From a virus, in IMG/VR virus record IMGVR_UViG_3300035703_000304, positions 1 through 32,025 of that record: a stretch of DNA of 32,025 nucleotides; one strand, given 5' to 3'. A model generated the notes under the pieces. The model saw only the letters and a program-made list of their open reading frames with translations. It made no database searches and was not told where the DNA came from. The translations under genes were made by a program, and so were the position numbers. Shown here in pieces: positions 1-32,025 of this stretch (the first letter of the stretch is position 1; the number at the start of each line of letters is the position of its first letter).

Positions 1-648
1 CCTACTAAGTTTTCTGATCCGTATCCAATGGCTGGTGCTGATGGTAAACAAATACTTGTACAAAAAAATCTTAGGACAGGGGAGATAGGACCTGTAGACA
101 AAGCTTCTAGAGTTAGTGTCAGTGCTAGTGCAAATACTGCTTTACCAAAGAACTTAAAAGCTATTGGAGAGGTTAGACAAGATTTTCTAAGGACTATTGA
201 TCCTTATGTAAAGGCATACAATACTGCTAGTACATCAGAAACAATGTTTGATCAAGCTTTACAAGGTAACTTTCAAGGTTGGAGAGCAGCTATTACACAG
301 TTAGCTAAGTCAGTAGGAGATAGTCAAATTAGTGCAAGAGAGATTGAAGCATACGGATTAGATCCTAGTTTAGTTGGTAGTATTGTGGATAAAGCAAACG
401 TACTATTAACAGGTACTCCTTCTAGAGACACAATCTTAGGCGCTAAGAAGATAGCAACAGCCATTAAAGATATTAACCAACAAAGATCACGTAAAGAACA
501 AGAAGTCTATCTAGACCTAGCTACTAAGGCTGAGGGGTATACACCAGAATCTAGGAGGTATTTTGACTTGCCTATGTTAGCTCCAGGTACTGATACAGGT
601 ACAAATCAAAAAACAACATCTCGTGGTACAAGATACACCGTTGAATAA
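1..648 (+). CDS. C-terminal part of a probable virion protein (5' truncated by window)
   Basis: The reading frame is open from base 1 with no stop before the first ATG at 28, so this is most likely the end of a longer gene whose start lies outside the window; 28 is only the first internal Met. The visible 215 residues are soluble, rich in Ala, Thr and Gln and mostly helical by composition, with no motif I recognise. The gene ends 13 bases before the next one (662) and shares its direction. Its position before a large Ala/Gly-rich protein and the lysis genes is where podoviruses keep internal virion (ejection) proteins; that role is inferred from context only. The function is unknown. Confidence 0.7.
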   Translation, partial: PTKFSDPYPMAGADGKQILVQKNLRTGEIGPVDKASRVSVSASANTALPKNLKAIGEVRQDFLRTIDPYVKAYNTASTSETMFDQALQGNFQGWRAAITQLAKSVGDSQISAREIEAYGLDPSLVGSIVDKANVLLTGTPSRDTILGAKKIATAIKDINQQRSRKEQEVYLDLATKAEGYTPESRRYFDLPMLAPGTDTGTNQKTTSRGTRYTVE

Positions 649-661
649 TTAAGGAATAAGA

Positions 662-3256
662 ATGCCTACTTATACGATTAACGGTAGAAGAGTAATAACA
701 GAACAACCTTTATCAGATGACGAGATTGATGAGATTGCTAGTACAATACAGCAACCTACAAGCGGAGTAACACCTAAAGAGTTGTCTAGGGTTTTTCAAC
801 GTAATCGCCCACAACAAACAGGTGTACCTACTGGTGATTATTTAAGCGATGTGGCTAAAGGTGCTATAGCAAGGTTTGGTCCTCAGATTATGAGGGCTAT
901 GGGTGGTATGGAAGCTCCGTTGGAAACACCTTCTACACAGCCTTCGTTAACACAGAACATCGAGCAGCAGCTTATTAGACCAGTAGAAAGAGCAGCTCAA
1001 CAGGCTGTGGGTTATCAGCAGGTTTCACCACCATCTAGAACAGCGAGAGCTGTCGGGGCTGGTATTGAATCGGCACTAGATCCTGTTAGTATTGCATCAG
1101 GTGGTGGTGGTATTGTACCTAGACTACTTGGTGGTTTCATACCAGGAATGACCGCTGATATTGGTGGTCAAGTTGGTCAAAATGTTGCTGGTGACACAGG
1201 ACAAGTTATTGGTGCTTTAGCTGGTGGTATAAGTGGTGGTGTTGCTCAAGGAACTATACCAAGGGCTACAGTAATGGCTAGTCAGGCTAAACCTTTGATG
1301 CAGCGTATGCGTGGCACTGTTCCTGAAGAAGAGGTTCTACGTCAAGCTGACAACACTGTAACTTCTATCTTCCAAGCAGCAGCACAGGCAGATCCTAAGT
1401 TTGCTGAAGCATTAGCTAAATCACAGCAGATCAGTGCTACCACAGGTGTGCAGCTACCAGCATCAGCAATGCTGAATAATAATCCTGTACTAGGTGACTT
1501 GATTAGAAACTTATCAAGTAGAGACCCTGCTTTCCGTAATCTGTATGGTTCACAGTTTGAACAAGCAATGGATACCTTGTCAGGAAGAGCTACTAGATTG
1601 TTCGGTGATCCTACACAGGCTAACTTTATCCTTCAGCAAACACTAAAGAACATACCTTTAGATAAAATCCAACAACGCAGGCTTGACGCTATTAACCAAC
1701 AAATAGCTAAGTCTTCTACCTTTAAAGTTGAAGATCCAGAGGCTCTTGGTACTCGTGTTGCAAAGTTAGTTGAAAAACAGGAAAAAGAAGCTAGAGAACT
1801 TACACAACCTTTCTACAAAGCTGCTTTTGATTATGCAGAGCAGAATAACATCAACCTGCCTGCTGCAGGTGTTGAGGATATCTACAGATTTGTAAACGAT
1901 ACAAGAGCTGCTGATAAGTTTTTCTCTTTTCCTTCTATATGGAATAAAATAACAAAACCTCCATCAGAGAGAAACCCAGGTGGTTTTGGACCAGTTAAAG
2001 ACGAAGCAGGTAATTTAGTCTTTAAGGATGCTTCCATAGCTGACATAGACTCTTTAAAAAGAGAAATTAACTTACAAATTAGAAAAACAAAAGATGATCC
2101 AGCATCGCAAAGATTGTTGTCATCTCTTAAAAACTCATTTGAAGATACTATCTCTAATGTATCAGAAGACTTTAGTCGCCTCTACAAAGCAGCAGACGCT
2201 GCTTACTTAGAACGTGTCGGTCTTCCTTTTAATCAAGAAGCTATTAAACAGATTGATAGAGCTAAATTCAATGAGTCTGTTCTTCCTGTCATTACTAAAA
2301 ACAAATCAGCATTGTCTCAGTTTGTTGATGCTACTGGTGAGGAAGGAAGAGACCTAGCTATGAAGGCTTTTCTGACGGACTTTGACCGTGTTGCTGTTAA
2401 AGACGGTGTCATTGATCCTAAAGTAGCCCGTAAGTGGTTGAAAGAAAACTCTGGTGAATTAGTTGTTCTAGGTGATAAAGCTGATGTTATCCGTAAAGCA
2501 GTCACCGATGTTACTGAACTGAATGCACAGAAGGTAAGAATCAATAATGCCTTTACAGAGGCTAGGAAAGGTAATCTACTTCAATTAGAAGGTAAGACTG
2601 CTCAGGATATCGTCAACAACCTGTACAGTAACCCAACTAATGTAGATCGTTTCTTACGTACTTATGGTAGTAACATCGATACCTTGAATGCTGTTAGATC
2701 TTTTATGTTAGATGATATTCTGTCAGCACAAAACCCTGTAGAGGCTCTAACAGATCGAACACGTAAGGCTACTTACGATAAAGTCTTTGGGCCTACTTAC
2801 GCTAAGAATGTAGAGAATCTTGCTGAAGCTGCTCGTAGATTGTCAGTAAACCCTGCTGATGTTAAGTTTAATGTAAAAGAAGTGCCGACAACACCTATTG
2901 AGCAATTAGTTGGTGTCCCTCCTGAAGAGATTATCTCTAAGTTAAGAAACCCAATAGCAAGTACTACATGGGCGGTGTCATCTATCTTGTCTAAGTTCTG
3001 GGCAAAGCAGACAGCAGCAGCCACTGATGAGAAGCTAAAGACTTTATTGTTAGATCCTAAATCAACTAGGATATTGTCAGAGGCTCTGACACCTAAAGCT
3101 GATGGTACGCTAGATCTTACAGCGGCTAAAAGGCTAGTAGATTTAGGTAAGAAAGCTGGTATTGATTGGACTACGATGGTTATTGATGATGCTGCTAGAG
3201 GTGCTGCTAGAGCTATTCCAGCTATCCAGGCTGGTATGCCGGAGGAGATGCAGTAA
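662..3256 (+). CDS. Large probable internal virion / ejection protein, 864 aa
   Basis: An 864-residue protein starting at ATG 662, with purine-rich AAGGAATAAG just upstream. It opens with a short hydrophilic segment, followed near residues 145-200 by a Gly/Ala-rich stretch with many GG pairs (for example IGALAGGISGG) that resembles a membrane-active or glycine-zipper segment. The rest is long, helical and charged. No enzyme motif is visible. Size, position late in the structural operon next to holin and endolysin, and the glycine-rich segment fit a DNA-ejection protein of the capsid core. This is inference; there is no recognised family. The stop codon overlaps the start of the holin-like gene by one base, so the two are probably translationally coupled. 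Confidence 0.65.
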   Translation: MPTYTINGRRVITEQPLSDDEIDEIASTIQQPTSGVTPKELSRVFQRNRPQQTGVPTGDYLSDVAKGAIARFGPQIMRAMGGMEAPLETPSTQPSLTQNIEQQLIRPVERAAQQAVGYQQVSPPSRTARAVGAGIESALDPVSIASGGGGIVPRLLGGFIPGMTADIGGQVGQNVAGDTGQVIGALAGGISGGVAQGTIPRATVMASQAKPLMQRMRGTVPEEEVLRQADNTVTSIFQAAAQADPKFAEALAKSQQISATTGVQLPASAMLNNNPVLGDLIRNLSSRDPAFRNLYGSQFEQAMDTLSGRATRLFGDPTQANFILQQTLKNIPLDKIQQRRLDAINQQIAKSSTFKVEDPEALGTRVAKLVEKQEKEARELTQPFYKAAFDYAEQNNINLPAAGVEDIYRFVNDTRAADKFFSFPSIWNKITKPPSERNPGGFGPVKDEAGNLVFKDASIADIDSLKREINLQIRKTKDDPASQRLLSSLKNSFEDTISNVSEDFSRLYKAADAAYLERVGLPFNQEAIKQIDRAKFNESVLPVITKNKSALSQFVDATGEEGRDLAMKAFLTDFDRVAVKDGVIDPKVARKWLKENSGELVVLGDKADVIRKAVTDVTELNAQKVRINNAFTEARKGNLLQLEGKTAQDIVNNLYSNPTNVDRFLRTYGSNIDTLNAVRSFMLDDILSAQNPVEALTDRTRKATYDKVFGPTYAKNVENLAEAARRLSVNPADVKFNVKEVPTTPIEQLVGVPPEEIISKLRNPIASTTWAVSSILSKFWAKQTAAATDEKLKTLLLDPKSTRILSEALTPKADGTLDLTAAKRLVDLGKKAGIDWTTMVIDDAARGAARAIPAIQAGMPEEMQ

Positions 3257-3723
3257 TGTTTGAACTCATTGGTGCTCTTATCGGTGGTGTATTCAGGTTA
3301 GCCCCTGAAGTACTGAAGATCTTAGATCGTAAGTTTGAAAGAGAACATGAGCTAAAGAAGTTAGACGTTGAAGTATCTATTGCTAAGATGCAAGCAGAGT
3401 TTGCTCTACAGCAGGGGCATCAGCGTCTACAAGAGCATGAATTAGATGCTATCGGTGAAGCATTCAAACAACAAGCAGAGTCTGATGGTAAGGCTTGGAA
3501 GTGGGTAGCATCGCTGTCAGCACTAGTTAGACCTGCAGTGACTTACTGGTTTGTTTTCTTTTACTCAGCAGTCAAGATTGCAGGGCTTTACTTAGCTTTC
3601 TTACAAGACGGTAGTTGGACTTCTGTACTCGTCACAGGCTGGACTGATTTCGATGAGGGAATGCTTGCTATGATACTTTCGTTTTATTTTGTGGGTAGGG
3701 TTTGGGAGTCATCGAAAAAATGA
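3256..3723 (+). CDS. Holin-like membrane protein
   Basis: 155 residues with the architecture of the 3-TM phage/GTA holins (PF11351-like). There is a short hydrophobic N-terminus (about 3-18), a charged helical middle (about 22-80, rich in E, K and Q), then hydrophobic segments at about 89-117, starting with an 'ALVRPAVTYWFVFF' stretch, and about 134-147. Holins collect in the inner membrane and open it at a set time so that endolysin reaches the wall. It starts on the last base of the upstream gene and is followed by an HNH gene and then the endolysin, a normal lysis-cassette position apart from the intervening HNH gene. The family call is by pattern, not a search; a head-tail accessory membrane protein is the main alternative. 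Confidence 0.65.
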   Translation: MFELIGALIGGVFRLAPEVLKILDRKFEREHELKKLDVEVSIAKMQAEFALQQGHQRLQEHELDAIGEAFKQQAESDGKAWKWVASLSALVRPAVTYWFVFFYSAVKIAGLYLAFLQDGSWTSVLVTGWTDFDEGMLAMILSFYFVGRVWESSKK

Positions 3724-4184
3724 TAGACAAAGTAAAGAAAGCTGAACAAAATAGAAAGTATAGGGAAAAGAATAAAGATGATCTTAGGGAAAAGAAAAAA
3801 CAATACTATTTGAAAAACAAAGAGTCTATCAGGCTTAAGTCTAAGCAAAACTATGAAGTTAACAAAGAAGCGTATAAAGAAAGAGCAAAGAAGTGGAAAA
3901 AAGATAACGCAGCAAGACACAATGCTTTATGTATGGATAGACATGTTAAGAAATTAAAAGCAAGGCCTTCCTGGTTAACTATGATTCAATTAGTACAAAT
4001 TCAAGAGTTCTACGAAATAGCTAAAGCACGTTCTTATCAGACTGGTATTGTTCATCATGTAGATCATATTGTCCCACTACAAGGTAAGAACGTATCTGGT
4101 TTACATGTTCCTTGGAATCTACAAATTTTAACTGCCTCAGACAACTGCAGTAAAAGAAACGGTATATGGGAATCAAAGAAGTAA
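3720..4184 (+). CDS. HNH homing-type endonuclease in the lysis cassette
   Basis: I choose ATG 3720, which overlaps the holin stop as ATGA; an in-frame TTG at 3702 is possible but less likely. The protein has 154 residues: a very Lys/Arg-rich N-terminal half (about 1-85), probably DNA binding, with repeated 'YR/YK-E-KNK' like segments, then an HNH nuclease domain with HHVDHIVPL at about 112-120 and an Asn-rich second half (NLQILTASDNCSKRN). HNH enzymes of this kind nick or cut DNA and often behave as selfish free-standing homing endonucleases. The gene sits between holin and endolysin and overlaps both, so it looks inserted into the lysis operon. It is more A-rich than its neighbours, which agrees with an independent origin. 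Confidence 0.85.
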   Translation: MIDKVKKAEQNRKYREKNKDDLREKKKQYYLKNKESIRLKSKQNYEVNKEAYKERAKKWKKDNAARHNALCMDRHVKKLKARPSWLTMIQLVQIQEFYEIAKARSYQTGIVHHVDHIVPLQGKNVSGLHVPWNLQILTASDNCSKRNGIWESKK

Positions 4185-4747
4185 TCTCAATCGCTGAACC
4201 ATTGATTAAGAGATTCGAAGGATGGAGAAGTAAACCTTATCTCTGTAGTGCTAACGTACCCACCATAGGTTGGGGATCTACGATGTACGAGAATGGAGAT
4301 AAGGTAACACTGGATGATCCTGAGATCACAAAAGAAAGAGGACAGGAATTATTCGAACTTGATGCAGAGAGGTTCCTACTTCAAGTCTATAAAGCCTGTC
4401 CAGTGTTGACGAAACACGACAATAAAGCTGCTGCAATCCTTAGTTGGACTTATAATTTAGGTGCAGCTAGGTTGAGAGCATCCACGATGCGAACAAGGAT
4501 AAACCAAGAGCGATGGGTGGAAGCTGTTCAAGAACTAAAGCGTTGGAATCTTGCAGCAGGTAAAGTAACCAGAGGCTTGATTCTTCGTCGTGAAGCTGAG
4601 GCATCACTCTTCCTTAGCCCAACCAACAACAAAACTGAAGATAGCAATATTAATAAAGACAAAGAACCCTTCGAGAAAAGCCTCATCTCCGTCCTCGTCA
4701 GTTACGACAAAATCATCAGAATAGCAGATACCCAACATAAACCCTGA
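4166..4747 (+). CDS. Endolysin, GH24 (T4-lysozyme type) muramidase
   Basis: It hydrolyses the MurNAc-GlcNAc bond of peptidoglycan to release progeny. The catalytic signature E-x8-C-x5-T is intact: Glu18 in RFEGW, Cys27 and Thr33 in PTIGWGS. The Cys variant is the lambdoid P22/R21-type triad. The GH24 fold continues with WTYNLGAARLRAST (about 92-105) and ends with the usual LILRREAEASLFL near residue 150. No signal-anchor is visible at the N-terminus, so it should depend on the holin. Residues about 155-193 are a hydrophilic tail not typical of the family and lie opposite a minus-strand small ORF (4604-4777). The ATG lies inside the end of the HNH gene. A terminator follows at 4799. Confidence 0.93.
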   Translation: MGIKEVISIAEPLIKRFEGWRSKPYLCSANVPTIGWGSTMYENGDKVTLDDPEITKERGQELFELDAERFLLQVYKACPVLTKHDNKAAAILSWTYNLGAARLRASTMRTRINQERWVEAVQELKRWNLAAGKVTRGLILRREAEASLFLSPTNNKTEDSNINKDKEPFEKSLISVLVSYDKIIRIADTQHKP

Positions 4748-4777
4748 CAGAAACGACCAACCCCATATATTCGGCAT
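4604..4777 (-). CDS. Possible small membrane protein at the end of the early operon (57 aa)
   Basis: A 57-residue reading frame on the minus strand, preceded by a good Shine-Dalgarno (AAGGA, five to six bases from the ATG at 4777). It encodes two hydrophobic stretches, about residues 5-18 (WGWSFLSGFMLGIC) and 37-53 (GFFVFINIAIFSFVVGW), separated by an acidic loop (DDFVVTDEDGDEAF). It lies downstream of the ribonucleotide reductase in the same direction, so it would be the last gene of the minus operon, and it overlaps the endolysin C-terminal tail antisense. It stops just before the antisense of the conserved GH24 domain. Whether this frame or the endolysin tail is the selected one cannot be settled by eye. 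I know of no family. Confidence 0.45.
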   Translation of the reverse strand: MPNIWGWSFLSGFMLGICYSDDFVVTDEDGDEAFLEGFFVFINIAIFSFVVGWAKEE

Positions 4778-4798
4778 AGTTTTCCTTAGTGACCGTTC

Positions 4799-4826
4799 GC
4801 CCTCCTTTGATGGAGGGCTTTTTTTT
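4799..4826 (+). terminator. Intrinsic terminator ending the late/lysis operon
   Basis: A perfect 7-bp stem (GCCCTCC at 4799-4805 with GGAGGGC at 4812-4818), a six-base loop and eight T residues directly after it. The T-run is only on the plus side, so it should stop plus-strand transcripts but not minus-strand ones. It lies between the convergent endolysin and ribonucleotide reductase genes. Confidence 0.9.
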
Positions 4827-4828
4827 AT

Positions 4829-6727
4829 TTAGATGTCGCAAACGCCAGAAACACAGGCCAATTGCTGTGCGCCTTCGACGTTATCATCTACTTCCTTAAG
4901 ATCATCCCAGTTAATGTTGGTAGGCATCTTAGCTAAGAGATCATTGTACTCTTGTTCAGTACATGTCTCATAAGGAGCCTGCCTATATGTACCACCATCC
5001 ATAGGTAAGAATGATACACCAGTACAGATATCAAAGTTCCTGTACACCCAAGCCCCTACAGTAGGCCAATCTTCTTCGTTCACTGAGATAGTCACTGAAG
5101 GCTTATGTTCGCACCAATTAAGCTGATAGATCTTCCATAGGTTTAAGTGTTCAATAGAAGATACATCATCCCTAGTTACTGCAGCATCAGGAGCCTTCAT
5201 AGGAAACGAGAACACTGTTGTACTATCTGGTCTCATCACACAAGGCTCATTAGGGATACCCTGACTAATCATAAACGCTGTAAGAGGATCTTTTTTATCC
5301 GATCTAACACGTCTAATGTAATACGCAGCATGTTGTGGGTGAATTCCACTAGCAGTGCCACACAACTGAGACACAGTACCAGAAGGCTTAACGCAAGTGA
5401 TAGCAGCAGAGACAGGAATACTAAGAGCATTTGCTGTAACTTCATTTGCAGTGACTGCTTCATGCTTAAGATCCTGTAGTCTTAATGGTAACTGAATATC
5501 ATTAGGATCATTCAACAAAGGATTGTCATAGATCCCTGTCAGCGATACACCCAATAAACGCTCTTCAGCAGTGTTCTTTTCCCAGATCTTACGCAGATAA
5601 GGGAAGTCAGTCATTGTGCTCTGCCAAGTGCCTAGAATCGATGCTACACGTACTTTGTAGCGTAGATCTTCAATGGTATCTGTAGCTCTGACAATGACCT
5701 CAGTGAGGTTACAGAACTGGTATGGACGTAGAATGATCTCGCTGCAGGGATTCGTACCAAAGTCATGATTAGGATCTCTACGACCGTTGATAGCAGCTTG
5801 TTTCTGCGATGCCTCCCTGTTGAAGATACCACGCTCACCAGAATGACTCTCGTAGACTGAGCACCATTCACGCATGAACTGACCCACTGAAGGCTTCGTA
5901 TCATACACAGCAGAGTTGTTCGCTAAGCTACGTTGTCCTTGTTGTTCCCACCAAGAGCCAGCTTTAGCGTGTGCCATACGATCATCACTTAGATCGCTTA
6001 AAGATATCATCGCAGATCGCCGCACACCACCCACAACAACAACTTCCCCGATCTTGCACAGAATATCATGGCATTCAATGGACGACAGACGACGATTTTT
6101 GGCCGACTGGAACTTCCTAATAACAAACTTGAATAGTTCAACGAGGGGTTCTGGGCCAGAAGCTCTGCCTCCAAAGGTCTTAAGTCTTGCCCCAGCAGGT
6201 CTAACTTTGGAGACATCCCACTTTGCAATCTCTCCAGCATAGAGTAAAGCAATGAGTTGTCGTAGTGCTTTAGCCCAGCCCTCTTTGCTGTCGGATACCA
6301 CGATAGTAGTTTTACTATCAAATAACTGATCAGGGACTTCAGGTAATTGATTGACATACTTAGACTCTACAGAGAAACCGACACCAGTGCCACACAGAAG
6401 GATGTACATTGCCTCATCGAATGACTTAGGATCATCGATGGGTAGATACGAACAATTATATCCTGCAATGTTCTGACGCTCTAGTGCTTCACCAGCAGTC
6501 ATCATACACCGCATCGAAGGCATCACATCCAGGTTCAGAATAGCCTTGTGTACAGTCTTATAGATATGCTGAGGAATCTCATACTTATGTTTCTTCAGTA
6601 ACTGCTTTTGCATAAAAGCCATGTAGCGATCTACAGTCTCGCCCCAGTTCTCTCTACGTCCTTGTTCGTCAAGAAACCTACTGTAACGGCTCTTGTGGAT
6701 AAATGCTTGGTAGTTATTCAACTTCAT
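4829..6727 (-). CDS. nrdJ: Class II (adenosylcobalamin-dependent) ribonucleoside-triphosphate reductase, monomeric
   Basis: 632 residues, resembling the Lactobacillus leichmannii RTPR type. It reduces ribonucleotides to deoxyribonucleotides with a cobalamin radical and needs no oxygen. Visible active-site residues: Cys92 (YNCSYLP), the N-P-C-S-E motif at 326-330 (Cys328 and Glu330), Cys339 eleven residues after Cys328, which matches the 408/419 spacing in RTPR, and the C-terminal relay pair Cys625 and Cys630 (CVSGVC). There is no C-terminal zinc domain of the larger NrdJ type. It is preceded by a 58-residue gene with an ATGA overlap, is the last large gene of the replication operon, and would supply dNTPs together with ThyX. 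The host or environment must provide B12. Confidence 0.95.
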   Translation of the reverse strand: MKLNNYQAFIHKSRYSRFLDEQGRRENWGETVDRYMAFMQKQLLKKHKYEIPQHIYKTVHKAILNLDVMPSMRCMMTAGEALERQNIAGYNCSYLPIDDPKSFDEAMYILLCGTGVGFSVESKYVNQLPEVPDQLFDSKTTIVVSDSKEGWAKALRQLIALLYAGEIAKWDVSKVRPAGARLKTFGGRASGPEPLVELFKFVIRKFQSAKNRRLSSIECHDILCKIGEVVVVGGVRRSAMISLSDLSDDRMAHAKAGSWWEQQGQRSLANNSAVYDTKPSVGQFMREWCSVYESHSGERGIFNREASQKQAAINGRRDPNHDFGTNPCSEIILRPYQFCNLTEVIVRATDTIEDLRYKVRVASILGTWQSTMTDFPYLRKIWEKNTAEERLLGVSLTGIYDNPLLNDPNDIQLPLRLQDLKHEAVTANEVTANALSIPVSAAITCVKPSGTVSQLCGTASGIHPQHAAYYIRRVRSDKKDPLTAFMISQGIPNEPCVMRPDSTTVFSFPMKAPDAAVTRDDVSSIEHLNLWKIYQLNWCEHKPSVTISVNEEDWPTVGAWVYRNFDICTGVSFLPMDGGTYRQAPYETCTEQEYNDLLAKMPTNINWDDLKEVDDNVEGAQQLACVSGVCDI

Positions 6728-6900
6728 TGATCTTCCTCTTCGGTATCATCTAGTTCGTCAACTAAAACATCAAACATGGCTTCGATTCTGTCCTCAAACC
6801 TATCAACCAAGTCTTCTGCTGTTATGTTAAGTATCTCAAGTAGAGATATCTCATCTAGTCTTTTTAGTTTATCAAACAAGTCCAGAATCGTCAAAGCCAT
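6724..6900 (-). CDS. Small acidic conserved-type phage protein (58 aa)
   Basis: A 58-residue gene starting at ATG 6900 (AGGAGTAACC upstream) and ending with TGA in an ATGA overlap with the ribonucleotide reductase start. The sequence is helical and acidic, beginning MALTILDLFDKLKRLDEISL and ending in a run of Asp and Glu. The strong SD and exact coupling to the next gene support a real gene although it is short. No motif or function is recognised. Confidence 0.75.
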   Translation of the reverse strand: MALTILDLFDKLKRLDEISLLEILNITAEDLVDRFEDRIEAMFDVLVDELDDTEEEDQ

Positions 6901-6902
6901 GG

Positions 6903-7145
6903 TTACTCCTTGTAGTACTTTTTCTTTACTAAGTCATAGTTATCAATCAAATACTCCAGGTAGTGTAATGCTTTCTGTAGATCTTCTTTACCATTCTTAC
7001 GATGGAATCGTTGAATGTACTTAACAACATTAGCTGACCAAGGGTCTAAACTCCATGCACTAATGACATCCCAAGGCTGTAGTGTTGTCTGCTTATAGTG
7101 ATCACCTCCAACCTGTTTAGCTTGGTTTGAGTATTTCGGTAGCAA
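6903..7145 (-). CDS. DUF3310 (SaV-like) protein
   Basis: About 80 residues carrying the DUF3310 signature: QVGGDHYKQ near the N-terminus, then QPWDVISAW, NVVKYIQRF and GKEDLQKALHYLEYLID. This family is widespread in phages and annotated as nucleotide-kinase-like, but its function is not established. I choose a TTG start at 7145 because GGAG lies six bases upstream; the same frame is open further upstream (to 7358), but that part lies over the zinc ribbon of the preceding exonuclease gene and shows no conservation signs. It overlaps the exonuclease 3' end by 29 bases and is followed two bases later by the 58-residue gene. Confidence 0.8.
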   Translation of the reverse strand: MLPKYSNQAKQVGGDHYKQTTLQPWDVISAWSLDPWSANVVKYIQRFHRKNGKEDLQKALHYLEYLIDNYDLVKKKYYKE

Positions 7146-7851
7146 GTTTTTCTCCTCTACGTTGTTGTTGCCATCCACCACAGTCTTGACACTGGTATCG
7201 CTGGTACTTTCCCGTGGCAGTAGTGCTGTACCCCCTCCGCTGTAGACTGTAGCTCCCGCACCGTGTGCAGCCTGTGTAGTCGTTACCAATACTGACGTTT
7301 GGGTGGGTTCGAATCCAGGGAAGAAATCGTTCATAGACCTTCTCCAGTAGGATAACATCCTGTTTGTTGTACTGCTCCATCACTGTCCAGGCTTCTTTGT
7401 CTCTGTTCATACACTTAATCCAGAGTTCAAAGCCTTCATGCTTAGTCTTCTGTCCTAGTCCTAATGCTCTAGCAACATAGTCTAGCTTATTACTAGGGAA
7501 TCTAAACTCTTTTCTAGAAGTCTTTAGTAAGTCAATCTGATGATACGGTGATGGTGGTGGCATTCCTGCTTCTAAGAACTCCTTGTTGAGTGTCGGTATA
7601 TCAAACCTAGTACCGTTGTAATGTATCACTGCATCACACTCATCAAGTAAACTATGGATCTTCTTTAGCATCGTCTTCTTACCATTTAAGATGCTACTGA
7701 ACATCACATGATCACCACCATACCACTTAGCTGCCCAACACAGAACACTACTGCTGTCTACGATCTGACTGATGCTGATGTTTTGCTTAAACAAACCCCA
7801 GACATACGCAGTGTTAGGTGCTGATTCGATATCAAGTAGCAGGATTCTCAT
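7117..7851 (-). CDS. RNase H-like DEDD exonuclease with C-terminal zinc ribbon
   Basis: I choose ATG 7851 (244 residues); the frame extends upstream but there overlaps the preceding gene. The N-terminus MRILLLDIESAP provides the D-x-E of motif I, VIHYNGTRFDIPTL gives motif II, and YNKQDVILL gives the Y-x3-D motif III, as in predicted 3'-5' exonucleases of the RNase_H_2/YprB type. The last 60 residues hold a zinc ribbon (CTRCGS ... CQDCGG), likely for nucleic-acid binding. It is in the replication operon between a small unknown gene and the DUF3310 gene, overlapping both. A role in DNA degradation, recombination or repair is inferred. The DNA polymerase has its own proofreading domain, so this enzyme is probably separate. 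Confidence 0.82.
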   Translation of the reverse strand: MRILLLDIESAPNTAYVWGLFKQNISISQIVDSSSVLCWAAKWYGGDHVMFSSILNGKKTMLKKIHSLLDECDAVIHYNGTRFDIPTLNKEFLEAGMPPPSPYHQIDLLKTSRKEFRFPSNKLDYVARALGLGQKTKHEGFELWIKCMNRDKEAWTVMEQYNKQDVILLEKVYERFLPWIRTHPNVSIGNDYTGCTRCGSYSLQRRGYSTTATGKYQRYQCQDCGGWQQQRRGEKLATEILKPS

Positions 7852-8140
7852 CAGCGTCTGAGTCTGTTTCGTAGTTTGTAAGATCATCGTGTCCGAAGAT
7901 GTTAACGATCTTGTCAAACTGCTTAACGAATACTTTCTCTTTGACATCGTAACCGTAGTAAGCACCGATAGCTTCACAAGCTGTCTCTAACAACTTAGGC
8001 CAAGCAATACCACTATCAAAGGTAACATTGATATCAACCATGTGGTCTAATGGGAAACCATGATCAGCATGGTACTGCTGTACTTCTTCGTTATCTACTG
8101 CCATTAGCGACACATGAAAACTAATTTTACTATCACTCAT
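7832..8140 (-). CDS. Hypothetical protein (102 aa)
   Basis: I choose ATG 8140, which has GGAG six bases upstream and overlaps the ThyX stop; in-frame ATGs at 8146 and 8152 lie too close to that SD. The protein is soluble and acidic, starting MSDSKISFHVSLMAVDNEEV, with a central FDSGIAWPKLLETACEAIGAYYGYDV stretch and a very acidic C-terminus (NYETDSDADENPAT). Its 3' end overlaps the exonuclease start by 20 bases. I do not recognise the family. The tight overlaps place it with ThyX and the exonuclease in one transcript. Confidence 0.75.
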   Translation of the reverse strand: MSDSKISFHVSLMAVDNEEVQQYHADHGFPLDHMVDINVTFDSGIAWPKLLETACEAIGAYYGYDVKEKVFVKQFDKIVNIFGHDDLTNYETDSDADENPAT

Positions 8141-8837
8141 CTTCATCTCCATTCATTAGGGCATCCCAGGCATTAGGGAATACTTCAGAGCAGACTCGGC
8201 AGATGTTCTCTGCAACGATCCTTGTCTCTGCTTGGGCTTCCTTTGCTAACCTTAATTGACATACTCTAGCAAAGGCGTAAAGGCTCCCACTCCAATACCA
8301 TTCAGTCATCATGGATTGGGGGAGAATCATCCTAGCTTGCTCAGGGCAAATACCTTCCTTAAGCATCAGCTCATACAATGTTACCATATAAGCAGTGTAC
8401 TTGTCAACTGTTTCATTCCAGTCTGTGAAACTTTGTACAGGCTCTGATGAACTACCTTGCTTGACATTGGGTGCTTTACGTCTGAAATAAGTAGGCTGAT
8501 AGAACTCTGGTGAGCTATCAACATAGCGTCTACTGACTTCATTCCAGGCTAACCCTACCGTATGCTTCATCAACTGCCTAGCTACGAATATAGGTGCTTT
8601 AACCCTGAACTGGATAAAGCAATGACTGAAGGGACTCCAATGGTTATGTTTAGCTAGATACTTAATCAGCTTGACATCTTTAGGATCTAACACAGGTAAA
8701 GGGAAGTAATGGTTACTTTGCTCTGTGTCAAACCAATCAGTAGCCTCTGACTCTTTATCGAAGCTAACACGAGCAGCATTGACAACTGTTAAGTCATCGC
8801 CCATGTGGTTTAGGTAATCAACCTTTATGTTTGCCAT
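8133..8837 (-). CDS. thyX: Flavin-dependent thymidylate synthase
   Basis: 234 residues. It makes dTMP from dUMP using FAD and NADPH with methylene-tetrahydrofolate as carbon donor. The ThyX fold is recognisable: NAARVSFD near 20-27, the substrate/FAD segment HNHWSPFSHCFIQFRVKAPIFVARQ at 64-88, followed by KHTVGLAWNEVSRRY (91-105), the phage form of the RHR-x7-S motif with Lys-His-Thr in place of Arg-His-Arg, and ARMILPQSMMTEWYWSGSL near 170-187. It overlaps the nuclease gene upstream by 20 bases. With the class II RNR it forms a dNTP-supply set in the same operon. Confidence 0.95.
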   Translation of the reverse strand: MANIKVDYLNHMGDDLTVVNAARVSFDKESEATDWFDTEQSNHYFPLPVLDPKDVKLIKYLAKHNHWSPFSHCFIQFRVKAPIFVARQLMKHTVGLAWNEVSRRYVDSSPEFYQPTYFRRKAPNVKQGSSSEPVQSFTDWNETVDKYTAYMVTLYELMLKEGICPEQARMILPQSMMTEWYWSGSLYAFARVCQLRLAKEAQAETRIVAENICRVCSEVFPNAWDALMNGDEDE

Positions 8838-9249
8838 AGACTTTTCTCAATGTGGTTGCTAGTTTGCTTTGCTCTACAGTCTTCTGTCGTTGCTGGATCT
8901 CATACAACTTAGCCTTTGATGCTAGCTCTATGAAGTGATCAAGATCAACAACAGCTAAAGGTGTAGATCTATTCTGCTTCAGAACCAGTAAAGGCTCTGT
9001 TTCTTTTCCTTCACAGTGCCGTATTGCTTGTTCGTAGTCGTTGAAGATAGCGATTCTTGCTCTGTTCTTGCATTCGATGCCGTAACGGAATCTCTCCAAA
9101 GCATTCGACGAGAGCCAGACATCCTCGCCCTGTGTACCCATTGGTGTACTTTTGCAGTCATGTTCGCTCAGATTAAAAGTATCTCTTAGTTTCTCAACTA
9201 CTAGCTTTTGCAGTAGTCTTCCTTTGTTTTTTGCGCTTGAAGGCTTCAA
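8818..9249 (-). CDS. Putative PD-(D/E)XK-type endonuclease
   Basis: 143 residues from a TTG start at 9249, supported by GGAG seven bases upstream. Motifs of the restriction-endonuclease fold are visible: N-terminal AKNKGRLLQKLVVEKL (a helix with Gln14 and Glu19), GEDVWLS with Asp43, and YGIECKN with Glu59-x-Lys61. Small phage nucleases of this kind act as Holliday-junction or repair nucleases or break down host DNA; which of these applies cannot be said here. It overlaps the 93-residue gene upstream by 56 bases and ThyX downstream by 20. Confidence 0.7.
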   Translation of the reverse strand: MKPSSAKNKGRLLQKLVVEKLRDTFNLSEHDCKSTPMGTQGEDVWLSSNALERFRYGIECKNRARIAIFNDYEQAIRHCEGKETEPLLVLKQNRSTPLAVVDLDHFIELASKAKLYEIQQRQKTVEQSKLATTLRKVYGKHKG

Positions 9250-9475
9250 TATCGATCTCCGTCCATTGACTAATCCATGCTTTAGGAATGATCATCAATC
9301 CATTACACTCATCATCATGTATGGTGGCTGCGATGTGTACACAATCATTGTTCTCAAACGTCATGAACCCTATTGCTTTACACTTTGCAGTATCACCAAC
9401 ACCCTTCTTAGACCATCCTGAGCTGGCTACTGCATCAACCCATTCTAAGTAAACTATTGTGTCGGTGGTTGCCAT
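9194..9475 (-). CDS. Hypothetical small phage protein (93 aa)
   Basis: A 93-residue protein starting at ATG 9475. Its pattern (YLEWVDAVASSGW ... KAIGFMTFENNDCVHIAATIHDDECNGLMIIPKAWI) resembles a family of small beta-rich proteins often seen in phage replication operons: a Trp-Asp-Asp opening, a GF/GY strand, then a hydrophobic strand and 'IP'. No function is known to me. It ends in a basic tail (KRKKQRKTTAKASS). It overlaps the exonuclease stop by 22 bases and the endonuclease start by 56. Confidence 0.75.
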   Translation of the reverse strand: MATTDTIVYLEWVDAVASSGWSKKGVGDTAKCKAIGFMTFENNDCVHIAATIHDDECNGLMIIPKAWISQWTEIDIEAFKRKKQRKTTAKASS

Positions 9476-10143
9476 AGCTCATCTTCCTGTCGTCTAATCC
9501 ATAACAATTGACCATTCTCTATTACACGTTCTTGATTGTTATCGTAAGCCTTCAGCACAGCTTCATACATCTTTAGCTCTGTCTCAGCTTCAGCAAGGAT
9601 CTTATCTGCTTTCTTAGGACCGATACCACGTAAGCCTTCGATGTTATCTACCTTGTCTCCAGTAAGGATTTGTCGGTAGAAGTTTTTAATAGCTTCTTTG
9701 TCGTCGATGTAATAACTCTCTTTCTTGACTGGGTTGTAGTGATAACCAGGAATCATGTCTAAGTCTTTGTCAATGGTAACGATTACCGATTTGTCTCGTA
9801 AGCTCGTGGCATGGATTCCAATAGCATCATCAGCCTCTTGTCCGTTGACCACTCTGAAGTCCCAAGCAGTATGCAGGTACTCACGAAGGCGAGGAAGATG
9901 AATTGGCCTAGCTGCATCTTTTCTGTTTCCTTTGTAGGGTTGTGTCTTAGCAATGTCATACCTAAAGTTCTTAGATCCTGTTAGGTAGCCGACACAATCA
10001 TCAGAAGAGAGGTCTATAAAGACCAGCTCTTCCAACAACTCTACCATGGTTTTGATGGCTACAGCCTCAGTCTCTTCATTGCAGGCAAAGCCTACTCTGT
10101 AGCAGAGGATGTCACCATCAATGATTGGCAGTTTAGAGGACAT
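9454..10143 (-). CDS. 5'-3' exonuclease / flap endonuclease (FEN, PIN-like)
   Basis: 229 residues with all FEN landmarks: IDGD near residues 8-11 (first metal ligands), YKGNRK, QEADDAIG, TIDKDLDMIPG, and the helix-3-turn-helix TGDKVDNIEGLRGIGPKKA that binds DNA. Phage enzymes of this family remove RNA primers and 5' flaps and degrade host DNA. The ATG lies within the end of the SSB gene (11-base overlap), so the two are coupled. It is a stand-alone form of the domain that bacteria fuse to Pol I and pairs with the family A polymerase encoded upstream in the same operon. Confidence 0.93.
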   Translation of the reverse strand: MSSKLPIIDGDILCYRVGFACNEETEAVAIKTMVELLEELVFIDLSSDDCVGYLTGSKNFRYDIAKTQPYKGNRKDAARPIHLPRLREYLHTAWDFRVVNGQEADDAIGIHATSLRDKSVIVTIDKDLDMIPGYHYNPVKKESYYIDDKEAIKNFYRQILTGDKVDNIEGLRGIGPKKADKILAEAETELKMYEAVLKAYDNNQERVIENGQLLWIRRQEDELWQPPTQ

Positions 10144-10534
10144 CTTCCTCTTCCTCCTCCATCTTTGGAGCAGAGTTATAGGTAACGAGATCAGTAATCA
10201 CAAGCTTCTTCAGCGAAGGCGATACACCTTTCTTGTTCTTAAAGGTCCAAGAGTAAGCACCTAAGACACACACAGCCTTGGTTCCGTTACCAACATGTGC
10301 TAAGACTTCATCACCATTCTTATCCAATGGTTTGATGGTATGGTTACTCTTAGCAGTGATGAAGAAACCTTTACCTTCTTTATTACGAACAGTGATACCC
10401 ATATCCTCTAAAGCCCTTACAGCCTTCTCTGACAGGTTTGTTAGATCTACTTGATACTTACCAGACATGTCGTTAGGCTTGTCCAGGAACGGCCACATAA
10501 GGGTTGCTTCGATACGTACAGGTTTGATATCCAT
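10133..10534 (-). CDS. Single-stranded DNA-binding protein (T7 gp2.5-like)
   Basis: 133 residues. The body has the pattern of a small OB-fold phage SSB: an ATLMWPFLDKPND opening, a Lys/Asn-rich KSNHTIKPLDKNG segment, and a strand ending in YSWTFKNKKG. The C-terminus is a typical acidic tail with six consecutive acidic residues (PKMEEEEEDVL). In such proteins the tail interacts with polymerase and helicase and limits DNA binding. A good SD (AAGGAAG) stands before ATG 10534. It sits between the polymerase-side small gene and the 5'-3' exonuclease. The identification rests on layout and composition, as these SSBs diverge strongly. Confidence 0.8.
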   Translation of the reverse strand: MDIKPVRIEATLMWPFLDKPNDMSGKYQVDLTNLSEKAVRALEDMGITVRNKEGKGFFITAKSNHTIKPLDKNGDEVLAHVGNGTKAVCVLGAYSWTFKNKKGVSPSLKKLVITDLVTYNSAPKMEEEEEDVL

Positions 10535-10542
10535 AATCTTCC

Positions 10543-10758
10543 TTAGTTTAACTTTGCTTTATCAATTGCCATCATTGCCATGATGTCTGCTTTTACACTA
10601 TCCTCTGCTGACTGAGCAACAGAGTACAACAACGTAACCATCACACCATTTGAGACAAGCTTATCAGTACTTATATCCATCAGTATATCACCATCATCAC
10701 TCCTTGTAAAGCGAACAGTAACAGTTAGTTCATCGATCTTAAGTGGATCGGTAATCAT
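10543..10758 (-). CDS. Hypothetical small protein (71 aa)
   Basis: 71 residues, starting at an ATG that overlaps the DNA polymerase stop (TGATG). The first half is predicted beta (LKIDELTVTVRFTRSDDGDILMDIS), the second helical (VTLLYSVAQSAEDSVKADIMAMMAIDKAKLN). No motif is recognised. Its position between polymerase and SSB suggests a replication accessory role, which is inference only. Confidence 0.75.
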   Translation of the reverse strand: MITDPLKIDELTVTVRFTRSDDGDILMDISTDKLVSNGVMVTLLYSVAQSAEDSVKADIMAMMAIDKAKLN

Positions 10759-12398
10759 CAGTGAGTTTCCTTCCAGTTATTACCTACTTTGTATTCCCCT
10801 GTCAAAGGACAACGTAACCCTAAGGTTACTCCAGCTTGCTCTATAGCGTCTACTGCAAGCTCACCAACCTTGTCGGCTAACTCAGAAGGACACTCTATCT
10901 GCCATTCATCATGGACGTTAGCAACAAACTTAGCAGGGATCTTAAGCCTCTTCAGTGAATCATGAAGATGGATAAGAGCCTGTTTCATACAGATCGCCCC
11001 AGCTCCTTGAAGAAGCGTATTAAGTGCTGCGTGTTCCGACCGTATCCATAGTCTACGACCATCCAATCCTGGCACAAACCCTTTCTCTGCATACTTTGCA
11101 ACTTTCTCTTTAAGCATTTTGAGAGCTGGCGTATTCTTAAGGAACGAGGCGATAAGCCTCTTACCAGCATCTGCGTTGCCTCCGACAATTGATCCGATCT
11201 TAGCTGGGCCAGCCCCGTATAGAAATGCGTAGATAAACGTCTTTGCTTGCGGTCTGGTTTGTAGACCAGCAGCGAGTTGGTTTTTGCTGTGGACATCCCC
11301 ATTGATCACCTCCTTTGTATAGTCTTCATCTTTCATGTAGTGAGCTAGCATCCTAAGTTCTAATCCTGAAGCATCACATCCTACTAAGACATTACCAGCA
11401 TCTACAGTCCACACTTGTCTGGATACATCACCATACTCTGCTGTCACTGCAGGAACCTGAGCCATGTTAGGGCTATGGTGTGTCATACGGCCTGTGACAG
11501 CACCATTAGTGATGACCTTACCATGAACCCTACCATCGTCAGCAACGTGCTCTAGCCACGATGAAGCCTGTGCAATACGCTTTTGTATCAGCAGATACTC
11601 AGCCATTGCCTTAGCCTCTGGATAGGGTAGCTTAGACAGGATAACCTCATCAACCATAGGCTTTCCAGTCTCAGTAAACTTCTCAGGCTTCCAGCCTAGC
11701 GATGTCAGTCTACGTCCTATCTGATCTCTAGAGCCAGGGTTAAATATTTCAACATGATCCTTTAGTTTCTTTCCTGTCTTTTCGCTAATCCTTTCTGTAA
11801 TGATGGGTGGAAATATTGATTGTAGATTCTCCTCTATGTTAGATAACTTAGACTGTAGCTCGGACACAAAAGCAGTACATAAAGGTATGTCTAACTTAAA
11901 ACCATTACGCTCTTGCTGTGCAACAATGAACTGTACCTTGTGCTCCAGTGCAATGCTTTGCGGTGAAAAGTCCTTCATATCTTCGCATAGTTTGCGGTGA
12001 AGATCACCAGTGAGGTGTACATCCTGGATACAGTAGTCAATCATTTGCTGTGTCAGTGCTGTAAAGTCTTGGAAGTCAATCTTGTGATTCCCTAATCTTT
12101 TCCCCCATGCTTCGAGACTGTGACCTCCTTCGATACTGGGATTCCATAGCCTCGACAGCACGAGCGTATCTGAGGCCTTCTTGAGTGGTATCGTAATGTT
12201 CCACAATCTCCGAAGGTGGTAACCGTCGAAGCTGATTAGATTGTGTCCTATCACTGTGTCGCAATCCTCTATAAGAGGCTTTAGTGTATTTGGATGAGTA
12301 TGACATACCACCTCACTTGTTGTCAGATCCTTCGTGACTACGCAGAAGATAACAGTCTGTTTCATGTCTGTTTCGATGTCCAGAACTAAGCTCTTCAT
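10758..12398 (-). CDS. polA: DNA polymerase I family (family A) with 3'-5' exonuclease domain
   Basis: 546 residues, compact compared with about 700 in T7. The exonuclease domain is complete: Asp7-x-Glu9 (LDIET), HNLISFD at 52-58 and YCIQDVHLT with Asp126. Polymerase motif A is GCDASGLELRM with Asp342; motif B (O helix) has Arg382, Lys386, Tyr390 and Tyr394-Gly395; motif C is VHDEW (His496, Asp497, Glu498). Tyr at the position equivalent to E. coli Phe762 is typical of T7-like polymerases. There is no 5' nuclease domain; that activity is encoded separately at 9454-10143. The start is the Met six residues before the catalytic DIE and overlaps a small upstream ORF. Confidence 0.96.
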   Translation of the reverse strand: MKSLVLDIETDMKQTVIFCVVTKDLTTSEVVCHTHPNTLKPLIEDCDTVIGHNLISFDGYHLRRLWNITIPLKKASDTLVLSRLWNPSIEGGHSLEAWGKRLGNHKIDFQDFTALTQQMIDYCIQDVHLTGDLHRKLCEDMKDFSPQSIALEHKVQFIVAQQERNGFKLDIPLCTAFVSELQSKLSNIEENLQSIFPPIITERISEKTGKKLKDHVEIFNPGSRDQIGRRLTSLGWKPEKFTETGKPMVDEVILSKLPYPEAKAMAEYLLIQKRIAQASSWLEHVADDGRVHGKVITNGAVTGRMTHHSPNMAQVPAVTAEYGDVSRQVWTVDAGNVLVGCDASGLELRMLAHYMKDEDYTKEVINGDVHSKNQLAAGLQTRPQAKTFIYAFLYGAGPAKIGSIVGGNADAGKRLIASFLKNTPALKMLKEKVAKYAEKGFVPGLDGRRLWIRSEHAALNTLLQGAGAICMKQALIHLHDSLKRLKIPAKFVANVHDEWQIECPSELADKVGELAVDAIEQAGVTLGLRCPLTGEYKVGNNWKETH

Positions 12399-12492
12399 AT
12401 TTGTGTACCAGTTTCTGATAGTCTTCTAGCAGTGTATCATACTTCTTCTTTAGCTCTGCATGGTCAGCTAACAACCTATCCATTACCCACAT
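12313..12492 (-). CDS. Possible small coiled-coil protein overlapping polymerase start (59 aa)
   Basis: A 59-residue frame starting at ATG 12492 with a good SD (AAGGAG, six bases from the ATG). The first 40 residues form an amphipathic, charged helix (MWVMDRLLADHAELKKKYDT and onward). It overlaps the first 86 bases of the polymerase gene in another frame and follows the 74-residue paralogue gene whose stop is at 12483. A real gene is supported by the SD and by the otherwise unexplained 85 bases between stop and polymerase start; the long overlap argues for caution. It may couple translation into the polymerase, which has a weak SD. Confidence 0.5.
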   Translation of the reverse strand: MWVMDRLLADHAELKKKYDTLLEDYQKLVHKYEELSSGHRNRHETDCYLLRSHEGSDNK

Positions 12493-12707
12493 GGTTTACT
12501 CCTTGCTCGTATGGCGGCGGCGCATTCCGTGTTCCACGCTTCATATCCATCTTCGTCACGCAGTTCTTCACACACCTTCGCACACGCCTCACGCTCGATA
12601 GCGGCGACAAGGGCGGCGAAGCGTGTTACAGACCCCAATGGTTTTTCGTCAGATCCGTACGCTAGACCAGCCTCCCTAGCCATGCGGATAATTTCTTCTC
12701 GGTTCAT
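12483..12707 (-). CDS. Small accessory protein, 'REEIIRMAREAG' family, copy 1 (74 aa)
   Basis: 74 residues beginning MNREEIIRMAREAGLAYGSD, with a second block FAALVAAIEREACAKVCEEL and a final CAAAIRARS. A paralogue with the same three blocks lies at 14819-15076; the two share long identical DNA stretches (12501-12524 with 14831-14854, and 12568-12593 with 14910-14935). The codons are clearly more GC-rich (runs of GCG and GGC) than in the neighbouring replication genes, which points to import from another phage. It starts in an ATGA overlap with the upstream gene. Function is unknown. Confidence 0.8.
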   Translation of the reverse strand: MNREEIIRMAREAGLAYGSDEKPLGSVTRFAALVAAIEREACAKVCEELRDEDGYEAWNTECAAAIRARSKPCG

Positions 12708-12895
12708 CCCTCACCCCTGATGATATCTGCTGCATCAGCATAACCTCTTCTCTCTAAAACTTCAATGCAGCGATCTAACCTCTCTTCACTGGCTTGGAAG
12801 GCCACCATCTCAGCAAACTTCTCAAAGTCAAACAGTTCACAATCCATACGGTTGTTCCAGCACTGACTCATCATGTCTCTAAGTGTTTGTTTCAT
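12704..12895 (-). CDS. Hypothetical small protein (63 aa)
   Basis: 63 residues starting at ATG 12895, helical and charged (MKQTLRDMMSQCWNNRMDCE, then FEKFAEMVAFQASEERLDRCIEVLERRGYADAADIIRGEG). It overlaps the stop of the preceding 58-residue gene by 17 bases and the start of the 74-residue paralogue as ATGA, in line with the compact operon. No family is recognised. Confidence 0.7.
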   Translation of the reverse strand: MKQTLRDMMSQCWNNRMDCELFDFEKFAEMVAFQASEERLDRCIEVLERRGYADAADIIRGEG

Positions 12896-13055
12896 TCTTC
12901 AAACCCCAATCAAATTTATTTGCTTCATGGTAAGCAAGCTTTATTGCTTCTTTGATACCCCACTGAAGCAACATCTTAACTTCTTCACCAGTAAGATCAA
13001 AGTGTAGTGTAGCTGAACCATCATCATGCTCTTCAACGTTCGTTACCTCAGCCAT
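12879..13055 (-). CDS. Hypothetical small phage protein (58 aa)
   Basis: 58 residues from ATG 13055, with a strong SD (AGGAG, six bases upstream). It starts MAEVTNVEEHDDGSATLHFD and continues LTGEEVKMLLQWGIKEAIKLAYHEANKFDWG: an acidic strand followed by a long amphipathic helix. This pattern resembles small conserved proteins of many phages, without assigned function. Its ATG overlaps the stop of the 56-residue gene upstream. Confidence 0.75.
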   Translation of the reverse strand: MAEVTNVEEHDDGSATLHFDLTGEEVKMLLQWGIKEAIKLAYHEANKFDWGLKNETNT

Positions 13056-13225
13056 TATGGTCTCCTGTTAGCATCTTGCATAGCCTCTACGTAGTCTGAT
13101 GTCTTTCTAATCTCATTGATGATCTCTTCGAACGAACAAACTACTTCACCCATTGTAGACCCTGTACGGATCTGTTGTAAAGCAAATCGTTTCGTATCCT
13201 CTTTCAAATCTTCATAAGTCTTCAT
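13055..13225 (-). CDS. Hypothetical small protein downstream of primase-helicase (56 aa)
   Basis: I choose ATG 13225, which lies inside the last codons of the primase-helicase gene (14-base overlap) and has GAGG nine bases upstream; the frame stays open to 13294 but that part only shadows the helicase C-terminus. The product is a small helical charged protein (MKTYEDLKEDTKRFALQQIR ... FEEIINEIRKTSDYVEAMQDANRRP). No family is recognised. Confidence 0.65.
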   Translation of the reverse strand: MKTYEDLKEDTKRFALQQIRTGSTMGEVVCSFEEIINEIRKTSDYVEAMQDANRRP

Positions 13226-14822
13226 CTTGTGTGACCTCTGATAACCTTCCTGTTGAGTGGCTGTAGTAGACGTTACAGGCTGGACCTGTGACACCTGAAA
13301 AACGATTTTTTAAGACCCTAATCCTGGTGATATTGCGTTCACGTTCATCATCATGCTGTGCATTCCTTTCCATACCGATAACCATGTCAGACAATTGTGC
13401 AATGCTTCCAGAGCCTCTAAGCTGTCCTAGTGATGTTGCTGCTCCTTCTTCATGTCCTTTACCATCAGGTCTCTTTAGGTGGCTAACAATCAGTAAGGAT
13501 ATACCAGTCTCTTGAACCAGCATCCTTAGCTTTGTCATGATCTCGTCTAAGGCTTTCCTCTCATCGCCAACATCACCAGCACTGACGATGATGCTAATAT
13601 GATCCAGCACCACAAAGCTACATCCCAATCCCTTTGACATGAATCTGACTCTTGATAAAATATTATCAATTGACGTACTACCAAAATGATCAAAAAGATA
13701 AACCCTGTTAGTGCCAAGAGTGTGCTCAAAGGCATCTCTAAACTCCTCATCTGTGTATGCTGTGTCTGGTAAATGTAAAGGTTTGTTAGCGTGTATGGAC
13801 ATCAAGCCTTTAGCAGTGCGGACAGTAGACTCCTCGAGGAACATCAAGCCAATGTTGTCTTCAGTCTTACATAGGATGTGGTAAACAATCTCCCTAAGCA
13901 CCTGTGATTTACCCAGTCCAGATCCAGCAGTGAAGGTAACTAGTTCACCCTTCCTAATGCCATAGGTTAGCTTGTTAAGACCATCAAAGGGATAGTTACA
14001 TGAAGACTTAATAGCTGGTGTATTGATGTCTTCCCACAGCTTAGAGCCATTGACAATGCCATCAGGTACGTAGGTCTCAGCAGCAAACCAATCTTGTATG
14101 TATTCCTTTATTGCTCCTTCTTTAAGATAATCGTTAGCATCCTTGAATGGTGCTCTATGCTTGACAACCTTAGCCTTAGCACCGAATAGATCAGCTACTT
14201 GCGTAGCAGCTTTCTTCCCAGGTTCATCAGCATCAAAAGAGATAACAATGGTTTCAAAAGAATCAAGATATTCATAGTTGGCTTTACAGTCCTTTAGTGC
14301 TGCCTGTGCTCCGTTACGGATAGATACTGAAGGATACTTCATACCATTCATTTGATAGACAGCAATGGCATCAAACTCACCCTCAGTGATGGTAATGCTC
14401 TTCCCTCCTTTAGCAAATAAGTGTTGTCCGAACAATGTATTAGCTTTGCTCCAATCTCCTTTGATAGTGCATTCAGTCTTCGTAGCTTCATGCCTTATCT
14501 TGTATGCTGCTACCTTTCCATCAGCATCATGGTATGGAAACACTACTTCGTAGTCATCAGTAAGCACTACGTTGTATGCCTTCAGTGCATCAGCACTAAG
14601 GTTTCTCACTGGTATCGAACGATATTGACCTTGAATCATAGGCACAACTTTAGGCTTAGATGCTGTGTTTTGTACGAAGTTATCAACATTTGTAGACAAT
14701 TTAGTATTTGTACCACAGCTAAAGCAATGGCTCCATGTTTCTCCTTTGTCATTCTCCGACACTGATAAGGCATCAGAGCTACCGCAATCATCACAACCTT
14801 GGTGCGTAGCTAAGTATGTCAT
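13212..14822 (-). CDS. Bifunctional primase-helicase (T7 gp4-like)
   Basis: 536 residues. A zinc-binding domain leads (Cys10, Cys13, Cys33, Cys36), followed by a TOPRIM primase domain with TEGEFDA (Glu147) and SFDADE (Asp197, Asp199), then a RecA/DnaB-type helicase with Walker A TAGSGLGKS (298-306), Walker B-like FVVLDHIS (403-410) and the LIVSHLKRP sensor strand (444-452). It unwinds DNA at the fork and lays down primers for the phage polymerase. Its ATG overlaps the stop of the 85-residue paralogue, and its stop lies in the start of a 56-residue gene. No separate helicase loader is visible in the window. Confidence 0.96.
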   Translation of the reverse strand: MTYLATHQGCDDCGSSDALSVSENDKGETWSHCFSCGTNTKLSTNVDNFVQNTASKPKVVPMIQGQYRSIPVRNLSADALKAYNVVLTDDYEVVFPYHDADGKVAAYKIRHEATKTECTIKGDWSKANTLFGQHLFAKGGKSITITEGEFDAIAVYQMNGMKYPSVSIRNGAQAALKDCKANYEYLDSFETIVISFDADEPGKKAATQVADLFGAKAKVVKHRAPFKDANDYLKEGAIKEYIQDWFAAETYVPDGIVNGSKLWEDINTPAIKSSCNYPFDGLNKLTYGIRKGELVTFTAGSGLGKSQVLREIVYHILCKTEDNIGLMFLEESTVRTAKGLMSIHANKPLHLPDTAYTDEEFRDAFEHTLGTNRVYLFDHFGSTSIDNILSRVRFMSKGLGCSFVVLDHISIIVSAGDVGDERKALDEIMTKLRMLVQETGISLLIVSHLKRPDGKGHEEGAATSLGQLRGSGSIAQLSDMVIGMERNAQHDDERERNITRIRVLKNRFSGVTGPACNVYYSHSTGRLSEVTQDEDL

Positions 14823-15076
14823 TGCTCACCCCTTGCTCGTATGGCGGCGGCGCAGTTTCTCGCTTCCCACATCCATGCTCCGTCGTCTTCGTTCTTTTTC
14901 TGCACAGCGTCACACACCTTCGCACACGCCTCACGTTCATGCGCGGCGACAAGAGCAGCGAATCGTTCAAGAACATTGGGGGTGGCAAAGACTTGCACAT
15001 CGTCCCAGTGTTCTGGGCTTCTGAATGGTTTGCACCCAGCCTCTCGTGCCATGCGGATGATGTCTTCTCGTGTCAT
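14819..15076 (-). CDS. Small accessory protein, 'REDIIRMAREAG' family, copy 2 (85 aa)
   Basis: 85 residues starting at ATG 15076 behind GGAG within the shared junction that also encodes the upstream gene's last codons. It has the same blocks as the copy at 12483: MTREDIIRMAREAG, FAALVAAHEREACAKVCDAV and CAAAIRARG, plus an insert of about 15 residues (FRSPEHWDDVQVFATP). The DNA is GC-rich compared with the flanking primase-helicase. The stop overlaps the primase-helicase start. Function is unknown; two copies flanking the primase-helicase suggest cassette-like spread. Confidence 0.8.
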   Translation of the reverse strand: MTREDIIRMAREAGCKPFRSPEHWDDVQVFATPNVLERFAALVAAHEREACAKVCDAVQKKNEDDGAWMWEARNCAAAIRARGEQ

Positions 15077-15477
15077 GTGTTCTTCTCCTTTAGCTTGCGT
15101 AGTAGCTCGACGCGTTCTAAGTCCCACGCCTTTTGCTTTTGAGCCATAGTGCTGTTTGCCATGTGGTCGCATCGTTCAGCGTGAAGGAGTTGGGTTTCAA
15201 TCATCTCGTCAATTAATTCAACCTCGCGCTCCGTCAGCCCGACCCATTGCTTTGGGGTTACTTTTTCGTGGTATGTCTGGTCATTCATTACTGCCATAGC
15301 AAGTGCTTGGCACGTTTTGCAGGGAGTTGGGTCTTTGTAAAGCGCAGTCCATCGGTCAGGGTGACGGCCAATATTTGCGGGTATGTGCGTGATGACATTA
15401 TTCTCAATAAAGTTGTGCATCCACGCCACTGGCTGACCGTCATCTGCTGGTGTCTTTGCGTTTTTGTTTTCGCTCAT
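15073..15477 (-). CDS. Modular accessory protein with QWVGLT motif (134 aa)
   Basis: I choose ATG 15477 within the repeated junction sequence; the upstream extension of the frame overlaps the preceding gene. The 134 residues start with a hydrophilic leader, then QPVAWM (15-20), WTALYKDPTPC (43-53), KQWVGLTEREVELID (76-90) and a helical tail ending in LKEKNT. The PVAW, LY-x-x-P and QWVGLT blocks recur in the neighbouring genes and in many small phage/prophage proteins that lack known function. It has a Cys pair (CKTC, 53-56). It is part of a three-gene cassette joined by identical junctions. Confidence 0.75.
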   Translation of the reverse strand: MSENKNAKTPADDGQPVAWMHNFIENNVITHIPANIGRHPDRWTALYKDPTPCKTCQALAMAVMNDQTYHEKVTPKQWVGLTEREVELIDEMIETQLLHAERCDHMANSTMAQKQKAWDLERVELLRKLKEKNT

Positions 15478-15911
15478 GTGTTCTTCTCCCGCAGCTTGGC
15501 TTCGATGGCTTCGGCAAAATCCATCACGTTCTGATGTGCGGAGCAAATGTGAAACTCCACAGCATTTCCAGCCTCTGATCTGTTGCACTTCCAAATTTCA
15601 TCTGCGGTAAGACCAACCCATTGCTTTTGTGGTGCGGTGTAAAGAGGTGATCGACCTTCGCCAGCAGATTTGTAAATGGTTCCACACCCTACTGCATCGA
15701 AATGCTCACGCACCTCGTCGATCTTTACCCACCCTTCAACTGCGTTCCAGTATTCAAACGGCTCTGTCTCCAGTGCTTTGCGAAGCTCATCAATCTCCTC
15801 TTGCATACGAGCCTGAATCATTCCTTCGCTGATCATGCCGGTTTGATGATCGGGGTGCTCCTCGCACCGTTCATGCCAAGTCTTAATGTGTTTCATAGCT
15901 TCACGGCTCAT
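15474..15911 (-). CDS. Modular accessory protein with PLYTAP and QWVGLT motifs (145 aa)
   Basis: 145 residues from ATG 15911. The N-terminal half is a charged helical region (HIKTWHERCEEHPDHQTGMI ... EIDELRKALETEPFEYW), followed by SPLYTAPQKQWVGLTADEIW (about 88-107) and a C-terminal helix ending AIEAKLREKNT. The middle block matches the equivalent part of the genes on both sides. The last seven codons also form the SD and start of the following gene. Function is unknown. Confidence 0.75.
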   Translation of the reverse strand: MSREAMKHIKTWHERCEEHPDHQTGMISEGMIQARMQEEIDELRKALETEPFEYWNAVEGWVKIDEVREHFDAVGCGTIYKSAGEGRSPLYTAPQKQWVGLTADEIWKCNRSEAGNAVEFHICSAHQNVMDFAEAIEAKLREKNT

Positions 15912-16156
15912 GTGTTTTTCTCCTTAAAAACCTGCTCAAGTACTCTCGCTACATCTAGCCAACCACCACCCTCAAGCACGTAATCGATCGCTTCCCAAAC
16001 TTCGTGATCCGTCAGACTGACCCATTCGCGATCAGGCGCAGACAACCTGGCATTCAAAGCATTGATTGCTTCTCCAATCTGGTTAGTAGTCCAGTGCTTT
16101 GTATTGGCTAGGAAGAGTGCATCCCTAGTCATGGTCATTAACTCTCTGTCAGTCAT
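15908..16156 (-). CDS. Modular accessory protein with WVSLT motif (82 aa)
   Basis: 82 residues starting at ATG 16156 (TAATG overlap with the gene upstream). It begins MTDRELMTMTRDALFLANTK, then DREWVSLTDHEVWEAIDYVL (about 43-62), the same block as QWVGLT in the two downstream genes, and ends VFKEKNT. It is the first member of the cassette, and its last codons again form the junction that starts the next gene. Function is unknown. Confidence 0.75.
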   Translation of the reverse strand: MTDRELMTMTRDALFLANTKHWTTNQIGEAINALNARLSAPDREWVSLTDHEVWEAIDYVLEGGGWLDVARVLEQVFKEKNT

Positions 16157-16446
16157 TACTTGATCCCTAAGTTAAAAGGATTATGCCAACAGATCCCAGT
16201 TGTATCCTTAGTGACATAACCACCTAGAGTGTATATGATCTTCTTCTGTCTGTCACCATAGATGTAAATATCCCTATCAACAGTGTAGTTATCTACTAGC
16301 TTCTGCATCGCATTCAGCAGTGCATTCTTACCCTTAGCAGGGAATGCTGCCATCAGATCCTCTAACGAGCATGTACCACCATTAGAGTGCATAAACAGCA
16401 CATACGGTGAAGGCTGACGCTTTCTGGGTTGTATCTTCTTCTTCAT
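16156..16446 (-). CDS. Hypothetical, possibly winged-helix protein (96 aa)
   Basis: 96 residues with a very basic N-terminus (MKKKIQPRKRQPSPYVLFMH). The segment GGTCSLEDLMAAFPAKGKNALLNAMQKLVDNYTVDRD followed by a KKIIYTLGGY strand resembles a helix-turn-helix with a wing, so DNA binding is possible but unproven. It lies two genes downstream of the palindrome cluster and promoter at 16673-16796, which makes it a candidate for a regulator acting there; that link is speculative. It overlaps the gene upstream by four bases. Confidence 0.7.
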   Translation of the reverse strand: MKKKIQPRKRQPSPYVLFMHSNGGTCSLEDLMAAFPAKGKNALLNAMQKLVDNYTVDRDIYIYGDRQKKIIYTLGGYVTKDTTGICWHNPFNLGIK

Positions 16447-16643
16447 ACATTGAACCCCTTAGCATTCAAAGCCTTTGTTAACTGACGCATCATAAAGTAA
16501 AAACCATACTCCGAACATAAGCGAACAAATCCACTCAGTACTTCTTCAATCTTAACATCTTCATGGTAATCATCCAACTCTGCCTGTGTTGGCTCTGAAG
16601 GCTTCATAGCCTCTTCAGGTAAGAAATCATCGTCAGGGTACAT
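16443..16643 (-). CDS. Hypothetical acidic small protein, first gene after internal promoter (66 aa)
   Basis: 66 residues starting at ATG 16643. The first third is acidic and Pro/Glu-rich (MYPDDDFLPEEAMKPSEPTQ), the rest helical with a hydrophobic FVRLCSEYGFYFMMRQL stretch. It is the first gene downstream of the AT-rich palindromic region, with AAGGATAAT (purine-rich, weak SD) upstream. No family is recognised. Confidence 0.7.
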   Translation of the reverse strand: MYPDDDFLPEEAMKPSEPTQAELDDYHEDVKIEEVLSGFVRLCSEYGFYFMMRQLTKALNAKGFNV

Positions 16644-16672
16644 TGTATTATCCTTAAAGGGTACATTGTTTA

Positions 16673-16763
16673 CTATATAGGCTATGTATACATAGTAAGT
16701 ACATAGAATATTATTCTAAGTATATATACTAAGTATAGTACATAGTATACATAGCCTATATAG
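16673..16763. repeat. AT-rich palindrome cluster with a 19-bp perfect inverted repeat
   Basis: CTATATAGGCTATGTATAC (16673-16691) is repeated as its exact inverse at 16745-16763. Within and between the arms are further perfect palindromes: CTATGTATACATAG (16682-16695), AGAATATTATTCT (16705-16717, odd centre) and AGTATATATACT (16719-16730). The whole 91-bp region could fold into one long cruciform or a series of hairpins. It is intergenic and just downstream of a candidate minus-strand promoter. It could be an operator array or a replication origin. Confidence 0.9.
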
Positions 16764-16767
16764 ATTT

Positions 16768-16796
16768 AGGGTATCAGAGAAAACTAAAGTTGTCAA
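16768..16796 (-). promoter_or_regulatory. Candidate sigma70-type promoter within the early operon
   Basis: On the minus strand: perfect -35 TTGACA (16791-16796), 17-base spacer, weak -10 TACCCT (16768-16773) preceded by an extended TGA. Transcription would start inside the right arm of the 19-bp inverted repeat and read toward the gene at 16643, so the palindrome would lie at the 5' end of the transcript. Confidence 0.45.
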
Positions 16797-16799
16797 TAG

Positions 16800-16997
16800 T
16801 TAGTCCTCTGACTTCTTACGTTCGCTAACAATCTCATCATCGTCGTGCATCAGGGATACATTGCCTACAGCGCAGATTTCATCTCGGACATACTTAAAAC
16901 AATCATTACATAAGTCTAAGTATTGTCTTGTTCGCACACTACGCCTAGAGGCTTCATAGTCGCTAAGCATTTCATTGCAGGATAAACATCTCATCAT
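16800..16997 (-). CDS. Small zinc-finger-like protein (two CxxC pairs, 65 aa)
   Basis: Probably starts at the ATG at 16997 or the adjacent one at 16994, behind GGGG; the frame is open to 17006. A treble-clef-like pattern is visible: CLSC near the N-terminus and CNDC about 25 residues later (MRCLSCNEMLSDYEAS ... RQYLDLCNDCFKYVRDEI), then an acidic tail. Small proteins of this form are common in T7- and T4-like phages; no function is assigned to them that I know of. It is the last gene before the palindrome cluster, and its stop lies beside the -35 box of the internal promoter. Confidence 0.75.
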   Translation of the reverse strand: MMRCLSCNEMLSDYEASRRSVRTRQYLDLCNDCFKYVRDEICAVGNVSLMHDDDEIVSERKKSED

Positions 16998-17542
16998 ACA
17001 CCCCATTGGTTAGCCATAGCATCAGCGATGCCTTGGTAGGTTTTACTTCTAATCTTCCATCTGTCTGCTGTTGGGGGTAGTTTCCATATGCGTTGATCTC
17101 TACCATCAACAACATCAGTGGGTACAAGTTTATCCAGGTTTTTAAGCCATAGACAAGTCTTTTTTGTCTCGCCATGCCCAAACATCCAAGGTTGAATGCA
17201 CTGATCAGGCTTTCGTATGCGAGAACTAATGATGCTAACTGGATTCTCAAGGCATATACGCTCTATAGGCGCATCTAAGAGCCTTCTAACAAACTCTAAA
17301 GCTTCTGCCTGCTCTTGCTGCTTATCTTTAAACCAACGAGCACCAGAGACCGCCAAATGGGTACATGGAGGATGAGCAATCATCAAATCCCAACCATCAT
17401 TGATAACATCAAATACGTCACCCTGGTAGTGTGGACCTTCAACATCAGTGGGTAATAGATCGCATGACATAGCATCATGTCCTAGCTTTCTGAATGCGTC
17501 TCTGACAGTGCCCGAGTATTCGCAAGCGATCAACACTCTCAT
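16994..17542 (-). CDS. C5-cytosine methyltransferase-fold protein
   Basis: 182 residues. The N-terminus VLIACEYSGTVRDAF is the glycine/serine loop that binds S-adenosylmethionine, followed by a strand ending in SCDLLP. MIAHPPCTHLAVSGARWF (54-71) carries Pro-Pro-Cys with Cys60 in the place of the catalytic Cys of C5 methylases, and CLENPVSII has the Glu-Asn-Pro (99-101) of motif VI. It is much shorter than Dcm-type enzymes and lacks an obvious target-recognition domain, like a family common in phages. It may methylate phage DNA against restriction or have a modified role. It overlaps small genes at both ends. Confidence 0.75.
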   Translation of the reverse strand: MRVLIACEYSGTVRDAFRKLGHDAMSCDLLPTDVEGPHYQGDVFDVINDGWDLMIAHPPCTHLAVSGARWFKDKQQEQAEALEFVRRLLDAPIERICLENPVSIISSRIRKPDQCIQPWMFGHGETKKTCLWLKNLDKLVPTDVVDGRDQRIWKLPPTADRWKIRSKTYQGIADAMANQWGV

Positions 17543-17712
17543 TTTCCATCATCCTCCATTCTATCTAACAACATCATCAGTTTAGGGTATAGATCCTCTT
17601 TAACATCTTCAGCATGACTTACCTCCTCCCATTGACCCCATGAAGCAGCAACACTGGAGTCAATCATCGCCTCAATCAAGGCTAACATCATTTGTACTGT
17701 CTCTTTAGTCAT
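17539..17712 (-). CDS. Hypothetical small protein (57 aa)
   Basis: 57 residues from ATG 17712 (AGAGGG upstream), ending in an ATGA overlap with the methyltransferase-like gene. Helical and acidic: MTKETVQMMLALIEAMIDSS, then WGQWEEVSHAEDVKEDLYPKLMMLLDRMEDDGK. The coupling to the next gene and the SD support it as real. No family is recognised. Confidence 0.7.
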   Translation of the reverse strand: MTKETVQMMLALIEAMIDSSVAASWGQWEEVSHAEDVKEDLYPKLMMLLDRMEDDGK

Positions 17713-17729
17713 AAAATACCCTCTAGAAT

Positions 17730-17764
17730 CGATTAAAACAGTCCTACAAGCGATTAAAACAGTC
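17730..17764. repeat. Tandem 14-bp direct repeat with 21-bp period
   Basis: CGATTAAAACAGTC occurs at 17730-17743 and 17751-17764, in the short gap between two minus-strand genes. A period of 21 bases places both copies on the same face of the helix, as for protein-binding sites. Confidence 0.8.
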
Positions 17765-17778
17765 TTGGTGCTATCACC

Positions 17779-17979
17779 CTACATTAGAGCCTCTTCGATG
17801 CCTTGAAGAGCCTCTAATTGCTTTTGCTTTTCTGTGGTTTTCTTCAGTGCTTTAGGGTTAACCCAAGTATAGCTAGGAAAAGGCCATCGAGGATCGCCAG
17901 CATAGCGTATACAGACTAGACCATCAGCGTCTGGACCTTGAACAATCTCGCATGGTTGATCATTGAATGTTAAGCTCAT
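17779..17979 (-). CDS. Hypothetical small protein (66 aa)
   Basis: 66 residues starting at ATG 17979, in a four-base overlap with the gene upstream. The N-terminal part is beta-like with a Trp/Pro-rich segment (VCIRYAGDPRWPFPSYTWVN), the C-terminal part a Lys/Glu/Gln helix. No family is recognised. Confidence 0.65.
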   Translation of the reverse strand: MSLTFNDQPCEIVQGPDADGLVCIRYAGDPRWPFPSYTWVNPKALKKTTEKQKQLEALQGIEEALM

Positions 17980-18206
17980 TTGGTAATCCTGTATTGCTTT
18001 CTGAATTCTATAGTGTCTAAGTCGGTAAAGGTTTCTCTGTAATGCTCTGCCAATTCAGTATCAGATAGGTTATTGAACCCACCTTCAGAGAGAAAGCGAA
18101 CAATCTCATCATAGACCTCAGGAAACTTTACAGAGGCGACAGCATAATCTAATTCTCTCTTAGTACAATCATAGAGTATGTCTTCTTTCTTCAGTATGGT
18201 TGTCAT
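17976..18206 (-). CDS. Hypothetical small protein (76 aa)
   Basis: I choose ATG 18206, with GGAG nine bases upstream inside the end of the preceding gene; the frame reaches a TTG at 18230 but that lies before the SD. 76 residues, helical and charged (MTTILKKEDILYDCTKRELD ... LSDTELAEHYRETFTDLDTIEFRKQYRITK). No recognised family. Confidence 0.65.
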   Translation of the reverse strand: MTTILKKEDILYDCTKRELDYAVASVKFPEVYDEIVRFLSEGGFNNLSDTELAEHYRETFTDLDTIEFRKQYRITK

Positions 18207-18210
18207 AGGA

Positions 18211-18378
18211 TTAATCTCCTGATAGGTCAACGATAGGGTTGATAACGTACTCTGTCAATTCTGAAGTCTCAGCATACTCTTCAGCCTTAGCCAGTGTATC
18301 AAACCTATCTAGGTGGGTTAAACCAGAATACTCTGGATAGCGATAAGTTAACAGATAACCGACAATCTTAAATTCCAT
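18211..18378 (-). CDS. Hypothetical small protein (55 aa)
   Basis: 55 residues starting at ATG 18378 with GAGG five bases upstream. It reads MEFKIVGYLLTYRYPEYSGL then DRFDTLAKAEEYAETSELTEYVINPIVDLSGD: a beta strand, a helix with a 'TLAKAEEYA' pattern, and another strand, as in small alpha/beta phage proteins. The end of the gene provides the SD for the next one. Function is unknown. Confidence 0.65.
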   Translation of the reverse strand: MEFKIVGYLLTYRYPEYSGLTHLDRFDTLAKAEEYAETSELTEYVINPIVDLSGD

Positions 18379-18385
18379 GATAGCC

Positions 18386-18472
18386 TCATAGTGATAAGTA
18401 AATCATTGCAGCATACAGTGCACCGAACAATGCACCACCTAAGACTAAGATTACATCATTAGACTCTGACAT
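18386..18472 (-). CDS. Single-TM microprotein (28 aa)
   Basis: A 28-residue frame from ATG 18472 with a good SD (AAGGG, six bases upstream, within the end of the GP88-like gene). After MSESND it is one continuous hydrophobic segment (VILVLGGALFGALYAAMIYL). Its tight placement between two coupled genes suggests a translated small membrane protein rather than chance. Confidence 0.6.
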   Translation of the reverse strand: MSESNDVILVLGGALFGALYAAMIYLSL

Positions 18473-18474
18473 GA

Positions 18475-19122
18475 TTAACCCTTTGCAAGTTTAAGTCTAA
18501 TGACTTTTGACATCTTTTGGCCATGAGCAGCATAACCGATAACTGGTATCGATTTGTCCCAGCAATTGCGACACCCTTTACACTTACCGCCTTGCTGATA
18601 CGCTGGGCAGACACTGATGCTATCATCATTGTAGGATTCAGCAATAGTGCTGGACCACGGTGCATCAAGTACTTCGCCTATAACAGAATCCGATGACCTA
18701 CGCACCACAACATTAGGCAATGCATCCATTTGCTCTAAGATCGATTGATACTTAGGAAACTTATGCATCCTAGTCGGTAACCAATGTTTACACCAAGGTG
18801 TGCGTTTCATAACTTCGAACATCTTTTCAGCTAGCTTGATTGTGTACATGTCACCAGAGTCAAACCAACGAAAGTATCGATCCGAGTCTAATGCTTGGAC
18901 CATGTCATCAACCCAATCATCACGCTGCCAGTCTTGTTTGTTATGCTCACGTGGAGCTTTAACATTAGGGTATAAGTAGTTGCCAGTGGTGGCATAACAG
19001 CCCTTGCAGGCATCAACTAATTCGCCAGTGTAAACATTGATACTGCCTGAGCAAGTATCTAAGGCTTGTAGACTCCAAGATCTAATCCCGTCAAGCTTGC
19101 TAGTGATTGGAAGTTTGAGCAT
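18475..19122 (-). CDS. GP88-like phage protein (PF17338-type), Cys-rich
   Basis: 215 residues. Features match the phage 'gene product 88' family as I remember it: an early SKLDGIRSWSLQALDTC segment, ACKGCYATTGNYL (CxxC), FRWFDSGDMYTIKL, the segment HWLPTRMHKFP, VVVRRSSDS, and a late cluster of cysteines (CPAYQQGGKCKGCRNCW). The Cys clusters could bind a metal or an Fe-S cluster. The biochemical role is not established. It lies near the start of the early operon, one gene from the control region side. A 28-residue microprotein follows directly. Confidence 0.7.
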   Translation of the reverse strand: MLKLPITSKLDGIRSWSLQALDTCSGSINVYTGELVDACKGCYATTGNYLYPNVKAPREHNKQDWQRDDWVDDMVQALDSDRYFRWFDSGDMYTIKLAEKMFEVMKRTPWCKHWLPTRMHKFPKYQSILEQMDALPNVVVRRSSDSVIGEVLDAPWSSTIAESYNDDSISVCPAYQQGGKCKGCRNCWDKSIPVIGYAAHGQKMSKVIRLKLAKG

Positions 19123-19155
19123 GATTCTATCCCAAAAGGTTAGTGGACTCGTCAG

Positions 19156-19172
19156 TATAGTATTAAACTATA
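19156..19172. promoter_or_regulatory. Small inverted repeat upstream of the GP88-like gene
   Basis: TATAGT (19156-19161) and ACTATA (19167-19172) with a five-base centre form an inverted repeat in the 81-bp gap between the genes at 19122 and 19204. It may be an operator or a hairpin near the 5' end of the GP88-like mRNA. No convincing -35/-10 pair is seen here. Confidence 0.35.
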
Positions 19173-19203
19173 GACCCCACAGTGCGTAGGGTTTCGACCT
19201 TGG

Positions 19204-19476
19204 TTAATTAGACTCGGAAATATCACACGCAGCTATCCACAAAAGGCGCTGAAGGTTTTGCCCATGATCGGACAAATCTTCATCATTCCAAGCACCGTAC
19301 TCTTTCAAACACTGTGAAACAACCTTTGGATCCAATTTCTTTAACTGATTAGCAATCTTCGGCTCTTGAGACAGTGACAATACGTCCGCATCGCACTGAC
19401 CAGAATGCGAGCACATCTGAGCTTGTTTTAGGGTCATTTTAAGCTCAATACGGCCTAGGGATTCAGTCCACCACAT
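19204..19476 (-). CDS. Hypothetical small phage protein (90 aa)
   Basis: 90 residues from ATG 19476, with GGAGTAAACAAA just before it. The block MTLKQAQMCSHSGQCDADVL ... LDPKVVSQCLKEYGAWNDEDLSDHGQNLQRLLWIAACDI resembles a small conserved protein found in many phages of Proteobacteria; an alternative start is the internal Met14. A Cys pair (CSHSGQC) might bind metal. Function is unknown. Its leader is very similar to that of the next gene upstream (19778). Confidence 0.75.
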   Translation of the reverse strand: MWWTESLGRIELKMTLKQAQMCSHSGQCDADVLSLSQEPKIANQLKKLDPKVVSQCLKEYGAWNDEDLSDHGQNLQRLLWIAACDISESN

Positions 19477-19520
19477 TTTGTTTACTCCAGGTTAGTTAGT
19501 TGAAAGGGCTTTCGCCTAGA

Positions 19521-19778
19521 TTAGTACGTGATACCACGGTTAGCAAACCAAGCTTGGATATGTCTGTTTACACCTTCAGAGAGTTGGCTTTGTATTGTAC
19601 CAACGAAGATTACATCCCATTGTGATGCTGGCACTGCTTTTTCTACCCAAACTGTATCGTGTGCGTTGTCATATGAATTACTGAGAATTTCCATAACCTG
19701 CTTGCGATTAGCTTTTGAGCTAATGCTGCGTGCATCGTCGAAGAGGGAATAAAATCTTTGGTTGTTTTCTGTTGTCAT
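19521..19778 (-). CDS. Hypothetical small protein, first gene of the minus operon (85 aa)
   Basis: 85 residues from ATG 19778, with GGAG eight bases upstream. MTTENNQRFYSLFDDARSIS, then KANRKQVMEILSNSYDNAHDTVWVEKAVPASQWDVIFVG ... HIQAWFANRGITY. It is the gene nearest the control region and so likely expressed very early; first genes in such operons often act on the host, but nothing in the sequence shows this. No family is recognised. Confidence 0.7.
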   Translation of the reverse strand: MTTENNQRFYSLFDDARSISSKANRKQVMEILSNSYDNAHDTVWVEKAVPASQWDVIFVGTIQSQLSEGVNRHIQAWFANRGITY

Positions 19779-19868
19779 TTCGTTTACTCCTGGTTGGTTT
19801 GTTTGTGTTGTGCTGCGTGTTGCATTTTACAGTTGTTTTTTGTTTTGTGTGCTGAAATGCGTTGTTTT

Positions 19869-19923
19869 CCGACATACGGTAGTAATATCCGACGAACGGC
19901 AGACAATCCAGGATGAACGGTAA
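19869..19923. repeat. Three related 14-mers at two-helical-turn spacing
   Basis: CCGACATACGGTAG (19869-19882), CCGACGAACGGCAG (19889-19902) and the weaker AGGATGAACGGTAA (19910-19923) lie 20 and 21 bases apart. The shared core is GAnnnACGGnA. They sit about 90-145 bases upstream of the first minus gene, where an activator or repressor would bind. Confidence 0.65.
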
Positions 19924-19942
19924 CGTTGTTCGAATACAACAT

Positions 19943-19958
19943 TGTTTCACGTGGAACC
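19943..19958. promoter_or_regulatory. parS-like ParB-binding site
   Basis: TGTTTCACGTGGAACC; read on the minus strand it is GGTTCCACGTGAAACA, which matches the bacterial chromosomal parS consensus TGTTNCACGTGAAACA at 14 of 15 defined positions, including the whole CACGTG core and both GTT/AAC arms. No parA or parB gene is in the window, so host ParB would be the ligand. Chance occurrence at this level in 32 kb on both strands is roughly 0.003 with equal base frequencies. Confidence 0.6.
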
Positions 19959-20056
19959 AGTGCAGATCGGTGCAGGCTTTGAAGTCTACTTAGGCTTTGA
20001 AGTACCTCTATAGGGTCCCGCACCATCACATTCATCTGTGCAGGTCAGTGCAGTCT

Positions 20057-20074
20057 ACTGTACAGATATACAGT
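20057..20074. promoter_or_regulatory. Operator-like inverted repeat in the control region
   Basis: ACTGTA (20057-20062) and TACAGT (20069-20074) are exact inverses separated by six bases. A second one, ATTTCA / TGAAAT (20106-20111 and 20117-20122), follows. They lie between the GTGCAG repeats and the plus promoter at 20128. Confidence 0.35.
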
Positions 20075-20127
20075 GCAGCCTTAATAGTAATGCATTATCA
20101 TTAGCATTTCACATTATGAAATCTTAA

Positions 20128-20155
20128 TTGACTATGCAGTGCTACTAGATATAGT
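20128..20155 (+). promoter_or_regulatory. Candidate plus-strand sigma70 promoter with operator-like repeat
   Basis: TTGACT (20128-20133), 16-base spacer, TATAGT (20150-20155). The -10 lies in the inverted repeat CTACT-N6-AGTAG (20142-20157), a possible operator. It would read toward the terminase genes with a leader of about 500 bases. Confidence 0.5.
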
Positions 20156-20477
20156 AGTCAAACAAGACTTCAACACTATATGTAGTGGTTGTCAAACAGT
20201 AATGATTCTTAATTGTACATTGCAGTGCAGCATAGGGGGAGGGGGTCTGGTTAGTTATGGAAATGTTGTGGTGCTACCTAGCCTTAAAAAAAGCAAGAAT
20301 GGAAGTCTCTAAAGCCTAAGTAAACTATCTAATAAAAGGTAATAGAATCAATAGCTTAAATAGAAAAGCTCTGCGGAGCCTATGACACCATGTAAATGGA
20401 GTCCCGCTATAGCCTCTAAAGACTGTGCAATCTGTGCTGGATATGTTGTAATAACCCTACAGTAGTAGTCAAGGGTC

Positions 20478-20507
20478 TTTACAGCAATATCATTTGTATG
20501 CTACAAT
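20478..20507 (+). promoter_or_regulatory. Candidate extended -10 promoter for the head operon (shared motif, copy 1)
   Basis: TTTACA (20478-20483), 18-base spacer, TGC-TACAAT with extended -10 (TACAAT 20502-20507). The block GTCAAGGGTCTTTACAGCAA around the -35 is nearly repeated at the promoter before 25487. An inverted repeat TCTAC-TAT-GTAGA (20511-20523) covers the expected start site. Confidence 0.65.
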
Positions 20508-20674
20508 AAGTCTACTATGTAGAAACGATGAACAGACGATGTACTGACAATAAATAAAAACTTAAATTTTATATACTACATACAGACTTCATACTGACTA
20601 CATAGAAGAGATACATAAAATTATATACACCCTAAAGTCCTGCTTTCAGCAGAGAAACTATATAGAGGGATCTG

Positions 20675-21163
20675 ATGTCAGAAATTAAAATTACTTCTCC
20701 TAATGAGGATTGTTCGCTACCTTCATCAGTCAGCCAGGATGTCTTGGCAGTCAATGAAGAGAAGAGTGTGCCGACAAAAAAGAAGAGATCTAGAGGTCGT
20801 CCTAAGAAGGAAGAAGTACAAAAGTATATAAAAAGAGAGAAAAGAGGAAGACCACCAGGAGAAGCAGCAAGGATTAAAGAGTTCACTGCTTCGCTGCTGT
20901 TAACGCATTCGAATGCGATTATTAGAAAAATAGTACATAAAGCATTGAATGATGAAGACAAAGATCAAATGGCTGCTTTAAAGTTATGTATTGATCGAAT
21001 GCTACCAGTGTCTTACTTTGAAGACAAAGGTGCTAGTGGAGGTGCTAAAGCAATCACCATCAACATCACTGGAGTTAACGATAAGCCAGTTGAGATGATA
21101 GAACACGAACCTGTAGACGTTGAGACTACACTAATTGATTACGATGAAACGGACACCGAGTAA
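20675..21163 (+). CDS. terS: Putative terminase small subunit
   Basis: 162 residues from ATG 20675 with GAGGG upstream. A basic region with AT-hook-like KKRSRGRPKKEE (about 36-47) and KRGRPPGEAAR is followed by a helical segment (RIKEFTASLLLTHSNAIIRKIVHKALNDEDKDQMAALKLCIDRMLP) and an acidic C-terminus. Similar proteins stand directly before the large terminase in many podoviruses and are taken as small terminases or terminase-associated DNA-binding proteins that recognise packaging sites. The call rests on position and pattern; a general DNA-binding protein is the alternative. The gene begins the plus-strand head operon. Confidence 0.65.
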   Translation: MSEIKITSPNEDCSLPSSVSQDVLAVNEEKSVPTKKKRSRGRPKKEEVQKYIKREKRGRPPGEAARIKEFTASLLLTHSNAIIRKIVHKALNDEDKDQMAALKLCIDRMLPVSYFEDKGASGGAKAITINITGVNDKPVEMIEHEPVDVETTLIDYDETDTE

Positions 21164-21226
21164 TCGGCTTGGAACACTTTAGGGGGTAGTGTGTCCGAAA
21201 CCCCTGTTCTTTTCCAAGGAGAACTT

Positions 21227-21628
21227 ATGAAAACATGTTTCAAATGTAAAGAAACAAAAGAACTAAGTAATTTTTATAGAAAAACAAAAGCATTAGACGG
21301 TTATCAAGCCTTTTGCAAACCTTGTTCAAACAGACACTCTAACAATAGGGTTGTTAAAAAAGAACAAAGACAACAGTATGATAATACTGTTAGGCGATTT
21401 AAAAGGTATGGTCTAACAAAAGAAATATTTAATCGTATGCTAGAGGCTCAAAACAGTAAGTGTAAAATTTGTTTAGAAAACATGCTTGTTCCCAACATTG
21501 ATCACTGCCATACAACAAATAAAGTACGTGGTATCTTATGTTCGAGCTGTAATCTAGGGCTAGGTAAGTTTAAAGATAACCCAGAATTATTAAGAAGAGC
21601 GGCAAATTATTTAAGGGATGAAGGATGA
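21227..21628 (+). CDS. Recombination endonuclease VII-like (HNH) nuclease between terminase genes
   Basis: 133 residues from ATG 21227 (AAGGAG, five to six bases upstream); an in-frame GTG at 21191 with its own SD (AGGGGG) would add 12 residues. An N-terminal zinc pair (Cys4, Cys7, Cys30, Cys33) precedes the Endo VII domain: YGLTKEIFNRMLEAQ, CKIC (79-82), IDHCHTTNKVRGILCSSCN (91-109) with the catalytic DH-x-H and second CxxC, and a C-terminal LGKFKDNPELLRRAANYL. The family resolves branched DNA in T4, but small free-standing members are usually homing endonucleases. It separates terS from terL and overlaps the terL start by four bases. Confidence 0.85.
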   Translation: MKTCFKCKETKELSNFYRKTKALDGYQAFCKPCSNRHSNNRVVKKEQRQQYDNTVRRFKRYGLTKEIFNRMLEAQNSKCKICLENMLVPNIDHCHTTNKVRGILCSSCNLGLGKFKDNPELLRRAANYLRDEG

Positions 21629-22881
21629 GTAGTGTAACGGTAGCTCTTCTTCCATGGCAACAAGAAGTGTTTAAAGACCCTGCAAGGTTTAAGATCATCG
21701 CTGCAGGGAGACGTACAGGTAAATCTAGGTTAGCTGCTTGGACATTGATTATTGAAGGACTACAGACTGAGAAGGGTCATGTCTGGTATGTAGCTCCTAC
21801 GCAGGGACAAGCTAGAGATATTATGTGGTCTACGCTACTGGAGCTAGGCCATTCAGTCATTAAAGGTAGTCATGTGAATAACATGCAGATTACCTTAGTC
21901 AATGGTGCAATGATATCTCTGAAGGGTGCTGATAGACCAGAGACTATGCGTGGTGTTAGTTTGAAGTACTTAGTGATGGATGAGTACGCAGACATGAAAC
22001 CACAGGTGTTCGAACAAATCCTTAGACCTGCTTTAGCGGATCAGAAGGGTAGAGCTATGTTCATTGGAACACCAATGGGTAGGAATCACTTCTATGAGTT
22101 GTACAAGTTAGGTGATAGTACAAAGGATAAAGATTACAAAGCATGGCACTTCACTAGCTTTGATAATCCATTGTTAGATCCAGCAGAGATTGAAGCTGCT
22201 AGAGGTTCGATGTCTAGCTTTGCTTTTAGACAAGAGTTTATGGCTTCGTTTGAAGCATCACAGTCTGAGATCTTTAAAGAAGAATGGATTAAGATCAGTG
22301 ATGAAGAACCACAAGAAGGTAGTTACTTCATGGCTGTAGACTTATGTGGATTCACTGACATTACTCAAGCACAGCAGAATAAGCATAAGAAGTTAGATGA
22401 AACAGCTATTGCAGTAGTTAAAGTCAATACACAAGGATGGTGGGTTGCTGACATTCTACATGGTAGATGGGATGTCCGAGAAACAGCAGTGAAGATTCTA
22501 AAGACTGCTAAAGACTATGGTGTTATTACGGTAGGAATTGAGAAAGGAGCACTGAAGAATGCAGTGATGCCTTATATCCACGACATCATGAGACGTACTG
22601 GATACTTCCCTAGGATTGATGAACTAACACATGGTAATAAGAAGAAAACAGATAGGATTGTCTGGTCTCTACAAGGACGCTTTGAGCATGGTCGTATTAC
22701 CTTTAATGAAGGTAGTTGGAACAACATATTTATTGATCAGTTGATGCAGTTCCCTGACAGTAAAACTCATGATGATTTACTTGATGCTTTAAGTTACATT
22801 GACCAGATTCAAACTGCAAGTTGGTCTCAATCATTGGATGAAGAAGATTTTGAGATCATGGATGACGTTGCAGGATACTAA
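21625..22881 (+). CDS. terL: Terminase large subunit
   Basis: 418 residues. ATPase domain: LLPWQQEVF opening, Walker A GRRTGKS (28-34), WYVAPTQGQARDIMW, Walker B YLVMDE (115-120) and the coupling motif FIGTP (146-150). The nuclease domain follows: MAVDL with Asp239, IEKG near 305-308, and THDDLLDALSY (381-391) with the late acidic residues. It packages DNA into the prohead and cuts the concatemer. At 418 residues it is on the short side but complete by motif. The ATG overlaps the endonuclease gene, and the portal gene follows after 14 bases. Confidence 0.96.
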   Translation: MSSVTVALLPWQQEVFKDPARFKIIAAGRRTGKSRLAAWTLIIEGLQTEKGHVWYVAPTQGQARDIMWSTLLELGHSVIKGSHVNNMQITLVNGAMISLKGADRPETMRGVSLKYLVMDEYADMKPQVFEQILRPALADQKGRAMFIGTPMGRNHFYELYKLGDSTKDKDYKAWHFTSFDNPLLDPAEIEAARGSMSSFAFRQEFMASFEASQSEIFKEEWIKISDEEPQEGSYFMAVDLCGFTDITQAQQNKHKKLDETAIAVVKVNTQGWWVADILHGRWDVRETAVKILKTAKDYGVITVGIEKGALKNAVMPYIHDIMRRTGYFPRIDELTHGNKKKTDRIVWSLQGRFEHGRITFNEGSWNNIFIDQLMQFPDSKTHDDLLDALSYIDQIQTASWSQSLDEEDFEIMDDVAGY

Positions 22882-22895
22882 TAGGATTCTTTACT

Positions 22896-24830
22896 ATGAA
22901 ATTTGATTCAGATACAACACCACAGAATGCTCTTGTAGCTTATGTGATGCAGCATTGCGATGATTGGAGAAATCACCGTGATGAGAACTATCTAGATCGT
23001 TGGAATGAATATGAACGTCTTTGGCGTGGTATCTACGAAGAAGGTGATAAGACAAGAGCTTCTGAGAGATCTAAGCTGATATCCCCTGCCCTTCAGCAAG
23101 CCATTGACAATAAGACATCAGAGATTGTTGAAGCAGTATTCGGTAAAGGTCAGTTCTTTGATATTGTTGATGATCTTCAGGATCAAGACAAAACAGACGT
23201 AGGACTGATGAGAAACCAGCTACGTGAAGACTTTGACAAAGATAAGGTACGTAAGGCTATTACTCACATCGTTACCCTTGCAGAGGTCTATGGCACTGGT
23301 ATTGGTGAGTTGATTGTCCGAGAAGTAAAGGATAGTAGACCAGCAACACAGCCTTCTGCAGTGCCTGGACTACGTATGGTAGGTGTATCATCTACGAATC
23401 GTATCTCTGTACAGCTAAAGCCTATCAATCCACGTAACTTCCTTATTGATCCTAATGCTAGCACTGTTGATGAAGCCTTAGGCGTAGCTATTGAAGAGTA
23501 TGTCGGAAGACATTCAGTCATTAAAGCCATGGAAGATGGTGTCTATCGTAGGGTTTATGTCGGTACTGCAGCAGAAAACACAGACTTAGAGCCAACACAA
23601 GACATTACTTACTTCCAAGATGACAAGGTTCTATTGCTTCGATACTATGGTTTAGTACCCAAAGCATTGCTTGATGATCCTGATCAAATGATTGGCCCTG
23701 ATGAGGAGATGTATTCAGAGTTGGTAGAGGCTCTAGTGGTCATTGCTAATGGAGAATCACTGTTAAAAGCAGAGGTTAGTCCCTTCATGATGCAAGATAG
23801 ACCTGTTGTAGCCTACCAAGCTGACATTGTTCCTAATCGTTTCTGGGGTCGTGGGACAGGTGAGAAGGGCTATAACATGCAAAAGGCTACGGATGCACAG
23901 ATTCGTAGTCACGTTGACTCTTTAGGGCTTACAACAGCCCCTATGATGGCTATAGATGCTACGAGACTACCTCGTGGTGCTAAGTTTGAGGTACGTCCTG
24001 GTAAGACAATCCTTACCAATGGTGCTCCTAACGAGATTCTACAGCCTCTAAAGTTTGGTAATACTGATCCTGGTAACATCCAGACAGCACAATTGTTCGA
24101 AAAGATGCTTCTACAAGCTACAGGTACACTGGATTCAGCATCGTTACCTGGGCAAGTTGCTGGTGGAGACGCTGCCTCAGCAGGTTTAGCCATGGCTGTA
24201 GCCTCTTTGATTAAGAAAAACAAGAGAGCACTGACAAACTTCCAGGATGATTTCCTTATTCCTTTTGTAGAGAAGGCTGCATGGCGGTATATGCAGTTTG
24301 ATCCTGAGCGTTATCCTGTCCAAGACTTTAAGTTTATACCTACAGGTACAATGGGTATGATGGCTAGGGAGTTTGAGCAGTCTCAGATCATTGCATTAAT
24401 GTCTACATTAGGGCCAAACAGTCCTGTACTGCCTTTATTGCTGCAAAGTGTTGTAGAAAACTCTTCGTTACCCAACAGAGAGATGATTATGCAGCAGTTG
24501 ATGCAGATGTCACAGCCTGATCCAGCAGCACAGCAGGTTCAACAGCAGGCTGCACAGATCCAATTAGCGACAGCACAGGCTGATGTGCAGGAAAAGCAGG
24601 CTAGAGCACAGAAAGCTCAAGCAGAGGCTCAGAAAGCCATTGTAGAGGCTCAGTTGATGCCTGAGAAGCTAAAGGTTGATGTTCTTCAGGCAGCATCGAC
24701 GAACATTGATGACCCTAACAGGGAGTTCGAACGTCGAGTAAAGATCGCTGAATTAATGTTAAAAGAAAAAGACATTGATTCAAAGGTCAATATCGTCAGA
24801 GAACAAACCCGTCAGGACGCAATGAACTGA
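22896..24830 (+). CDS. Portal protein (podovirus-type)
   Basis: 644 residues following terL. Typical portal features are present: an N-terminal helical segment with DRWNEYERLWRGIY and SKLISPALQQAIDNKTSEIVEAVFG, the NPRNFLIDPNAS segment near 185-196, and a long C-terminal region (about 545-600) rich in Gln, Ala and Glu (QQVQQQAAQIQLATAQADVQ) that should form the coiled-coil barrel or crown. It forms the dodecameric ring at one vertex through which DNA passes and on which TerL docks. The last 19 bases overlap, in convergent direction, the antisense HNH gene. Length and style are like marine and freshwater podovirus portals. Confidence 0.93.
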   Translation: MKFDSDTTPQNALVAYVMQHCDDWRNHRDENYLDRWNEYERLWRGIYEEGDKTRASERSKLISPALQQAIDNKTSEIVEAVFGKGQFFDIVDDLQDQDKTDVGLMRNQLREDFDKDKVRKAITHIVTLAEVYGTGIGELIVREVKDSRPATQPSAVPGLRMVGVSSTNRISVQLKPINPRNFLIDPNASTVDEALGVAIEEYVGRHSVIKAMEDGVYRRVYVGTAAENTDLEPTQDITYFQDDKVLLLRYYGLVPKALLDDPDQMIGPDEEMYSELVEALVVIANGESLLKAEVSPFMMQDRPVVAYQADIVPNRFWGRGTGEKGYNMQKATDAQIRSHVDSLGLTTAPMMAIDATRLPRGAKFEVRPGKTILTNGAPNEILQPLKFGNTDPGNIQTAQLFEKMLLQATGTLDSASLPGQVAGGDAASAGLAMAVASLIKKNKRALTNFQDDFLIPFVEKAAWRYMQFDPERYPVQDFKFIPTGTMGMMAREFEQSQIIALMSTLGPNSPVLPLLLQSVVENSSLPNREMIMQQLMQMSQPDPAAQQVQQQAAQIQLATAQADVQEKQARAQKAQAEAQKAIVEAQLMPEKLKVDVLQAASTNIDDPNREFERRVKIAELMLKEKDIDSKVNIVREQTRQDAMN

Positions 24831-25396
24831 TTTAAGAAGTTAGCAATCTTTTGATGCTCTTCAGCAGTACCGTCATTCTTAATGCGGTTAGCTCTCCAAG
24901 ACATAATAACAACATTACCTTTGACATACCCTTTAGATGAGTCAATACGATCAAAACTAACTGAGTTTTCTTGTCTTTCTGATGCAAAGTAGTCTAGTTC
25001 GATACCTAGTACCGGACAATGTGTTGGAAAGACAATGTCGTTAAAGCTGATTGTCCACTCATGTTTGTAGTTAGAAGCCTTCTTACGTCTGAACTTCTCT
25101 CTTAATAGTTGATAAGAGTCTTGTTCTCGTATAGAGGCTTCTTCAGGGTAATGTCCCCACTTCCTTTTGTAGTTGTTTCTAAGAAGCTGTCGTCGCTGTG
25201 TTTGAGGACGTTGACTCTCATCCAACCGACCATTTAAGACTAACTTGCTAATAAGCTGATGTACTCGTTGTCTTGAAACATCACCGAGTTGTTTCTTAAT
25301 TTGTTCGGTTGACTTTCCTTCAATCACTAAGTCATAAACAAGTTGTAAGCGTTCTTCAGCACTTAAGTCAGTCTTAGCAAAGTGTAATGATTTCAT
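24812..25396 (-). CDS. Antisense HNH-type homing endonuclease with N-terminal HTH
   Basis: I choose ATG 25396 (194 residues; GGAG five bases upstream). The N-terminal third resembles a helix-turn-helix (LSAEERLQLVYDLVIEGKSTEQIKKQLGDVSRQRVHQLISKLVLNG). The C-terminal half has THCPVLGIELDYFAS, then SFDRIDSSKGYVKGNVVIMSWRANRIKNDG, a pattern seen in phage homing-type nucleases with an 'FDR-D-KGY-NV' block. It is the only minus-strand gene in the head operon, has its own promoter (25416-25444), and its 3' end overlaps the portal gene. A selfish insertion between portal and downstream genes is the simplest reading. Confidence 0.82.
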   Translation of the reverse strand: MKSLHFAKTDLSAEERLQLVYDLVIEGKSTEQIKKQLGDVSRQRVHQLISKLVLNGRLDESQRPQTQRRQLLRNNYKRKWGHYPEEASIREQDSYQLLREKFRRKKASNYKHEWTISFNDIVFPTHCPVLGIELDYFASERQENSVSFDRIDSSKGYVKGNVVIMSWRANRIKNDGTAEEHQKIANFLNQFIAS

Positions 25397-25415
25397 AGGC
25401 TCTCCTAAAACAATC

Positions 25416-25444
25416 ATTGTACCACGCTTCACTGACTAAGTCAA
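25416..25444 (-). promoter_or_regulatory. Promoter for the antisense HNH gene
   Basis: On the minus strand: TTGACT (25439-25444), exact 17-base spacer, extended TGG-TACAAT (25416-25421). It is back to back with the plus promoter at 25450. The transcript would have a leader of only about 10-15 bases containing the GGAG before ATG 25396. Confidence 0.7.
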
Positions 25445-25449
25445 GAGGC

Positions 25450-25479
25450 TTTACAGCAATAATTTAAGTGTGGTAAAAT
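25450..25479 (+). promoter_or_regulatory. Extended -10 promoter (shared motif, copy 2), near-leaderless
   Basis: TTTACA (25450-25455), 18-base spacer, TGG-TAAAAT (-10 at 25474-25479). The GTCAAGAGGCTTTACAGCAA block matches the promoter at 20478. The next ATG is at 25487, so the start site should fall at or within a base or two of the start codon. Confidence 0.7.
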
Positions 25480-25486
25480 AACAACA

Positions 25487-25729
25487 ATGGATATTAAATT
25501 ACAAAGTTACTATGAATCTAGATTCGATATGGTCTCATCTAAGGGATGGAAAGATCTTATCGATGATGTAAAGAAGATGCACGAGTCTTATGCGGACATA
25601 CGATCACTAGATTCAGAGAAAGTATTGTTTTTCAGAAAAGGTCAACTTGATATCCTAGATTGGCTCCTGACACTGAAAGAAGTATCAGAAAAAGTCTATG
25701 AGGATTTACAGAAAGATGATTTTATTTGA
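25487..25729 (+). CDS. Small head-region protein (80 aa)
   Basis: 80 residues from ATG 25487: MDIKLQSYYESRFDMVSSKG, WKDLIDDVKKMHESYADI, then FFRKGQLDILDWLLTLKEVSEKVYEDL. Short proteins with a 'GW-LI-D ... F-RGQLD-L-WL' pattern are common between portal and scaffold in podoviruses; the role is unknown. There is no SD because the promoter -10 lies directly upstream, so translation is probably leaderless. It overlaps the next gene by 14 bases. Confidence 0.75.
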   Translation: MDIKLQSYYESRFDMVSSKGWKDLIDDVKKMHESYADIRSLDSEKVLFFRKGQLDILDWLLTLKEVSEKVYEDLQKDDFI

Positions 25730-25952
25730 TTTCAAATGCAGTGCTGGTCATGTCAGCGAACACTTAGTACACCGTACTACAGAAAAAGTTACATGTCCAG
25801 TATGTCATACCGATGCAGTTAAACAGTTAGCAGCACCACGAAGCAAACTAGAAGGCATCACAGGAGATTTCCCTGGTGCTTATGCTAAATGGGAACGTAA
25901 CCATAGACAAGCATTGGATGTAGCAAAGTCTAAGTCCTACTACGAAGGATAA
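25716..25952 (+). CDS. Zinc-ribbon (FmdB-like) small protein (78 aa)
   Basis: I choose ATG 25716 (78 residues) because the typical family start is directly before the ribbon: MILFDFKCSAGHVSEHLVHR, then KVTCPVCHTDAVKQLAAPRS. The C-x-x-GH ... CPxC pattern is that of FmdB-type ribbons, often found as small phage proteins beside head genes. An in-frame ATG at 25698 is possible. The C-terminal half ends DFPGAYAKWERNHRQALDVAKSK. Role unknown; it lies between the 80-residue gene and the scaffold. Confidence 0.75.
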   Translation: MILFDFKCSAGHVSEHLVHRTTEKVTCPVCHTDAVKQLAAPRSKLEGITGDFPGAYAKWERNHRQALDVAKSKSYYEG

Positions 25953-26006
25953 CTTAGATTCCTTTTAATTCCTAACAATTGGGTTTATCCCGACTAGGAG
26001 AAGCAG

Positions 26007-26798
26007 ATGGCTGAATTTGTAGATTCTATTGATCAAGAAGAAGTACAGCAAGATGAATTTCAAGCTGAAGAAGTAAAGCAGCAACAACCTGAAGAGCAAC
26101 AAGCAGTGGCTCCAGAGATCCCTGACAAACTAAAGGGTAAATCGATGGACGATCTAATTAAGATGTACCAAGAGGCTGAAAAGCTCATTGGTCGTCAAGC
26201 TCAGGAGGTTGGTGAAGTTCGTAGGCTAGCCGATGAACTGATCAAGAGGCAAATCACTACCCCGCAAGCAGCAGCACCAGCCATTGAAGATGATGCTGAT
26301 TTTTTTGCCGATCCTGTTAAGGCTGTAAATAAAGCAGTAGCAACGCATCCAGCAATACAGCAAGCTCAAGTAGCTGCTGCACAAATGGCTCGTATGCAGA
26401 CTGCGAACAGGTTAGCCCAAACACATGCAGACTACACTCAAGTGATCGCTGATCCTGAGTTTGCTACTTGGGTTAATGAATCACCAGTACGTAAACGATT
26501 GTATATGCAGGCTGATCAACAGTTTGATTTTGATTCTGCTAATGAGTTGCTTAGTAACTTTAAAGCCTTGAAGAAGGTTCGTCAAGATACGGTTAAAGAA
26601 GCAGCAGCTCAAATGAAAGAAGAGAACTCTAAACAGCTACGAGCAGCTACAGTATCTACAGCAAGCAGTACAGGTGAAACAAGCAATAAAATTTATCGTC
26701 GAGCAGATCTTATTCGGCTCCAACTTACAGACCCTGAGCGATATATGCAGATGCAGCCTGAGATTATGGAGGCATACGCTTCAGGAAGGGTTCGTTAA
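26007..26798 (+). CDS. Putative scaffolding protein
   Basis: 263 residues with the composition of a scaffold: an acidic Gln/Glu-rich N-terminus (MAEFVDSIDQEEVQQDEFQA), a KLKGKSMDDLIKMYQEAEKLIGRQ helix (about 42-66) found in many phage scaffolds, an Ala/Gln-rich centre, and a basic C-terminal tail (RRADLIRLQLTDPERYMQMQ ... YASGRVR) that would bind capsid subunits. It directly precedes the major capsid gene. It guides prohead assembly and is not kept in the mature virion. A GGAG SD lies before ATG 26007. Confidence 0.85.
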   Translation: MAEFVDSIDQEEVQQDEFQAEEVKQQQPEEQQAVAPEIPDKLKGKSMDDLIKMYQEAEKLIGRQAQEVGEVRRLADELIKRQITTPQAAAPAIEDDADFFADPVKAVNKAVATHPAIQQAQVAAAQMARMQTANRLAQTHADYTQVIADPEFATWVNESPVRKRLYMQADQQFDFDSANELLSNFKALKKVRQDTVKEAAAQMKEENSKQLRAATVSTASSTGETSNKIYRRADLIRLQLTDPERYMQMQPEIMEAYASGRVR

Positions 26799-26820
26799 AC
26801 TTAATTGAAAGGTACTTAAA

Positions 26821-26892
26821 ATGGCTTCAGCAGCTTATCCTGGAGGTAGTTCCTCCATCGTTAACAAGACCAATGCGGATAAATTTATCCCT
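26821..26892 (+). CDS. Major capsid protein, exon 1 (residues 1-24)
   Basis: The exon encodes MASAAYPGGSSSIVNKTNAD then KFIP and ends with codon CCT at 26892. If unspliced, translation would stop two codons later at TAA 26899-26901, giving a 26-residue peptide. Joined to exon 2 (27485-28366) it gives KFIPEIWSDEIV, the N-terminal arm pattern common to this capsid family. The last six bases, ATCCCT, pair with the intron guide GGGGAT (26906-26911) with a U-G at the splice site. AAAGG stands 9 bases before the ATG. Confidence 0.85.
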
Positions 26893-27484
26893 AGCCTATA
26901 ATTTTGGGGATGTAAAACCTTCTCTGAATAACTGGGAAAGAACGTAAGGTGTCTTAACCAGAGGGAACACGACATTACCAACAATGCAGTTCACGCCTAG
27001 GAGGGTGTATGAAGCGATTAAGTTGGAAGTATATTGCAGGTTTGATTGATGGCGAAGGCTGTCTAGATGTTCAAGTAACAAACGGTATTTATGTCAGACC
27101 AAGAGTAAGAATAGGTATGGCAGTGAATGCAAAGATGATACTTGATATGATGCAAGTTAATCATGGTGGTTATTTATGTCACCGTGAAAGTAAGAATGGA
27201 AACTGGCAAGATTCTGTAAGTTGGGAACTTGTTGGTTACAGTCAAGTATGTCCTTTCTTACGAAATATTGCTAACCATCTATATATCAAACACGAACAAG
27301 CCAGGTTTCTCCTTTGGATGGAGAATAACTTAAAAGGCAAGCAGGTCGCTGATGAAGCAAGACAGCTTGTGATAACTGAGCTAAAAGCAATGAAGCGTGA
27401 CCCGCACAGACTAAGTGAGAAGGCACAGGAGAAAGTTTTAATACTTCTGTGATGCGATAGTCGGAGTATCTTTTTAGATACTGG
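26893..27484 (+). mobile_element. Group I self-splicing intron in the capsid gene
   Basis: 592 bases. P1: exon ATCCCT with intron GGGGAT (26906-26911), ending in the required U-G pair. P10: the first six bases of exon 2 (GAAATT) pair fully, with one G-U, to AATTTT (26900-26905), which is directly beside the P1 guide. The intron ends in G (27484) after a perfect hairpin AGTATC/GATACT (27465-27482), a good P9. A P3 candidate is ACCTTCT (26917-26923) with GGAGGGT (27000-27006). R-like GTTCACGCCTA (26989-26999) and S-like GATAGTCGG (27456-27464) are present, but their P7 pairing has a mismatch by eye. A LAGLIDADG gene lies in the loop between them. Confidence 0.9.
27009..27452 (+). CDS. Intron-encoded LAGLIDADG homing endonuclease
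   Basis: 147 residues from ATG 27009 behind AGGAGGG. The motif YIAGLIDGEG (8-17) is a single LAGLIDADG helix, so the enzyme should act as a homodimer and recognise a partly palindromic site. Downstream strands and helices (VRIGMAVNAKMILDMMQVNH ... FLRNIANHLYIKHEQARFLLWM) fit the family. It would cut intronless capsid genes near the 26892/27485 junction and so spread the intron. The SD lies in the proposed P3 helix, so translation may be limited while the intron is folded. The stop is 32 bases before the 3' splice site. Confidence 0.92.
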   Translation: MKRLSWKYIAGLIDGEGCLDVQVTNGIYVRPRVRIGMAVNAKMILDMMQVNHGGYLCHRESKNGNWQDSVSWELVGYSQVCPFLRNIANHLYIKHEQARFLLWMENNLKGKQVADEARQLVITELKAMKRDPHRLSEKAQEKVLILL

Positions 27485-28366
27485 GAAATTTGGTCAGATG
27501 AAATCGTTGCTTCTTACAAAAAAGCTCTTGTGATGGCTAACCTCATCAACAAGATGAGCATGAAAGGTAAGAAAGGCGATACCCTTCACATTCCAGTGCC
27601 CACCCGTGGCTCTGCATTCGCTAAAGCAGCTAACACTGCTGTTACGATTCAGGCTGATGTTGAGACTGAAGTTCAGGTGCTCTTGAACAAGCACTTCGAA
27701 TACAGCCGCTTCATCGAAGATATCGTCGAAGTTCAGGCTCTGTCCTCGCTTCGTCGTTTCTATACGGAAGATGCAGGCTATGCACTTGCTCGTCAAGTAG
27801 ATACCGATCTTATCCAACTTGGTCGTTCCGCTAACAACGGTGCTGGCACTGCTGCTTATGCTAACGCATACATCGGTGGTGATGGTAGCACTGCTTACAA
27901 CAGCGCATCGCCCAATGCTTCTGCATTGACCGACCAAGGTATTCGTCGTATTATCCAGCGTTTGGATGATAACGATGTTCCTATGACTGATCGTTATTTG
28001 GTTGTTCCTCCTTCCAGCCGTAACACGTTGATGGGTATCGACCGCTTCACCGAGCAGGCTTTCGTTGGTGAAACCGCTGGTGGCAACACCATCCGTAACG
28101 GCCAGATCGGTGATGTGTATGGCGTTAAAGTGTTTGTTACGCCTCAGTGTGACACCGCTACTGGTTCAGCACGTATTGCATTGATGTTCCACAAAGATGC
28201 AGCAGTGATGGCAGAACAAATGGGTGTTCGTTCGCAGACCCAATACAAGCAAGAGTACCTTGCTACATTGTTCACTAGCGATATGCTCTACGGTGTTTCT
28301 TTGCTCCGTAAGGGTGACCTTGCTAGCGTACCAACCTCGATGTTCCCCATCGCAGTACCTGCTTAA
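27485..28366 (+). CDS. Major capsid protein, exon 2 (residues 25-317)
   Basis: Exon 2 begins GAA ATT TGG (Glu-Ile-Trp) after the intron's last G and continues SDEIVASYKKALVMANLINK, then a beta-rich region with DTLHIPVPTRGSAF, VEVQALSSLRRFYTEDAGYALARQVDTDL, and a C-terminal domain with DRYLVVPPSSRNTLMG and GVKVFVTPQCD, the HK97-like layout of podovirus major capsid proteins. Total spliced length is 317 residues. The codons are more GC-rich and C-ending than in the neighbours, as expected for the most highly expressed gene. A GTG at 27530 is in frame but is not the natural start. A stem-loop follows the stop. Confidence 0.9.
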   Translation, partial: EIWSDEIVASYKKALVMANLINKMSMKGKKGDTLHIPVPTRGSAFAKAANTAVTIQADVETEVQVLLNKHFEYSRFIEDIVEVQALSSLRRFYTEDAGYALARQVDTDLIQLGRSANNGAGTAAYANAYIGGDGSTAYNSASPNASALTDQGIRRIIQRLDDNDVPMTDRYLVVPPSSRNTLMGIDRFTEQAFVGETAGGNTIRNGQIGDVYGVKVFVTPQCDTATGSARIALMFHKDAAVMAEQMGVRSQTQYKQEYLATLFTSDMLYGVSLLRKGDLASVPTSMFPIAVPA

Positions 28367-28373
28367 TTAAGCA

Positions 28374-28399
28374 TAGGGGAGGCTAAACAGTCTCCCCTA
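28374..28399 (+). terminator. Stem-loop after the capsid gene (possible attenuator)
   Basis: TAGGGGAG (28374-28381) pairs exactly with CTCCCCTA (28392-28399) around a ten-base loop. It is followed by ATTACAAAG rather than a T-run, so it is not a classic terminator. It may stabilise capsid mRNA or reduce read-through into the fibre genes. Confidence 0.55.
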
Positions 28400-28416
28400 A
28401 TTACAAAGAGGTCACA

Positions 28417-28575
28417 ATGGTCAAGTTTCGTTGTAAGTTATCCGGTGTAGTACATGAGTTTGAATCAGAGTACGACATTAAACAGATGCGTAGACATCCT
28501 GATTATGTTGAAGTAAAAGAAGAAGAACAGAAACCTATAGAGAAGAAGGTCACGAAGAACTCTAAAGAGGGTTAA
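28417..28575 (+). CDS. Small protein after capsid (52 aa)
   Basis: 52 residues from ATG 28417 with GAGG upstream: MVKFRCKLSGVVHEFESEYD, then IKQMRRHPDYVEVKEEEQKP and a Lys-rich end. The FRCKLSG start with a single Cys and the 'YDIK-MR-HPDY-EV' block recur in small genes placed after capsid genes in phages. The role is unknown. It ends two bases before the next start. Confidence 0.75.
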   Translation: MVKFRCKLSGVVHEFESEYDIKQMRRHPDYVEVKEEEQKPIEKKVTKNSKEG

Positions 28576-28577
28576 CA

Positions 28578-30092
28578 ATGCCTACCATTAAAATCAAGGG
28601 ATCATCCACAGCTTCTTCTGTACCGTCATCGCTTGCGTTAAGAGAACTAGCCGTTAACGTCACGGATAAGAAGCTCTATGTTGGTGATGGCTTTACTGTT
28701 CAGAAAGTTGTTGGTTCTCTTGGTAATCAAGAAGCTAACGCTGTAGCAATCACTGGTGGCTCTGTTGTAGGTATTACTGACCTAGCAGTTGCTGACGGTG
28801 GAACAGGTGCATCAACAGCAGCACAAGCAAGAACTAACTTAGGTGTCACGGCTACAGGCTCTGACACCACTTATGCTTTTAGGGCTAACAATCTTTCTGA
28901 CTTAGCTAATGTATCTACAGCCAGGACTAACCTAGGTTTAGGTACGATTGCAACACAGAATGCTAATGCAGTTAATATCACTGGTGGTGTTGTCAGCGGC
29001 ATCACTGATCTTGCAGTCGCTGATGGCGGTACTGGAGCAAGTACTGCTGCTGATGCAAGAACTAATCTAGATGTTCCTAGTAGAACTGGCAGCGATGCTT
29101 CAGGTACATGGAATATCAGCATCACAGGTAACGCAGCTACTGCAACTAACGGTGTTGTTACGACAGGAAGCTACAGCAATCCTGCTTGGTTGACAGCACT
29201 AGCATGGTCTAAAGTTACTGGTACACCAACAACACTAGGTGGTTATGGTATCACTGATGGTGTATCTACAGGAAGTACGTATAGTAACCCATCCTGGTTA
29301 ACAGCATTAGCTTGGTCAAAGATTACATCAACGCCTACCACACTAAGCGGTTACGGCATCACTGACGGTGTTGCAACAGGTGGTAGCTATGCAGATCCAA
29401 CATGGATTACATCATTAGCTGGTTCTAAGATCACTGGTAACATCAGTGGTAACGCAGCTAATGTCACTGGCACAGTAGCAGTTGCTAATGGTGGTACTGG
29501 TGGTACAACAGCCGCTACAGCAAGAGCTAACTTGCTTCCGTCTTATGCTACCAATGCTACAAAGGTATTGGCTGTCAACGCAGGAGAAACCGATGTTGCT
29601 TGGGTTACTGCTGGTGGTGGTGGTATTGGTGATGTTGCTGGTCCTGCATCTGCTACTGACAATGCTGTAGCAAGGTTTGACGGTACAACAGGTAAGCTTA
29701 TCCAGAATAGTGCATTCACTGTTAATGATAGCGGTGAAGTCATGGCTGGTACGTGGACAGCTACGGCTGTTAGTCCTTTATATGGTGGTACTGGACAGAC
29801 TAGCTACACTAATGGCCAACTACTTATTGGTAACGCTTCTGGTGGTTTAACAAAGGCTACATTAACTGCTGGTTCGAATGTAACCATAACTAATGGTGAT
29901 GGTGCTATTACCATCGCTGCTACAGGTGGTGGTGGTGGATCATCAACGATCCTAGAGAATGATGTTGTCATATCATCTAGCTACACACTAACAGCAAACA
30001 AGAATGGGCTATCTATTGGTCCTGTAACAATTAACACTGGCGTGGCTGTAACTGTACCTACTGATCATCGGTGGGTTGTATTAGCTTATTGA
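28578..30092 (+). CDS. Tail fibre / tail spike-like repeat protein
   Basis: 504 residues. The N-terminus MPTIKIKGSSTASSVPSSLALRELAVN-like region includes KKLYVGDG, the usual virion-attachment start of such proteins. Two 37-residue repeats follow (52-88 and 128-164, each with ITDLAVADGGTGAST), then two full and one partial copy of a 36-residue unit (199-229, 235-265, 271 onward, with NPxWLTALAWSKxT and GYGITDG). The C-terminus ILENDVVISSSYTLTANKNG ... VTVPTDHRWVVLAY is the common beta-structured end of phage fibre proteins. It should be a trimeric receptor-binding or fibre protein. Two similar beta-rich genes follow. Confidence 0.82.
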   Translation: MPTIKIKGSSTASSVPSSLALRELAVNVTDKKLYVGDGFTVQKVVGSLGNQEANAVAITGGSVVGITDLAVADGGTGASTAAQARTNLGVTATGSDTTYAFRANNLSDLANVSTARTNLGLGTIATQNANAVNITGGVVSGITDLAVADGGTGASTAADARTNLDVPSRTGSDASGTWNISITGNAATATNGVVTTGSYSNPAWLTALAWSKVTGTPTTLGGYGITDGVSTGSTYSNPSWLTALAWSKITSTPTTLSGYGITDGVATGGSYADPTWITSLAGSKITGNISGNAANVTGTVAVANGGTGGTTAATARANLLPSYATNATKVLAVNAGETDVAWVTAGGGGIGDVAGPASATDNAVARFDGTTGKLIQNSAFTVNDSGEVMAGTWTATAVSPLYGGTGQTSYTNGQLLIGNASGGLTKATLTAGSNVTITNGDGAITIAATGGGGGSSTILENDVVISSSYTLTANKNGLSIGPVTINTGVAVTVPTDHRWVVLAY

Positions 30093-30101
30093 GGATAAAA
30101 A

Positions 30102-30512
30102 ATGTCTGCTATTAAAGTTCAAGGAAATGCTAGCGGTACTGGTACACACACAATTCAGTCCGCTAATACTAACTCTAACCGTACTGCTACGTTGCCTGAT
30201 GCGGATACAACGCTTGGCTTCCTAAACGTACCTGTTAGCTCTACTACAACCACAATGGCTACTAGCGATGTAGGCAAGGTTATCTCTTTGTCCGCTGGTA
30301 TCACCATCCCTAACTCAACCTTTACCGCTGGTGATGTTGTATCACTGTACAACAATACGTCAGGGGATCTTACTGTTACTTGTACGATCACTACAGCATA
30401 CATTGCTGGTACAAACACAGACAAAGCTACCGTAACACTAGCAACCAGAGGCGTAGCTACTGTCTTGTTCATTAGTGGTACAGAGTGTGTTATCACCGGT
30501 AACGTGAGCTAA
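30102..30512 (+). CDS. Small beta-rich virion/fibre-associated protein (136 aa)
   Basis: 136 residues, Thr/Ser/Val-rich, without charged helices. It starts MSAIKVQGNASGTGTHTIQS, similar in style to the start of the fibre gene (MPTIKIKGSS), followed by TATLPDADTTLGF, a pattern seen in phage fibre-associated proteins, and ends FISGTECVITGNVS. Likely a structural protein attached to or stacked on the fibre; inferred from composition and from lying between two fibre-like genes. Confidence 0.7.
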   Translation: MSAIKVQGNASGTGTHTIQSANTNSNRTATLPDADTTLGFLNVPVSSTTTTMATSDVGKVISLSAGITIPNSTFTAGDVVSLYNNTSGDLTVTCTITTAYIAGTNTDKATVTLATRGVATVLFISGTECVITGNVS

Positions 30513-30514
30513 CT

Positions 30515-32025
30515 ATGGCTGGTATCTTTGGTTTACTCATGAGTGGTGCTGGAGTAATAAAAGACCAGTACTTTAACTTAACATCGCTCCTCCTCCCCGG
30601 CAACGGCACCAACGGCGCACAGAACAACACGTTCTTAGACTCGTCCACTAACAACTTCACCATCACCCGCAACGGTGACACGACGCAGGGAACCTTTAGC
30701 CCGTTCTCACAGACGGGGTGGGGTGCTTACTTTGCAGGTTCTGGCGCAAGAGTTTCGACAACATCAGGAAGCCAGTTTGCTTTTGGAACGGGAGACTTTA
30801 CTGTTGAATTTTGGATGTATCCAACATCTTCATCATCAAACGTTGGTATTTTTGACACAAGAACTGCCAACAATAATGGCTTGATTGTTCGTCTTGGCGA
30901 TGGTGCATCCAATCCAAACGTTGTAAGTGCATACGTTGCTGGTACCGAATTAAACACTAAGGCGATTACTTACAATTCTTGGCAGCATGTTGCGATTGTC
31001 AGAAGTTCTGGTAACGGGGTTATATATGTAAATGGAGTCGGATCGACTTCAAAAGCCGCTTCTGGAGATTGTAGTCAGACGGGATGTCTTATATCAGCAC
31101 TTTACGATGCGTTAACCTCAAACTTTGTTGGTTATTTATCAAATTTTCGTGTCGTAAAGGGAAGGGCTGTATATACAAGCGACTTTCAACCGGCAACATC
31201 AAACCTCGGCGCAACAACTGGAGGATCATCTCCTCCAACAGGGACTCAAACATCGTTATTAACCTTGCAGTCAAACCGTTTTGTTGACAATGGCGGTTTA
31301 GCAACGCCTAACACATTGACGATAACAAATTCTGTTGCCATCACCCCCTTCTCCCCCTTCGCACCAACGTCCTCCTACAGTGCTGCCGCAGTGGGTGGTA
31401 GCGGGTACTTTGATGGGAGTGGGGATTATTTGGATGTTGCTAATAACGCTGCGCTGCAATTAGGAACTTCTGATTTCACGTTAGAAACGTGGGCGTATCT
31501 GATAGACCAAGCTGGAACTGCTAACCATGTAATTATCAGTAAACAAAATTATCTTATTTACTATGAAGAAGCTATTTCTAAGTGGATTTTTGAAACAAAC
31601 TTAGGGTCAATTACATCCTCCTCAACATGGCCTTTGAGTGCTTGGCAGCACGTAGCCGCAACCAGAAGTGGTAACACATTTACCTTATGGGTTAACGGAA
31701 CAAGCCAAGGAACTTTGACAAATAGCGGCAGTGTTACTGACGCTGGTGGCTTGATGAATATCGGTCGGAATGTTGGAAATTCATCAAACTACACTCAAGG
31801 GTATTTATCTAGCTTACGTCTTGTCAAAGGAACTGCTGTTTACACCTCGGCCTTTACTCCACCAACCGCACCCCTAACCGCAATCACCAACACATCCCTC
31901 CTCCTCAACTTCACCAACGCTGGTGTCGTCGATGCCACTGCGAAGAACGTGCTGGAGACAGAGGGCAATGCACAGATCAGCAATGGGGCTGCAAAGTTTG
32001 GTACTACAAGTATTTACTTAAACGG
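30515..32025 (+). CDS. LamG/concanavalin A-like domain protein (3' truncated by window)
   Basis: Starts at ATG 30515, three bases after the previous stop, and stays open to the window end: at least 503 residues. After MAGIFGLLMSGAGVIKDQYF come two laminin-G-like units of about 210 residues: SLLLPGNGTNG ... FGTGDFTVEFWMYP ... SWQHVAIVRSSGNGVIYVNG ... NFRVVKGRAVYT, then SLLTLQSN ... LGTSDFTLETWAYL ... AWQHVAATRSG ... SLRLVKGTAVYT. A third unit begins with SLLLNFTNAG. Such domains bind carbohydrates, so a receptor- or surface-binding virion protein is likely. Base composition alternates: GC-rich at 30580-30720, 31330-31440 and 31860-31960, AT-richer between, suggesting domain shuffling. Confidence 0.82.
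   Translation, partial: MAGIFGLLMSGAGVIKDQYFNLTSLLLPGNGTNGAQNNTFLDSSTNNFTITRNGDTTQGTFSPFSQTGWGAYFAGSGARVSTTSGSQFAFGTGDFTVEFWMYPTSSSSNVGIFDTRTANNNGLIVRLGDGASNPNVVSAYVAGTELNTKAITYNSWQHVAIVRSSGNGVIYVNGVGSTSKAASGDCSQTGCLISALYDALTSNFVGYLSNFRVVKGRAVYTSDFQPATSNLGATTGGSSPPTGTQTSLLTLQSNRFVDNGGLATPNTLTITNSVAITPFSPFAPTSSYSAAAVGGSGYFDGSGDYLDVANNAALQLGTSDFTLETWAYLIDQAGTANHVIISKQNYLIYYEEAISKWIFETNLGSITSSSTWPLSAWQHVAATRSGNTFTLWVNGTSQGTLTNSGSVTDAGGLMNIGRNVGNSSNYTQGYLSSLRLVKGTAVYTSAFTPPTAPLTAITNTSLLLNFTNAGVVDATAKNVLETEGNAQISNGAAKFGTTSIYLN

Follow-up and report, generated by a model that had tools for sequence, protein, structure and literature searches.

A probably leaderless first cistron in a phage capsid operon and its leadered relatives

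Introduction

Leaderless messages, whose criteria include translation outside the Shine-Dalgarno (SD) route by 70S binding and insensitivity to kasugamycin, are already known or predicted in phages. The lambda cI message is leaderless (PMC9031893), Cluster O mycobacteriophages carry the predicted leaderless promoters PL1, PR2 and PL2, one of which serves a gene within the structural operon (PMC4351075), gene 90 of mycobacteriophage Adephagia is a further known or predicted case (PMC11373665), and a paper on phage AR9 mentions in passing that phage transcripts are often leaderless. In Deinococcus-Thermus, a -10 motif a few bp from the open reading frame (ORF) drives leaderless genes, with spacing requirements, and the habit extends to about a third of the genes of D. 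radiodurans (PMC12340547). A different way of tying translation to a gene's own promoter is found in late genes of T4 (I-TevI, soc, e, mobE and others), which are gated by hairpins (PMC2988022).

The locus described here resembles lambda cI, Cluster O and Adephagia in having a promoter placed for transcription to start at or next to the start codon, and Cluster O also in that the gene belongs to a structural operon. It differs from all three in that one orthologous locus occurs in both leadered and leaderless forms behind a sigma70-type -35/-10 promoter; Cluster O and Adephagia, moreover, have mycobacterial hosts. As in Deinococcus-Thermus, the -10 box adjoins the ORF, but there the arrangement is a host-wide habit and here it concerns one gene. 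Among the literature matches listed, neither this locus nor any phage locus in both forms across related lineages was seen. A preliminary description of this DNA had called leaderless messages unusual in phage structural operons, which is fair, although the predicted Cluster O case (PMC4351075) means that the present one is not unique.

Genomic Context and Promoter

The window, that is, the whole stretch of 32,025 nucleotides analysed, is a 32-kb virus record (IMG/VR IMGVR_UViG_3300035703_000304) in which the capsid-side genes follow in the order portal, HNH (minus strand), 80-aa gene, zinc-ribbon, scaffold-like and capsid. The main features are:

22896..24830, plus strand: portal gene, upstream neighbour of the 80-aa gene and possible source of read-through
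24812..25396, minus strand: free-standing HNH-type endonuclease gene between the portal and 80-aa genes (ATG 25396 chosen over the listed GTG 25432)
25416..25444, minus strand: divergent promoter-like site before the HNH gene, TTGACT-17-TACAAT with TG
25450..25455, plus strand: -35 box TTTACA, with an 18-nt spacer to the -10
25471..25479, plus strand: extended -10 (TG 25471-25472, G, TAAAAT 25474-25479), conserved in relatives
25480..25486, plus strand: discriminator AACAACA; predicted transcript 5' end A25486 (position 7, pyrimidine before) or A25487
25487..25729, plus strand: 80-aa gene, first cistron, no SD motif, between the portal and scaffold-like genes
25716..25952, plus strand: zinc-ribbon protein gene, next cistron (start 25716 chosen over the listed 25698), weak Pfam match below cut-off

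The 80-aa protein had no Pfam match, a single PHROG match (1 of 13 members, E 0.0045) and PDB matches no better than E 0.28-0.49. In the phage collection, neither the 80-aa protein nor, as DNA, positions 22896-27500 found a match, and the portal protein was 21-26% identical to 20 records, most of them phages of Roseobacter and Pelagibacter. The name "scaffold-like" is a label given in this analysis to a protein that matches a PHROG of unknown function. The N-terminal part of the HNH-type protein matched GcrA weakly, short of the Pfam cut-off, and an Rfam search of positions 24800-26100 gave no match. Naming a host was attempted with a genome-contig scan; of its 147 candidate stretches 1 was confirmed, a contig belonging to a metagenome bin of beta-proteobacteria, which was too weak for the purpose. 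Elsewhere in the window, a tRNA-Ser (gct) is predicted at 1417-1500 on the minus strand, antisense within an 864-aa ORF.

As the preliminary description had it, the -10 box ends at 25479 and the ATG occupies 25487-25489, a gap of 7 nt, with no SD motif 4-17 nt upstream; the predicted leader is 1 nt (5' end A25486) or 0 nt (A25487). Taken alone, the promoter in the window proves little, since promoter-like sites in a scan of 24-28 kb were at chance level (8 found, 8.5 +/- 2.4 expected), and the case therefore rests on comparison with relatives. The lack of an SD motif is by itself likewise a weak sign, because other likely genes of the window also lack one; examples are the capsid gene, taken from its listed start, and the DNA polymerase gene (10758-12398). 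Over the whole window, a TG-bearing promoter lay 5-9 nt from a start-like triplet in 3 of 1668 cases on the plus strand and in none of 1756 on the minus strand, and only 25487 of the three is a listed ORF start. The possibility that the promoter motif is repeated through the window was rejected: GTGTGGTAWAAT with at most two mismatches occurred at 4 sites (5.5 expected), with its only exact match at 25468. The divergent minus-strand site contains GCGTGGTACAAT, which resembles GTGTGGTAAAAT on the plus strand.

Comparison with Related Phage Loci

Relatives were collected from IMG/VR by five protein scans and one motif scan, which yielded at least 320 loci with the 80-aa gene and at least 60 nt upstream (the window counted twice, repeat fetches of contigs included). 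The 320 loci collapse to 128 distinct regions, defined by the last 40 nt upstream and the first 25 residues, and the class counts below apply among the matches listed and are not population frequencies. An automatic rule found a promoter no more than 170 nt before the 80-aa gene, at the positions described, in 107 of the 128 regions, and its conservation reached down to 55-59% portal identity. The comparison of promoter-to-ATG distance in relatives, which had been proposed as a check, gave a bimodal result: the -10 box and the start are 6-9 nt apart in 46 of the 128 regions (abutting) and 32-66 nt apart in 61 (leadered). The rest comprise eight regions with a gap of 1 nt and one with the start inside the -10 (together "overlap"), and 12 with no recognised promoter, one of which (L079) has an extended -10 without a -35. 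Assignment was by hand, from a -10 without a consensus -35, in 5 of the 46 abutting and 4 of the 9 overlap regions. At the level of single loci, a start 1 nt after TATAAT was seen in L199, L201, L202, L203, L205, L207, L210, L211, L217, L220 and L230, and a start codon inside TATAAT in L034/L250. RNA from the promoter itself would miss the start codon in the nine overlap regions, because the start lies 1 nt from the -10 or inside it.

The SD motif divides along the same lines. It is absent from the window's region, in agreement with the earlier reading, as it is from every abutting region (0/46) and from the overlap regions (0/9), and it is present in 58 of the 61 leadered and 8 of the 12 promoterless regions; three of the four promoterless regions without it start by an ATGA overlap with an upstream open frame. 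Omitting the six regions fetched only by the motif scan left 40 of 122 regions abutting, again none with an SD motif. Predicted anti-SD pairing energies had medians of -3.9 kcal/mol in abutting and -5.4 kcal/mol in leadered regions, the window's own value of -5.0 kcal/mol falling inside the leadered range. In the window's lineage (MDIK, MDVK, MDEK, MEEK, MDVI, MDVF and MDTT types), the gap is 6 or 7 nt in 16 of 16 distinct regions, 6 of which were fetched by the motif alone; the related MNSK type contributed three regions that lack a promoter at this place and in which the gene starts by ATGA overlap. Among the remaining ORFs of these loci, counted from 90 aa upwards and read from their first ATG, the abutting arrangement occurred at 1 of 1057 starts, by a rule that passes 38 of the 46 abutting regions, and the sole case (L135) was itself motif-fetched. 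As a side observation, TGTGGTAWAATNACAACATG also opens unrelated phage genes (L135/L142, L136/L138/L169 and L147/L149), one of them GIY-YIG-like by eye; in so large a collection, the motif may occur at close to chance frequency. The gene preceding the 80-aa gene also varies: in some relatives (L107 upstream of 3284; L017 upstream of 4001) it is collagen-like (by eye) or a different, ATGA-coupled gene.

In sigma70 promoters, the usual transcription start is near position 7 after the -10 box. A pyrimidine at position 6 followed by A at position 7 is present in 44 of the 46 abutting regions, and in those 44 the pair predicts a 5' end no more than 2 nt (0-2 nt) away from the AUG: with a gap of 6 it coincides with the A of the ATG, and in the window it precedes the ATG by 1 nt. 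The "probable leaderless mRNA" of the preliminary description is thus well supported by the comparison, with the refinement that a leader of 1 nt is probable for the window. Position 7 is also A in 49 of the 61 leadered relatives. The start codon is ATG in all 46 abutting regions, and codons 2-15 evolve as coding sequence, with 80, 74 and 378 differences at codon positions 1, 2 and 3 in the second leaderless lineage and a weaker signal (28, 16 and 36) in the window's lineage. Use of a start codon further downstream, one of the outcomes that would have counted against the original reading, is disfavoured by this pattern and by the internal Met, which is missing in part of the window's lineage (FDLFS and FDLIS types).

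The HNH gene offers a view of the promoter under disturbance. Within the window's lineage, TTTACA-18 occurs in each of the 50 loci that show an HNH match upstream and TTGACA-17 in each of the 59 that show none, counts that include repeat fetches of contigs and leave aside seven further loci too short to tell; the two forms are carried by 8 and 8 distinct regions. Outside the window's lineage, an HNH match lies upstream in three loci, with weaker -35 boxes. In the pair L012/L013, whose right junction was read by eye since the aligner misplaced it, the insert stands at the site of the -35 and leaves both GTGTGGTAAAAT and its spacing to the ATG unchanged. On this comparison, the HNH gene has replaced the -35 box and kept the -10 and its spacing to the ATG. 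Free-standing endonucleases of T4 likewise displaced transcription starts, and promoters for the downstream genes now lie inside them (PMC2988022). A 23-nt repeat, AGTCAAGRGNCTTTACAGCAATA, stands in the window at 20467-20489, ahead of the late operon, and at 25439-25461, in the HNH flank; it was found in 0 of 100 shuffles, with a pattern that was itself written from the two sites. A promoter-like TTTACA-18-TACAAT is present at 20478-20507.

On the portal tree (115 rows, quick method, no bootstrap, unrooted), the abutting state appears at three positions: the window's lineage (12 rows), an MLPELQQYYED/MSPELQQYYED-type lineage (33 rows, eight of them overlap), and three rows near leadered relatives. 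Placing the window's and the second lineage in one clade was rejected by the AU test (p 0.00044; group chosen after the tree was seen), so this phage family has probably undergone more than one change of the abutting state. The minimum number of label changes on the tree was four without the overlap rows and seven with them counted as other; gain and loss are indistinguishable because the tree is unrooted. An independent-pairs test had only four pairs, which puts 0.05 out of reach. Directly behind the -10 of the leadered locus L064 stands TACAACAT, which resembles the TACAACATGG of the window's lineage; the likeness is suggestive, as if a leader had been cut out.

Predicted RNA Structure in Leadered Relatives

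One set of 28 distinct leadered regions, group D, stands out by its predicted folding. In read-through RNA of these regions, the -35 and -10 sequences are predicted to pair with the leader up to the SD, and folds better than those of shuffles (z < -3, 50 shuffles) were obtained for 20 of the 61 leadered regions, all in group D. A long palindrome spans promoter and leader in several group D loci, among them L071, L084, L089 and L092. With the structure taken from single folds of the same sequences, double changes were counted in 48 cells, compared with 29.4 for shuffles, none of which (0 of 500) reached that number; the covariation score of 0.154 exceeded those of shuffles (0.113) and of slid controls (0.061 or less). 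The numbers of pairs showing a double change (9 vs 7.9) and of pair types (21 vs 20.9) were not above shuffles, and RNAalifold on a MAFFT alignment retained just five pairs, none with double changes. The asymmetry of G.U over A.C cells, considered as a sign of selection at the RNA level, failed (29 G.U, 40 A.C). For most rows of group D, minimum-energy folding pairs the SD to nearly the same extent (mostly 60%) whether the RNA reads through or starts at the promoter. Opening the start region is dearer in read-through RNA, by more than 0.5 kcal/mol, in 27 of the 28 group D regions and 10 of the 33 other leadered regions, with group D medians of 7.4 for read-through and 5.2 for promoter-started RNA.

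The palindrome may in part also be readable as a face-to-face promoter on the minus strand, for which a score of at least 10 was reached in 17 of the 61 leadered regions; as its sole cause such a promoter was rejected for L071, L066 and L089, where the hairpin is strong and no such promoter was found, but it may apply to the other regions. What group D shares with T4-type gating is a predicted read-through fold that runs up to the SD and an own-promoter RNA that lacks the 5' arm; the difference is that the 5' arm in group D is the sigma70-type promoter itself, -35 and -10 included. No such gate is found in the window, where positions 25440-25545 fold more weakly than shuffles (z +1.35) and contain no SD motif.

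Discussion

We consider it likely, judging from the sequence comparison, that the 80-aa gene is a leaderless cistron transcribed from the abutting promoter, in an arrangement that has been kept and a state that has changed more than once. The promoter at 25450-25479 would start a message with its 5' end 0-1 nt from the AUG, the ribosome would read the 80-aa gene from the 5' end of its own message during infection, and the message would probably continue through the zinc-ribbon, scaffold-like and capsid genes. Such a start may, as the preliminary description proposed, favour 70S ribosomes late in infection. A terminator-like site occurs at 26508-26526 within the scaffold-like gene (two sites in the 24-28 kb scan, 2.8 expected). 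The zinc-ribbon start overlaps the end of the 80-aa ORF, within which an SD-like GAGGA is located at 25700-25704, so this second cistron may be read by ordinary initiation; GAGGA occurs in the final 45 nt of the 80-aa ORF in 45 of the 46 abutting regions and in 85 of the 123 regions examined. The abutting arrangement has been kept over wide divergence and through the HNH insertion.

The most serious alternative assigns the promoter to the downstream genes alone, with the 80-aa gene translated instead from RNA that reads through from the terminase-portal operon. It draws on the same GAGGA motif before the zinc-ribbon gene, on the finding of no terminator-like site on the plus strand between portal and 80-aa gene in the 24-28 kb scan, and on the nine overlap regions, whose starts lie where the promoter's RNA cannot include them. 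It does not explain, however, why the gap should stay mostly at 6-8 nt, even where the HNH gene has inserted, and the gene, where promoterless, mostly has an SD motif (8/12) or an ATGA overlap (3/12), whereas the abutting form never has an SD. Read-through as the only source, which the preliminary description had named as a refuting outcome, is unlikely in our view because the abutting promoter is conserved and the SD is absent wherever the promoter abuts but present in 58 of the 61 leadered regions.

We give still less weight to the host polymerase starting elsewhere, for example several nucleotides upstream, and leaving a short leader. The start-site preference used here follows sigma70 habit, which may not be that of the host, and gaps of 8-9 nt occur in 7 of the 46 abutting regions, but the pyrimidine-A pair and the A at position 7 of leadered relatives speak against it, and even a start at position 5 would leave a leader of just 3 nt in the window. 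That the promoter match is a chance or decayed site would agree with the chance-level scan of 24-28 kb; the recovery of the promoter by the automatic rule and the conservation of box and spacing across lineages make this highly improbable. A leaderless cistron read from its own abutting promoter accordingly stays the preferred reading of the comparison.

More tentatively, and as a model with doubtful standing, the two arrangements might be convergent designs for licensing by the own promoter, in which the first cistron of the capsid operon would be translatable only from RNA started at that promoter. In group D, the hairpin would have the promoter as its 5' arm, with a 3' arm running into the SD of read-through RNA; in the leaderless lineages, which lack an SD, only a message beginning at the AUG would be read. 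The nine overlap regions and the leadered groups without a hairpin do not fit this model. If it is true, leaderlessness would act as a filter against translating read-through RNA. Related phages that carry this gene in one form or the other, with one kind of promoter before it, provide a natural test of switching between leadered and leaderless messages, and the switch, its number of origins and its cost would be measurable by swapping natural leaders.

Follow-up and report, generated by a model that had tools for sequence, protein, structure and literature searches.

A probable mobile group I intron, encoding a LAGLIDADG endonuclease, in the major capsid gene of a phage and its relatives

The window considered here (the whole stretch of DNA analysed, a linear viral record of 32,025 bases) poses the question of how a phage could make its major capsid protein from a gene that closes almost as soon as it opens, as the frame from 26821 runs for 26 codons and then meets a stop. 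The preliminary description had proposed that a group I intron divides the gene, and joining 26892 to 27485 does give a single in-frame capsid frame of 317 codons; the length and final G of the intron were likewise as described (Table 1). Beyond the Phage_capsid_2 match of exon 2, the spliced protein matches a solved major capsid protein (PDB 9jwb, E=8.4e-38) in an alignment that spans the exon junction, reading ...DSFIPEVWTGEV... At 74 intronless capsid loci the site is uninterrupted and FIPEIW-like in sequence, with exon-1-like residues joined directly to exon 2, and homologues without the exon 1 residues, named in the preliminary description as evidence that would count against the intron, were not found among the intronless capsid homologues. 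With a probability of roughly 0.93, a mobile group I intron occupies 26893-27484 and interrupts the major capsid gene; its splicing would yield the 317-residue protein and its spread would be driven by endonuclease-mediated homing.

Table 1. Features of the interrupted capsid gene, the intron RNA and the endonuclease ORF, in window positions.
Feature	Position	Strand	Details and evidence
Exon 1, major capsid gene	26821..26892	+	24 codons, ends ...KFIP; translation and joining; intronless homologues run FIP^EIW
P1 5' strand AUCCCU	26887..26892	+	last six bases of exon 1; U of U.G at 26892; covaries with internal guide sequence
Group I intron	26893..27484	+	592 nt, omega-G end; 42 distinct relatives, same junction
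P10 guide AAUUUU	26900..26905	+	pairs with exon 2 27485-27490 GAAAUU
Internal guide sequence GGGGAU (P1 3' strand)	26906..26911	+	covariation in relatives
P3 5' strand CCUUCUC	26918..26924	+	paired in 42/42, double changes at 6/7 pairs
P4-P5	26930..26961	+	CUGG 26932-26935 with CCAG 26958-26961; by eye; agrees with RF00028 alignment of L372
P6 5' strand GGG	26963..26965	+	partner 27401-27403 CCC; by eye
Hairpin adjoining endonuclease AUG	26993..27008	+	Shine-Dalgarno AGGAGG 26999-27004 in loop and 3' arm
LAGLIDADG homing endonuclease ORF	27009..27452	+	147 codons, one motif, I-CreI/I-MsoI type
P6 3' strand CCC	27401..27403	+	within endonuclease ORF; by eye
P7 5' strand GACUA	27409..27413	+	within endonuclease ORF; pairs with UAGUC in 42/42
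P3 3' strand GAGAAGG	27417..27423	+	within endonuclease ORF; covariation
P8	27424..27451	+	CACAGGAG 27424-27431 with CUUCUGUG 27444-27451; by eye
P7 3' strand UAGUC	27458..27462	+	pairs in 42/42 with GACUA
P9 hairpin AGUAUCU-UUUU-AGAUACU	27465..27482	+	read from sequence
Exon 2, major capsid gene	27485..28366	+	starts EIWSDE; Pfam PF19821, E=3.6e-14; spliced protein compared with 9jwb

Every helix of the intron is intact in the window, and both guide pairings that had been read at 26900-26911 are present, together with the U.G pair at the splice site, and covary across relatives. The transcript RNA would fold around P3-P8 and P4-P6, guanosine bound in P7 would attack at the U.G of 26892, and P10 would position exon 2 for ligation into the capsid frame. 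From this anatomy and from the covariation described below we infer splicing of 26893-27484, and self-splicing with guanosine as cofactor is predicted.

A search with the endonuclease ORF gave 72 loci in viral contigs, at most of which the capsid resumes just past the ORF at the same residue (query residue 25), with no junction filter applied, and whose capsids fall to about 21% identity to that of the window. From these relatives 42 distinct introns were extracted (114 copies, with some contigs counted twice), and all 42 lie at (F/Y)(I/V/L/T)P^(E/Q)xW, mostly P^E(I/V/L)W. The extraction filter demanded CCU before the intron and (GA[AG] or CA[AG])NNNTGG after it, so that the shared junction is partly built into this set; independent support for what appears to be one junction is provided by the unfiltered capsid matches at the endonuclease loci and by the upstream sequences. 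Compared in pairs, the host capsids are 29% identical at the median and 14% at the least; alignment limits the lowest values. Among relatives left out are L185, where the 3' splice site could not be placed, and L121, excluded by the exon 2 rule, which has the same junction with EIY instead of EIW. In L209 (minus strand, near 5870 of the reverse complement) a related intron with a shifted guide and one N is displaced downstream by about 6 nt and seems to separate the V from the W of FIPEVW. Pattern searches for the core in genome contigs gave matches at a chance-like level, and among the matches listed none had the 3' core. A DNA search of phage records gave no match and a protein search of them found distant capsids and endonucleases only, so that no cultured phage with the window intron was found in the phage-record collection.

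Covariation across the 42 distinct relatives supports both the group I identity and the splice sites proposed in the preliminary description. P1, with its U.G set by the internal guide, is found in the window and is fully paired in 40 of the 42 relatives (L147 and L190 each have a single mismatch), with compensatory changes at 3/6 pairs, as in ACGCCU/GGGCGU, UUGCCU/GGGCAA and AUACCU/GGGUAU. P3 is fully paired in all 42, with compensatory changes at 6/7 pairs, and its pairing was not used in extraction; P1 and P7 served as extraction anchors and their percentages therefore lean upward. P7, also paired in 42/42, is nearly invariant and for that reason of little use as covariation evidence. The pseudoknotted P3/P7 core is thus present, with P4, P6 and P8 assigned by eye; inspection in the same manner showed P6 swaps to AGG/CCU in L105 and to GAG/CUC in L104 and L142, and a P8 that varies and re-pairs among relatives. 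All six P10 pairs occur in the window and the complete set in 18/42 relatives, and the final omega-G is found in the window and in the listed relatives, where it is not independent evidence because the exon 2 search required that G. None of 2000 shuffles equalled the observed pairing for P1, P3 or P10, the shuffles ignoring kinship.

The search with the RF00028 group I model that had been offered as a check did not detect the intron, as the window gave no group I match either at the gathering threshold or at E<=10. L372, a relative without the endonuclease ORF, has a full-length RF00028 match with the helices in the same places (39.8 bits, E=7.8e-9), which is below the curated cut-off of 50, so that neither sequence reaches the curated threshold; this cut-off governs detection and does not define the structure of a group I intron. 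The window intron was probably missed owing to the ORF located in P6, an insertion of roughly 370 nt, together with divergence. Rfam searches of 19 relatives gave only one match, to a second, different intron in L120, and those of 8 further relatives gave tRNAs only. The L120 match (5564-5834, RF00028 81.4 bits) adds another group I intron to a capsid gene that already has one, and in L101, L133, L142 and L148 exon 2 is interrupted again shortly after the first intron. The relative in L372 (4566-4766, minus strand) retains an endonuclease remnant only (ELMQDPQRLNGED), and its flanking protein may belong to a different capsid family.

The preliminary description had made no mention of the endonuclease gene inside the intron. 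The window ORF matches Pfam LAGLIDADG_1 at E=0.0014, below the Pfam cut-off, and 26 of the 27 family members match PF00961 at E<=0.01, the window member again falling below the cut-off. A profile of the endonuclease homologues matches the I-MsoI and I-CreI structures over residues 8-114; the single motif is YIAGLIDGEG, with A10, G11, D14, G15 and G17 invariant in 27 sequences, so that the helix, the acidic catalytic residue and the related sequence expected of a LAGLIDADG protein are all found. Like the homodimeric I-CreI and I-MsoI, which are of similar length, the endonuclease carries one motif, and it therefore probably works as a homodimer; in contrast to them, its C-terminal tail (...ELKAMKRDPHRLSE) lies outside the profile match and doubles as RNA core. 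Pairwise dN/dS is about 0.08-0.19 (in the region before the core overlap, where computable), and by this measure the endonuclease is under purifying selection. In L122, L123, L125, L132, L134, L148 and L150 the ORF is about 40-55 codons longer, before the P7 3' strand, and these extensions have CxxC-like pairs resembling a zinc-binding domain and are apparently encoded in the P8 loop (by eye). Elsewhere in the window are an endonuclease VII type gene (21191-21628, plus strand, Pfam E=1.7e-22), an opposite-strand match to a PHROG annotated 'endonuclease' (24812-25432, minus strand, E=7.6e-27), and a PHROG match of unknown function with a weaker endonuclease VII match (3702-4184, plus strand). 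A tRNA-Ser called by ARAGORN at 1417-1500 (minus strand) lies in an 864-codon opposite-strand ORF, has no Rfam tRNA match and is probably false.

The endonuclease ORF sits in the P6 loop, and about 52 nt (27401-27452) double as endonuclease codons and as P6', P7, P3' and P8, the stop codon at 27450-27452 overlapping the P8 3' strand. Translation of the ORF would unwind these four elements, and it is for this reason that control by the hairpin at 26993-27008 is proposed; the hairpin would hold translation down until splicing is done, and such control is probable by analogy with I-TevI of phage T4. In relatives, the stem abutting the AUG averages 4.2 pairs versus 2.75 in shuffled sequences, its sequences differ, and in some it has just two or three pairs. 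In T4, a hairpin bars ribosomes from the td intron core and its loss leads to less splicing; the td intron and I-TevI likewise have an ORF in the P6 loop with its 3' end in the core, a hairpin that masks the ribosome-binding site, and co-conversion of flanking exon sequence (PMC2988022, PMC3073962). The T4 case differs in having a GIY-YIG endonuclease and a thymidylate synthase gene, as opposed to LAGLIDADG and a capsid gene here, and in a core overlap of 20 nt, whereas the overlap here is about 52 nt and extends through P8.

In co-infecting phages that lack the intron, the endonuclease would cut the FIP^EIW site, and repair would then introduce the intron together with a few bases of the adjoining exons. 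Homing by cutting of an intronless allele is supported, at the level of sequence comparison, by one allele pair, L093 with the intron and L024 without it; over 880 nt of capsid exon the two are 99.3% identical. Their flanks, compared across 2000 nt, show 11 differences, four of which lie at -9, -3, 0 and +3, and at all four L093 carries the base of the window clade. That 4 of 11 differences should lie within one given span of 13 nt has a probability of about 6e-7 (binomial), the span having been chosen after the data were seen and being the insertion site itself; the cluster fits what would be expected of co-conversion. The four differences look synonymous (codons by eye); three of them (-3, 0 and +3) lie within P1 and P10, so that the intron would have arrived together with the exon bases that its guides pair with. 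Between L093 and the window, identity is 98.5% for the intron, as against about 72% for the flank upstream and for most of exon 2 (72.5% for the main part of exon 2), and the L093/L024 pair shows an intron that apparently jumped in recently. Over all members of the set, distances between endonucleases correlate with those between capsids (Mantel r=0.77), which fits long association plus local transfer. At the junction, proline is encoded by CCT in 42/42 intron alleles (in part owing to the search rule) versus 20/74 intronless ones. Possible, if doubtful, is a broader reading in which the lineage is long-lived and tracks one near-invariant capsid motif through divergent tailed phages, with the endonuclease as a weapon that cuts the capsid gene of intronless competitors. 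Such a weapon would act in mixed infection, much as has been reported for the intron endonuclease of phage PhiPA3 (PMC11620839).

Other explanations of the insertion can be weighed against these findings. It is very unlikely that the intron has decayed and no longer splices, in a phage that would be defective; the absence of any Rfam score for the window could be read in this way, whereas the intact helices and open ORF of the window, near-identical copies in several contigs, and an endonuclease dN/dS well below 1 argue otherwise. Insertion of a free-standing endonuclease gene, with translation of the capsid protein beginning inside exon 2 and exon 1 surviving as a remnant, is extremely unlikely: a GTG-start ORF does exist in exon 2 at 27530 and the endonuclease has its own Shine-Dalgarno sequence, but the residues of exon 1 can be aligned both with intronless capsids and with the solved capsid 9jwb, the exon 1 frame stays open up to xP in every one of the 42 distinct introns, and the intron helices covary across the ORF.

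That the insertion is a group II intron or an intein is scarcely credible. Inteins sometimes carry LAGLIDADG proteins. Group II introns also do so in some cases (PMC3073962), and the endonuclease type is to that extent compatible with both kinds; however, an intein is excluded by the stop codon directly past the exon 1 junction, and the P1/P3/P7/P10 pairing with a terminal G is the group I pattern, with no group II match in the Rfam search of the window.

A mobile group I intron, the preferred reading, has precedents in capsid genes, and the earlier statement that such introns are uncommon can stand only in a softer form, given the cases in mycobacteriophage LittleE (PMC3706429) and in crAss-like phages (PMC7886860). 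Splicing of the LittleE capsid intron (JF937101) was shown by RT-PCR and protein sequencing; as here, it is likely group I, interrupts an HK97-fold capsid gene in its N-terminal part, and has a LAGLIDADG ORF related to I-CreI (PMC3706429). It differs in its insertion site, within the Y of GG-Y-AVPPLW, which precedes the corresponding point by a few residues (motif by eye), and in having its endonuclease on the opposite strand. A passage in the same paper cites Tuc2009 in connection with capsid introns (PMC3706429), and crAss-like phages of the Delta and Zeta groups likewise have group I introns in MCP genes, sometimes several per gene (PMC7886860). Introns in capsid genes, endonuclease ORFs that overlap the core and hairpins at endonuclease starts are each separately known already. 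A description of a FIP^EIW capsid intron family was not found in the open-licence literature, and the introns described here form a new family of a known kind.

In summary, annotation without intron models misses the start of some capsid genes. With 42 distinct introns at one protein-coding site, the guide, the exon, the ribozyme core and the endonuclease can be traced together, and the family, along with the near-isogenic pair, makes it possible to test how the overlap between ORF and core originates ('core creep', PMC3073962) and how guides keep up with a target that changes.
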